From Polytrichum commune (lineage: Eukaryota > Streptophyta > Polytrichopsida > Polytrichales > Polytrichaceae): a DNA stretch of 64,000 nt. This document shows positions 1 to 64,000 of the stretch, piece by piece (position 1 is the first letter of the stretch; every line of letters starts with the position of its first letter). Where the stretch lies: NCBI GenBank assembly GCA_950295325.1, contig OX485807.1, positions 14,597,001-14,661,000 of the forward strand, written 5' to 3'. The notes beneath the pieces are model-generated. The model did no database searches, was not told the DNA's origin, and saw only the letters and a program-made list of their open reading frames with translations. The position numbers and the translations under genes are program-made.

Positions 1-2946
1 ATATATGCAAGTATAGGAATACTTGCTCGTTGCACTTGGATTCAGTGACATGATATTTTTGTGGCCTTTTGTTATGATAAGCTTATGTACTTTAGATAAG
101 TCAGTTTCTTCAATAACAAGAAAAATCCTGTGCAGATGGGACCACATAGTGGGAAGCACATCAATTATCAAAGTTGTTGATGGTCATTAAGATATTTTGT
201 ACATATGCCTTGGTCAAAATTCAGGATAAATATGCAATTGTTGTATGGATTGACTACCTGCAATATGTGAATTCATGCTGGTAGACTCTATCTGCTACTT
301 TAATGTTGACGTTGTTGTGTTTAGGATGTTGTCCTATAAATTGTCTCTCTTGTAGAGGTTGCTCTCAGGGTTTAGGGTTTAGGGCAACCTCCTTGATCAC
401 AAAATTACAAGAGTTACTCAATGTTGTTTAGTTGAAAAGCATGCCTTTTGTTGAGCACAACTTTGATGATGAGAGCAAATATTCTCAAATTACAAATAAG
501 TTGTTGATAACACCAATAACAACCACCAATACAAATTTCCAATGTTGGCCTTCCAAAAGTTGCTTACATCAATGTGGATAGAATCCCGTGCTTTAGCTTG
601 GAAACAAAAGGTCTCACCCACTTCACTAAACTCAACATAAATAAGTTTCCAAATTACAACATGATTTACACTCGAGCTTAAGTTGAGAGTTGGAGCTTGC
701 AACTATCAGGAGATTGATGCTTTGATTTGACAATGTTTGAGCTGAAGCTCAAAGTATTCGGAGGTTGCCCTAGTTTGTGCAAATCTAAGCCGGCATTGGT
801 GAAAGTGAGATATGAAAATGGAAATGGTGCGAGGATTATTGCGGTCCAAAGATTCAGGGGCTAGATGGGTTGAGTGGGCCGAACAACGTTCTTTCCAAAT
901 TAGATGCGTCATTTCATTATGAAGCATGAGCTTCGAAAACCGAAGTGCATAGTGTTTCGTGACACTGCATACAATTGCCTTTAGTAGAAAATACAAGAAT
1001 TGTTTACTCGTAAAGTTGCAGGCATTCGTGTATTCACAAAATAAAGATATCCTATTTACCCATAGTCCTTGCAATTTAGAATCAACTAATGAAATAAAAC
1101 TTGAATTGCTCTCTCTCTTTTGATTATGTTCCGTATTGAATATAAGTTGACGTCTACATTTTGAGCACATAGTTGAATCTCATCATAACACATGATTTTG
1201 TTGTCTACTTGTGATTACAATCCTTATCATCTGTTACAAATGAATATGGATGTCATTCTTAACAAATAAAAATTGATCTACAAATGATCACATGCGTATG
1301 ATAGAGTTTTATATCATAAAGTGACTAGAACATGTGGTGTGTTTTCATTGGGCCTGTGGATTATATGTTATTGTCACCTCTTCTAGTCTCTCTTGTACTG
1401 TGTATATCTCCTAATTTTGAACTCATTGTGGATGTAGCGAAGGTTGGGATTCTGAAGGTTAACCTATCGTTGGTAATCCAACTGCATTAGCGTAAAACAA
1501 TAATTATGTTTTGGATTCTACTACAAAACCAACATAGTTCATGATATTTAAGTGCATTGACAAGGTGGAGCATGGACATTACTAGAGATCTTTCCTACTC
1601 GCAAGAGCCTTGGAAGTAGGGAGGACGCTTTCAATTGCCTTTTAGTTCAAGATATCTTGTGAGAATTCGGTTGCGCGTTAAAAAGGCGATCCTAGTATAT
1701 CGAAGTCGTCTTCATGTCTAGGTATGCATTCTCCCTTTATGAAGTTGAACATTTTCTCGGGTAGTTGTCACGTTCCTTGGTGATAGGATGTTGCAAAATA
1801 TGGTTGGATTGTTATCCTTGTCGTTGTCATGTAGATGATGACACAAATTGATTTGATCAAACACAAGGAATGGGAATGCTACATATTTTTTTCATTTTGA
1901 GAATTGCCATTGTCAATACCTAGCTTAGGTTGGTGGTTGAATGAGTGTTGGACTTGAATGAACCATGTCAACCTCTATTCATTATCTATGTTTGGACTTG
2001 GTTAACATGAAGTTGCACAAAATATCCGATGTCAACGGAATGAAAAGTTCAATGGTTAGTTTGTAGCATTATGAAATTTTGTCCATCTCCAATGGTATGG
2101 ATGGGAAAATAGTCGTCATCTCACATAGTGTATGGCTACATGTAATGGGATTGTACCATCCATCCATAATCACAACACATGAAAATTTAGATAACGAAAT
2201 CTCCAATCCAAAATTCCTTAAGCATGGTATTGAGCTTTTCATATCTTGTTTGCTAAGGCAGATGTTTGTAAATTAAAGATCTACGTAAGCCTTACTCATC
2301 TATGCAATTAGCAATAACCATTGTGAACTTACATTTGTTTTGTTTTCCTTAGGCATAGCATAATGAAGGTATTTTGCGAAAGTCCAAAAATGTCAAATCT
2401 TGTTAAACTATTTATGTGTTAGTTTGTTTTTCATGTGACTAATTTTGCAGAATACAAGAAACTTTCTTGAAACTAGAGCGTACCATTATATCAAACTGTT
2501 AGAGCGTTTTCGGGTCATACAATTGGATGCCGATGAAGGAAAATCGATCGCAAAAGTAATTCACATTAATGAAGAACAAAAGTTTGATGTCAAATGCTTC
2601 ATGAAAAAATAAACACATATGATATACAATGATGTCATGGGGTGAGCAAAAGTTTGTCACGGCTGTAAATTAATAATTTCAATACTTTAATAATTTCAGT
2701 TCTTATTTATCAAATTTTACATTCTAATAGATATTAGCATCTACACCTTGTTATGTATTGTCATGTCTTCATTCATCAATTAGTGTCAATGTTGTAAATT
2801 TTCCATTAGAATCTAATGTTTCTTGTGGGTTTTATAGGTTTAAATTCTAGTGAGCTTGCTCATCAACAATTATAGACGATCTTCAAGCGAAGAATACCTT
2901 GAGTATTACAATTTAGATTATTTACAACTATATCAAACCTCTTAAA
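1..2946. other. Upstream intergenic region, no gene recognised
   Basis: This is AT-rich sequence with only short ORFs that resemble no family I know. A short plant-telomere-like stretch (TTTAGGGTTTAGGG) lies near 368-383. The last part should hold the promoter and 5' UTR of the kinase/NB-ARC/LRR gene; an in-frame TAG at 2914-2916 precedes its ATG. A 5' UTR intron is possible but cannot be placed. Confidence 0.5.
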
Positions 2947-5900
2947 ATGGCATATGTTTTGCGGCTAGCAATGGGTATTGTGGAATTTCCCGATATATTA
3001 TCGAGGGAAGAAGTATTAAATAGAAAGCAATGTAAGAATTTTCTTTCCAACTTTCGAAAGGGTGTGGAAATATTGCACAACATCACCAATGGTCCAGCTC
3101 AAGTATTTCATGAAGCTGAAAAAGATTTATTTAGAATTGTGAACAAAGGAAGGGTACTAATTGAAGAATGTTGCAATGAAAATTGGGTTCTTGCAGCAGT
3201 GATGCAATTGAACAATAGAGAGTGGTTCAGAGAATTACTTTTGGATTTCAAATCTTGTTTCCACACATTGTGTGAGATATCTTGCCATTACAATCCCCAT
3301 GAAAAGGAAAAAATTCTTGCGATTAAGGATGATACGACATTCTACCCAATATCCACCAATGCAGTTGAAGAGGACCGGATGAAAATATGTGGAAGGCTTT
3401 CCAAGCATTTGGACTCGTGCAACACTAAGGATTGCAAAGACTGTAGACTTGTGCAATACCTTGAGGAATTTTTAAGGAGTTTACAACACGTTGAAGGTGG
3501 TGAATTGGATAATATTGTTTTTCCTTATAATTATCCTCGCCCGGAATATGAAGATCCACCAAAGAGTTTGGGAGAGTGTAATGGAGGAGCTGTATACTTG
3601 ACAAATTGGTTGGGTTTGAAGTGTGCAACAAAGGTGATCGACATTCGTGATCGTGAGCATGCAAATCAATTTTGGAAAGAATCGAGTATTTTGGGAGGTT
3701 TGAATCATCCAAATATCATCAAGTTTTTGTGTTGTGGTTTTCATGAGGGCAACAACAAATTTGAGCTTGTAATGGAATTTGGAGAGACGACCCTATCACA
3801 ACATTTAAGTGCACGAGGTCATCTGAAAGAGATGGATGCCGTGGAAATTATGTTACAAATTGCAAATGGAATGTGCTACCTTCACGATATGAAGGTAGCA
3901 TATCGTGACCTAAAGCCCAAAAATGTTGTTGTAACTCCATCAAATGATTCGAAATTGGTTAATCTTGAGTGCATTGATGTGAAATTATTGGATTTTGGTA
4001 TTTCAAAGGTGGAAGTGAAGCATTCTCCAGAAGTGCCCACGGGGCGAAACATAGGGACTTTCGGATACATGGCGCCTGAGGCCATGGCCAATGAATTGTC
4101 GGAGGTGGCTGCTTTGAAAGCTGATGTGTTTAGTTTCGGCATGTTGTGTTCCGATATTCTTTCAGGAGAGAAACCTTGTTTTGAAAGGCTTCGTGATTAT
4201 CGTGAGTATATACTTAAATCCGAGAGGCCAAAGCTCCCAGCAACCTATTCAGAGGTATTGAGATCATTAGTGCATGAATGTTGGTCTTTAGATCCATCCA
4301 AAAGACCCACGTTTCTTGATATTCATAAAAGACTTGCAAGATTGAAAACCGAAATGCTCAAAGGTTCGCTTGAGATTACAAGAGTTACAAATGACACAAC
4401 CGGTTGCTTTTGGCAAATTTTTTCATCATGCAATATATTTTTGAAGTGCATGCAATGGTTGCGGTTTGTGCCCCAACTTCACCACTTTGACAATTCAACA
4501 TCAATTTCAAGCATCCAAGAGAATTGTCCAACTTCATCACATGCGTTAATCATGGAGGTAAGAAGGTTGTTGAAATTGTGAATCAAGCCAAAATATTTTG
4601 AATAAAATTAGGAGATGTTAGTAGACCTCCTAAGATATATCATTTGATCATCGCTCACTTTGGAAATGTTGATATTCTTGTAGGTCAACGCCAATAACCT
4701 GAGGAAATCGTTGAATTTGATTGGAGTCCAAGAAAAAATGTCCCAATTGGAGAAGAAACTACAAACGGTTGGTAGTCTAGGAATTGTGGGTATGGGAGGA
4801 ATTGGCAAGTCAACATTGGCTAAAGCTTTGAGTGACCATATCTCCCACCACTTTGATGCAATTTGTTTTGTAATTGACTTGAAGGATGAAACATGTACAT
4901 TTGCATTAAAGCACAAGTCAAGAGACATGCAAGACTCACCTCCTCAAGCAGAAACATTGAGAAAAACACGTGATATGTTGGAACGTGTTCAAAAAACAAA
5001 GAAAATACTACTCGTGGTGGACAATGTAAGCAAGCAAAGTCAATTATGTCAACTCTTGGGAGATAGCATGTTGAAAGATGTTGGCATGAGGTTGATTGTA
5101 AGTTCTCGTGATTGGGAGTCTTTGAAGCAACATGTACCCTTGGCTGGCAAAGTAGACATGCAAACCCTCGAAGGGAACCACCCTATGAGGCTATTTTCAA
5201 GGCATGCCTTTGGGACAAACAAATTATGTTTACCATATTTGGAACATGTAGTTGAAAAGATTGTGAGTGCATGTTGTGGACTTCCTTTGAGTTTGGAGGT
5301 GATGGGCACATGCATGCAAGGGGAGACACGATTGAGAATATGGGAGCGAACGTTGCATAGATTGTTGAGGGCGAGACACGATGGAAGTCCAAATGAGAAA
5401 CTTTGGATGACATTGAGGATAAGCTTTGATGAGCTAAGTATTGAAGAAAAAAACATGTTTCTAGACATAACTTGTTTCTTTTGCAAAGATGTGTCTATAG
5501 CAAAAAAAACATTTCTTAGAATGTTTGATGGGAATGCCCAAGAAATCTTCGACAAACTCCACAACAAATCATTGGTAAAAGTTGACAAGTGGGATCGTCT
5601 TGACATGCACGATCAATTGCGTGATATGGGTCGTATGATCACAGAAACAAAATTTGCGGGAACGCGACTTTTGGATTTAAATTACACCGCTTTTGCCAAT
5701 CATTGTAAACAAAAGGTATGCAATTCGAATTTGAAAGTGCTTAAGAAATATCAACTTCCTTGAGAAATATGTTTATTAGGTAGGATAAGTTGTATCTTGG
5801 TTCTATATATTGTGGTTGGTTATTCATTTTGTCATTTGAAATGGAAAAAAAATCAAACTTATCCACCTTTGTTTATGTATGTAGGGCATAGAACTTGTCC

Positions 5901-6958
5901 AAGGCCTATCATTCAAAGAATTGCAACGCAAATCTAGATATGAAGCGGATGATGACTTCAAACCCATGGAAGAGCTACGTATATTAAATGTCCAATGTTG
6001 TAACAATATTGACGTACTTTCATCTCTTGTCAAGGCATCACCTAATGTAAAATGCTTGAGGATGCACTTTTCATCCCCATATACTATGTCTTTAATGAAA
6101 GAAAATGATTTCATAGAGAAGTTTTGGAATCATTCCCAACAATATCTCCGATCCTTGCGCATATTCGAGGTGTCCAATTGCAACTTATCAGGATCATTGT
6201 TACAAGAAAATTTGGAGGGGTTGTCTTGGAAGGCAATAAAGTTTTCGGATTGTGAAAACATAGAAACCATCCTCAATGTGGTTACTAAATTCTCCACATT
6301 GGAGTCATTGACGATCTCAAGATGCAACAAATTGGAAAACATACCTGAGGGTTTGACCACCCTCTCCACTTTGGAAGAATTAATTTTCTTCACATGTAGA
6401 TCTTTGAGGAAGATACCGGAAGGATTTGGTGGGTTGACAAGTTTGAAGAAACTTACCATGCAAGCATGTGATGCTTTAGAGGAATTCCCTCCCGGATTGA
6501 GCAGCTTGGGTGCACTGGAGGAGTTGATGTTCTCAAGATGTCGGTCTTTGAAGAAGATACCGGAAGGATTTGGTGGGTTGACAAGTCTCGAGAAACTTGA
6601 CATGTGGGGATGCTCTGATTTGGAGGAGTTCCCTCCGGGATTGAGCAGCTTGGGTGCATTGGAGGAGTTGAGGTTCTCAAGATGTCGGTCTTTGAAGAAG
6701 ATACCGGAAGGATTGGGTGGGTTGACGAGTCTCAAGAAACTTGACATGTGGGGATGTGAGGCTTTGGAGGAGTTCCCTTCCGGATTGACAAACTCGAGTG
6801 CATTGGAGGAGTTGGATTTCTCGATATGTCTGTCTTTGAAGAAGATACCGGAAGGATTGGGTGGGTTGACGAGTCTCAAGAAACTTATCATGCAAGAATG
6901 TAAGGTTTTGGAGGAGATTCCTCAAGGATTGAGCAACTTTTTGCATCTGAATAGTTGA
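2947..6958 (+). CDS. Kinase-NB-ARC-LRR immune receptor (PK-NLR), three exons
   Basis: Proposed exons are 2947-4557, 4684-5715 and 5885-6958. Both introns (126 and 169 bp) are GT-AG and phase 0, and all three ORFs stay in frame, giving about 1238 aa. Residues 1-180 are helical and Cys-rich without a motif I can name; a HeLo/RPW8-like role is a guess. The kinase has Lys229, catalytic YRD (319-321, Tyr instead of His), DFG 349-351 and APE 376-378; its Gly-rich loop is degenerate. The NB-ARC has the P-loop GMGGIGKST (573-581), a kinase-2 stretch LLVVDN, GLPL (736-739), FLDITCFF and MHD (845-847). The LRR part has about nine 24-residue repeats. The family senses pathogens intracellularly through an ATP/ADP switch; this combination is known from mosses. 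The start is the first ATG after an in-frame stop. Whether the kinase is active is unknown. Confidence 0.88.
6330..6945 (+). repeat. LRR-coding tandem repeat, 144-bp double unit
   Basis: Within exon 3, two kinds of 24-residue LRR alternate: LKKIPEGxGGLTSLKKLxMx and LEEFPPGLSSLGALEELxFS. Each pair is one 144-bp unit, and units are nearly identical at DNA level (compare around 6540-6600 with 6680-6740). This suggests recent expansion by unequal crossing-over or gene conversion. The conserved Cys after the LxxLxL strand is common in plant NLR LRRs. Confidence 0.85.
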
Positions 6959-7410
6959 ATTTGTGTGGATGTGGTTCTTCGAGGAAGATACGGGAAATAT
7001 TTTGTGGGTTGGTAAATCTCAAGAAACTTTATATTCAAGATAGTGAAGATTTGGTTGAGTTCCCTCCTGGATTGAGCAACCTATGTGCCTCGGAGGATTT
7101 GGATATTTCGAAATGTTAGTCTTTGAGGAAGAAAATGGAAGGATTTAGAGGGGTGATGAGTCTCAAGAATTTGACATGGAAGAATGTGAGGTTTTGGAGG
7201 AGGATCCTCACGGATTATGCAACCTACGTCCCTCGGAGGAGTTGGATTTGTTGCAACATCAATCTTTGAGGAACATACCGGAAGGATTTGGTGGGTTGAG
7301 GAGTCTTTGAGAACTTGACAAGCAAGAATGTGAGGCTTTGGAGGAGTTTCCTCCCGGATCGAACAACCTACGTGCCTTGGAGGAGTTCGATTTCCCACAA
7401 ATTTATCTAA
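6959..7410 (+). pseudogene. Decayed LRR repeats downstream of the receptor stop codon
   Basis: The same 24-residue LRR pattern continues after the TGA at 6956-6958 but in shifted frames. Near 6950 a frame change gives LNLCGCGSSRKI...GLVNLKKLYIQ. A TAG follows near 7116, and later frameshifts precede pieces such as RNIPEGFGGLRSL and ALEEFPPGSNNLRALEEF near 7260-7400. About four to five LRRs were apparently lost from the reading frame. The ancestral protein was probably longer, unless another intron restores the frame, for which I see no clear sites. Confidence 0.75.
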
Positions 7411-8530
7411 AATCCACACGAAAGAATGCATACCTAATTTATTGTCTTTTTATTTCAATTGTCCTCAAATCAAGTATATGTCTCCGCCTTAGGTCATTCT
7501 TGATGTATGTTTGCACACAACTATTGTTTCAGAAGTTGATGGTTTGATTTCTTTGGTTTTATTTAAGAGGAATAAGGAGAAGGAAAAACAAAGTATGTTG
7601 ATCATAACCATGACCACATTACCAATCTTACTTGCCCAACTATAATACAAGATGTAAGTGCTTGGGAGTAATTTTGATGGTTGTACTTCACTTTCTTTGG
7701 TTTTATTTTGTTTGACGAACACTACATTCTAACCCAACCATTTTTTGTCATTCCTTGTAAATTTTTGTGGGGATTATAGATTTATAGTGTTGCATAGACT
7801 GTCACTTCTTAAGTTTTTTTTAATCTTAATTTCAATTATCCATGACAATAGTGCAGACCTTGGACAACTGCCAAAATAATTATAGTTAACTAGATTTTTT
7901 TCAATACATTTTAGGGAGCAACTAGAAAAATTTGAAACCAATTTTTAAAAAAACTATAGTTAACTACAGAAAAATAAGACCATATTGGAGAACAACTATA
8001 GTCAACTAGAAAAAATTCAAACAACTATAATTATGTAACTAGATATAGTTAACTAGAAGAAAGAAAGCGATGTGGCCGCCTCATAGGCTTGCATTTCGGG
8101 AAAGGCCTATAAGCCTCCTCCTCGATTATTAATGTTGAGTATTGAGACGGGCATGCATTCACATAATAAATATAAGACATTAACATGTGTGGTGATGGAC
8201 TCTTTCAATTGGTGGAATCTCTATGATGGCTTTAGGGTGCACTAGGCAAGTACGTTTGAAGACGTAATGAGAATGAAGGTGTCCATCAATAAATCCCATG
8301 AAGCTTAAAATCATTCTTCACATGGTCATTAGCATTCTCTGTTGTGGCCTAACCTAAGCTAGTCATTACAAGAGGAGTGCAATCACATAAAGAAAGCCAT
8401 ATTATGGTATGTGAAATGGAATCATAGCCATGATTCCCCCCCTTTGTTTTTACATATAGAGCCACCAAACCCGTTTCCATGAACTTAAGCAATTTTGCAC
8501 AAGTGTAATAAGTACATGTGTCAACTAGAG
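7411..8530. other. Intergenic, with a MITE relic near 7718-7855
   Basis: No gene is seen. About 7718-7855 resembles, in reverse orientation, the interior of the TACACTAAAT MITE family found elsewhere here, for example the shared stretch TTGTCATTCCTTGTAAATTT. The rest is AT-rich and contains several copies of the short motif TATAGTTAACTAGA near 7880-8055. Confidence 0.4.
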
Positions 8531-8960
8531 TGATTTTTCATAGGTCTGGAATTTAGATCACAATGTATATACAAAAAAATCACAATTTATTTTTAAAGTT
8601 TGAAAATTTTCATAAATTTTCAAAAGTAATATTTTCTCCCAACCCATATTTTCAACATAGGTCGACTTATTTCTGCTAAGTGGGAGACAAAAACTTGAGT
8701 ATAATCACTGTCCTTTTCAAGGAACCCAAATTTGTGCCCTTTTAACTTAACCGTTTCACTACGACGACTGTGATAACAACATGTGTCATTCTTCACGGGT
8801 TTCTTTTCATCATGTTAGAAAATGATAGCTACATGTGTGGAATTTCACGGCTTTAGAGGACTCTATGTATAAAGATTTGGGACCGGGGGGGGGGGGGGGT
8901 TTATCGGAAATGGGTCTAGCTGCTCTAGAGCCCACCTTCCAAGAGGATGAAAATACACCT
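8531..8960 (-). repeat. Dispersed repeat family, copy 1a
   Basis: This stretch matches, as reverse complement, the sequence at about 38,880-39,200. Shared landmarks are ACGGCTTTAGAGGACTC, the run around GGGAGACAAAAACTTGAGTA and the AT-rich part before it. A run of about 15 G lies at 8885-8899. Coding potential is weak; the ORF across the G-run at 8835-9155 is probably accidental. Confidence 0.55.
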
Positions 8961-10969
8961 TATCCCCCTAAGCATGTAAGAGGTCCAAACTGTGCCGCTC
9001 CAAGCAAAAGAATCGCGTATTTGAGCTACATACTTTCAATTATAGCTAATCATGTCAAAAGTGACCCTTGTCTGAAATCAACTAATGCTTTAGGTGCACT
9101 ATTTGATGAAGTTAAACACTGTGATGATATGGAGGATTTAAGTTCAAATACGTAGCCTGGATGTCCTTGGAAGCAAAATACATACGTTGCATTTTGATCA
9201 TCAGTGTTTGATTTTGCATAGTTTCTTCTTGACATAAGACTTGAATGTATATAATATGGTTCAAACGATAAATATTCAAAATATTATTTCTCTTATGGCA
9301 TGGACTCTTTAAACCACGTATGAAGTAACGTGAGGCCTCAAATAAGGTTTATTGTTTGATTTGTTAGTGTACATAATATACATAAGGGAAAGGTATTGTT
9401 TTCCTATAGTGTGTGAATGAGAAAGGCTATTAAAATTTATGAATCAAACGTAGGTGTATGAAAGGGGTCCCTAAGGTTAAGAGAAAAAGAATTGAAATTT
9501 AGATGCTCTTATTGCCTTAGCTTTCATGAAGTGTGTTTTAGGGTCAAATTATTACAATTTACATCTTATGAACAAAAAAATGTTCAATGACTTTCTCATT
9601 CGAAAATGAAAGTGGATTGTATATGTAACAAAGGTCTACTATTTCATGATTTAACTATTGCATATGTAGTGGAGGCATTTATCACAAAAATATAAAGAAA
9701 TTAGTATAAATACTTGAATCTATTTTCTTGTCTACTGTTAATACATATACATTTTTTTAATTCCATAAAATTCTCATATTTAAGGGGTTTTATTTCATAG
9801 TCACCCACGCATGCCAATTAGGTTTCTAGTGAAGAGTCCAACCCCCATGTGATTTCCGAACTTGGTGAAGCCCATTTAAATTGTATATATGGCCGTGTTT
9901 TGAGACCCCAATGTCCTTTAAGAATTATCCTACATCGTGATTAGTAAGATCACTATATGGAGCACGGGTTCACATTCGTGTGGAGGCATAAACCTTGAAG
10001 TTTCGTTATTTCTTTTCTTTTCTTTTCTTTGGCGATGATCATGTGGCTCGTCATGTAATTCAGGTTTCATGCAACACGTTTTAGTCCAAAAATGCCCATG
10101 TGAACTTTACACATGCAAATAACCATGTGAGCAATCTCAAATTATTTTAGATGTAGCTACTAGCAATTACTAGGTTGAGATTGTGTGTGCTTCCAAACTT
10201 TCTTTCCTCAAGCGTGTGTTGAAGGTAGCACGTAGTTTGGTAAAATTGGACCAAGGTCTAGGTCAAAACTTATTACTTGTGTGAGTTGTATAGATAATAC
10301 TAGGATCCTTGTATAGGGATTACATATGCACACATGATTGTGATAGTATTAACATAAATGTTTTGATTGAAACCTACATTACATCTTTAAAATTTATATA
10401 GAATCAACATCATAATATGATATACTTTTTTATTATCACATTTGAAAATCACATGTCTCCCTTGAAACTCATATGCATTTAAAATGTATCAACGGATCTG
10501 CCTAAAGAATCGAGTTACCAAAAATGTTCAAATTTTGACAACGTGTCCAATTTTACTTAAACATGAGTTGAGTTGAAACTCTCTCTCATTTTCAGTTGCA
10601 CAAAATTTTCCCAAGTTGAAAACTATCCCAAAAACTCGACGATAGGTAACCACCCATGTGATGTGGCATTGACAAGCTACCACGGTGCGGAACATTAACG
10701 ACCTATATGCATGTGGGAATGGCCGCTAACCACCGTACAAACTCCCACCGGTAACTAACCACATCTATGACGTGGCATTGGTTTGCTAACTCTAGGTGAA
10801 ATATGGCCCCATCCACGTGACATTGGTTGCAAACTAACCATTCCATGTGGCAATAGCACAAACCAACCGTAAACGCCTCATTGTTCTATCCGCCAATATG
10901 ATGTGGCAATGATAGTCAATTGCTATGCGAACATGATGGACTTTGCCATTTGGTCGCATGGAACCCATA
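8961..10969. other. Repeat-derived intergenic stretch, no gene
   Basis: No convincing coding sequence is seen. Between about 10,640 and 10,920 a loose motif (GATGTGGCATTGG or a variant) recurs roughly every 60-90 bases, suggesting a decayed tandem array. A (CTTTT)n-like run is at 10,010-10,031. Confidence 0.35.
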
Positions 10970-11335
10970 AGGTATGTGGGTGTTATTTGGTTTGTTTTTC
11001 ATATTCTCCAACTTCAACTGGTTAGATTTACACAGTGAAACTCGTGTTGTATAAGCAAATCTATGATGAAACATATTTAAAAAAACGGATTGAAAATCAA
11101 ACTTCACCTTATTTAGTTATGGTTATTGGAAGTGGATGTTTGTTGATTTCTTAACTGGATACACAAGTCCTCCCAATTTTGCTTGACTACTAAGTGCACT
11201 GCAGTTATTAGTATATGACGACATAGTCCAATCTATTTTAAACATGTGTCTTTGTGATGTTTGCTCTTTGATCCTCATCAAACCACTTACCAATCAAATG
11301 TAGGGGTCTAATTAAGAAACCGAGCCACTTAAGAC
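10970..11335 (-). repeat. Dispersed repeat family, copy 1b
   Basis: This is the reverse complement of sequence found at about 38,390-38,745 and again at 59,945-60,275 and 60,280-60,600. Landmarks are the stretch read on the minus strand as AGTTGGAGAACATG followed by CGAACCAAATAA, and a segment with GGACCTATGTAT in the other copies. The order of 1a and 1b matches the order at 38.4-39.2 kb after inversion. Copies 1a and 1b are therefore probably one element separated by about 2 kb of other DNA. Confidence 0.6.
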
Positions 11336-11474
11336 CCATCTACCGTATGCAAACGTAAACGATTCCAAGGAAGGGTTAAGCAATACATGGATGTGGAGGG
11401 TTTTTGTGGGTCCTCTAAAGAGGTTGCCTAACTGTCGTGCATTTTGGTGTGTTTGTTTCCAAAGCTTTATTTCT

Positions 11475-11638
11475 ATAACATTATTAGATCCATAACATTG
11501 TTATCTGGGACTAAGAATATTCCACGGAATATTCTTGGATATATCTCACATTCAAATTGAAAGTGGAAAATATTTGGGAACATTCTATGGAATACTATCA
11601 ATCCCACAAAACATTGTTGTGGATCTGAATAATGTTAT
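11475..11638. mobile_element. Small MITE, ~164 bp
   Basis: The left end ATAACATTATTAGATCCA and right end TGGATCTGAATAATGTTAT form an imperfect terminal inverted repeat. A second copy lies at about 61,212-61,392 with the shared interior AATCCCACAAAACA. The interior is itself palindromic around GAATATTCCACGGAATATTC. It has no coding capacity. The superfamily is not clear. Confidence 0.6.
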
Positions 11639-12038
11639 GTATGGAACTTTTGTTCTATTTAATAAAAATTCATGTATTTAATTAAGCATTCCTGGTCTGC
11701 TTTTGTATTTTCTTAATTCATTCCGAAGGATGTGTTGATGTCTCATCCTCATGAAAGGGTCATGAAATAGCAACCCCCGGTGGACATGCTTCAAGTGAGA
11801 GGTGTCGACTCCACATTGTTGCGATAATGAAATTGACGTGAGTCTAAAGACTTTAAGCTTGACCGTGGACTAGAAAAGCTCGTTAGCCAAACCTCACAAA
11901 GGGTTCAAATTTCACAAATGCTTCGTGATAAAATACAAAGTGTGTTCAATAGCTTACATCTGAACATTGAGGTGACCTTCAACACATATCACCCCACTAT
12001 CTCCAAAATTCATCAACATCCTCCCAATTCATTATGAT

Positions 12039-14211
12039 ATGAATTGGTATCATATTATAATATGGACGGCCCCGTTCACACCATTTGATGGTCAAAGAGA
12101 AGGAAACATAGTAGGCTCGGATGTATTCAATGCACCATTATCTATTAATATTGTTGTCAAACTTCTTGGCTACTCGAATATCCTAAGGGCTGAATTATAT
12201 GCGTTATTACTAGCAATAGAACATACCAAAAAACTCACCACAAACACCTTCGTCTTCACCAACAACCTTAATAATATATCCCTTTTAACACAATATTCAT
12301 TAAAATGAGAGTTTTCCAGTGAATTGAGAGTACATAAAGCAAACTATTAATCCAAGAATGAAATGAAAACCACTGGAAAGTTGTAGAGTACAAGTAAAAA
12401 AATAACATTTGATTTTCCGCCGTAGTTTCCATTAAAATGAGAGTATGTTAAGCTGGGAAATCGACTCATTTAGGTCAACTCAACCTAAATTGACAACATA
12501 TTGTCCTCATTTAGGTCGACTCAACCTAAATTGACTAACATATTGTCCTCATTTAGGTCGACTCAACCTAAATTAACTAGCATAATTGTCCTCATTTAGG
12601 CCGACTCAACCTAAATTGACAACATAATGTCCTCATTTAGGTCGACTCAACCTAAATTGACTAACATAATTGTCCTCATTTAGGTTGACTCAACCTAAAT
12701 TGACAACATAATGTCCTCATTTAGGTCGACTCAACCTAAATTGACAACATAATGTCCTCATTTAGGTTGACTCAACCTAAATTGACAAAATATTGTCCTC
12801 ATTTAGGTCGACTCAACATAAATTAACAAAATATTGTCCTCATTTAGGTTGACTCAACCTAAATGAATCGATTTCCCAGCTTAACATACTCTCATTTTAA
12901 TGGAAACTACACGTCTGAAGTATAATCTAGTATTTATCAACCTAACATGACTTTTAGGTGTCCAAATGGCCAATATTATTTTGAGAGGATCCCACTCTCT
13001 CAAAATATTGAATATCGTGTTTTTTACTAAATCACATAAGACATCCCTTTTTTCAATATAACCTCCAAACAAATTCCTCGTTGTCCTCATCATAGACGTC
13101 ATCAGGACCTCCACTCATAACATCACCATCAAAAAAGTTAGAACACACTCAAATATAGTTGGAAATGATGAAGCCGACAAGCTAATTAAACAATGAACAC
13201 TTGAACCATGTTATCATGACAATCCCTTTTCATCATGTTCGCCACTAAACTCCATATTGGCCGGAAATACCTCCAATCTCAAATACAACATGATGGCTTT
13301 GTATGTAGCCTCAAATGCTATATTGAAACATACTACAAAAGTGCTCTCATATCAAATGCCACAAACACAACACCAAATGTAAAAAAATGGCTAACTAATG
13401 AAAACATTCACCCAAGATGGTCTAACTTTCTTTGAGATGCACCTTGGATCACAAACACCCAACTCACACAAACCTTTAAATTCCGGTATGGTAGATGCCT
13501 CGGAAACTACCATAGGAAACATGTCCTCAAACAAGATATCTCACCAATTTGTAACTTGTGCCTACTCCAACAAAGCCACAACTACCTACACCTCCTCTCA
13601 TGCTGCACAAATAAACACATAAACAACCTCCACACTAGCTGACATACCAAAGCAGTCTACGTAAATAGCCAAGACACTATTAGCAGACCCTAACACAAGA
13701 TGTTGCACACTCATAAACGAGGGAAAACTTAGCAAATGAACACTAGAAGACACCATACCATCATGGCTCCTCCCATGCTCTTGGTACTTCCCACGTTGCA
13801 AGTGCCCCACATGACTACACCCCGATATACTATGCATCCTTGGAGCAATACCTACAACCAAACCCCCATTCTCACCAAACCCAGACCTAAAAGTCCAATT
13901 ATTTGACTTCACATAATGCAGCAATAGATTCCCCTTGGAAGCCACAACAAGAAAACTTGAAAGATACACGGTACTCCTCCAACTACTCACCTAACAAGGT
14001 TGGCAAGTCCTCCCACCCATAATCATAATAGTTGGAATCCGCAACATCATTCATACCCCAATCACCAAGAACCTCATAGACCTTCAAATCCCCACCCATA
14101 AAATTCACAAACTCATGAACACCCTCTCACAATTCTCCATAAGATACTTAACACACATTATCCTCAACAAAAGAAAACTCGAAAAGAAACAATCCCCAAT
14201 CCCACTAGACT
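12039..14211 (+). pseudogene. LINE retrotransposon 3' region (RNase H and C-terminus), interrupted
   Basis: The frame at 12,039-12,300 encodes a decayed RNase H core: IIIWTAPFTPFDG stands where YTDGSF is expected, followed by NILRAELYALLLAIEHT. The domain resumes at about 13,080-13,195 with KKVRTHSNIVGNDEADKLI, the usual end of RNase H in non-LTR elements. Further on, RYGRCLGNYHRKH, a Cys/His stretch (CNLCLLQQSHNYLHLLSCC) and a basic tail ending at TAG 14,209-14,211 match the copy on the minus strand at 35-36.6 kb. Stops and frameshifts are frequent, so it is dead. The middle of the RNase H holds a foreign insertion that includes a foldback element. No reverse transcriptase is seen upstream. 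Confidence 0.75.
12422..12910. mobile_element. Foldback-type element with ten internal hairpin repeats
   Basis: The ends are near-perfect inverted repeats of about 50 bp: GTAGTTTCCATTAAAATGAG continuing to GGGAAATCGA on the left, and its complement ending CATTTTAATGGAAACTAC on the right. Between them are ten units of about 41 bp, starting near 12,469, 12,510, 12,551, 12,594, 12,636, 12,678, 12,719, 12,759, 12,800 and 12,842. Each has the palindrome TTTAGGTYGACTCAACCTAA. A TA may flank each end (TA|GTTTCC...GGAAAC|TA), but no longer target duplication is evident. The element sits inside the LINE RNase H remnant. Confidence 0.8.
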
Positions 14212-14247
14212 AATCCCAAACCACCCCCCCCCCCACACACACACATA

Positions 14248-14701
14248 CACTCTAAACTCTGTAGTATCACACATGTGGCAACCAAAATGCACGTGATATT
14301 ACGGAATTTTGTAATGTTAACATGGATGCGTGGTACTATGAAAATAGTGTAGCATATGACACTATGGAATAACACAAAGTGCAACATTTTAATGGTGTGG
14401 TGTGGTCCACTCCACTTGGCCTTCTTGGGCGATGTGGCATATGCATGCACCAACATTCAACGAGTGACATAAGAAGAAGAAGAAGAAGAAGAAGGTGGCA
14501 CTCCACATATTGACACATGGCACAATGCGAGGGTGTGGGTTGACTTCTTTGGTGGTTTGCATTAATGAAAAAATTCGTGATATAAGGGAGAGAAATGTGA
14601 CAATAAGAAGCGAGATTTGAACTACAAACATCCGTCCCCTAGGGTTTCGGAATATTAAAGTGAATGACATTATGAAAGTTGATATTATGGAGTTTAGGGT
14701 G
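14248..14701. mobile_element. MITE with pogo-like ends, copy 1 (454 bp)
   Basis: The ends CACTCTAAACTCTGTAGTATCA and, inverted, CACCCTAAACTCCATAATATCA are flanked by TA on both sides. The same element occurs at 37,085-37,516, 46,667-47,100 and, interrupted, at 47,294-48,307. The ends resemble those of the Tigger/pogo-like element at 42,259 (CACCCTAACCTTGATAAT), so the MITE is probably mobilised by that superfamily. It carries a short GAA/CTT microsatellite near 14,470-14,493. Confidence 0.75.
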
Positions 14702-17087
14702 TACATGCACACCCTATATATATCTCTACTAACATTAATGAGCCCAATATATATACCTACTAACACTAATTGTCCCATAGCCCACCTACCAAAATAGGTA
14801 TCAAGCCCCTCTCCATGTTCACGCAAACATGACTAGGAGAGGATGAACAAACCTAACACTCCGGTGTAAAAAACACCAATATTGCTTATTATTATTATTA
14901 TTATTATTATGATCATCGGATTACTTAGGTGTGCAATATACAGCTCTGCAGATGTTCAGGTGTTGGACAAGCTCATCTCGAGACAATTGGGGATGAATCA
15001 TTCCTGAGTCGACAGACTGAAACATGTTTCTGTAATTACTTTCCCTCCCGAATTAATGAACCATGGCTCAGTAGAATCGATTCTGAAGCAAGCCTGTCTC
15101 CTTATAAGTTCTAAGTGAAACCTGACCAATGTGTGTGTATGTACTCGACTCGAGAGTCAGATGACTTGATCATGAACACGAGTGATGTAATGACTCACAT
15201 CATCACAGCTACCAGATTGTACTCTCACTAACAGGCACTAGCCTTGGTTGCCTCGAATATACACGTCTGTGAAAAGGATTTGTATTCTCAGTATAGATGT
15301 ATATCCAAAGATACTGAGGAATACAGTTTGAGACTCGAGACTCTTATTCAAGAACTCCTATTCCTCGTAATTCCCTTCTCCAGCTTCTAAATTCCTCATA
15401 GCTTCTGTTGACCTCATTTTAGCCTGCCTCAATAATTGTGACAAACATGGACCTTTTTTTTGATAAATAAGTGAATATTCAAAAATAAATAAAAATCTCG
15501 GCATGTATTGGAGCACCTTCAAGGTACCAACAACCACTGTATTAACCATTGAATGTCGGAGCGATCCAAAATGGGTCGCCACCTATTGTCAGAGGTTGGA
15601 TGTTGGGCTGTGACATGGCTAGGTGGCTCAAGGCAGCTGAATCCTCCAGAGAGGCATACGATGTTCTCCACTATCTCAAAAAAAAATTAGTGAGCACATA
15701 GACAAGAATGTGTACTGGGCAAAGCAGTCTGTGGAGATTGTGTGAACGTTTGGACAACTGAATGTGCCGTAGTTTTCAGTTCACAAGTCAAATGCACCAC
15801 AACCATCATGCTGGAGGATCTCAACAATATTCTCAACACCTTCATCGATACATGATGCTTGGTTGATCATCTATCTAGGTCACCCTCTTTACACAGGATA
15901 ATTTGCATCTATGACTCGGTTCCCAAAGAATGATCCAAAGTATGTGTACATGCTGCGAAGTTGGATAGGGAGCACGGGGAGGCATGTTGATGAGACTACC
16001 AATCCAAGAGATGAATGAGGGCAGAGAATACCTTAGGTTTGAGAGCATAATTTGGAGGAGGCAGGAGTGTCGACAGATCGACCTTGAATTTGTGTTGCAC
16101 CTGTATACCATTCCCGCAACCACTGTTCTACTGTAGAGTACAGCACGCTATTAGATGTATACGTTCTACAATGTTTTTCCTAAACGAGTACAATCGTTAC
16201 GGTTAAGCAAGTGAGCATGTCAGGGCGGTGAGTACCATTCAATGTTCACACATGATCAAAACCGAGTCTTGCAATGAGTACTGACACGATGCCCCTTTGA
16301 TCGTCATGCCTCTCTCTGTCTTCCTGTTCAATATATCGACGGCTTACACCATCATCCCGCCATGATTCAACCACACCGAGATGATGCAGCATACAGCTGC
16401 TTGCGAGAATTCCATATAAACAGACTCATTCAACCCAACTTCACTTTAGAACTCTCATTCAAGAGAATGCTTACAGTGAGAGGCTTCTGTCAAATCAGAG
16501 AGTACCCACTCTGCACTGCCCATACATGTATTTGCCACCATGACATTGCGTGCTTGCAAAGAAATTCCATGTGATTGCATCCAGATCGATGACTAACTTT
16601 CCCGGTATGTTGTGATGAATTACTTATATAGTTACTGGTTTGCCGTTGTGGAAATAGGGGTGTGGGAGTCAGATCAGTTTACTCGGTAACCTCGAGCTGG
16701 ATGCTGCAGGATCGAATACGGAGGCACCACCCAAAGGAAATCTGTAATGGCAGTAAGCGATCAATCTGCTTTCGTGATTCGACTAAGAGTTCTACAAAGA
16801 TTTCTTAAATTTTTGCGATGTTTGCAATCAGTGGTATTATAATCCTCTCTTAGTATAGCTCGCATTTCAGGCCAGGAATTGATTGCGATGAAACATATAA
16901 ACACTTTGAAGCAGCAACATCACAAGTATTGTGTCGGGGTTTGAATTCGCCATCACGATGTGCAGAAATGTTCGAAGCGTGAAATTAGCCTGTCATGCAC
17001 ATTCGTCTCCCGTAGAACATCCAAATTCTGTGGTCAAAGGTTGCCAACGAATGAATTGCATACGAGTGTGGTCTTAATTTGTCGCAG
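14702..17087. other. Intergenic region, no gene recognised
   Basis: A (TTA)n microsatellite lies at 14,888-14,909. From about 14,930 base composition becomes more balanced than in the flanking repeats, but no ORF resembles a known protein. The stretch just before 17,087 may hold earlier exons of the ADD-domain gene, because its first visible exon starts at a plausible acceptor rather than a clear start codon. Confidence 0.35.
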
Positions 17088-18318
17088 AGACCCAAGCGGC
17101 CCGTGACAGCGTTTCAGTCGCGGTGGTGGAAGGGTGCGAAGACGTGGCGGGAGTTGAGGGAGACTAAGCTGGAATCCTGCAACAACTTCGACATGCAGGG
17201 TGATCAGTACCACGAAGTCGAAGGTGCATCTGAAGGTCTTACACATGGTGGAGAAAGTGATTCGGAAGAGGACCAGTTTGACCTAATTGATGTCCCTCAT
17301 CCTCCTCACAATGGAAACGAGCAATTCAATGCTGATCAAGATATGCTGGACGACAACACTTCAGATTCTTTCGTAAGTAACCATGTGCATTGAGCTTGCA
17401 GGAGTTCACCTAAAAACTAGGTTGAATGTTAGCATCTCGTAACAACGGAGTGAGGCTATTGTACAGGAGGTATCAACGTTTTTCAAGGGGAGGTAATGAT
17501 GGAAGGACTCCATAGCTGTTAGGGCACAGCTCTTCTCGAGTAGAAATGCAAAATGGTTCTCGGAGGTCTTCAGTGACAAATTTTGAAATACCTGCATGCA
17601 GATGGCAGTGAGTGATGAGAAGCAGCGGTCAAAGGGTGATGGATGCGACGTAAGAGTGCCAATGATGCACAATGAAGACAGAATTAAAGTTAGCGAAGCT
17701 GCACCATCCTTCATGTGTACAGGTTGTGGCACAGAAGTCACCATGTTCGATAGCTGCAATCATCCGCAACTGGAAGTTGGAATTTGCAGGTTATGCAGAA
17801 AGTTTCTCTTCAGCAGTCCCTTCACCAAGGTGCTCGCTCACTCTTCGCTAAAATTGCGCATTCATTAAAAACGTCACGACTCCTTAATTTCACGTTGTTG
17901 AAATCGGTGGTGAGGCCTTTGCGCTGTGATGCTTCAGGACATAGATGGCTCCGAGAGGGAGTGCCGATGGTGCGGTCAAGGAGGGGAGATCATTCTATGC
18001 GACACATGCGACAAAGTGTTTTGCAACCAGTGCGTCAGGCGTAACTTCGGACAAGAACGGCTCGACGAAATTGTGAGCCTCGACAAATGGTCGTGTTTCT
18101 TCTGCAATCCGGAGCCGCTACGTGACCTGTTCAACGAATACAAGGAATTTCTGGAATTGTCAGCAAGGTCGAGGAATATGCAGCAGCCGATCTACAAAAA
18201 CCCCCCAGCTGCCAGCAGACAAGATCATGAGCCCATTTTGGAATGGAAGGCATCAATCAGACGGACCAAGAAGCCGAGAATCAGGTTCGAATTCCAAGAC
18301 CTGATTCATCTCAAATGA
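17088..18318 (+). CDS. ADD zinc-finger (ATRX-like) chromatin protein, at least three exons
   Basis: Proposed exons are 17,088-17,372, 17,602-17,829 and 17,938-18,318, all phase 0. The first two donors are GTAAGT and a weak GTGCTC. The first exon is acidic (GGESDSEEDQFDLID). Exons 2-3 form an ADD domain: a GATA-like finger CTGC...CRLC, then a PHD-type finger CRWC...CDTC...CNQC, ending WSCFFC. In ATRX and DNMT3 proteins, ADD reads unmodified H3K4 with H3K9 methylation. I recall the plant ATRX homologue as having a similar domain upstream of a SNF2 helicase; the spacing of the cysteines fits. Here the frame ends after a basic tail (RRTKKPRIRFEF) with no helicase nearby. It may be a stand-alone reader or a truncated ATRX copy. 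The true start is probably upstream. Confidence 0.72.
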
Positions 18319-18599
18319 CGCCGGTCTGTTTGCAAATCGACAGACTACTTGTAATAAATGATACATTGGAAAATTACACTTGGTACCAGTCCTGCTTTCT
18401 AAGACGTCATAGATAGCCATTGAAGAATTCCTGTAGTTTAATTAACCACGCGATGAATGTTCTTGTGGGAATTGAAGCAGGAAAAAAAGCACAGTACTTG
18501 AACGCGCCTGCGAGGAGAGTGACAAGATCAAAGGCTTACTGAATCATAGAAAGGTGAGTAGTAGGGTTTAGGCAATTGCTCATAACAAAATACAGGCAA

Positions 18600-19185
18600 T
18601 AGCAATTTCTGCAGAACTTGATGGTGCCTATGGCGGATGCAGCACGCCAAACTCAAAGTACAGATGTCGAAGGCAAATGCAAGAAACATAATACAGACAA
18701 AAGCAATTTCGCATGCAGGGTTTTAGGGTTTAGGGTTCAACTTTTAGCGATTTCGCGTGCAGGGGTTTAGTGTCTCGAGACTGCGGACATCCTAAGCTGA
18801 ACTTAGTTATGATGACTATGGCGGATGCAGCATGCCAAACTCAAAATATAGATGTCAAAGCCAAATGCACGCAACAAAGTGCAGGCAACGGCGATTACGC
18901 AAGCAGGGGGTTTAGTATTTCAAAACTGCACACATCCTAAGCTGAACTCAGGTATGGTGGCAATGGCAGATGCAGCACGCCAAACCCAAAAACACAGATG
19001 TCGAAAGGCAAATGCACGTCACATTATACAGGCAATAGCAATTTCCGCATGCAGGGTTTAGGGGTTTAAGGCTTGGCAATTTCGTCGGCAGGGGTTAAGT
19101 GTTTCGAACTGCGCACATTCTAAGCTTAGCTCCATGGTGGCTATGGCAGATGCAGGACCCCAAACTCAAAAGTCCAACATGGGCC
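18600..19185 (+). repeat. Tandem repeat (~145-190 bp units) with telomere-like motifs
   Basis: The stretch GGCRGATGCAGCACGCCAAAC recurs at about 18,632, 18,820, 18,965 and 19,145, each time preceded by CTAAGCTGAACT-like sequence in the later copies. Units end in GCATGCAGGGTTTAGGG-type sequence; at 18,717-18,736 this becomes GGGTTTTAGGGTTTAGGGTT. The last unit runs into the possible exon at 19,099-19,314, so the array may have grown from duplicated exon sequence. Confidence 0.65.
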
Positions 19186-19694
19186 AAAGTGCTCGCAGGA
19201 GGGAAAACCTCCACCCCGAAGGTCGACACAAAGCAAACACTTCATCAAGGGAACGACAAAGAAAACCTCCATTCTGAACCACCTCAAGCCAGGAGCTACT
19301 TACGACCTCACCAGGTAATTCGATCATGTTCATCTACATCTTCTGCACCACCCTCTTCGTTATTCCATATAGTGAAGTCAGTTTCTCCAATTCTCCAATT
19401 CTCATCGTTTCTGACAAGGTTTGAGCGGTTATGTGACAGTTGAAACGAGCACGTCAAGAAGCTGCAACGGAGCGGAAGAAACTCCTAGAGGACAGCACGG
19501 AAGCTGAACAACAATCGAAAACCGTGAGCCATGCCCCTGAGCATTCAGATGTAGGCGACCAACAGATGCATCAAAATGTCCAAATTGTTGACAACAACGA
19601 CAACGAAGTCATGTTTGAATCCTGCACCCGTATGCAGAAAGATATGGATGGGAGTCCAATAAGCTGCAAAGTCGAAGGTGATGCAGAATTGTAA
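19099..19694 (+). CDS. Possible two-exon coding segment of unknown function
   Basis: Two open stretches join in frame: about 19,099-19,314, ending SYLRPHQ before a GTAATT donor, and 19,440-19,694 after an acceptor ...GTGACAG, beginning LKRARQEAATERKKL and ending CKVEGDAEL. Both are phase 0. The second is charged and Gln/Glu-rich, probably helical at its start. I recognise no domain. It may be the 3' part of the ADD gene, with the tandem repeat lying in an intron, or an independent fragment. The start is not defined. Confidence 0.35.
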
Positions 19695-20114
19695 TGCAAA
19701 AAGAAATGCACCTCCGGATGAATTACTTCGACCTTCCCCGATGTAGATTATCCTCACAAGAACATCATCAATGTGCTTGTATATCCAAATCTTCGTTCCT
19801 CCAAACCCTACATGCTTTTGACTGTTTTTTTTTCTGGGTATAGCAGGACCTTAGATTCTAGAATATGGAACTTTCACTGACAATCAGAAATCCGAAAGGC
19901 TCCAACCTGAAGCCCCTTGCAAAGATGCAGTCCTTAACTGTGAAGACATGGCTCTGATGTCGTAGCAAGTTGTAAGCACAAAGTGGATGATAGTGTACAC
20001 TAAACATGTGATTTAGTGTGGGCACTAAAATTGGTGTGGCGAATGTCATTTCGACACCCTCTTTAGTTGTTGCCATTCAACGATTGCAAAGACAATTAAT
20101 GCGGGTCGATGATG

Positions 20115-20422
20115 AATATGTGCACTATTTAGTGTATTTGGAGTCATGTGGTATTTTATGTCATTGTGGTTTTCTTTTTGGTGACACTTCTTATGAATAA
20201 GTTTATAAATAATTGTCATTCCAACTTACTTTTAGGTATCTTAATAATTGTCACTTTTGGTATCCTAATAAATCTATAAATCTATAATGTCATGGATGAT
20301 TGAACCTTGGATGAAAAAACACTTAGTAAGTGACAATAATTACAACATTGTAAATGTATAATGTCCAAAAAAAAAATACAAGGAATGACAAATAATGTTA
20401 GGTTTACATTTAGTGTTACATA
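20115..20422 (+). mobile_element. TACACTAAAT MITE family, partial copy
   Basis: The interior matches the fuller copies at 48,632 and 60,598: GACACTTCTTATGAATAAGTTT, then CATGGATGATTGAA, then CACTTAGTAAGTGACAA, then ATGACAAATAATGTTAGG. The left end near 20,115 reads CACTATTTAGTGTAT, and the right end fades after ACATTTAGTGTTAC. No coding capacity. Confidence 0.65.
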
Positions 20423-20429
20423 ATCTTAT

Positions 20430-21460
20430 ATCAAAAAGAATATAAAAATGTACTTGTATGGACATTGATGATCAAAACATTAAATACACATTTGCATCCA
20501 ATGGCACTCAAGTTGTGTATCTAAACCCAAATCTTTGAAAACAAAAATGAACTATGCAACTAGTTTGATAAGTGGTCTTCAAGAATGAGATAATTTTAGA
20601 TGGAATCAGTTTTGACTTATTAAACTAAAATTGGAAGTTTGTAGCTCGAACACACTTCTTGGTACATGGAGAGGTTTGTATAGGGGTTAAATAAGTGCAT
20701 GATTATGATTCTTTCTAGATATGTCTCTTGGGAAAACAATAAAATTAGGTCAGTAAAGTCATAAGATGATTGCCACCTTTAATTTAGAAAGCCTATTGAT
20801 TGTCACTTGATTGCAAACATATTTTGAGATTCTTGAAATGACAAATATGCAGGATTCACAATTGCTAACTAGATGAAACAAACCTTGAGTTGTTCCAAGG
20901 GTCCTAATTGTGTCTGGGGTTGGAAGTGCCCACAATAGGGCCACATACAATGAATAAAGTAAAAATGATATCGGTGTTTTGGTACCCTGACGTGAATGGG
21001 AGCCCATTCTTCCTTATTTTGATCATGTTTTACCCAATATATAGGGCCACATATCTTAGGTGTCCAATTAAGAAGAGTGACCACATAAGGGCATGTTTAC
21101 ACAAAATCCATAAGGCCATGGCTTTTGAGAATCTCTAAATTCTCATTGGTTGAGAGTGTCATGGCCGCCCACTTTACAACTCATAACAGTTTCAAGTGAT
21201 GAAAAGTCTACATGTAATGCCACATGGCAACTATGGATAATGTTGGTCAAGATTGTAGGGATTACTTTTCGGGACAATTCTTGAAGGTGTGCTTGGCAGA
21301 ATGTGCGGTGGGAATTTGGGTTTACACTAAGGGTTTGTGACCTCCTAATTAAAGACTTTGGGCTATAGTCCATGAACTTCTCTATGTTCTCATCCAAAAA
21401 GTGGGGTACCATGGTCAATTAATAGCATGCCCACACTAGGACTAATAATTGGCCAAAACA
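20430..21460. other. Intergenic, no gene recognised
   Basis: AT-rich sequence without a supported ORF. The segment GGGCATGTTTACAC near 21,089 resembles the terminal motif of the PIF/Harbinger-like MITEs nearby, but a matching second end was not found with confidence. Confidence 0.3.
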
Positions 21461-21972
21461 GTGAGAGAGTTTCCATCTTGACAGGAGTTTATGTCTTGCA
21501 TGTAGTGAAGTGAATGGGCAAAATTGCAGTACGGTACATCCCGTGAGGTTACTATGAATAGGGCGAGAAATCCTAATCAATAGCAATAAATTTCAAAAAA
21601 ATATGAATTTTCTCTATCAAAAAGGACTCTTCCTATTGCCAAAGAACAGCAACCGGCCCTACTTAGTGTGGGCATGGCATAAGAGCCATGGCCTAATGCC
21701 TTTAGTGCGAACATGCCTTAATAAGACCCACATACCTTGCTTGCCTTATGTTCACACCTACTTCTATCCATTTGGAGTCGGTGGGATCCACACATCCACT
21801 CCTGAATGGTACAAATGGGGGCAATAATAGAAAGGTTGATATTTATCTATTAGAAACTCTCCCATTGCATCAATGGGAGAGGTTCCATCTTCATAAGAGA
21901 TTTTGTCTTGTATGCAATGAAGTGAACAAGCAAACTACATTACATGACATCCCATGAGGTTACTGTGAGTAG

Positions 21973-22066
21973 ATTTGGGTGAACCAACCCATACACTATG
22001 GTTCCTTGTTGAATGCCTAAACCCTTGCCTCCAAGGAACCAATGTACGGGTTGGTTTGCCCCAACC
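21973..22066. mobile_element. 94-bp palindromic MITE with 10-bp direct repeat
   Basis: Copy 2 of the duplication has an extra 94 bp bounded on both sides by CTGTGAGTAG (21,963-21,972 and 22,067-22,076). The insert is almost entirely an inverted repeat of about 36 bp per arm: GGGTGAACCAACCCATAC on the left and, inverted, GGGGCAAACCAACCCGTAC on the right. Copy 1 has only ACTATGAATAG at this place. A 9-10 bp duplication suggests the Mutator superfamily. Confidence 0.75.
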
Positions 22067-22177
22067 CTGTGAGTAGGACGAAAATTCCTTATCGATAGTA
22101 GTAAATTTTGGAATTGGATGAACTTTCCCTATCAAGAAGGACTCATGCTGCCGAAAAACATCAACTAGCCCTACTTA

Positions 22178-22698
22178 GGGCCACTTTACACCGAGAGGCC
22201 GGGCCAATTCCCCTTGAGGCCGATTGCATGAACTTTCAGCCTCTTTTGGGTTGGAGGCCAACTTAAACAACACATTATAATAAGATTATAATGGGGGCCA
22301 ATTTTTCCATATGTAAAGGCCTTAGAGCCAAGAAGCTAGGCCGATTCAATAAATCTAGCATAATCCAACAGATTTAGCATATTCTAGCATAAAACCGTTC
22401 ATATTTCCAATGGATATGGTTCGCTAAAAATTCATATTTTATTATAAAAGAAATTATTGAAATCTGACATTGGCCCCGAGGCCAACAATTGGCCCTCCAT
22501 TTTGGGTGCACCCAATTCAACGAACTCAGGCCGTGTCAGACCATGTATTTTTTGATTAAAAATTTCATACAACCAAATCGACCCGGCCTCTAGGTGTAAA
22601 GGAGTTGGGGTTGATTTCAACCTTTTAGCCAATCACAAGTGAGGATTTCAAGCCTCTTACACAACGAATTGGCCCGGCCTCTAGGTATAAAGTGGCCC
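22178..22698. mobile_element. Tourist-like (PIF/Harbinger) MITE, 521 bp
   Basis: The terminal inverted repeat is GGGCCACTTTACACC and beyond, including AGAGGCCGGGCCAATTC. It is flanked by TTA at 22,175-22,177 and 22,699-22,701. The unoccupied site exists at 21,657-21,685 in the first copy of the surrounding duplication, with one TTA (21,663-21,665). This fixes both borders. The three-base TWA duplication and GGGC ends are typical of PIF/Harbinger. No transposase is encoded. Confidence 0.88.
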
Positions 22699-22970
22699 TT
22701 AGTGTGGGCATGGCATAAGAGCCATGGCCTAATGCCCTTAGTGTAAACATGCCTTGCCTTATGTTCACACCTGCCTCTATCCATTTGGCTCCGGTGGGGC
22801 CCACACAGCCACCTCCTGGATGAGGCTAGCTCCAACTCTTCCCACCACACAAGGAGCGACGAGCTTCCTTTCCCTTCCCTTCCCTTCCTCTCCTCTCCCT
22901 TCGTTTCCAGGAACCACAAGAGGAGCAGGAATTTGCGAAGCTTTGGAGGAAGGGGAATCGCAGCGCCATC

Positions 22971-24846
22971 ATGGCCATGGCAAACCCTAGCACCATGCAC
23001 TCGCAAGCCCTGTCCTCCAGCTCCTTCTTCGGCGGTCTCTCCCTCAGCTCGCCCCGCGCCTCCCCCAATGTACGCAACACTCCATCCGCCCCCGCGCAAC
23101 ATTTTGCTTGGATTCGGTGGATAGAGTTCTGTGTGCCTTCTCAGTTGGAGGGTGTTTGTTTTTGGGGTTTTGGGGTTTTGGTGTTGGCGCTCCTCTGTTT
23201 CTGGAGATGGATGTCGAATTTAGCGGGGATTTGGAATTTGGTTGTTGCATACGTGTGTTTGTTTGTGGGAGCAATGTGCACCTCCCCCGACACTCGCGAG
23301 TGTTTTATTGTGTTTTGATTTGAGAGCTCAAGGTTTTGGGGATATGTGCCTGTGTTTGGGAACAGGAATCCGGACGGTTGGGCGTTGTTGGGCCAGTGCG
23401 AATGGAGGTGAGCTAATTCTGTCTGAATTCGACTCTGTTTGATTTTGATGGCTCTGGATAGGGTAGACTTTTATTTGCAAGTGGAATTGTGTGGAGGTCA
23501 TGTGTGTTGCTTCCAAAACACTTCGTGGAAATTAAGGAATTGAACAGGGGGGATGCAGCTAATTCGCGCCGTTCACGAAGGAGGCTATGTTTTGCTCTTT
23601 GGGGGTTTATCTGATTGCTCAACATGGGGTTGAAAGCACTCAAACGGATAAAATTTGAAAGAGGAAATAGATTACTTGTCTACTCAATGTGTGAATTTAC
23701 CCTCTGCATGTGCACAAGCTGAGGGTGGACGCATTAGGATGTGTAGATTGCGCTTGTAGATTTACAATCTCTGTTTGTGAAATTATGGATTGTGAAATTA
23801 TCAAGGGAGACAGCATACATTTTCTCTTCTTGTACCTCAGGGACTTGACATTTGAAGGTTTCTGGGGGTACAGATCAAGAGATGGGAGAGGAAAGAAGTG
23901 AAGAAGAACAGTTTGCCAGTAACGATTAAGTTGCACGTGAAGGTAGGAGACACCGTGAAGGTGATTGCAGGGCATGATAAAGGCAAGGTCAGCACCGTTC
24001 TCCGACTTTACACTCACAACAGCAAGATTGTCCTCAAGGATGTGAATCTGAAGACGAAGCACGTGAAGGGCAAGGCTGAAGGTGAAACCGGTCAAATTGT
24101 TCAGGTTAGTCTTTCAAACATCTGCCAAGACCATAAGAGTTATCGTGTAACTAAATGGGACTTTTTGTCAGGAGTTGGTTTCCTACGATTTTCCATTGGT
24201 TGTTTTGCATTGATTATTGATAATCTACTTCCATTTGTGATTGTATTTGAATGAAGCGCAGCCTATTTCAGTTCATTGAGGGCCAAACTCATTTTAGCAC
24301 CTCACACACAACACGAGTTTGACCCTGAATGAGCCAATGTAGAATGTTATTCGTTCAAACCTCCAACACTACCTCCAAGTATGCACTGCAAACTTACCAA
24401 ACATGAAAGGCGTTGTATGCAAAACAACCAGCTTCCGACCAAAACTTACGTTGAGTTAGGGGGTAAGTCTAATGTGCTCAATCAGTGGCTGAGTTGGTAC
24501 ACACAGTTAAATTTACTATCTCCATGAGTATCCTAACCTTTTGGAGACTTTGGCTTCTTCAGAGGCTATGTTCACATTCGCATATGGTTTCTCGATTCAA
24601 TGCATTCCCTGGCAGTTTTCAGATGATTGACTGTGTCGTATCTGCACTATGTGGCAGGTGGAAGCACCTATGCACAGTTCCAACGTTATGCTCTACTCCA
24701 AAACCGCCAAGGTGGCCAGTAGGGTTGGACACAAAACTCTGGAAGATGGTCGTAAGGTTAGGTACCTGCTAAAAACAGGCGAAGTCATTGATAGCGCAGA
24801 AGATTGGAACAAGGTGCACAAGAAGAAAGATGAAAAGAGCACATAG
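22971..24846 (+). CDS. RPL24: Plastid ribosomal protein L24 (uL24c), nuclear gene, four exons
   Basis: Proposed exons are 22,971-23,069, 23,366-23,407, 23,874-24,104 and 24,658-24,846. All junctions are phase 0 GT-AG, giving 186 aa. Exon 1 encodes a Ser/Ala-rich transit peptide ([19 protein letters not shown]). Exon 2 is only 42 bp ([14 protein letters not shown]). Exon 3 has [16 protein letters not shown] and the KOW core [16 protein letters not shown]. Exon 4 has [14 protein letters not shown] and [19 protein letters not shown]. These follow the order of bacterial and plastid uL24, which helps nucleate assembly of the large plastid ribosomal subunit. Length fits the plant family. The least certain part is the 42-bp exon; it keeps the frame and supplies the hydrophobic residues usually found before KRWERKE. 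Confidence 0.93.
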
Positions 24847-25400
24847 TCTGCTAGACGAAATCACACTTGTTTTCAATAGGACAATTTTTAATCAGCTTTC
24901 TTTTCAGTCCTTTTACCCTTCTCACATACTTAATGGTCAGAGCGTATAGGGTTGCTATTTCTAGGTTATGTGGCTTTGATTATGGTTGGTGCAGAGTGTA
25001 AAGTTCCAGAGGGTATGAATTGCCAGAGCACATTGCGCATGGCTTTTATCGAATATCAACTGAATGCATCATCACAATGTGCTACATCGATTATGTTATT
25101 TAGTGTCACATGCATAATAGTGCCACTTACCCTATTTTGAGGTGTATGCTAGGTTACATTGATGATTATCAACTTCACCATAAGTGTCAACTCCTGACAC
25201 TTGGTATTCAAGCACGCTTACTAATATCTTGGCATGAGTATGTTCAATAGTTTCATGAGGTGCATGCCTATTTTACATAATGGTCTACAAGATGACTAAA
25301 GTGTACACAAATGAAATTTGCCATCAATACGCTCAAAAATATCTTCCTTGTGCATACTAAAACACAAGACTATCATCTAACATATCCCAACATGCTACTC
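24847..25400. other. 3' flank of RPL24, no gene
   Basis: This holds the presumed 3' UTR of the ribosomal protein gene and AT-rich intergenic sequence. No supported ORF or repeat was noticed. Confidence 0.35.
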
Positions 25401-25404
25401 TAAA

Positions 25405-25733
25405 TGTCACGATGAATTCTATTCATGCGTGTCCTCACACATGATAAAATAGAATAAATCAACAGTTGCGAGCATTCGGAGTGCCATGGTCTCCCGGTTT
25501 TGTGTTAGGCCTACCTTTTTGAAAATAGTCCAAGTGACCATGAAACATGATCCATTCGGTGTCATGTAGGAATCCAAGTAGACTTTACATCCATCTTGCA
25601 TCACTTATTCCGCTGATCCCCCAAGCATAGTGTGAAGCGAACTTGGACCGGCTCCACCTTTTCCACCAATGAGAGTGCTTGAAGTGTAATGGTCATGGGC
25701 TCTCAGTCTTGTGTGTGAAGTGGCCCTAAGCCA
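25405..25733 (-). mobile_element. Tourist-like MITE, truncated relative of the 46,183 copy
   Basis: This is the reverse complement of about 46,183-46,490. Shared landmarks are TGTGAAGTGGCCC followed by TAA, TGATCCATT beside CATGAAACATGATCC, and AGTCTACTTGGATT/AAGTCTACATGG. The right end GTGTGAAGTGGCCC is followed by TAA at about 25,723-25,725. The left end is not clean, so the copy looks truncated. Confidence 0.6.
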
Positions 25734-25941
25734 AGCAAAAGTGCTATGATCGAATTGAAAGAGTCTTAATTTTATCTTCCGCACAGCACTCACATCTTGT
25801 CACCACATTCTAAGCAAGCAACAAAGAAGGAATGAATCTTACTTTGAAAACAAACTCCCACTGCTACTGAATTTAGACACAACCTCAACAGCCAAGTGGT
25901 TCAATTTCAAAATGCAATGCAATATGCACTCGGCTGAGATG
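25733..25941 (+). repeat. Dispersed copy of the 32.6-33.8 kb repeat unit
   Basis: The order of landmarks matches the tandem units at 32.6-33.8 kb: AAGCCAAGCAAAAGTGCT, ATCGAATTGAAAGAGTCTTAA, GCACAGCA, CATTCTAAGCAAG, CTCCCACTGCTAC, AAGTGGTTCAATTTC, CACTCGGCTGAGAT. A Tourist-like MITE abuts its left side and a TACACTAAAT MITE follows immediately after GGCTGAGAT on the right. Confidence 0.65.
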
Positions 25942-26330
25942 CTACACTAAATATGATATTTAGTGCCACCAATTCTATTTGTCTTGCTCAATACTAATTG
26001 TAAACCGCAGTATAGTGCCACCAACACTAAATGTTAACCCAACATTCTTTGTCTTTCCTTGTAAATTTTTTGGGGGATTATTGATTTACAGTGTTGCAAA
26101 CACTATCACTTACCAAGTGATTTTACATCCATATTTCAATCATCCGTGACTATATTTCATCACAAGTTGTTGACAAACGAAGATAGGGTTTTGGCCACGG
26201 ATGAACTCATTCATCATCGATGACAATATTGGTCAACTTATTCATAAGAAGTGTCACCCAAAAGTTACCATAGTGACATAAAATACCATATGACACTAAA
26301 TATGGTATTTAGTACTGTAGTAATACTAGT
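25942..26330 (-). mobile_element. TACACTAAAT MITE, full copy (~389 bp)
   Basis: The left end is CTACACTAAATATGATATTTAG and the right end, inverted, CTACAGTACTAAATACCATATT. The interior is the reverse complement of the copies at 48,632 and 60,598 (GCTCAATACTAAT, CTTTCCTTGTAAATTTTT, ACTTACCAAGTGATTTT, TTATTCATAAGAAGTGTCAC). The ends start near CACTA-like sequence, but the superfamily is not proven. Confidence 0.75.
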
Positions 26331-28500
26331 CAGAGCAAATCTTGGCATTCAATGCTATTCAATATCTAAGTTTTCACTTATTTAATTTCCTCAATGCTAA
26401 TACTGTTATAATCATGGCTATAACATGCATTTATCCAACATGTCTTTAAAGTCAAAGGCATTGTGCAAATTGACTGAAATTATGTAGACATTTAACACCA
26501 AGGTACCTGACAATGTTATCCAGATCAGAGAACGACTTAGCCAGCACTAACATCTGTTAGAATTGTTACCAACTCAAACCATTGCTTCTATTATTCACAT
26601 GCTGTGCAACCACAAAGCTAAGGTAGATGAGGCTAATTCGGTTAGCTTCCTTAATCGGACATCTAATTTTTGCTCCTAATCAGCAGTACAATCTCTTTAA
26701 TTCGGTGGGTGAGTAATACATGTTGATTTAGCCATCCCCTTGATGATATTTGGGTTAGTCATCTTTGCAAAAGTCAAACTACACGCAACATCCTCCATAA
26801 TGAAGAGTGCTATTCACCGAGTTATGACATGCTTGATTTTTGCGCCCAAGGTGGCCAAATTAGGAGGCAACAAGTTGAAGAACCGGGTTACAACCCATCT
26901 AGACTTGGTGATCTACATGTTTTCCCAAGACTCTTAAACGTTGAACACAGTTCCTTACCAAGTAGCTATATCATACTAGAAAGCTCAGAGGGTTCACTAT
27001 GGAGCAAAGGAATAAATGAATTCTAATGTATGTTGTTGCAAATAGTTTCTAAAATGTAGTGGTAGTGGATGTATGCACAAGTGAAGGACAACTAACAACA
27101 ACAACAACAACAACAACTAAATAGTGCCTTTGAAAATGAAGAACTAATGCAACTCCAATTCTAGGAAAGGTACCTAATGTACTAAACTATTTTGGGAACA
27201 TGATGAAGCAAGGCATGAATTCATACCTCAATTGGCTAGAGCCAAATTTTACAACATGTGTGTTATGGTTGAAGGTGTAGAACTCTCTCATGAGCGTTTG
27301 TGTAAGGTGCACTAGCTTAATTTGGATGGAGCCGTTGGAGGAAGAAGTCAATACATGCCAACTGCTTTGATACTAATTTGTTAGGGTGGTGGATGGATTG
27401 TGCCAATGTGTGGTTTTGCAAGCTCTTTCACACTACAGTGGGCAAGGTCGAAAGACCCGGGTTCAATTCCCCTATGGAACAAATTGTTTAACACAATATT
27501 TCTTAATTGTAGCCAAATTTTCATGTTATTTGCAATGTGTTAGCCACATGTACATCAACAACTTAGGAAGTGAGGACCACATGCTATCTCCACATCGCCA
27601 AAACATAGCCACATACACACGCCACAAAAAATCATGCATAACCACAAATGTATATGTTGTGAGACCTCGCCGCATTTTCCTAAAACCAAGTCATCCCACA
27701 TCGCCAGCAAGGTCTCCGTCAACCTCACTTAAAGTGCCTCAAAAGCTAGCCAACAAATGGACCAAGAACCAATGAATAGACCCATTGCTGAAAAATATTA
27801 TTTTTTTAAATTAAATAAGAAATTAAAATTAAAATCATCGGTTCAATCTGCTAATGATGTTGACCACTTCCACAACATTGAGCAATAAAAGAGTTCCCCC
27901 TAAAACACCACATAGGGGAGTAGAGAATCTTTGGTTTTAGAGCCTAAATCAACACCTTCCTCAACTCCAATTTCAACGATTCAAATTCTCTGGTCCTAAT
28001 ACACAATTGCTAACATGCTCAAACTTCTAATGCTCAAATCCATCGGCTGGATGATTCCACAGAGTTGGAGGTGTCCACATTAGCCTAATCTACCTCAGTG
28101 ATACACAATAGACTGCAAAAGAAGCTCAAACAAAACAGTTCTCAGAGTTGTTCATTGATCATCAAAAAGTGAGCTGCAAAGGCACTTGAAAGGTACAACT
28201 TACAGTCAAATTGCTAGATGGTTAATTGGTAAACCCTCATACCATCTAGACCTTGACAACGAGAAGTAGCACACCGTGTACTTTAATCTTGGACACAACT
28301 CTTTAATCTTGGACGCAAATCTTTAATATTGTACTTTAATCTTTAAGCCCTTAAAAATGCACATCTGATACCAATCAAAGTATCAAGTGCAGCATAATCA
28401 TCTCGTGGAAATGTCATGCATCAACTGGAATCCACATAAAGTTCAGAGGAAACGCAAGCCTCATTGAGCAGGTTTCCACTGTTCCGAGTCTTGGTTAAAC
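26331..28500. other. Intergenic, with one tRNA-like B-box segment
   Basis: No supported gene. Around 27,440-27,480 the sequence GTCGAAAGACCCGGGTTCAATTCCCC resembles the 3' half of a tRNA, including a B-box; the acceptor stem cannot be paired, so it is a tRNA relic or part of a SINE. (CAA)n lies at 27,096-27,117. A short tandem CTTTAATCTTGGAC repeat is at about 28,280-28,325. Confidence 0.35.
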
Positions 28501-28506
28501 AAAATG

Positions 28507-29286
28507 TCAAACTCGCTCATGATAGGTGGCCAGGACAGTGGACTTGTTGCACAAGGTTCCAAACTTGCAACCCCCAAGTTCTGTATCTTGATCCTGACTG
28601 AAATCTCTTTGGTCTGTCGCGATGAAGAAGAAGTGCTTCTCCATCTTCCTTCTGCTGAATCTCCATTCGCATTGATGTTTCTTCAGAGATGAGCTTGGCT
28701 TCCAGCTGTTTGTAGGTTGGTTAGGTTTGAGCAGCGATTTGCATTCTTTTGAAGATCTCATGCTCTTTGGGCAAGTTCTTCAAGGTGTAGTAAATGATGA
28801 TGTCTTTGGGAATGTTAACATCTACTTCTTCTAATCGATCTTCAACTTCATGAACTTCAATGAGATGAGTGTCCATGGAGACAGATCATGTTTTCCTCAA
28901 GGCAAAAAACTTGTCTATGAGCAGCACTCGGCGGGGACCGCTGTCAGATTCGTATCTCGCCTTCAATCCGGTTCAGCATTCATGTGGATCATTGTAGAAT
29001 CGAAGAAGTTTGAGAGCGTTGTTCTTTGCATTGTTGTTGATAATGCTCATGACTTGTTGTCGTGCCATTCGCTCCTCTTCACTCATAGGCTTGCTTGGGG
29101 GTGAAAATGGCCGTCCTTCTGAAGCAGGTTCTTCATGCGATACGCCCACACTCCGAAGTTTGCTCCTCCATCGAGGTGATAGCTCTCAGGAAGTCCATTG
29201 TCTCCAAACATGGTGATGTTCTGATGAGCAATGCGGTCTTGTTGGCTACTTACTGTGCCTCCTTCTAGGTTGTCTACAGTTGACAT
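28507..29286 (-). pseudogene. Ty1/Copia gag remnant (UBN2-type)
   Basis: Read on the minus strand, the start has NGLPESYHLDGGANFGVWAY followed by RMKNLLQKDGHF. Then come SEEERMARQQVMSIINNN, a region with RYESDSG, VDVNIPKDIIIYYTLKNLPK and EHEIFKRMQIAAQT, and finally TYKQLEAKLISEETS. This is the order of Copia gag proteins (gag_pre and UBN2 domains), which form the virus-like particle of the element. At least two frameshifts or stops interrupt it. No protease, integrase or reverse transcriptase follows, so the element is truncated at its 3' side. Confidence 0.82.
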
Positions 29287-29393
29287 GGAGGTCTAAGAGA
29301 AATGAAGGATGTGTCAAGGGAGAGCTACTTCTTGGTGAGGATGCACCTCCAACCAAGGACAGCTAGAGACTATAGATCTACACTTCCGTCCCT

Positions 29394-29405
29394 GCTCTGA
29401 TACCA
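29394..29405 (-). other. Primer binding site (initiator tRNA-Met type)
   Basis: The minus strand reads TGGTATCAGAGC, the usual plant retrotransposon primer binding site complementary to the 3' end of initiator tRNA-Met. It lies directly after the end of the LTR and about 110 bp before the gag start, as expected. Confidence 0.85.
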
Positions 29406-29618
29406 TGAGAAAACCTAAACAGAACTCACTGCTTGGAACAAAATAGCTCCTCTTCAAGAGGGAGAGTACCAGTATTAATACCAATTAAGTTTTACCTAAC
29501 CTCAGAGGTAACCCTAATGTTAAAATGGTTTTGTCCTTATCAAGACTCCCAGGTAATTTGACGCTTCATCTTTAAGCCTTCACTTATGTTCCAACCACAT
29601 GAAATGGACATGACATCA
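29406..29618 (-). mobile_element. Copia 5' LTR (213 bp)
   Basis: On the minus strand the segment starts TGATGTCATGTCC and ends GGTTTTCTCA, abutting the primer binding site. TG...CA ends and a short length are typical of Copia LTRs. The matching 3' LTR is not in the expected place, so target duplications cannot be tested. Confidence 0.7.
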
Positions 29619-29764
29619 CCCCCCTTCTAGTTTGGTTAAATGGTTGGGTTGGCCTCATTTCGATTGATCAGCCCTTGAATGGTCATTGTTTTAATAGAAA
29701 CAAAAATTGAATTTTTATGCTAGAAGGTGCAAAATTAGTGCGACCCGTTGGCCCACAAGCCTAA

Positions 29765-29830
29765 AAATACTTTTTCTTTTCTTTACTTTTCTTTCTTCTT
29801 CTTCTTTTTTGTTTTTTTTTTTTTTTTTTA
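29765..29830. repeat. Pyrimidine-rich low-complexity run
   Basis: A stretch of (CTTTT)n/(CTT)n followed by about 20 T ends at 29,830. It could be a retroposon tail read on the opposite strand, but no body was identified. Confidence 0.5.
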
Positions 29831-29961
29831 GGTGCATAAAGGTTTCAACACAAACTGCTCTCAGAGACAAACTCAAATGATCTATCGAAACAAGCTTGTT
29901 CAACCCAACCCCCGTTAATGCTTGAGGTTAGTCCTGCCAAATCTCCACATGTTGCATAATT

Positions 29962-31272
29962 CTAACGATGCTCAGGGTTTACATACCCGCAATTTCTTTC
30001 TTGGAAAGTTACAGATGCTTCCTCTTGAGAGCCAGCCTGATACTCCTGCTCAAAGGATGAATCTTCAAATAGAAGGGACACAGTATCTATCTCAAAGGAC
30101 TTCACAATCTCTGCAAGTATCAACCAGTGCTCGTCAAGGAAGTGTTCATTTAGATACCGCTTTGCCTCCGAGAGGGACATCATGTCAGGCATGTCCTCAC
30201 TGCTGATAGGCGACCAGTCCAGTGGATTGATTTGGCAGGGTTCCAGATTGAGAAAACTGCTATCAAACACATTCGCCACAGATTGATTGATCTGAGACCG
30301 GGCAGAATGATCCCCAACAGCTGTATTATGCTCAGAGTGACAAAGACTTGGGTTTTTAGAACTTCCTCCTTGCAGCTCAGATGTTTGATCACCTGGAAAG
30401 TCCTTCCGAGATGCTCCTTTGGAAAATTCAGTCAAGAAACGTGCCATGATACCCTCTGTCCCCAAGATACAAACGAGCTCTGCTAGGATCACCCAGTCCT
30501 TGTAGTGGTCATTCAAAAACCTTTTCGCTTGAGAGACAGATATGAAGCTGCAATCCTCAGAATTCAAATCAATATCCACAGGCTTCTCATCCAAGTCTAA
30601 CAGCATCTCAATGATACGCTTCCGAGCATCACGAGCAAAATCAGCATAAGCCTTGACAACACCTGGTTCCTCCTTATTATAGTTGGGCAATTGTTTGCAA
30701 ATTGGAGCAAGTGGCTTATGTGGATGAAGCTCAAACTTCTGAAAGATTTCAGGAGCACAACGATGGTGGTACCCACCAGTTAAGGTCTTGTCCTCACAAC
30801 ACCTTGTGAGAAATTCGTTAAAATCCCTTGCCAAATTCTCATGGTTCTTGCAATAGAAACCCCCATAATAAATTCTGTGTCCTTTTTGGCGTAGATGCAC
30901 TTGTTTTCTACAAACCATAGGGAAAACATTGTTCACTTTAGCCGGTGCCAAGAGTTTCCACCAAAATTGGACACTAAGCAATGAGTACAGATTGGACTTG
31001 AGCAATTGGACAGCAATACAATGAATATATAAGAGAAATAAGGCTCTATGTATTCACTGATCTTATCTATGTATGGCATATGAAAATTGATAAACAAGAG
31101 TATTTTCAATGAGGCAAGAGTGGTCGATGAAAATGATCCCTATAATTGAGCATTTCCTACCTTCTCGCCAGGAATAAGTTCCAAGAAACCAGGCACGATT
31201 TTGATGCAATTTCTTGAAATCCCACTCAATATCAATACCTGAGACCATCAACTGCCAGTATGCAAAGAGATC
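29962..31272 (-). CDS. Uncharacterised protein with a duplicated ~40-residue helical motif
   Basis: The long open frame 31,005-29,962 encodes about 347 residues. A preceding exon, about 31,272-31,161, reads DLFAYWQLMVSGIDIEWDFK to GTYSWRE before a GTAGGA donor, and starts at a likely acceptor TTGCAG, so more exons lie upstream. The exact acceptor of the main exon is unclear; one near VNNVFPMVCRKQ fits the phase. The middle is Cys/His-containing (YYGGFYCKNHENLARDFNEF, then TRCCEDKTLTGGYHHRC). Two similar segments follow: SQAKRFLNDHYKDWVILAEL and SEAKRYLNEHFLDEHWLILA. I recognise no family. The frame is long for this AT-rich region and has no repeats in common with the transposons here, so I regard it as real. 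Confidence 0.6.
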
Positions 31273-31279
31273 CTGCAAC

Positions 31280-32600
31280 TAAGGTCGCATTAAGGACTAA
31301 TTCTAAGGTCGAGGTAACAAACTAAATTCTCTTGCTAATTATAATCTGATAGTATATCCTTCTCTACAAGGATACATGACTGAGGGATATGGCAAACGAC
31401 TGGCATTCCCAAGCGCTTCACAGAATCTCAAAGCTGCATAAGGGTAAGATACAACAAAGAGTGCTGATACTTCCACTGGGCAGCCATGAAAAGGTGTAAA
31501 GATTTACAGGACTGCCAGTGAAGTTGATGACGAGATATTGAGTTCCAGAACAGGAGCACACCAATCAATTCCAATTGATTTAGACAAAACTCATACATGT
31601 GGATATGTATAGAACACGTTTTCATACACATCAGGAGATCGTAGAATTTATGAATACCTACATGTACACTCGTATGGAAATTCAGTGTGGGCCAGTCTAA
31701 TTTCTCAATGGGAATTAGCGTGGATGCCACACGAATCCTCTGCAGCTCTTTAACTATTGATCAACCAATTCTTTATTGACAAGAACAGGTTTTTTACCTA
31801 ACTCATACTAATTAGCGAGAATATAGTCAGTGATCTAATTTAACGCAAGCAAGATAAACCACAAACATCTGCTGCTTCTGTGAAATCATATAGACTAAGT
31901 CATATAGCCAAGTCATGACGAACAAATCATATAGCCAAGTCGTGATGAACAAACCATGTGAGCGCAAAGTCAACAAAAGGGCCTACTATTTACTCTACCA
32001 CTTGCCCTTGCACAACAAAATCTGAGGACTAAACAATAGGGGTTCCAATGCAAGATGGGGGATTTTTCTAAATGGGGGAAATTAGAAGCAGAGAACAAAA
32101 CAATGTCCTCTTGGTCATCGGTTCATTTAACCATGTGGACCACAGGGAGGAAGTGTGGAAGTGGATGGTTGAACTGACATGTAGATAGTTGCTGGAAGCG
32201 AGTAAGTAAAATGACGCCCAAGTAGGTTAGTCACAGCACCACTTAGATGCACCACTTAGATGCTTGAGAAGATGCTTAGGAAATGGAAGGCGGTTGTGTG
32301 CACACAGAGCAGCCTTCTTCGAGAGGACGTCACCTTTCCACCACATAGTGCAATTGCAAGTTTGCACTATAGCCGTGTGGCCAGGGAATACATCACATTG
32401 CCATGACGTGGATCCCTGGTTTCTTTTCCTTCTGCTAAATCTCTGGCATGGGAGAGGGATACTAGGCATGGATCAATCAGGTACAATCCACAAGGGACCC
32501 GACAAACAACTTCTTTCTTCAGGTTCTACAGTTCAAACTCATCAATTAACCATTTCAGATGACCAAGGACATGAACCTACTACAAACCAGGTGCTGACAT
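31280..32600. other. Region probably holding upstream exons of the minus-strand gene
   Basis: No exon could be fixed here. Open stretches on the minus strand near 31,430-31,500 (LFMAAQWKYQHSLLYLTLMQ) are candidates. A short direct repeat around CATATAGCCAAGTC is at about 31,902-31,945. Confidence 0.3.
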
Positions 32601-33850
32601 TTCAACATTCGATGACACATGCGCTCCACTGAGATCCTCGAGCCTGCGGAAGGCAATAGTCCACCTACCCCACAACAACTAAGCTAAGCAAAACTGCTTC
32701 CATCGAATTGAAGAGTCTAAATTTAACCTTTACCCTCCGGACAGCAACCACGTAACCTAATCACAAAGCAACCCATCACCTCATTCTAAGAAAGAAAGGA
32801 AAAGAAACTCCCACCGAGTGGTTCAATTCCAACATTCGAAGGGACACGCACTTGGCTGAGATCCTCAAACCTGCGGCGGGCAGTAATAATAATAATAATA
32901 ATAATAATAAATCTCACTGCTACCGACCGTGGACACATCCAACACTCACTCGGTGGCCGAGAGGTTACATTTCAACATTTCGATGTGACACGCGCTTGGC
33001 TGAGATCCTCAACCCCTGCATAAAACTAAAATCCACTAACACACAACAACTAAGGCAAGCAAAAGACTGCTCCGATCAAATTGAAGAGTCTAAATTTACC
33101 CTCTCGCCAGCAACAATATAACCCAATCAGGATGCAAACCATACCTCATTCTTCTAATATTGAAATACAATCTTATCTTTTAAACTCCTACCGCTACCAA
33201 ATGTAAGTAATCACGCACACACTCAAAACTCACTCGTAGGCCGAGTCGTTCAGTTACAACATGCGATGTTGACACGCGTTTGGCTGAGATCCTCAAGCCT
33301 GCGGAGGGCAGGGATCCACCTACGACTACCCTGAGCAAAACTGCTCTGATCGAATTGATAGAGTCTAAATTTACCCTTCGCACAGCAAACACATAAAAAG
33401 AAAGAAAGAAAGGAAAAAAACATCATTTTAATTGACTAAATAGATAAATAAAACTCCCACCTCTATCGACTGGAGGTACACTCCAATGCTCACTCGGCGG
33501 CCGAGGAAAGGAACCACACATCGACACAGAAGACGCTCAAAACCCAAAACTCCTAAAACCCTGAGGCCGAGTGTTGACAAGCGCTTGGCTGAAATCCTCA
33601 AGCCTGCGGAGAGCAATAATTCACCTATTCACAACCACTAAGCCAAGTACAACTACTCTGATCGGTTTGATAGAGTCTAGATTTACCCTCCCGCCAGCAA
33701 CCACATGACCCATACCTCATTCTAAGAAAGAAAGGAAGAGGAAGAGATTTAAAAAAAACTAAGAACTAAAAAAAGTACACATCCAAACAATCGCTCAGCG
33801 GCCGAGGAAAGGAACCACACATCGACACACAAGAAACCTAAATCCCTTAG
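32600..33850 (+). repeat. Tandem repeat, ~280-bp unit, about four and a half copies
   Basis: The landmark GGCTGAGATCCTCAARCCTGCGG recurs at about 32,855, 32,998, 33,282 and 33,584 (GGCTGAAATCC in the last). CATTCTAAGAAAGAAAGGA and ACTCCCACC follow in several units, and ACTCACTCGGYGGCCGAG precedes them at 32,945, 33,228, 33,490 and 33,792. A single dispersed copy is at 25,733. (AAT)n lies at 32,885-32,911. Copies have diverged, so the array is not young. Confidence 0.7.
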
Positions 33851-35150
33851 GCGCGATGGACCGACAGACAAAGAGCTTGAGTCACCTCTTCTCTTCCCGC
33901 TCGGCAGCAACAGCAGGTTCGACGACCTTCTTCCCCCTCGACTTCGGCATCGTGGCGGAAGCTTACTACTCCACCGAAATTCCACGCGACAGAAAGGAAC
34001 CGGAACCCCCCATCTCGTGGAAGAATGTTGTTCCGCACCGCCCATGCAGTAATAAGATAGGACGAAAGCGGTAGCAGCCATTCTTCTTCTGTTCTCCCTC
34101 TCCCCGGGAGGTAGGGATCTGCAGACAGAGGACATGGTGTCTGCAGCCTGTGGCGGACACCGCGGGCCCCTTCTCTTTCCCACCTCCCCATCTGATGAGA
34201 ATTCCCACGAAGGTTACCGTTCCTCTCCCTCCCGAGGCCCTCCTCTGTTTTCTTGTTTGCATCGCTACGACGCCTCCCTCCCGAATCCCCCCTCTGTGTT
34301 TTTTTCTTGTTTGTATCGCTGTCACGCCTCCCCCCTTCCCCCTTCCCCCTTCCCCCTTCCGTTAAGACAATCGCCGACCCCCTCCTTCCCTCCCCGCGAC
34401 GTCATCGTCATCGTCATCACCATCACGCCCCGACAACAACCATACCCATTAAACAATTGTGCAGAAACTGCGAGGCTACTAGGACGCACCCACGGACCAC
34501 CGACAGACGACGAAGAAGCAGTGGCCCGGGAGATTCTTGAGCACAACCGGCCGGTCGAGATCCTATTCTCTCCAACTCAACTTCATATCTTTCGGTTTTT
34601 CTTCATTAAATTGGGGAATTTTCCAGACCTTGCACAACTAACCAACTAATTCAGCTATTAGGTAATTAGTTGCCTTTCGTAATTATAGTTGTTCGCGATT
34701 TGACATGTCAAAAAATGTGGTTAACGATAGTTATATCTAGTTAACCAAAGTTGAGTGCAGCCTGTTCACAAAATTTTATTGTAGTGTTGTAGTGTTGTAG
34801 TGTCACTGCAGTAGTGTGTTATTTGTGTTGGTGTACATGAAGGTTGTTCCGTTGCCCAGCACTTTGAGTGATCGTACAAAGGTGTTTCTTGATGATCCTC
34901 AAAGATATGAGCATATTAAAGACCCTCAACTGAAACAAAACAAGAGACGAACTTCTTCAAGAAGAAGAAGAAGAACTCCCGTCCCAGCTAGGGGGCCGGA
35001 GTGAATAAAGTGTTTGTTCGTAGGACATCCGTGGCCATACCCCAGGGTAGTGGCGTTGGATGTGATACTACTTCACCCTTTGCAGGGAGTAGACACTATG
35101 TTAGTAACTAGGGGTTTTGCCGGTTAACCGGGGGGGTGTATTGGGTTCAT
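33851..35150. other. GC-rich stretch with low-complexity ORFs, no gene confirmed
   Basis: ORFs on both strands (for example 34,134-34,649 on plus and 33,749-34,183 on minus) are open mainly because of GC- and CT-rich low complexity, including four copies of CCCCCTT at about 34,332-34,360. Around 34,526 the phrase GGGAGATTCTTGAGCACAACC belongs to a dispersed repeat also seen at 37,900 (minus) and 58,535. A short ORF at 34,816-35,004 (SRRRRRTPVPARGPE) is unassigned. Confidence 0.35.
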
Positions 35151-35155
35151 ATATT

Positions 35156-36640
35156 TTAATTATGATTTTGTAAGTCTGTGATGGGTTGCCTATTTTCTAT
35201 CCGTTTTTTATGGATTAATATTGAGTGTGTGTATTGTATGGCGATTATATTGATTTGTTTGAACGTGCTCCTAATTTGTGATGTAGGGAGTTTAAGCTTT
35301 GTTTCAAGTTTGTTCATCGAGGGGATGTGAGTTGTGGCTCTAGCACCTGATGCTAACACAATAAGTGGGGCTACGTTCCAGCCTCTTACTATTATATTGT
35401 TGATGAGTGGTTGATATTTTGTAATTTCCTTTCTCTTGTTTCAGCAGAGAATCCGTCATTGCAGTATGTGAATTCAATGAGTTGTATGGTAATTTCTGGT
35501 GTAGGTGCTTATGGTGGTGGGGAGTTGTATAGGTGGCCTAATATGCATATTATGTCAGGTTTTAACCTAGCGTTACAGTGGCATCTGTGGGTGTCGCATG
35601 TGCATGGTAGTAACCATGTTGGTACTGTATTTTCTTGAGGTAGTTCATTGTATGTGCATGCATTCATAAGTATGTAATGTCTTGTTACTTTGTTTGAGAC
35701 GAGAAGCTTGCGTATTTCCCATACCGCTTTGTTATGTCTATTTGTTATGAGTGCATGGATGTGTTGTTGTTTACATTTTAGGAGTACATGTAGCCATGTG
35801 TTTGCTTCTAGTGAATTACAAATAGGGCATGTATGGGATGGATATGCGTTTCTACCAAAGAAGAGTTGTTTCCGAGCATGTCCCATATATTGTCCGGTTC
35901 GGAATTTGACTAGGCATGTTTTTTGTCTATCTGTAATGACTGGGTTGTTCCAAAAGTCATTTGATAGTGTTTTGTCAATATCTTTGTTGTCTAGCCATTT
36001 GTGTAATTGATGTGTTTGGGTTGCTATGAGGGCTAGGTTATGTTTTTTTGTCATATTTAATGATGTATTTACCAAGGTGTCGGATGGGGCCTTTGTTTGG
36101 TGTTTCTTGCATTGAGTGCCACCAACCTTTTTGGAGGTAGTGTGGCGTGGGATGTGCATGTTCTTATGTTGCTATGGCATGTCTATGGCTTAGTTCACAT
36201 CCCATTTTGGCTAATTTGTCCGCTTGTTCGTTGCCACTTATATTCGTGTGGGCTTTGACTTTATGTAATGTGGTGATTTGTGTACGGGATTGTAACATCG
36301 TAATTATTGATTCAAGTATCTTCTTGTCTGGGTGACTATTGTGTGAGGTTGGGTGTTTTGTTTGTGTGTTTAGGAGGTATAAAACATTAAGACAGTTTGA
36401 AAATATGTGTTGGTTCATTTCGGTATGTAGTAGTGAGGAGGCATAGAGTGTGATGGATAGCCATCAGTTATGCTCGTAGTATATTTTGGAGTCCTGGTAG
36501 CCTTTCTGCGATTTTAAGATTTTTAAAAAGGTTATATATGCCGTATCCTGCCTTTTCTCGTCTCCAATGTTCTTGGGTTATTACTTTGGGTGGTATAAAT
36601 GACCCATCGGTATAATAGCAAAATTGCGGTGGGTATTTTC
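35156..36640 (-). pseudogene. LINE retrotransposon 3' region, second copy
   Basis: On the minus strand the RNase H domain starts YYTDGSFIPPKV, continues AGYGIYN and GLQNILRA, then a TAA replaces the expected Glu codon. After it come FSNCLNVLYLLNTQTKHP and KVKAHTNISGNEQADKLAK. The next frame (36,159-35,509) has KTCLVKFRTGQYMGH, a Cys/His segment CPICNSLEANTWLHVLLKC and IICILGHLY; the tail KLPTSQIRSTF ends near 35,156. It aligns throughout with 12,039-14,211. One stop and at least one frameshift (near 36,090-36,160) make it dead. It is 5'-truncated: no reverse transcriptase lies upstream. Confidence 0.82.
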
Positions 36641-37084
36641 AAACTTCTTCAAATATATAATAATACTTGGGATTCCTCTAGTTAACTATAGTTGTTCTTG
36701 AATTTGATCTTAAACTTTTATAGTTAATTATAATTATTCCCTAAAATGTATTGAAAAAAATCTAGTCAACCACATGGTTAGTTGAAAATATTTGGTTTGT
36801 TCAAATATGGTGACTATGATTATGCGGACCATGGTGATAGACTGCATCAGAAAAGTTCATGAATGTCACCCACCCAAACATTATTTATGAGTTTTGGGCA
36901 ACTTAACTTTCAAGCTCCATGAGATCCACGTTAGTACCTTGGGCTCCAAGCCATCTCCAAGCTCTTATTTTATACTTCAAGGAGCCTATGGACTAGGGGT
37001 CAACGACGAAGTGGATTTGTAGCCCATTATTCTCCTCAATCATAATGCACAATATTCCACCATATCTTTGTCGATGGCCTCGTA
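36640..37084. other. Intergenic, no gene
   Basis: AT-rich sequence with the motif TAGTTAACTATAGTTGTTC also seen near 7,980. Nothing else supported. Confidence 0.3.
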
Positions 37085-37516
37085 CACCCTAAACTCCATA
37101 ATATCAACCTTCATAATGTCATTCACTCTCTAATATCCTAAAACCCTAGGGAACAGATGTTCGTAGTTCAAATCTCACTCCTTATTGTCACATTTCTCTC
37201 CCTTATATCACGAATGTTGTCATTAATGCAAACCATCCAAGAAGTCAACCCACACCCTCGCATTACGCCATGTGTCAACATGTGGAGTGTCACCTTCTTA
37301 TTCTTATTCTTATTCTTATTCTTATGTCACTTGTTGAATGTTGGTGCATGCATCCACCACATCACCAGGGAAGGCCAAGTGGAGTGGACCACACTTCATA
37401 GTGTCACATGCTACACTAATTCTAAAGTATCACGCATCCACATTAACATTAAAAAAACTCCATAATATCACATGCACTTTGGTTGCCACATGTGTGACAC
37501 TACAGAGTTTAGAGTG
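37085..37516. mobile_element. MITE with pogo-like ends, copy 2 (432 bp)
   Basis: The ends CACCCTAAACTCCATAATATCA and, inverted, CACTCTAAACTCTGTAGTGTCA are flanked by TA (37,083-37,084 and 37,517-37,518). It is inverted relative to copy 1. The interior shares AACACTCCACATGTTGACACATGG-like sequence and the microsatellite (TTATTC)n at 37,300-37,326. Confidence 0.78.
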
Positions 37517-38375
37517 TACATGAGTTGTGTTTTTTTAAAAGTAAATGTCAACTGTATAATCATCGTCAAGTCCTAGGATCAAGCAGTTAGTTACATATGA
37601 ACCGGTTGAGGGGTTGATCACACCGGCTAGTTCAAACACCATCCGTTGGCATCTCCGGATGTAATAGTGTGAAAAGTGGTGGGCCAACATCTATTCCTGG
37701 ACATAATCTCCGGCAATTTCAGAGCTAGAACTAGACGGAAAGTTTGGTGCAATCGGGATATGAGTTTGAGAAATAACCGGTTGAAGTTGAAGACTTGGAA
37801 GAGAATTACCGATCAATTTAGAGGAATCTACATAATATAATACCTCAATGAATAAAGGAAAACCGGAAGATGTCAACATGTAACCAGTTGGACTTGCAAG
37901 CACTAGGATCTCAACCGATTATGCCCAAAAATCTCCCCGATCGCTAGTCAAACCCATCTTGACCCACCTTTACTACATAAATGGGGGGAGGGGGACTTTC
38001 AAGCACTAATTGGTTCCACCTTGGAATCATCGAGAACATGTCTACTAAAACATTCATGAAACATCCCACCATATTTAGAAGAAATATCTTCTACTTGGTG
38101 TGTCGGGTCATAAGTGGCTCGATTTCTTAATGAGACCCATGTATTTATCTTTGTCAATGGCCTCGTGCATGAGTTGTTTTTTTCAAAAGTGAATGTCAAC
38201 TATATCATCATTCTCAAGCCCATCTTGATCCACCTTTACCACATAGATGGGGGAAGGGGGACTTTCAAACAATAATCGGTCCACCTTGGAATCATGTACA
38301 TGTCTATTAGAACATTCATGAAACATCCCGCCATATTTTACAAAAAATGTCTTCTACTTGTTTTGTCTTAAGGTA
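37517..38375 (+). repeat. Tandem duplication interrupted by a dispersed repeat
   Basis: GCATGAGTTGTTTTTTTCAAA...CATCTTGATCCACCTTTACCAC...CTTCTACTTG at 38,167-38,362 is also found at 37,519-37,563 plus 37,955-38,100. The first copy is split by about 390 bp (37,564-37,952). The inserted piece shares GTGGTGGGCCAACATCTATT with 49,250 and TTGAGAAATAA with 46,048, and its complement shares GAGATTTTTGRGCA with 58,538, so it belongs to a dispersed family. Confidence 0.6.
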
Positions 38376-38389
38376 GTGTGGGTCTTTAA

Positions 38390-39205
38390 GTGGCTTGTTT
38401 TCTTAATCGGATCCATATATTTGACTGGCATGTAGTTTGGTGAGGACCAACGAGCAAACATTATAAAAAATCTATGTTTTTATAGAGATTGGACTATGCC
38501 TTTAAATATTTATAGTTGTTTACACTCAATAATGAACATGGTTGAGGGACCTATGTATCTAGTTAAGAAATCAGCAAACATGCGCTTTTGATAACCACGA
38601 CCAACTTAGGGGAGGTCCGATTTTCAATTTGGCTTTTGCAAATGTTTCATCATAGATTTGCTAATGTGGCATGAGTTTTATCGTGTAAATATATTCAGTA
38701 GAAGTTGGAGAACATGGAAATCGAACCAAATAACACCCGCATACCTTACTTGTCACCAAGACCAAGCACTCCCACGTTGACCCACTTCTTGCAATACACA
38801 TTCCTCAAAACATTCTAAGATGTTTATGTATGAATCAGTTAGAATGCTTAGCTCAAACCCCAACGTAGCCCCTATGGTAGACAAACCCATTTTCGATAAC
38901 CCCCGTAATCTCAATACATGGAGTCCTCTAAAGCCGTGAAGTTTTACAAATGTAGCTGTCACTTTTTGATGTGATGGAAAAGACCGTGAAGTTTCACAAA
39001 TGTCGTCATCACAGTCGGTGTGATGGAAGAAAATAAGTTAAAAGGGCACAAGTTTGGGTTCCTTGAAAGGAGACCGGTTGTACTCAAGTTTTTGTCTCCC
39101 AGTTATTGGAAATAGGTTGACCTATTTTGTGAATATGGGTTGGGAGAGAATCTTGCCTTTCAAAATTTACAATAATGTCAAACTTGAAAATAAATTGTGA
39201 TTTTG
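38390..39205 (+). repeat. Dispersed repeat family, copy 2
   Basis: It contains the parts corresponding to 10,970-11,335 and 8,531-8,960 next to each other and in the opposite orientation. Landmarks are GGACCTATGTATCTAGTTAA, AAGTTGGAGAACATGGAAAT and GAGTCCTCTAAAGCCGTGAA. This copy is the most continuous in the window and could serve to define the element. Coding capacity was not established. Confidence 0.6.
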
Positions 39206-42200
39206 TTTATTTATTTTTGTTAAACGTTGTGATAATGATTTCCAACCTTGTGAGATATCATTCCAATATCATACACATACTACACTTATGCAATTTTGCT
39301 TACATTGACATAAATAGGTATATCTATTCTACATGTCCACCATGTTGTTGGGATAGACATGGTAAGCAATTTCATATTGTTAACTTGAATGTATCGAGCC
39401 CTTAAAGTAACACCTTCCTTTTGGTGACACCTATTTTTCATTCTTAAGTCATCAATAAGTTAGTGCAACGGTGCCATCAGGTAAGTCATGGCTAAAAGTG
39501 ATTAATCATATGCGACATATTGTTAAGGGCATAAACTAAATCATTGCTAAGCTCCATATACACCTACATTGACCCATATACATGTCAATGTATATAAATA
39601 TAAAAATGTGTTTGTGTGTATGTGTGTTGGGGTGGAGGGACGCTCACAAACCCTAAGCATTTCACCTACATATTCCCATAGATTAATCTCAAACTTTGTC
39701 CCATGACCTACATTCCAAATACACAAAGACGTGTCCATCGAACATGCCCTCAAAACATGTGATATTCAATTTTTTTTCTCTCACCATATGCATGTGCTAA
39801 GAGCCAATAGCCAAGCTCATTAAACCTCTCGGGTTCACTTACGAGCTATGGTCAAGATGAAGCATCCCTCATTCACACCAACGCTAAGCTCTCTCTCTCT
39901 CTCTCTCTCCCGCTTTGCTCTAGAATTTGCCTTTGAATTAAAAAGTAATATTACTGACAATCTAATATGAACATTCCAATAGGTCTGAGACACCTAAGGG
40001 AATCAACACCATAGTCAGATGGTTGAAACTAACCATGGGTTAAGTTACCATGGTAAAAAAATAGTTACCATACTCCACGTTTTAGGGTTTCCGTGACCTA
40101 AAACAACCTCTTTGCTTGACCACACCAATACTTAAGCCTCTTTTCTCCCATGTGAAAACTCTTTTACATGTATGAAGGACGTGAATGTGAGAGCAAGGTT
40201 GGAGGGAAGGTGAAAAAACTGACATTGGGTGAATTAGAGATTGTCACTATCAAGTTACACAACATGGCAAAAGAGCAGGTTTGTATACTCATTGATTTGT
40301 AATGACTATTGTCTTTGCAAAGCATCAATGGACTTGACAGGTGAGGTTAATGTGTGACATGGATAGCAACTGAGCTTAGCTGAAGACACCTGACACACAC
40401 CTTTCTAACACACATTTTGTTTGTTTGGGTTGGCACGGGTGCAGGTGAGGCTAGCTCTTCACATTTTCTACACCAACAATAGTACATTGTTCAAGTTTGA
40501 ATACTCTTTCACCTTATTATATGATAAGCATGAAAGTAGTGTTATTGCTTTGAAATAGTATTTTGATTAGCACACAACCACTACAAAGTAGTTGAGACAG
40601 TATTGATAAATATGTACAAGTTTACATATGATATACTCAACCTAGTACTTGATGATGATATTGGTGACATTGGTAACATTAGTTACAATGGCTTCCAAAC
40701 ACAATACATTGCATAGTTAGACTTTGTTCTGAACTAAGGTTTTGAACTTAGGTTATGGACTAAGCTTATGTATACAAGTCATGTAATGAGCACACCAAAT
40801 CTCTACATTCTGACTACTCATACCACACAGACAGAGTTTGTAGTTAACTCTTGAAAAATCAAGCCATTCCATATTGTACAAAGCCTAGTACTACAAGCAT
40901 AATGATAGACACTATGACTTGAAAGGAAATAGATTTGTGTTGAGGAAAATCCCACCCACCCACCCTTGCTTTATTTTGATGAAGAATAGAAAGGAAAGGG
41001 CCTCTGAAAAGAGGAAGATCAAGCTTTGAAAAAAGCTTTGAAAAAGACGACTCTCTCCAAACCAAGTTAACATGCATCAACCTATGGAAAAAACTATATT
41101 GTATGGCTAACAACCTGAGATAATAAGGTCGATGGATCCAATTTTGTTAGTGACCTTAGTTTCGACACTAATTTTTGTCCTAGAGTGGGCAACATTTATG
41201 TACTTCATGTTTAAGCTCGATCATATTACCCTCGAGACTAAAAACACAAATCGTTGATGGAAGGAAACAAAATGTCAATGAATCAACATTATCCACTTTT
41301 AAGAGGGTTATGTGGGTATGACGGGTCAAAAAAGACAAGTAAAATTTTAACTTTTATGTATAGCTCATGTATTCTTTGATTCTTGTGCTTATAATGCAAG
41401 TGCTAATACAAATAGAACATTGGATGATTTCTTTGGATTATGCAAGGGATTGTAGTGTTGAAAGTGTCCGTGAGAGGTGTTTCTATGTTAACTTGTAAGA
41501 AAGCTTGAAGTATTGTTAAGAAGAGAATATCACAAATATAACACAACGGGGGACAAGGCAAAAGTTGAAGAATTCCGTCAAGAAGAGAGGGAACAATGAG
41601 GGTGCACAAAATCTCTAGTAGCTCTCTAGTGGCAGAAAATAATTCATTTTAAAGGTGCCTAAATTTTGGAAAATTCATTTCGTTGAGTGTCCATGAAAAA
41701 AAAAACAATATTCAAAGAGTGCCTAAAATCACAACAATGCAGGTGACATTCAAGTGACATTTAAGTGCAAGTAAAAGACAAACTTCAGGGTAAGGAATGT
41801 TGATTAAGGGAAGTGTTTAGGTTAATCGTAGCTGCCATAGATGAAATTAGGTAAACTGTTCATGAAATAGGAATGACATGGATGAATGTCTAACTAGATT
41901 TAAATTACTTTTCTAATTTTCCCAATTTTACATTATTACTTTATGGGCTGCCTAATTTACTTTCGCACTTTGATTAATTATTAGGTAGAAAGGTGCCCAA
42001 GCTGCTATTGATACCACAAAGTCGTCCATATGGTAGACCGACACTAGTCCAAAGCCATAAATATTACGTGGAATTGTAGCCCTATGTATGATGATTACAA
42101 GGTTGAGGAAGCTACCTCACAATGTCAAGAGTGACCCCATCTAAAACCACAAAAGCCACCTATCAATGGAAGTCTATTCATTGAACCAACACACGCAACA

Positions 42201-42256
42201 AAAACAAGTATGGATCGTTTTGGGACTGGGGTACATAGCCATAGATAAAAACATAC
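39206..42256. other. Intergenic, no gene recognised
   Basis: Three kilobases of AT-rich sequence without a supported ORF. A (CT)n run is at 39,891-39,911. No relation to the repeat families described here was noticed. Confidence 0.35.
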
Positions 42257-42508
42257 TACACCCTAACCTTGATAATATCACACTTGTTAATAGAACACCT
42301 TGATATTGTCACCTAAAAGTTTGAAACCGATTTCCATAGTGTAAAACTCCCTCGTTATTATCACTATCACCCTTGATAATGTCACATTTTTTTTTTCAAA
42401 ATTTGTAGTGTAAGTGTGATAATAACAAGTAACATGGATGAAAAAAGGCCGGATGGACAACAAATTCTATGGATGACGTCGGCATCTTCACCTGCTTCCG
42501 CTTGAATC

Positions 42509-43746
42509 TTGAATCTCAGGTGCCGAAGAAGATGGAGTTGGAGTTGCATTGGCCATGGCAAAGATCCCATTCATATTGAAGAAATAGAAGACATCTTCAA
42601 TTTTGATGAGACAGGTTTGTATTATAGAGCCTCTCCTTATAAGACTTTGAATATTGGGAAGGTGAAAGGAAATAAGAAAAAGAAGGACCGTGAGACATTG
42701 GGGCTTTGCACTAATATCTCATGGAAGGAGCGATTGAAGCTTGTTTTCATTCACAAAGCAACGTGTTCCAGATGCTTTCCTCGAAATTTTGATCCAAATA
42801 GGACAGTACACTATTATTCTAACAATTCAGCCTAGATGAATGGTGATGTTTTTACACATTGGGTGAAGAGTGAGAACCGAAGAATGGCATCGAAAGACAG
42901 AAATATTTGCATTATTATGGATAATGCAGGAAGCCATGATATTCATGGTGAGGTCAAGAAAGTTATAGATGGGTTTAATGCTTTTGTACTCTCCCATATC
43001 ACTATCTTGTTCCTTCCACCAAATGTGACTTCAGTTGTTTAGCCTTTGGATCAAGGAGTGATTGCAGCATTCAAAATGTGCTATAAGCGCAAGCTTGTTG
43101 CCTGGACTTTGCAACAAATTGATAACAACTCAAATGAAGATTTGGGGAAATTGAATGTTGATGTATTTCAAGCTATGCTATGGTGTGTGGCCGCATGGCA
43201 TGAATTAGATGATCAAACCATTAGAAATTGTTGGAGAAAGTCCGCCATATTGCCTGCAGAGTGGAATGCCGATATAAACAATCTTGATGAACGTATGAAG
43301 TCCAAAATGGAGGAAGCAACTTTGGAATTGGGTAGACTCATCGCCGCATTAAATTTGGGTTTGGATGTTGAAGGCAAGCCTGTTAAAAAGCTTTGTCCTT
43401 TGGAGTACATAAACATGGAAGGTGAAGATGATTTTGAGGTGGAATTTTCTACTGAGGAGCTTGTGCAATTAGTGCAAGATGGCGAATAGGTTCTTGATTC
43501 CATGGAAGTGGACCCATTGATTGTTGATAGCAGTGATGATGAGTCTAAAGTAGTGAAGCTAAGCGATGCACAAAAATATGCTAAAGATGTTTTGAATTTT
43601 ATGGCTAGCCAAGGTTCTCAAATTTTTAGCACTCATGAGTTGTTAAAAATGGAAAAAATCCATGACAAACTCATTAGAATTGGTGTTGCACATTTAACAT
43701 CAACAAAACAATGTGACATTAGAAGCTTCTTTGTCTCTAGCGAGAG
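42509..43746 (+). pseudogene. Tigger/pogo-like DDE transposase with three in-frame TAG codons
   Basis: One reading frame runs from about 42,509 to the hAT border. It contains DIFNFDETGLYYR (first Asp), then ICIIMDNAGSHD (second Asp), LFLPPNVTSVV*PLDQGVIA and TIRNCWRKSAILP near the expected third acidic site. TAG codons are at 42,833-42,835 (where Trp is usual), 43,040-43,042 (where Gln is usual: QPLDQG) and 43,487-43,489. The family cuts and pastes DNA at TA sites. The helix-turn-helix DNA-binding region expected upstream is absent. The apparent C-terminus CDIRSFFVSSESS is cut by the hAT insertion. Confidence 0.85.
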
Positions 43747-44852
43747 CAGTGCTCAAAATTGAAGCCCTCATATGAATTTCATTTTGAAGGGCTCTGAAAT
43801 TTCAGCATTGCAATTGAAGGGCATATCTAAATCTAGGACGTCAATGGAAAATTTTCAAAGAAATATAAAACTTATATTAAAATTATACATGATTTGCATG
43901 GTACATGCTTCTAGTACAATGAAATAATGGAGAATCAACTATCTAACTCCACCTCTTGAAGTGACAATGCCCTACGCTTGTTGGTTACTGTAGCGGTTTT
44001 CCAAGTGTCAAAAATGCCATTCCAATCCATAAATTCAACTCCCAAATTGTTTAGGCTAACCCTCATCAATGCATCAAGTGTGTCAAGGTTTAGGCATGTT
44101 CTCCTTTCGCTCTTAACCCAATTCTGCTTTGAAAAACTACGCTCACAAACAACAATGCTAGTAGGGATCACAAGTATGGCTTGCCATAGCGACATTAGGG
44201 TTGGCCAATTGATCTTAAACTCTCGGTCACGGCTACAAAAAACCCAATCTTTATGCATACTTCGGTGTTGACAAGTTGAAGATAACATCTCCACAAATTC
44301 GAGCAACTCCGCATTGGCTTGATCAACAAGAACAAAGCTCCACTTGAAATGTGTCACCAACCAGTTCAACCATTGCTCAGTTAAAGTGCCTCGATCCAAT
44401 GCATCCATGGGATAGTGTTTTGGGCTGAAAAGCATGGCCGCATTAAAAATGGGCAAGTCGGGGAAGCGATCATTTAGTGAGTCAATAACCTTTTGGACGT
44501 ATAGTCTACCAAGGGTGATGCAATCCTCCAACGAGCCCCCTACATCACACCCGGGCATAGAGTCATAGTGCAAAGTATGCACTTTCTCACAACCAAACCT
44601 ATCAACATACAATTCCCATCTGGACTAATTCCCATATGGATTTGAGATCTGGAGCCCAAAGTTAGACAGCCGGAATTAAACGGCTACTTGAGATGATGAA
44701 CAGTACTTGAAGGGTACTATTTATCCAGCACTTCAAGTGAAGGGAGCACTTAGACATGAGGATTATGTTTTGAAGGGTTGTTTTCCTTGAGGTATTTTTT
44801 GAAGTCCCAAAACCCATTTGAAGGGCACTGAAGACTTCAATTTTGAGCACTG
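43747..44852 (-). mobile_element. hAT transposon remnant nested in the pogo-like element
   Basis: The terminal inverted repeat is CAGTGCTCAAAATTGAAG at both ends. The 8-bp target duplication is AGCGAGAG (43,739-43,746) and AGTGAGAG (44,853-44,860), one C-to-T difference. Length 1,106 bp. Subterminal TGAAGGGC motifs repeat at both ends, as is common in hAT elements. The element is internally deleted and keeps only the 3' part of a transposase. Confidence 0.9.
43935..44612 (-). pseudogene. hAT transposase C-terminal part with dimerisation domain
   Basis: The 225-residue frame ends with the hAT dimerisation region: NWPTLMSLWQAILVIPTSIV, then CERSFSKQNWVKSERRTCL and LDALMRVSLNNLG. The known family pattern is P-T-S...ERxFS...K...R. 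The N-terminal BED finger and first catalytic residues are absent, so it cannot be an autonomous transposase. The remaining frame is open and may be recent or once domesticated. Confidence 0.85.
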
Positions 44853-45119
44853 AGTGAGAGGTCTTTACCTGATCTCAATGACACATTATGATGTGCTCTT
44901 GTTGTTATTCACAATTTTGAATTAGATTTTACATTAAAAAACATTGAAGTCTCGTATTTGTTATTTAAAAAAAATTTGTAATTATATTCTGATTTTCTAC
45001 ATATATTTTGATAATATCACATTATGCACAAAATGTGACATTATCAAGTATGTCACACCTTGTTTATATCACACTTTTTGGTGAAACGGAGGGTGTGACA
45101 TTATCAAGGTTAGGGTGTA

Positions 45120-45612
45120 CAACATCGATAAGCTCGATGCTCACTCGCCCTTTCCAAATAATGGAGATGACATGTTCCATGGGGACTTGGCCATGGCACT
45201 AAGATTTTGGTTGTCGGTTTTTTTATTTGAGAGATTCAATTTAAATTTAAATTTAACCACAACGTATTTATTCCGGACCCTCGACCGTGTCATTCTCGTG
45301 CCTAGGGGAGGGGTACGAGGGTTGGCAATGGCATCGGACTTGAGGACATATGTTATTTCTGGCACAAATTGAAAATTCATTTGTAGAAAGAACCCAAAAT
45401 ACAACCAACCCAGCTGAACCATATTTGAGGACATATGTTAAGAGTACATAAGACTTGAAGGCACTTGAATGGAGGAACACATGAATGGATGATGGTCACG
45501 AAGGCATCACACAAGAGTGGGTGAAGGCCACACATTGTTATGGTTAAGTTACTTGGTGGTGTCCAAAGTACGGTGAAAAGGGCAGTGAATCAATGAACGG
45601 GGAGAAACCAAC
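45120..45612. other. Intergenic, no gene
   Basis: No supported feature. Overlapping ORFs on both strands near 45,115-45,480 look accidental. Confidence 0.3.
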
Positions 45613-46027
45613 CGCTACACTAAGTATAATATTTAGTGTTTGATTATATTTAATGATGTTGCCACCCTAATTTGCTCAACACTAATCGTCAATTCCTTGA
45701 CAATTAGTGATAGACATAAATGTGCCACTATCTTCCCTACTGCCACCTCCCTTCTTGTAAAGTATGGATTTCACTAGACTTACAATTTTAAGGATGGTGC
45801 CCCATTTTCCTACTCACTAATTTCTCATATGCCGAAGTCGACAACTTCTTTTTTCTCATACCCTTAGCAACACTAAATTCAAACATGTAACTTCCACATA
45901 CTACCATAGTTGATATTTAGTGTTTGAGTTTACATTTAATGTTACTTACTTTCATAGGGTTATTGAAATTTAGTGTATGCGTTCGTGTTTAGTGTATCAA
46001 ACACTAAATAACCTTTTTAGTGTAGTG
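45613..46027. mobile_element. TACACTAAAT MITE family, diverged copy
   Basis: The left end GCTACACTAAGTATAATATT plus TAGTGTTTGAT and the right end, inverted, CACTACACTAAAAAGGTTATT plus TAGTGTTTGAT form the terminal repeat. The interior differs from the other copies over much of its length, suggesting a separate subfamily with the same ends. Confidence 0.6.
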
Positions 46028-46182
46028 ACAGGCGAACTGGTCGAGTTTGAGAAATAAGCGGTTTGAGTTGAAGGCTTCAGGAAAATTACCAACCATTGTC
46101 AAGGAAACCGTAGAATAAAAGAAGAACCGGAAGATGCCAACATGCAGAGAATATTCCAAAGGAAGTGTATGTAACTGAATAA

Positions 46183-46659
46183 GGGCCACTTCACACACGA
46201 GACTGAGAGCCCGTGACCAGTACACTTCAAGCACTCTGATTGGTGGAAAAGACAGAGCCAGTCCACGTTCGCTTCACACTACGCTTGAGGGACCAACGGA
46301 GTATGTGAATGCAAGATAGATGTAAAGTCTACATGGCTTCCTACATGACATCAAATGGATCATGTTTCATGGTCACTTGGATTATTTTCAAAAACCACTT
46401 CTTGGAGGTAGACCTAACACAAAACCACTGGGAGATCATGACACTCCGAACGCTCACAACCATTGGTTTATTCTATTTTATTGTGTGTGTGGTCTGCATG
46501 AATAGAAATTCATTGAAATAGCATTTGGTTGAGGGCATGGTCACATGTGGCTTCACACTACATGATTTTGGAGGTGAGTTGGGACAACCTTTTGGACACT
46601 TTCATTTGGGCTTTCACAATTTCATGGTCACGGCTCTTGGCTCGTGTGTAAAGTGGCCA
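46183..46659 (+). mobile_element. Tourist-like (PIF/Harbinger) MITE, second type (477 bp)
   Basis: The ends GGGCCACTTCACACACGAGAC and, inverted, TGGCCACTTTACACACGAGCC form a terminal repeat of about 37 bp reaching CCGTGACC. TAA flanks both sides (46,180-46,182 and 46,660-46,662). It has related ends but a different interior from the 22,178 element. A truncated copy is at 25,405. Confidence 0.82.
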
Positions 46660-46666
46660 TAAGTAT

Positions 46667-47100
46667 ATTCTAAACTCTGTAGTATCACATGTGTGGCAAT
46701 CAAAGTGCACGTAATATTACGGAGTTTTGTAGTGTTAACATGGATGTGTGATACCAGTGAATTAGTGTAGCATGTGACATTGTGGAATAACACAAAGTGC
46801 AACATATTAAATGGTGTAGTGTGGTCCACTCCACTTGACCTTCCCGGGCGATGTGGCAGACGCATGCACCAACATTAAACAAGTGGCAGAAGAAGAAGGC
46901 ACTCCACATATTGATACATGGCGCAATGTGAGGGTGTGGGTTGACTTCTTTGATGGGTTGCATTAATGATAAAAATTCATCATGTAAGGGAGAGAAAGGT
47001 GACAATAAGGAGTGATATTTTAACTATGAACATTTGTGCCCTAGGGTTTTGGGATATTAGAGAGTGAGTGACATTATGGAGGTTGACGGAGTTTAGGGTG
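46667..47100. mobile_element. MITE with pogo-like ends, copy 3
   Basis: The left end TTCTAAACTCTGTAGTATCACA lies only a few bases after the Tourist-like MITE; the right end is GGAGTTTAGGGTG. Interior matches copy 1 in the same orientation (GTGGTCCACTCCACTTG, GTGTGGGTTGACTTCTTTG, CCCTAGGGTTTTGGGATATT). Confidence 0.72.
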
Positions 47101-47126
47101 TCCAAGCAAGCGGTAGGCTACAAACA

Positions 47127-47237
47127 TTGTTGCGGCTGGGTGGCGTGAGTGCTACCAACAATCCCCATGTGCTCCGGTGCGGGTTCAAACCCCAACAAAC
47201 CCCTTCCCAAGGAAAACTCTCCCCAACCCCCAAAAAG

Positions 47238-47288
<51 letters not shown>

Positions 47289-47290
47289 AT
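47127..47290 (+). repeat. SINE-like tRNA-derived segment followed by a long (CT)n run
   Basis: GGCTGGGTGGCGTGAGTGC resembles a pol III A-box region. About 40 bases later GCGGGTTCAAACCCC is a clear B-box. Spacing fits tRNA-derived SINEs. A (CT)n run of nearly 50 bases follows (about 47,239-47,286). Only one copy was noticed, so the SINE identity is tentative. Confidence 0.45.
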
Positions 47291-47293
47291 ATA

Positions 47294-48307
47294 CACACAC
47301 TCTAAACTATGCAATATCAACCTCCTTAGGGCCGGTTTACACTACGGTGGAGAAATCCACCGGTCAAGAAAAAAAAGGCGTTTCTCAATTGTGATTGGTC
47401 GAAAATGAAACTCTTGACCGGTGGGTGTTTACACTAGGTGAAGGAAACAATGGTGGTGAACTTTTCTCATGGATGATAAAATGACATGGCCGCCTACATG
47501 GCAACACTTTTTGGAGTTGGGCTTCTCCGGAGGAGGAGTTTCTTGTCCGGCCTCAAGAGGCCGGAAAAGCCCAACTCAATAAAAATATTTTATTGCCTTT
47601 AATTCTTCTCCGGCACATCCACCATTTCACGGGGAGGTCACTTCATTGTCAAGTTGACACCATGTGTGGACAAAGTTTGCTACCCCTATATTACATGCCA
47701 TATATAATTTTAAATTTTATGATATTTTTTCTACACATACACAACCATTGATAGTATATTTTGTATACTTTTTTGAAATTTTTAGTCATCTTTGTTTTTT
47801 TTAGTAATTTTTTTAGTTCAATTCAGTGTCATTCTAGTTAGAAATGGTATGTTTTATGAAAAAAACAAATCATCAAATTTAGTTACCACTTTTGACTATG
47901 TCATAGGTACTGTGTATATCTACTCATGAAAAAAAATTGATAAAAATTTGACCCATTTTGGTGGTGCAACTTACCAAAAGAAGATTTTTTTTGGTCGCAC
48001 GTGGTGTTCAACTTGACAATGGAGTGATCTACCCGTGATCTCACTACTTATTGTCATGCTCCCCCCCCCCATACATCATGGGTTTTGACATTAAAGTACA
48101 CCACCAAAGAATTCAAACCACACACTCGCATATATCACGTTGTCATCGTTTGTAATTATTGCAATGTTGACTCGTGTTATTCCATGATGTCACATGTTAC
48201 ACTGATCCTTTTTTTTTTAATCACAAATCCATGTTAATACTACATAATTTCTTAATATCACGTGCACTTTGGTTCCCACAAACGTGATATTACAGAGTCG
48301 GGAGCGT
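47294..48307. mobile_element. MITE with pogo-like ends, copy 4, split by nested insertions
   Basis: The left end CACACACTCTAAACTATGCAA stops at 47,327 (TTA). Similarity to the other copies resumes at about 48,040 (TCTCACTACTTATTGTCATG) and runs to the right end at about 48,307. The inserted part starts GGGCCGGTTTACAC, like a PIF/Harbinger end, next to TTA. It also contains a second inverted-repeat element at 47,628-48,037. Confidence 0.6.
47628..48037. mobile_element. Inverted-repeat element (410 bp) inside the nest
   Basis: CACGGGGAGGTCACTTCATTG on the left and, inverted, CACGGGTAGATCACTCCATTG on the right extend for about 45 bp each, including TCAAGTTG. The interior is AT-rich and non-coding. 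A target duplication was not recognised. Confidence 0.6.
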
Positions 48308-48631
48308 AATAGCCCCCGAGCATATATGTCCTTGGTGCATGTGGTTCCTGTAGGTCACACTAAGTTTTAGTTCCTTAAGAGGTGGGGAACTATATGATCA
48401 TTTCATAAGCAAGAAAATCTTCACCTCGATGGTAACAAGAAAATGCATCGTGCTCCAAAAATTATGAAGATGAGATGGTCACAAGGCACAATTTGAATTT
48501 ACTAATCATCTGGCACTATCGATTGCCTGTTTGATATCCTATGAGAAGTAGATGCATAGTTAAAAGTTTTCAATGAAGGCCACACCATTTATGTGGTTAT
48601 GTATGTTAGACAAACTCCCTCTCACCAACAA

Positions 48632-49018
48632 GTCTAAATATTGTATTTAGTATCATATGATAATTTATGTCAACATGGTGACTTTCTTAATGACACTCTT
48701 ATGAATAAGTTCAGGAGCACTGTCATCCCAACTTACTTTTATTGAAATAAAGTTTGGTATATTTTGCATCCTAACATTGACGTAATGAAATATTGTCATG
48801 GATGATTGAACTTTGGATGGAAATTCACTTAGTAAGTGACAACAGTTACAACATTATAATTCTATAATGCCCAAAGTTTTTTTTACGAGGAATGTCAAAT
48901 AATGTTGGTTTTACATTTAGTGTTAGTTGACACTACATGGGTGATTTACAACTAGTATTAGTATTGAGCAAGACAAATAGAATTGGTGACACTAAATACA
49001 ATATAATATTTAGTGTGC
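48632..49018 (+). mobile_element. TACACTAAAT MITE, full copy
   Basis: Begins TCTAAATATTGTATTTAGTAT and ends GACACTAAATACAATATAAT plus ATTTAGTG. The interior landmarks are TCTTATGAATAAGTTCA, GTCATGGATGATTGAAC, CACTTAGTAAGTGACAA and AGTATTGAGCAAGACAAAT. Confidence 0.72.
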
Positions 49019-49019
49019 C

Positions 49020-50600
49020 TACGACTTTGTAGCCTCCTAGTATGTGATGTATTAGAAAAACCAAACGTTATTTGCTGCGGGTAGGAAACGATAACTTATA
49101 GCCTGCCCACACTTACTGGTGCGGGCCAACAACGAACGGTTCCTACTAGCAGGGGCCACTTCTAGAGTTGGTTTAGCCAGTGAGGGGCTGATCACACCAG
49201 TCAATTTTGACACCATCTATTGGCATCTCTGACTATAGTAGTGTGAAAAATGGTGGGCCAACATCTATTTATGAATATAATCCCCAACAATTTCACGGTT
49301 GGAACCGGACATAAATTTTGGTGTGATCGGGCCATTACCAAGGGTGGAAAAAATCCAATTTCTTTCCTGGCCGATGCATTGGGTTTTTGGTTTTAATGCA
49401 AAAAACTCGATTTCTGCAAATAAAACCATGGTTTTATTCCAACACTTGACACTTGACACCATTGGCGAACATTGAGCTCTCTGCCCTATAATCTCAACTC
49501 ATCTGCAATAAAATCGAATAAAACCGGATTTTAATGGACCTCGGATGATTAGGTTTTTTAAAAAAACTATGAAAAACCTAAGTGTTAAAAAACCGCGTGG
49601 TGCCAACCAGAGTTCGGGGAGTTCTGTAGAGAAAACGGCTAATTGCTGAGCTTTTTGGAGGTGGCTCGGATTTTTCAATTTTTACCCGGAAGTGGACCTA
49701 GAGAGTGCAAAATTTATCGGTTGATAGCCCCCATTTCCTAATGTATTTAGGCAATTAGCCGACATTTTTTTCTTTCATTTATGCAATTTCCGAAAGGTCT
49801 AAAGTGGGGCCGGTTTTATATTTTGGTGGTGGATGTGTCATTGTCATTTTTTTTTCAAGTGTTTAGGATTAAATAATGTGGGCATTCACTCTCCATTTTT
49901 TTCGTCTAAATAATATCCTTAGCAGGAGTTCAACCTATCAAAGCCCCTACCATATTAGGGCTAAGGATTTAGCCTTCGGAAAATACAAGCACCACAAAAG
50001 GGTCCAAGTATTATCGGGAGGCTAGTTAGTATTGAAAAATCACGAAATTTGCGTACCATTGCCGTTAGTATCAATTGCCCCAACCGAACAAGACACATCA
50101 CTCACACTCACTGTGTTAGGAGAATTCAAATAAGAAGAGGGATTAGCATACAAAAAACGGTACTTACTGTCCTTCTTGAAGCTATTGCCACTCAACAATC
50201 CAGCAATTCTAGAACTCAAAAGCTCATAATGCAAACGAAAATGCAAGCTCCACCGCTGCGGAATGGAAGTTGTGGCGGGAAGCAAGTAACCCTAAACCAC
50301 AAGCCAACAAGGCATAGTCTCCAACTATGCATAGTATTGAAAAAATTACCTAAAATATATATATTTGGTCGGCTACCTGCCGTGAAAATAAATTTTCAAT
50401 CGGTAATTTGCCGTGGATACTCTAGGGAAACTTGCCTTAATGCCGGCATTTTTTTTCTTCTAATCGGCCCATTTCCATAAACCTTGATTTTCTTCCGAAA
50501 CCCCTTCCTAAACTTTCCAATTGCATTCGGAAATTCTCAAAATCAACCGGCTAGCTTGTAACTAACTGCCGGCACTACCCGTTCATTGGTGCCAACCTTG
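49020..50600. other. Intergenic with dispersed-repeat fragments, no gene
   Basis: About 49,170-49,335 matches the dispersed piece inserted at 37,600-37,760 (GTGGGCCAACATCTAT). ORFs near 50,040-50,480 lack recognisable features. Confidence 0.35.
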
Positions 50601-53300
50601 GCTATTACCAGGCTAGTTCATCAAGTGTGAACAGGGCTTGAGAACCGAGGCCCTTGGGGGATGCCACGTGGAAAGCGAAGACAAGCCCCAGGCCGCCGCC
50701 ACGTGTAGCGTTGATGATGTGATGCGGAGACCATCCCCGCAAATGGGGATGTGAATCCAAGCGGCGACGATCCTCGGTTTCGGGTCGCCGCACTTGGGCA
50801 ATCACGCTGCCAAGCGTTGACGAAGTCTTTCAAAGTTATTCCACCTCCCCGTACGCAAGGCAAAACTTTCCCCTAACTAATTATACTCATCTTGATTTCG
50901 CAGCGACGCGGGTGACTGCCATGTATATTTGCCTCATCCAAATCGAGCTGCCCGCAAGGTGGATTCGCACTTTTGGCAGTTGAGAAATCTGATAGAGAGA
51001 TCAGAAGAGTATCACAAGTGGATCATTTTGTGGATGTGCTGCTGATGCGGTAGGTTTTGACATCTGTGGCGGCGGCTGCGGTGGTGGTCGTCACGCGTGC
51101 ACCGCGCGATTTTCTGGTGGGTGAAGGGTTTAAGGTGCCTTATTTAATTTGTTCGCTACTCGCTGCAGCTATTGGTGGAGATTGATTTTTCCTTTGTGCA
51201 GTGTGATCATGTAAGTTAAGCGCATGTGGTATTATCGTTGTCGCACACCTAACCCTGTGAAGTGCTGTACATGTACGTACTGTTGGGCGGGATTTTTCTT
51301 CTTCTTACTATTCATCATGTGTCATGTGTTTCCGTCATGACTCTTGTGATCCTGTGTGAAGCTGCTGGATGTTCAATCCTCTCTCTCTCTCTCTCCCCGG
51401 TCCAGTTAATGGCTGTGCTATGTTGCCTTATCCTTCGTGTAAGGCTAAGTGTCTCTTGTCAAGGATGAAGATTCAAGGTTTATCTTGACCCATGCATCAC
51501 ACCATGACCTTCTTGTTACTTGCATGTCGCGAAGCTTCTCATCAGATTTTCTAGTGCTTGCGTAGTCTGGCTGTCACCCACAATGTGGCACCTGTGGTAG
51601 TACTCGCTTATAAGTAGGGTGCACTTTTGTGGCCTATTCACTTCTGTTGGGGGTTTTTCCTTTTTCGTGCTGTGTTGGGGCAAGCGCGTTTGGCATCCTC
51701 GTCACATATCCCTGTGAGGTGGTGTGCACGTGATAGTGGGGGGTTGCGTATGATTTATGTTTTTCGGTCATCACTTGTGTCTGATCCTCTGTGCACTCCT
51801 GTCGTAGTTCGGCTGCCAGTGTGTTCTTATTTGGGCCTGGTTGTTGAATCTGCTGGATGTTCAATCTAAAAAACCTGCTGAAAGTCTTCGAAGAAACTCT
51901 AGGTTGGAACATTTGACCAATCTTTCCTTCCTCTCTCTCATTGTGGTCCTGTTCATGGTGTTCTTCGTGGGTAAGGCTAAGGTTTCATGCCAAGGATACA
52001 CACAAAGGTGTACTTTGACCCGTGCATCACGCCATGGCCTGTTTGTAGGTAACTTGCATGTCGCGAAGCTTCTGAGCAGATTTGTAGTGCTTGCGAGCTG
52101 GTTGAGTCAAGATAAGCTTTTGTGAGTACTACAATATGGCACCTCTGTTGTTACTCACTTAAGGGTGGCGTGCACTTTTGTGACTGATTGGAAGTAAGTT
52201 AGCTATCTTGCATGCACAACTTTCGGTGTTCCTGCAAATGGCTGAGTTTCTCCTGTGTGGTCAGGACCTAGTTTCTAAGGTGAAAAGTGCTTGCGTTTTC
52301 ACCAGACGTTGTCACTGGAGTTTTTCTGGTTTTAGGTTTGTTCTCCAGGTTTTGGTTTGACTCTGGCTCCATCAATGGGGGACCTCGAGGAAGAGCAGTT
52401 CTTTTCCTCATGCCTCGTAAAAGTTTCAGGATGTTGTCGTAATCCTTGCATGAAAGTCAGAAATCAGGTGATTAGACAAGAACATGGCAGAACTTTTTTA
52501 CAGAAAAGAGTTGCATACTTTCAAGCAGCGGAAATGCGCTTTCTGTTCTGTCGGGTTGGTGAATTGATTACCTCTGGCTTATAGGAATCTAATTTCCTGG
52601 ATCTGGAGCTTTGCGGGGATAGCTTCCTGAGGGTTTAAATTGCAGTTTCTATCCACATGTCTAAGATCACAAACTTTTGAGATGTTGTTAAACCCTAAAT
52701 CTTAGGTGTCAGTAGGTTCTCATGTGAATAGGTGCATGCTCTGCCTCCCTGAATGATGAGAACGCGATTCTACATGACAATTTGGTCTTGTAGTGCAAAC
52801 AGTTCTTTGATTATGCTAATGCTCACAACAAGAATTTTCTCTTTTTCTTAAGCCTTATAAGGAATTTCATCTGGAGGAGGTTTTCTGTATGTTGAAAGGA
52901 GTCACAGGTGATGACTTGTCGAGGATTTGCATACTACTAAGCTGGAATTACATACCATTAAATTTTTTTCTTAATTTGTGTACCACTAAGTTCTTGTTGG
53001 AGTATGAATTAAACAAGAAACTTGTGCATTGCGACTGTTTATCAGTGCCCAGGAAAAATCCATTAAGAATAATGTATGCCGGATTGGATTGGAAGCTTTC
53101 TCTAGGTGCGCCTGATCATCTTCTCATTTTTTTGCAGTGGACTTTTAAACATGTCCTTTTGTGGATGACATTCAAGCACCATGGAGATCACTGTTTTGTT
53201 ACAGTGATAATATTCAACCATGGACTTCAGTGACTTTTTGATCTTGACAATTTTTCAAAAATAGAGCAAGAGAATAGCAGCATCTTTCAAATTGGTAGTC
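50601..53300 (+). promoter_or_regulatory. Presumed promoter and 5' leader of the ThrE-family gene
   Basis: Composition rises in GC at about 50,620-51,160, unlike the repeats before it, which suggests a promoter and first non-coding exon. A donor-like GCG|GTAGGT is at about 51,050. Within the leader, 51,256-51,640 and 51,700-52,180 are a diverged tandem duplication (shared GCATGTCGCGAAGCTTCT at about 51,523 and 52,047, and GCTGGATGTTCAATC). No coding exon was identified, but an upstream small exon cannot be excluded. Confidence 0.35.
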
Positions 53301-55186
53301 ATGGTTTCTGAGAGTTTGAAGGAGAAGCTGCTCAAAGTGGCAGCCACTCATGGAACAGCCACCACCGTGGAGGGCAGCGGTTCGCACAATGGTGGCGGCG
53401 GCTCTAGCAGCATTCCAAGTCATGGAGGAAGAAAAAGAGAACATAAGAAGTTCTTAACTGAATCAGACATCATCGAAAAATTCAAAGGGAAGGCAAGGAA
53501 GAACAATAACCCGAAGTTACGTCGGCGGTTTCTCATTCGTCTCGCGATTGCCCTCCATTCATATGGCAGCTCAGCTTCTCGCACCGAGTACTTACTTGAC
53601 AAGGCGGCCGACCGGTTGGACGTCGATTTAAATATTTCTGTGTTTCCTTCATTGATTCTCATGTCATTTCCAGGTACCACCTGCGTAAGCCTTACACCTA
53701 TTTTCACTTCTGTGTTTCAAGCAGTTGTGGGTTGCACAAATTTGTGTCTGTTATTGCCACATCAGTAAATTCTGCTACTGTTGGGCTTAGAGCATCAGTA
53801 GGGAGCATCGCAGACTAGGTAGTGGTTTTGCAGGGAAACCACGTCGGACTTTGTTTGTGGTCATTAGAAGGTGTGTATCTTAACATGAAAAAGAAGGGCT
53901 GCAATTCCTGCACAAGTGGGGTTTTTGAACTTCTTTTGCAAAGTTTCTTAACCGTAGCAGGGAATGGCAAATTGACACATTACATGTGCGGGTACTCTCT
54001 TTCAGGAGTGGATATTCTTGATCCTGCTCAGAAGGAGATTCACATGCTCACAGTTGATCCCGACCTTGACGTGGATAAGCTCGGTCGAGCAGACGAGCTT
54101 GCAAACAGGGTTGGTAATGAAGGTGCCCCATTAACATTCGCCTACTGGCGGTTGAAGTCGATTGCAGATTCACCCCCCGAATTCGGAAAATGGTGGCGCC
54201 TGTTTTCGTTCGCTCTCTCCGCGTCGATGTCTTCGTTGCTTTTCTTCAACGGCGGTCTCTGGGACAGCCTTTTTTCCGTCACCCTAGGTTTTGCCGTAGG
54301 TCTTTTGGACATCATTGCGTCCAGATCCAACTTGTATGGGAGCGTGCTGGAGTTTACGTCCGCCCTCGTCGTGTCGTTCCTTGCGCGGGTATATCAAGTC
54401 GAGTTCAAGCAGTACAACCTTTGTTACTTTGCGATGGCACTGTCTGCCCTCGTGCAGCTGCTTCCCGGGTTGTCCCTAACCCTTGGTGTGAGCGAAATGG
54501 TTGCAAAGTCGCACGTGACCGGCACGTCGCGTATCATGTATGCTCTCTTCTCCGCCTTGCAGCTCGGGTTTGGCCTCGCGATGGGCGAAAACCTCGTTTT
54601 CTGGGCGCCAAAACCCGTTTCCGGGCAGTGCGTAGCTCCGCCCCTGACGATCTGGGTCAAGCTCGTGTGGTTCTGCGGTTACACATTTGCCTCCAACGTG
54701 TTGTTAAATGCGAGACTGGAGCAGTGGCCCGGGATGGCCTTAGCCTCGTTCGTGGGCTACGTCGTATCGGAGCTCACGAGCCTGAATCTTGCATCCACTG
54801 CCTCCTCTGTGATTTCCGCGTTTGCCGTCGGCATTGCTGGGACGACCTACTCCAAATTCACGGGGGACCTGCCCCTCGTGATGGTCCTCTCCGGCATCCT
54901 GCTCCTTGTTCCGGGTGGAATCGGAGTCCAAGGAGTGACCGCCATGATCGGGGACGACGTGCTCTCAGGCATGGGCTTCGTGTTTGACATGGTGATGGTG
55001 GGGTTGTCCATCACACTTGGTCTCTTGATAGCCAAGATTGCACTACCCAATGCACTCTTTGGTGCCGGCCGATCCAGCAGCAGCAACAAAAGTACTCTGG
55101 CCTCGCAATTGGAGCAAGACCGTCGAGATAGTTCCATCCACCAGCCGAACGAGAGTAGTGACAGTGAGGAGGATATGGCCATCTGA
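53301..55186 (+). CDS. ThrE/DUF1212-family membrane transporter, two exons
   Basis: Proposed exons are 53,301-53,673 and 53,961-55,186, joined in phase 1 with GT-AG sites, giving about 532 aa. The soluble N-terminal part has RLAIALHSYGSSASRTEYL and LNISVFPSLILMSFPG, the start of the ThrE domain. After the intron come GVDILDPAQKEIH and about nine to ten hydrophobic segments, including LVQLLPGLSLTLGVSEM and ILLLVPGGIGVQGV, the two Pro-Gly loops of this family. Bacterial members export threonine and serine; fungal relatives (Prm10-like) are of uncertain function. A solute-export role here is inference. The C-terminus is Ser-rich and acidic (NESSDSEEDMAI). The second exon is markedly GC-rich compared with its surroundings. 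An ATG at 53,301 follows an alternative in-frame region; an upstream start is possible. Confidence 0.85.
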
Positions 55187-55560
55187 TCGATGAGTTTCCC
55201 TGCTTGGGAAATTCTATCCGGCAAAACTTAGAAGATATATTATACATATACGCGGCTACCCAGTTGTTCATTCTTTCAGAGCAACTACTGAACTATTTGA
55301 CCTTGCTATTGCATCATGGTGTCAGGGATGGGCTTCGTGTTCAACATGGTGATGGTGGGGTTGTCCATCACACTCGGCCTCTTGGTACCCAAGATTGCAC
55401 TCCCTAATGCTCTGTTTGGTACTGGCCGATCCAGCGCCAGTAGCAAGAGCACCTGCCAGGGCAATTGGAGCAAGACCAATATGAGAGTTCCAACCAGCAC
55501 CCGAACGGGAGTAGTGACAGTGAAGAGGATATGGCCATCTGATTCATGAACTCCCTTCTG
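55187..55560 (+). pseudogene. Second tandem copy of the transporter 3' end
   Basis: From about 55,320 the sequence repeats the last part of the preceding gene: GMGFVFNMVMVGLSITLGLL then PKIALPNALFGTGRSS. It then shifts frame, so the acidic tail is lost (a shadow of SSDSEEDMAI is still visible at DNA level, GTGACAGTGAAGAGGATATGGCCATCTGA). About 355 bp separates it from the first copy, and the 3' UTR is duplicated too (CAGTTGTTCATTCTTTCA). Confidence 0.8.
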
Positions 55561-55915
55561 GCCAATTCAGAAGATACTACCTAACCTATACATATTAGAC
55601 TCTGCAGCAGGCCGAAGCAGCTACCCAGTTGTTCATTCTTTCAAAGCAATTACTGAACTAGTCCACTTTTTCATTGCATCATGGTTTCAGGATTGGCTTC
55701 CAGGGATGGGATTTCTGTTCGACATGGTGATGGTGGGATTATTTTTCACACTCGGCGTCTTGATAGCCAAAATCGCACTTCCCAACGAACTCTTTGGTGC
55801 CGGCCGATCCAAGCAAGAGTATTTTGCCAGGGCATTTGGAGCAAGACCGATGAGACAGTTCGGGATCCACCACCTGAATGAGAGTAGTGACAGTAATGAG
55901 GATATGGCCATGTGA
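55561..55915 (+). pseudogene. Third tandem copy of the transporter 3' end
   Basis: From about 55,703 the same coding end appears again: GMGFLFDMVMVGLFFTLGVL then AKIALPNELFGAGRS. Its frame stays open through a modified tail ending NESSDSNEDMAM and a stop at 55,913-55,915. A fourth trace of the 3' UTR (CTATTTAGTTGTTCATTCTTAC) follows near 56,010. Copies could act as alternative last exons, but each lacks an evident splice acceptor. Confidence 0.8.
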
Positions 55916-57370
55916 TTGAATGTCCCTTCTTGGGAAAATCTCTCTACTTTTAGAAGATACTACACATAAGTCATAAGACTCGATGGCAGGCCGAAAGCAG
56001 GCAGCTACCTATTTAGTTGTTCATTCTTACAGAGCAATTACTACTGAAAGGGGCAAAGAAAGTATTCTAAAAATCACCTACAAAAGGTGCACTACATATC
56101 AGTATGCCCGGAAAGAGAGAGTAACTCATTCGAGTCCATGTCTTCTACTCAACACTGCAACATCTTTGAAAATGAAGAGTACAAAGTAACAACACTTTTA
56201 GGTAGAATCCTTCATTTCGGGATACGAGTACAGCTGGGTCTAGAAACCACTAACAAGGCAGTGAAATATTCTCAAAGAGGAAAGGACATTAATTAATTTT
56301 ACAGTACTAGGGCATAAATCTTCTCTGGTCTATTTGGACAAAATGGACAGCTTTGAGAGTTTTCAACTTTTTCCATTGAGCCCCTGGAACTGGCCGCAGA
56401 GTGGTTCAAATTGAAGAGCCCTGTGAAGCACTTGACGAGTTGGGAATTGCATTCGAAACCAGCATAATCTACACAATTATCGCATACTTCAGTCACTTGC
56501 AAATTACAGTAGACAATCAGTTCCATTATGTACATAACATTACTCAGCTGATGAGCTGTGTTCATGGGCCCTGCAGAAAATTCGAGAATAAAGCTTCCGG
56601 ATGTCGGAATCCCAATACTACAGACAAAATTTGAAGTTAGGGCGAATGAACACAACTCAGCTGAGCAATGTTGTGTACACTAATACCCAGTAGATTAGTG
56701 GCAGAAAACACATCCTCTCTGGAGCGCAGGGGAAGAGGGAGAGAATTGTTTGCAAGTGTATTTAATCATAAAAAGCAAGTGAGAAGCATCTTATTTATTG
56801 TATACAAGTGTACCTCTCATCCATCCAACCTAAAGACATGACCCGTATAGGTTTGTTGCTGGTTTGGCTCAAATGACCTCGAGTAGATTAATTCAAGGTC
56901 TTGGAATCTACGTCTGCTGTCACATCAACTAAAAAAAGTTACCTGGCAACATATTATTTCAGAGCTTCAATGTTTGGATGAGTGAGAGGTACGCTTGTAT
57001 GTGATAATTCCTTCTCTCTGGAGCGCAGGTGCCCTTCAATTTGAACAACTCTTGTACAGACAGAAAGAAAGAAAGCATTATACGTACAAGTGGAAAATGG
57101 TGTTGAGCAAGAATGTTATCAATTTGGTCTGGCCAGCTCAGCATATGAAATTTAAAAACTTGTTGCTCTCACATGCCTGTTCAGTTAGGATGGGCTGTAA
57201 GGGAAAATGGGGAAAGTTGCATCAGGCACTCGTGAAGATTTTCCTTACACAGAGGTAATTCAGATGCAAATGGCAAATGAATATTCCCATCCAAATGTCC
57301 AATGGACTCGCTCAACATCAGCTCATGTAATTGGAGCAGATGAAGTGACTGGTGTACAACAAGGAAACGC
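55916..57370. other. Intergenic, no gene confirmed
   Basis: A minus-strand frame at 56,655-56,299 (118 residues, Cys-rich, ending SCPFCPNRPEKIYALVL) is open but I recognise no domain and see no splice context; it remains a weak candidate exon. Confidence 0.3.
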
Positions 57371-57940
57371 AAATTCACAAGCTCCTCATAGAAATCAGTG
57401 GCTGGGCTCCACTTGATTTTGACTCTTCGTCGACATCAACAATAGATTCTGGAATCGTTACCGGCCTCTTCTGCACAACTGGATTTGCTAATCATCTCCT
57501 AACCGATTACGAAAATTCACAAGCTCCTCATAGAAATCAGTGGCTGGGCTCTACTTGATTTTGACTCTTCGTCGACGTCAACAACTGATTCTGGAATCGT
57601 TACCGACCTCTTCTGCACAACTGGATTTGCTAATCATCTCCTAGTCGATCATGAAAATTCACAAGCTCCTCATAGAAATTAGGGGCTGGGCTCTACTTGA
57701 TTTTGACTCTTCGTCGACGTCAACAACAGATTCTGGAATTGTTATGACCTCTTCTGCACAACTGGATTTGCTAATCATCTCCTAACTGATTATGAAAATT
57801 CACAAGCTCCTCATAGAAATCAGTGGCTGGGCTCTACTTGATTTCGACTCTTCGTCGACGTCAACAACAGATTCTGGAATTGTTACGAGCCTCTTCTGCA
57901 CAACTGGATTTGCTCATCATCTCCTAACTGATCGCTCATC
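57371..57940. repeat. Minisatellite, 142-bp unit, four copies
   Basis: AAATTCACAAGCTCCTCATAG starts units at 57,371, 57,513, 57,655 and 57,796, spacing 142, 142 and 141 bp. Units share GACTCTTCGTCGACGTCAAC and CACAACTGGATTTGCTAATC and differ at few positions, so the array is recent. The unit length is not a multiple of three, which argues against a repeated protein segment. Confidence 0.85.
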
Positions 57941-59940
57941 CAAGAGCACAAGGTTATCATAACTTGTTACTGATTTTTCAATTGTGAAGGGTGAAATCTT
58001 CCACAATCTCCAGATTTTGTCCATGAGTTTATTGAATATGATCAATAACCAACTTGAAGAGATGGATGACTCGTCACTTGCCATCCACTATCCTCGCCAT
58101 GGTTATCTAGTCCATAGTAATGGTATGTTGAATATCCTGCATGAAATCATATGCTTGCAATTGAATGACTACGTGGATGAGCTCTTTTGAGAAGCTCATG
58201 TCCTAGGATGATGCTTCTCATTGCTCAAATTTTGATAAGACAATTAGAGTTATCTGTAAAGTCTCTCAGAGAGGGACAAAATCATGGGTTTGATCCTTCT
58301 TTGAGGAACACTTTCTATTAAGAGCTCGTTAATTCGTCATGTGTTGGAGCCTATTTTGTAAGTGGGATGAAACTCTTGGGACTTCCTCTTTCCACCTCTC
58401 AACCTTTGAGAGAAATTTTAGATCTAAAATAGGGTATGTTATTGGGACCCGTTGTCCTAATTCCCGGATTGGCTTATGCAAGGCTAGCTTGGCCCAACCA
58501 TCCTAGTAGGACAAACTAGAAAGTAGTGTCCAGGGAGATTTTTGAGCACAATCAATCAAAATCCTAGTGCTTCCAAGTACAACCGGTTACATGTTGACAT
58601 CTTTTAATTTTCTTTATTAAATCGGGATATGTTCTATAAATTCCTCTAAAATAATTGGTGATTCACTTGAAGTCTTGAACTTCAACCAATGTTTTCTCAA
58701 AACTTAACTGGTTCATATGTAATTGGCAGTCGGTTCTCCTTGATCGCTGCTAGCAATCCAGTTTTGAATAGGCTGACACCACTCATTGTATATGATAATT
58801 TAAGCATTAAAATTACTTAGGCGATTTTATGTTGATTGTCATCAACTCGGGGTTTGGGACTAAACCCATGGTTTCATCTACTTTGCTCTTATGAATAACT
58901 CTATTGTGGCATTGCTTTCCTTCTCCATCTACAAGAGGTAGTACAAGACTCTATCCCGCTTTACAAGATTGAGAAGGGAAAAAATGGTAATGTGCAAAAT
59001 GACGTTTTTTTGGCAATGGTTCATGAGTAGCAAGTACTAAAGTGTTATTCCCTTTGGACCTGGAGAAAAACCACATTATGTCCGTATCAAGATGCACTTA
59101 CTACTTGAAGGTGGCAAGAGTGGAAAGTTTCTCACAATTTTTCTATTTAAAAATATGTGCACCTAATACAGATATTGTCCCTAAAATTATGGATAAGTAC
59201 ATATTCAAGTATACAAATATGGACATATAGGCGCATAGTCTAGAAACAAATCAATGTAGATGGCCTATGAGTTCCACTTCAAGAAATCATAAAGACATTC
59301 ATATCGGTTCCAAATATAGAAACCACAACCTTCTTGTTGTCATGTGGAATTGTCAATGTGCTCATGTGTATTCTATTTTGTCATCAAAACCTTGCTTGTC
59401 TTGAAAGTTTGCTCAAAAGTGTCCACATTAGGTAGGCGTATTCAAGTGTTGGACTAGTATCATCTTCTTCTTTTTTATACTATTTGCATATCTATAACGA
59501 GGAATTCACAAATTTTGAAATCACTAGGGTTTGGGTATTTGTGAGCATTCTTGTTTTTAATACCATTCAGGTATAAATACCGTACAAGAACCTACATATC
59601 TAGGTAAAATCACCCTAATATCAATATGGTTTTGAATGGTATTGACCCAAATAATAACTTGGGTACACAAATATTCTCTCACCTTGAGATACCCACCCAC
59701 ACACCAACATTTGACTAGTATTACAACTTTGATACCCATGCGTAGGTTCTTTGTTGCCATTATTGATGTCGATTATTGATAGTTGTGCATTCGGTGGGCA
59801 TTCCCTATCCACTGTTCCAACATTGACGCATTCATCTCAATGTTGCAATTGCACATGTAGTAGGGATGCATGGAGCGGGTTGTAATGACACTATAAGTAT
59901 GGTTGTGGGTTATAAAGGTTACTTTTCTCAATTGGACATC
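57941..59940. other. Intergenic with a dispersed-repeat fragment
   Basis: No gene is supported. Around 58,535-58,610 the phrase GGGAGATTTTTGAGCACAAT and following CCTAGTGCTTCCAAGTACAA match, on the opposite strand, the piece inserted near 37,900, and more weakly 34,526. Confidence 0.35.
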
Positions 59941-59944
59941 TCTA

Positions 59945-60600
59945 TTTGATTGACGACTGGTGAGGCGAGGATCAAAGAACAAACACCATAAAGACACGTG
60001 CTGCTTGAAAGGAGATTGGATTACGTCTTCAAGTATTATCAACCACTCCACACTCAATAGTGAACACAGACAAGAGGACCTATGCATGTATTTAGCTAAG
60101 GAATCAACAAACATGCATATCCAATAGCCAAAACTAAATCACAAGAAGATTGATTCCAAATTTTGTTCATGCTTCCCCATAGATATGCTAATGCAACACA
60201 AGTTTTCGCTGTGTGAATTTAATTGGTAAAAGTTGGAGAACATGCAAAAACGAACCAAATAATACCCACATACCTTGAGTAAGGTGTGCAAGGGTTATTA
60301 GGTAACTTTCCTAATTGGACACCTATATTCAATTGGTGTGTGGTTAGGTAAGGAATATCAAAGAACAAACACCATAAAAAAACATGATGCTTTAAAAAAA
60401 AGATTGGACTACACCTTCATATATTTCATTAACCACTCCACACTCAATACTAAACACGATTAGGAGGTCCTATATACGTATTTGGCTACGGATTCAACAA
60501 TCATGTACTTTCAATAACCATAGCTAAATCACAAGAAGTCCAATTTTTCAATCCGATTTTTACTCATTCTTCAATGTAGATTTGCTCATGCAACATAATA
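59945..60600 (+). repeat. Dispersed repeat family, two adjacent copies
   Basis: Units at about 59,945-60,275 and 60,280-60,600 share AGGATCAAAGAACAAACACCA (or AGGAATATCAAAGAAC...), CACTCCACACTCAATA, TTTGGCTA/TTTAGCTAAGGAATCAAC and the end AGTTGGAGAACATG in the first. Both match 38,390-38,745 and the complement of 10,970-11,335. Confidence 0.65.
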
Positions 60601-60980
60601 CTAAATGATGTATTTAATGTCATGTGGCTTTTACGTCACTGTGGTAACTTTTTCTAATGACACTTCTTATGAATAAGTTTATAAATATTGTCATCCAACT
60701 ACTATTCTTTTAGTTCATCCACTTTTGGTATACTTTGCATCCTACCGTTCTGTAACAAAATGTTGTCACAAATGATTGAAATTTGGATGAAAAGTCGCTT
60801 AGTAAGTGACAATCATTGCAACATTGCACAATTATAATGCCCAAATTTTTTTTTTAATAAAAGGAATGACAAATAATGCCATGTCTTCATTTAGTGTTGG
60901 TGACACTACAGAGGTGGTTTACATTTAGTATTGAGCAAGGTAACTAGAATGGGTGACACTAAATACAATATTATTTAGTG
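60598..60980 (+). mobile_element. TACACTAAAT MITE, full copy
   Basis: Starts ATACTAAATGATGTATTTAA and ends GACACTAAATACAATATTAT. Interior landmarks are CACTTCTTATGAATAAGTTT, TCGCTTAGTAAGTGACAA and AATGACAAATAATGCC. It directly follows, and probably inserted into, the dispersed repeat. Confidence 0.7.
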
Positions 60981-61211
60981 GAGTTTTATTGTGCAAATAT
61001 AACCGGTAGAAGCATATATAACATTACATAAATCCTTGGTTGCATTCTGTGGGATCATGTATTACATGAGCATAATCCTCTTGTGATTATGGGATTCTTT
61101 GTTTACGGGGAGCACTTACTTTGTGTAATGTGAACTTTTTGACAAGCACTTATAAATCACCGGAGTTTTTTTAATTACAACCTTATTCTTTAGAGAGAGA
61201 TCATCATGTAC

Positions 61212-61392
61212 ATAACATTATCCATAATATTTTTATAACATTTTCATAACAAATTCATAACAATGTTATGTGGGATTGACAATATCCCATGAAATATTCC
61301 CCAATTTCAGACACATATGAGGAATATATGAGAATATTTTGTAGAATATTGTCAATCCCACAAAACACTACTATGGATTTGAATAATGTTAT
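61212..61392. mobile_element. Small MITE, second copy of the 11,475 element
   Basis: ATAACATTATCC at the left and GGATTTGAATAATGTTAT at the right are the terminal repeat; TCAATCCCACAAAACA is shared with the first copy. The interior is strongly palindromic (GGGATTGACAATATCCCA, then GAATATTGTCAATCCCA). Confidence 0.6.
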
Positions 61393-61407
61393 GTAGTTAC
61401 TTAGCAT

Positions 61408-61780
61408 GCTAAATATTGTGTTTAGTGTTATAAGACATTCTACGGCACTGTAATAACTTTTCTAGTGGCATTTCTTATGATTAAGTTTACAATTCATCTA
61501 AATTTACTTTTAGTTCATCCAAATGCCAACTATCAAAACATAGTTTGGTATTTTCCGCATCCTTGCATTTTTGTAAGAAAGTAGTCATGGATGATAAAAT
61601 CTTGAATGAAAACCATTTAGTAAGTTGGAGTTCTTTCAGCATTGTAAATCTATAGTGCCCGGGTGTTTTTTTACAAGGAATGGAAAAATAATGTTAGGCC
61701 TACATCTAGTGTTGGTGACACTACACGTGCGGTTTACAATAAGTATAGAAATGCCGACACTAAATACAATGTTTAGTGTA
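61408..61780 (+). mobile_element. TACACTAAAT MITE, full copy
   Basis: Starts GCTAAATATTGTGTTTAGTG and ends GACACTAAATACAATGTTTAG plus TGTA. Interior landmarks TTTCTTATGATTAAGTTTAC, GTCATGGATGAT and GTTGGTGACACTACACG match the copies at 48,632 and 60,598. Confidence 0.7.
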
Positions 61781-62601
61781 ATAATGTTATGAGTTAGAAC
61801 CGAACAACATCCATGTATTTTAAAAGTAATGTAATAAGCAATGAAGGATTCTCCAAGTGGATGAATTGTTCAACTGATCTCCATAAGCGTGGGTGCCGTG
61901 GGATGATTTTCATCCACCCCGGAGTCGGCCCGAGATCGACGGCGGACGATAACACTAAACTAAAGTTAGTAGTCCATATAATAGTCGGCCTCCCGGGACT
62001 CCCGTGGGGACCACCGCCCTAACTAACGACCGTCACAAGAGGCTTCTGTCCTTCGAACTGCGCCAGGATCTAGGTAAGACGGTGATATGAAATCTAGAGG
62101 TGTTGAAGAGAGGAGAGGTGTCAAGGGAAGGAGCGGGAGGGCGCCAATCAAGGTGACAAGATGATGTGCGCTCCAGGTATTTGAGTGAGAGATATCTGGG
62201 GAGAAATGGGGAAAAACATCTATGTAATAGTAAATTATAATATCTATGAGTTCTCGTGAGAGATCTAGGAAAACTTGGAGATACGAGATCTACGAATCTG
62301 GTTGATTACAAGATCAAGTCAGGGGGTTGATATTAGATCTAAGGATGTGGGGGAGGGATCTAGGAAGAGGCCGTGCGTGTTGTGGGGGAATGGCGACGGT
62401 GTGGGAAGAGTAAGAGTAGCGGAGAAGAGAAGAGAAGAGACGAGACGCGAAGAGAAGAGAAAAGAGTGAGAGAACGGTGGTGATGATGATGATGATGATG
62501 GTGATGATGTGCACACAACGCCTTTGAGCAATTGGGGGATGTTGGGAAGGAGGTTGCATTTCTACAATTTCTGGCTCCGGATGTGAGAAAAATACTTGGG
62601 C
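61781..62601 (+). promoter_or_regulatory. Presumed promoter and 5' UTR of the P-loop kinase-like gene
   Basis: GC content rises after about 61,880. Purine-rich runs (AGAGAAGAG at 62,425-62,465) and (GAT)n at 62,479-62,510 precede the first coding exon. Such GA-rich tracts are common in plant promoters and leaders. No TATA box could be assigned. Confidence 0.35.
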
Positions 62602-63948
62602 ATGGAGGAGGCGGGAGGAGGAGGAGGAGGAGGCGAGGTCGTCGCCGTAGCTCCAGAATTCGGGAATCCTCCGCATGACTTACTCGAGTCTTTCCCGCTT
62701 CACGTCGTAAGTTCTTCGTTTCTTTTTTATTCTTTTGTTTTTTTTGGTTTCCATCCATCTTGGTTTTTGCGTCAGAGCTCGTTCGCGAATGTGTGGGGAG
62801 AGAAATCAAAATTTCGGAAGCTCAATGTGAGGTTATGTGAGGTTTGTGGCGCAAGGAGATGGAAATCTTGAGGTTCTTGATCATCGAGGAGGATTGGTGG
62901 GAGTCGTGAACCAAATGATCTTGAGAGTGTCTTGAAGAAATGGTTGGAGTTCTTGAAATTGCAATTCCGCTATGTGTCACTCTCTTTGTCTTGGCGCCAC
63001 TTGTCAGAAAGATGAGTTTCTTTGCAATTGAAGGATCCGCATTCCCACGGCGCACTTGGTAGATCTCGCTTCCATAAATTATTGGCAGTCGACGTAAGCA
63101 AGAGGAAAGAGACGATCGCGTATTGAGCAATCTATCAATCTTTTTTGATAGATTTCGGCTGTCAATAGAAGCCTCTCATGAATCTTTTTTGATATCTCAC
63201 CTCTGTATAGAGAAAGCTCATGACTTTGTTGTCTTTACGTCAGCGAATTTCCTCATGACCTCATTGTGTCAAATTTGATCGGTCGTGTGTTTTTTTCTTT
63301 TTCTTTTTTGATTTTTGGGTTATCGTGGAGGCTACCGAGAAATGTAATTTCCTCCTCGTCTCATCTTCATTCACTCTTTAGGTCCTTAAACCCATTTCCT
63401 CTCCTCCTGGATCTGGCGATTGTTCTTTGCCACCATCGCAATTTCAATACCTGTTGTAATCTGTGATTCTTGAAACCCAAGACCCAGGGTAGGAACTCCA
63501 GCTCGGTGTAAAATCACACCACCGCCCTTTGCTGTTTCGGTGTTCTCCAATTAAGAACGAAGTATAGAGAACAAATTGGTGCATTTTAATTGCTGTTTAC
63601 CTGTTCTTATTCCACTCCACATTGGCAACATCTCCTCGATATTATTCTTGGATGTCATGCTGGGTGCCTTTGGATATTTTGGCATTGTTCAGGAACATGG
63701 TTATGCAGGGGCTTTGTGACAAATTCATTTATCCGAGCAGAAAGAATCCAGTGACTTGTCAAAATATGGTGTATGATTAGTTTTAAGCCCTCTTGAATCA
63801 TCAGCTCATATGTTCCGTTGCATGTAATTTGGCAGTCTTTCGACCATGGTTACTTCCTCACAGTCCGCGCTATCCAAGAGCTACGGGACAAGAAACGAGG
63901 CTCAGTTCTGGTGGGCATTGGTGGACCCAGTGGCTCCGGCAAGTCGAG
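62602..63948 (+). CDS. Uridine-kinase-like P-loop protein, first two exons (runs off the window)
   Basis: Exon 1 (62,602-62,706) encodes [20 protein letters not shown] and on to SFPLHV. Exon 2 (63,836-63,948) encodes [20 protein letters not shown] then [17 protein letters not shown]. Splice sites are GTAAGT and TTGGCAG, phase 0; exon 2 ends in phase 2 before GTTTGT. The Walker A motif GGPSGSGKS and the SFDHGY...QEL lead-in match plant phosphoribulokinase/uridine kinase family proteins (a group that includes the triphosphate tunnel enzymes TTM1/2 and AT2G01460). The domain phosphorylates or binds nucleotides; the precise substrate is unknown. The rest of the gene, including any CYTH domain, lies beyond the window. 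The glycine run in exon 1 is a GGA repeat. Confidence 0.82.
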
Positions 63949-64000
63949 GTTTGTAGATTGATTGCCTCAAGAAAACACCTATTCTGTATTTGTAATGTAA

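Follow-up and report, generated by a model that had tools for sequence, protein, structure and literature searches.

Genes that place a protein kinase before an NBS and an LRR domain have been described from the moss P. patens. In the account of Xue et al. (2012), the PNL class comprises 45 of the 65 NBS genes counted in this species (i.e., 6 complete PNL, 18 PN, 2 NL, and 19 N genes), its genes carry a phase-0 intron at the kinase/NBS border and another at the NBS/LRR border, and PNL, HNL, and TNL genes group together in a tree (PMC3352924). Tanigaki et al. (2014) described 17 P. patens kinase-NLs with a TIR-type NBS, which PpC24 also has, and all of the PpC24 splice variants detected in their study terminate where the NBS ends (PMC3991678). 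Kinase-NLRs are reported to be expanded in mosses and to occur also in monocots (e.g., wheat Tsn1; PMC11218826, PMC10952240); an earlier reading of the present DNA made from its letters alone (referred to here as the sequence-only reading) had called the architecture rare in flowering plants, which agrees with this published distribution. A helical domain followed by a kinase is also found in plant MLKLs, in which the helical domain is described as HeLo/DUF1221 (PMC10951266, PMC8559963) and which the literature treats as a family of seed plants (PMC9950082).

We analyzed a window of 64 kb (i.e., the whole stretch of DNA under study) and predict that one of its genes belongs, with a probability of about 0.85, to the moss PK-NBS-LRR class (also termed PNL, kinase-NL, or Pkn-NLR), which comprises intracellular immune receptors. 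Its LRR domain is shortened at the C terminus. We assign it to this class because its domain order, its TIR-type NBS, and its phase-0 border introns are those of PNL genes: we found an N-terminal kinase, a TIR-related NBS, a truncated C-terminal LRR domain, and, as predicted from DNA, phase-0 introns at both domain borders. The degenerate glycine loop of the kinase, the truncated LRR domain, and the stop of PpC24 after its NBS count against the assignment. The architecture was given a class name in 2012, and the gene adds one example to that class. Kinase-NLRs make up a large share of the P. patens NBS genes, and the gene reported here has a well-defined predicted model. In scans that reach close relatives only and include no plant collection, two stretches of viral contigs fit the pattern of the NBS exon and five stretches of genome contigs fit that of exon 1, none of them a relative; the exon 1 scan of viral contigs, which reaches close relatives only, gave no stretch.

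Gene model and splicing

The features of the locus are as follows.

2947..4557, forward strand: exon 1, with the ATG, an N-terminal helical region (residues 1 to ~190), the kinase (residues 206 to 460), and a linker to residue 537
2947..3528, forward strand: N-terminal region without an assigned domain (residues 1 to 194), predicted to be mostly helical at low confidence
4558..4683, forward strand: intron 1, GTAAGA..TAG, 126 nt, phase 0, at the kinase/NBS border; predicted from DNA
4684..5715, forward strand: exon 2, with a TIR-type NB-ARC and winged helix (P-loop, GLPL, and MHD)
5716..5884, forward strand: intron 2, GTATGC..TAG, 169 nt, phase 0, at the NBS/LRR border; predicted from DNA
5885..6958, forward strand: exon 3, with LRRs; the stop (6956 to 6958) falls within the fourth 144-bp unit
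6940..7400, forward strand: decayed LRR continuation of about three 144-bp units, with two frameshifts and three stops in the unit frame

The predicted join (2947-4557 + 4684-5715 + 5885-6958) encodes 1,238 residues and a stop, with the frame kept throughout. Each exon consists of whole codons (537, 344, and 358, with the stop as the final one), and both introns are therefore in phase 0. The sequence-only reading had joined three adjacent frames by two GT-AG, phase-0 introns, and its coordinates, borders, and frames all check out; its proposal of a moss-type gene that is spliced to combine a kinase, an NB-ARC, and LRRs, which likewise remains a prediction from DNA, is backed by the domains found and by phase-0 introns specific to the class. 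From stop to stop, the three frames measure 554, 359, and 357 aa, and all are longer than the longest chance frames (116 to 169 aa) of 20 sequences of 64 kb, which were simulated with a first-order Markov chain trained on positions 2001 to 8000 of the window and read in the three forward frames only. The exons have G+C fractions of 0.39 to 0.42, which exceed those of both introns (0.28 to 0.31) and of the flanking DNA (0.35).

Within the ranges scanned, and counting introns of at least 60 nt, an open frame is preserved by 25 of the 139 GT-AG pairs considered for intron 1 and by 21 of the 58 considered for intron 2. When a GTAA, GTAT, or GTGA donor and a TAG or CAG acceptor were required, two and three open-frame pairs, respectively, were left. 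Since in-frame GT-AG joins are thus common by chance, the weight of the model comes from the match to the published intron positions and phases of PNL genes. Retention of intron 1 would bring in an in-frame stop at 4579.

A tblastn search with the joined protein returned this locus and its tail only (10 rows at an E value of ≤1), i.e., no second copy within the 64-kb window. Elsewhere in the window, a 455-aa open frame (53819 to 55186, forward strand) contains a ThrE (putative threonine/serine exporter) domain (E = 3e-40), an open frame at 43935 to 44624 (reverse strand) contains a hAT transposase C-terminal dimerization region (E = 1.8e-8), and a 363-aa open frame at 29962 to 31053 (reverse strand) gave no Pfam match at an E value of ≤0.1. 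Two tandem arrays are present, one of 41-bp units at 12465 to 12864 (9.6 copies, also matching its own reverse complement) and one of 142-bp units at 57371 to 57932 (4.0 copies, 94% matches). No tRNA and no Rfam family at its gathering score was found in the 64-kb window.

Kinase and NBS domains

The kinase domain (Pfam Pkinase, residues 206 to 460, E = 1.8e-44) contains K229, E245, YRD at 319, DFG at 349, and APE at 376. It reads YRD where kinases usually have HRD, and its glycine loop is degenerate (LGECNGGAV, with Cys replacing the second Gly). The NB-ARC domain (Pfam E = 2.9e-25) has its P-loop at 573, kinase-2 at 646, GLPL at 736, and MHD at 845, and is followed by a WHD_ROQ1 winged helix (E = 2.1e-11); kinase-2 reads VVDN, the usual form being LDD. 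The switch motifs and kinase catalytic residues listed by the sequence-only reading are therefore present, with the glycine loop, the YRD, and the VVDN as qualifications.

Exon 1 matched 2,457 PDB sequences at an E value of ≤0.001. Among the best 60 of these, the top match was 6ka4 (F22L4.1 protein; E = 8.2e-24; 87.1 bits), which spans residues 247 to 467 only, with RIPK1 close behind (E = 2.4e-21; 78.9 bits); 6lba (named Protein kinase family protein) is also among these 60. We take 6ka4 and 6lba to be Arabidopsis MLKL structures. Where the kinase of this gene has YRD, 6ka4 shows HGE. A tblastn search of exon 1 against phages gave 40 records, each with <60% identity, and the best 10 of the 40 all align to the kinase region (stk annotations for 4 and no annotation for the other 6). 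The phage matches were not informative here.

The NBS exon matched 26 PDB sequences at an E value of ≤1, led by Roq1 (E = 5.2e-33) and followed by 7crb (listed as NAD+ hydrolase; E = 1.4e-21) and ADR2 (E = 4.2e-16), with RPP13-like protein 4, an RPW8-domain protein, and NRC proteins lower down. Since Roq1 and then 7crb lead these matches, the NBS is, by sequence comparison, closest to those of TIR-NLRs, despite the fact that the N-terminal TIR domain required of a TNL was not found by Pfam scans of exon 1 and of residues 1 to 203.

On the basis of general knowledge of plant NLRs, the protein would be held in a resting state by its LRR and NB-ARC domains, and recognition of a pathogen product would lead the NB-ARC to exchange its nucleotide and oligomerize. 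Oligomerization would gather the N-terminal kinases, which may then phosphorylate one another, or else a partner, to set off a defense or cell death response, while the helical N terminus would pack on the kinase or aid assembly. We give this putative kinase output about even odds. In the work of Chia et al. (2024), a P. patens NLR kinase produced a modest and variable cell death response in N. benthamiana, and mild ion leakage was reported with every kinase tested except a Tsn1 mutant (PMC11218826); experimental proof of a direct kinase role in immune execution is still called for in the literature that we consulted. The kinase may alternatively be an integrated decoy, i.e., a bait for pathogen effectors rather than the signaling output. 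Among the integrated domains that NLRtracker is reported to count in P. patens, protein kinases predominate, which favors such a role, but the kinase here is N-terminal with conserved catalytic residues, and kinase N-terminal domains alone gave the mild leakage (PMC11218826), so that we regard a decoy as unlikely.

LRR array and its decayed tail

The LRRs of exon 3 match LRR_14 (Pfam; E = 2e-29) and are encoded by 144-bp units that extend from 6401 to 7393 (6.9 copies). The array thus runs on beyond the stop codon, and the protein is therefore truncated relative to its own array; a complete LRR domain was therefore not borne out, and the decayed stretch beyond the stop goes unmentioned in the sequence-only reading. 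Within 461 bp, the tail contains the three stops and the two frameshifts, both of the latter being single-base changes. These lesions were counted by eye on the array alignment and its translations, leaving out a gap at the fading end of the array. All five fall in the final 461 of 4,159 coding-like bases (chance of ~1.7e-5 under an even spread), and the 3.7 kb of joined coding sequence upstream of the tail has no stop and no frameshift. The confinement of the lesions to the tail makes the upstream frame look maintained and suggests that selection may have preserved exons 1 to 3 during the decay of the tail. Alternatively, the clustering could reflect mutations that concentrate within repeats, or a tail that had already decayed when it arrived at this place. 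The shortened LRR domain provides a natural test of how much of an array is needed.

The same tail bears on two other explanations, and the alternatives considered in this report need not exclude class membership. The gene may be a young pseudogene that has no functional product and whose decay began when the 3' half of its LRR array was lost. The two frameshifts and three stops of the tail, together with the finding that 47 of the 65 P. patens NBS genes are missing a domain (PMC3352924), fit such a state; the uninterrupted 3.7 kb, set against five lesions in the tail, and the retention of the key motifs argue against it and leave it improbable.

The gene may instead make mainly a kinase-NBS (PN) protein, with intron 2 often retained and the LRR exon a decaying leftover. 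Retention of intron 2 would place an in-frame stop at 5761, yielding a kinase-NBS protein, and the decay of the LRR tail points the same way. There are precedents in P. patens, in which the PpC24 splice variants detected all terminate with the NBS (PMC3991678) and PN genes outnumber complete PNL genes by 18 to 6 (PMC3352924). On the other hand, intron 2 has ordinary borders (GTATGC..TAG), is in phase 0, and lies at a conserved place, and exon 3 encodes regular LRRs in an open frame of 357 codons. A product that is mainly PN is thus possible but doubtful. Since the stop reached by intron 2 retention has a precedent in PpC24, the gene may plausibly yield both kinase-NBS and kinase-NBS-LRR products, and we consider such a mixture the main rival to the predicted kinase-NBS-LRR protein.

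N-terminal region and comparison with known systems

The sequence-only reading had left the N terminus without a domain, and this still holds: a Pfam search with residues 1 to 203 gave no family above its cutoff, the sole row being SPOB_ab (E = 0.12; under its cutoff), and a search of the same residues against PDB sequences gave no match at an E value of ≤10. The search of residues 1 to 203 likewise gave no Pfam match to DUF1221 (PF06760) or MLKL_NTD, with HMMER filters that drop weak matches. The description of residues 1 to 180 as Cys rich did not hold up: they contain 10 Cys in 180 residues, against 37 in 1,058 elsewhere (P = 0.10), which is not significant, and Cys richness was therefore rejected as a firm feature.

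In a single-sequence AlphaFold2 model of residues 1 to 194 (mean pLDDT, 44.0), the longer predicted helices lie at residues 27 to 48, 51 to 77, 91 to 113, 139 to 154, and 167 to 180. The corresponding model of exon 1 has a mean pLDDT of 37.3, with values of <50 over residues 156 to 537, which include the kinase. Foldseek searches with these two models gave 121 and 244 matches at an E value of ≤10 and none at ≤0.001; with models of such low pLDDT, none of the best 50 of the 121 or the best 50 of the 244 is named MLKL, HeLo, or RPW8. Since modeling failed on a domain that is clearly a kinase, these fold results say little, and with a pLDDT of <50 over residues 156 to 537, Foldseek neither supports nor excludes HeLo, RPW8, or MLKL.

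The helical N terminus could be an executioner domain of the HeLo/MLKL type, in which case the gene would fuse an MLKL-like module (i.e., a helical bundle and a kinase with catalytic residues) to an NB-ARC-LRR. As in plant MLKLs, the kinase lies behind a region, here predicted to be helical; the reading is weakened by the missing DUF1221 match and by the description of MLKLs as a seed-plant family, and we consider it a long shot. If true, it would unite a sensor, a switch, a kinase, and a membrane-disrupting part in one polypeptide and would connect NLRs with MLKLs within a single protein; if it also held in general, one would expect direct signaling of cell death by moss PNLs. No description of a HeLo domain in moss kinase-NLRs was found in passages of PMC11218826, PMC10952240, PMC9950082, and PMC8559963, nor in those of the RefPlantNLR paper, with preprints and most subscription journals outside the search.

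The comparison with plant MLKLs provides a lead and not a membership. A helical N terminus (a prediction for this gene) followed by a kinase domain is shared, and 6ka4 tops the PDB matches of exon 1 (among the best 60 of 2,457). In contrast to plant MLKLs, the protein predicted here has no DUF1221 match and has an NB-ARC-LRR attached, and it keeps the catalytic residues, whereas the AtMLKLs are described as pseudokinases (PMC10951266), in line with the HGE of 6ka4 at the YRD position. With the PNL class, the gene shares the N-terminal kinase, the NBS, the C-terminal LRR domain, and the phase-0 introns at both borders (PMC3352924), a likeness of architecture and introns rather than of position in a tree; it differs in that its LRR domain is cut short and has a decayed tail. 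PpC24/PpKNL1 and the 17 P. patens kinase-NLs likewise combine a Ser/Thr kinase with a TIR-type NBS and have an LRR nearby (domains <780 bp apart), but the PpC24 transcripts reported end at the NBS (PMC3991678), whereas the exons predicted here from DNA can be joined to the LRR. In wheat Tsn1, a kinase also precedes the NB-ARC-LRR; however, the monocot kinase-NLRs are placed within the CC/RPW8 clade (PMC11218826, PMC10952240), unlike the TIR-type NBS of this gene, which points to another origin.
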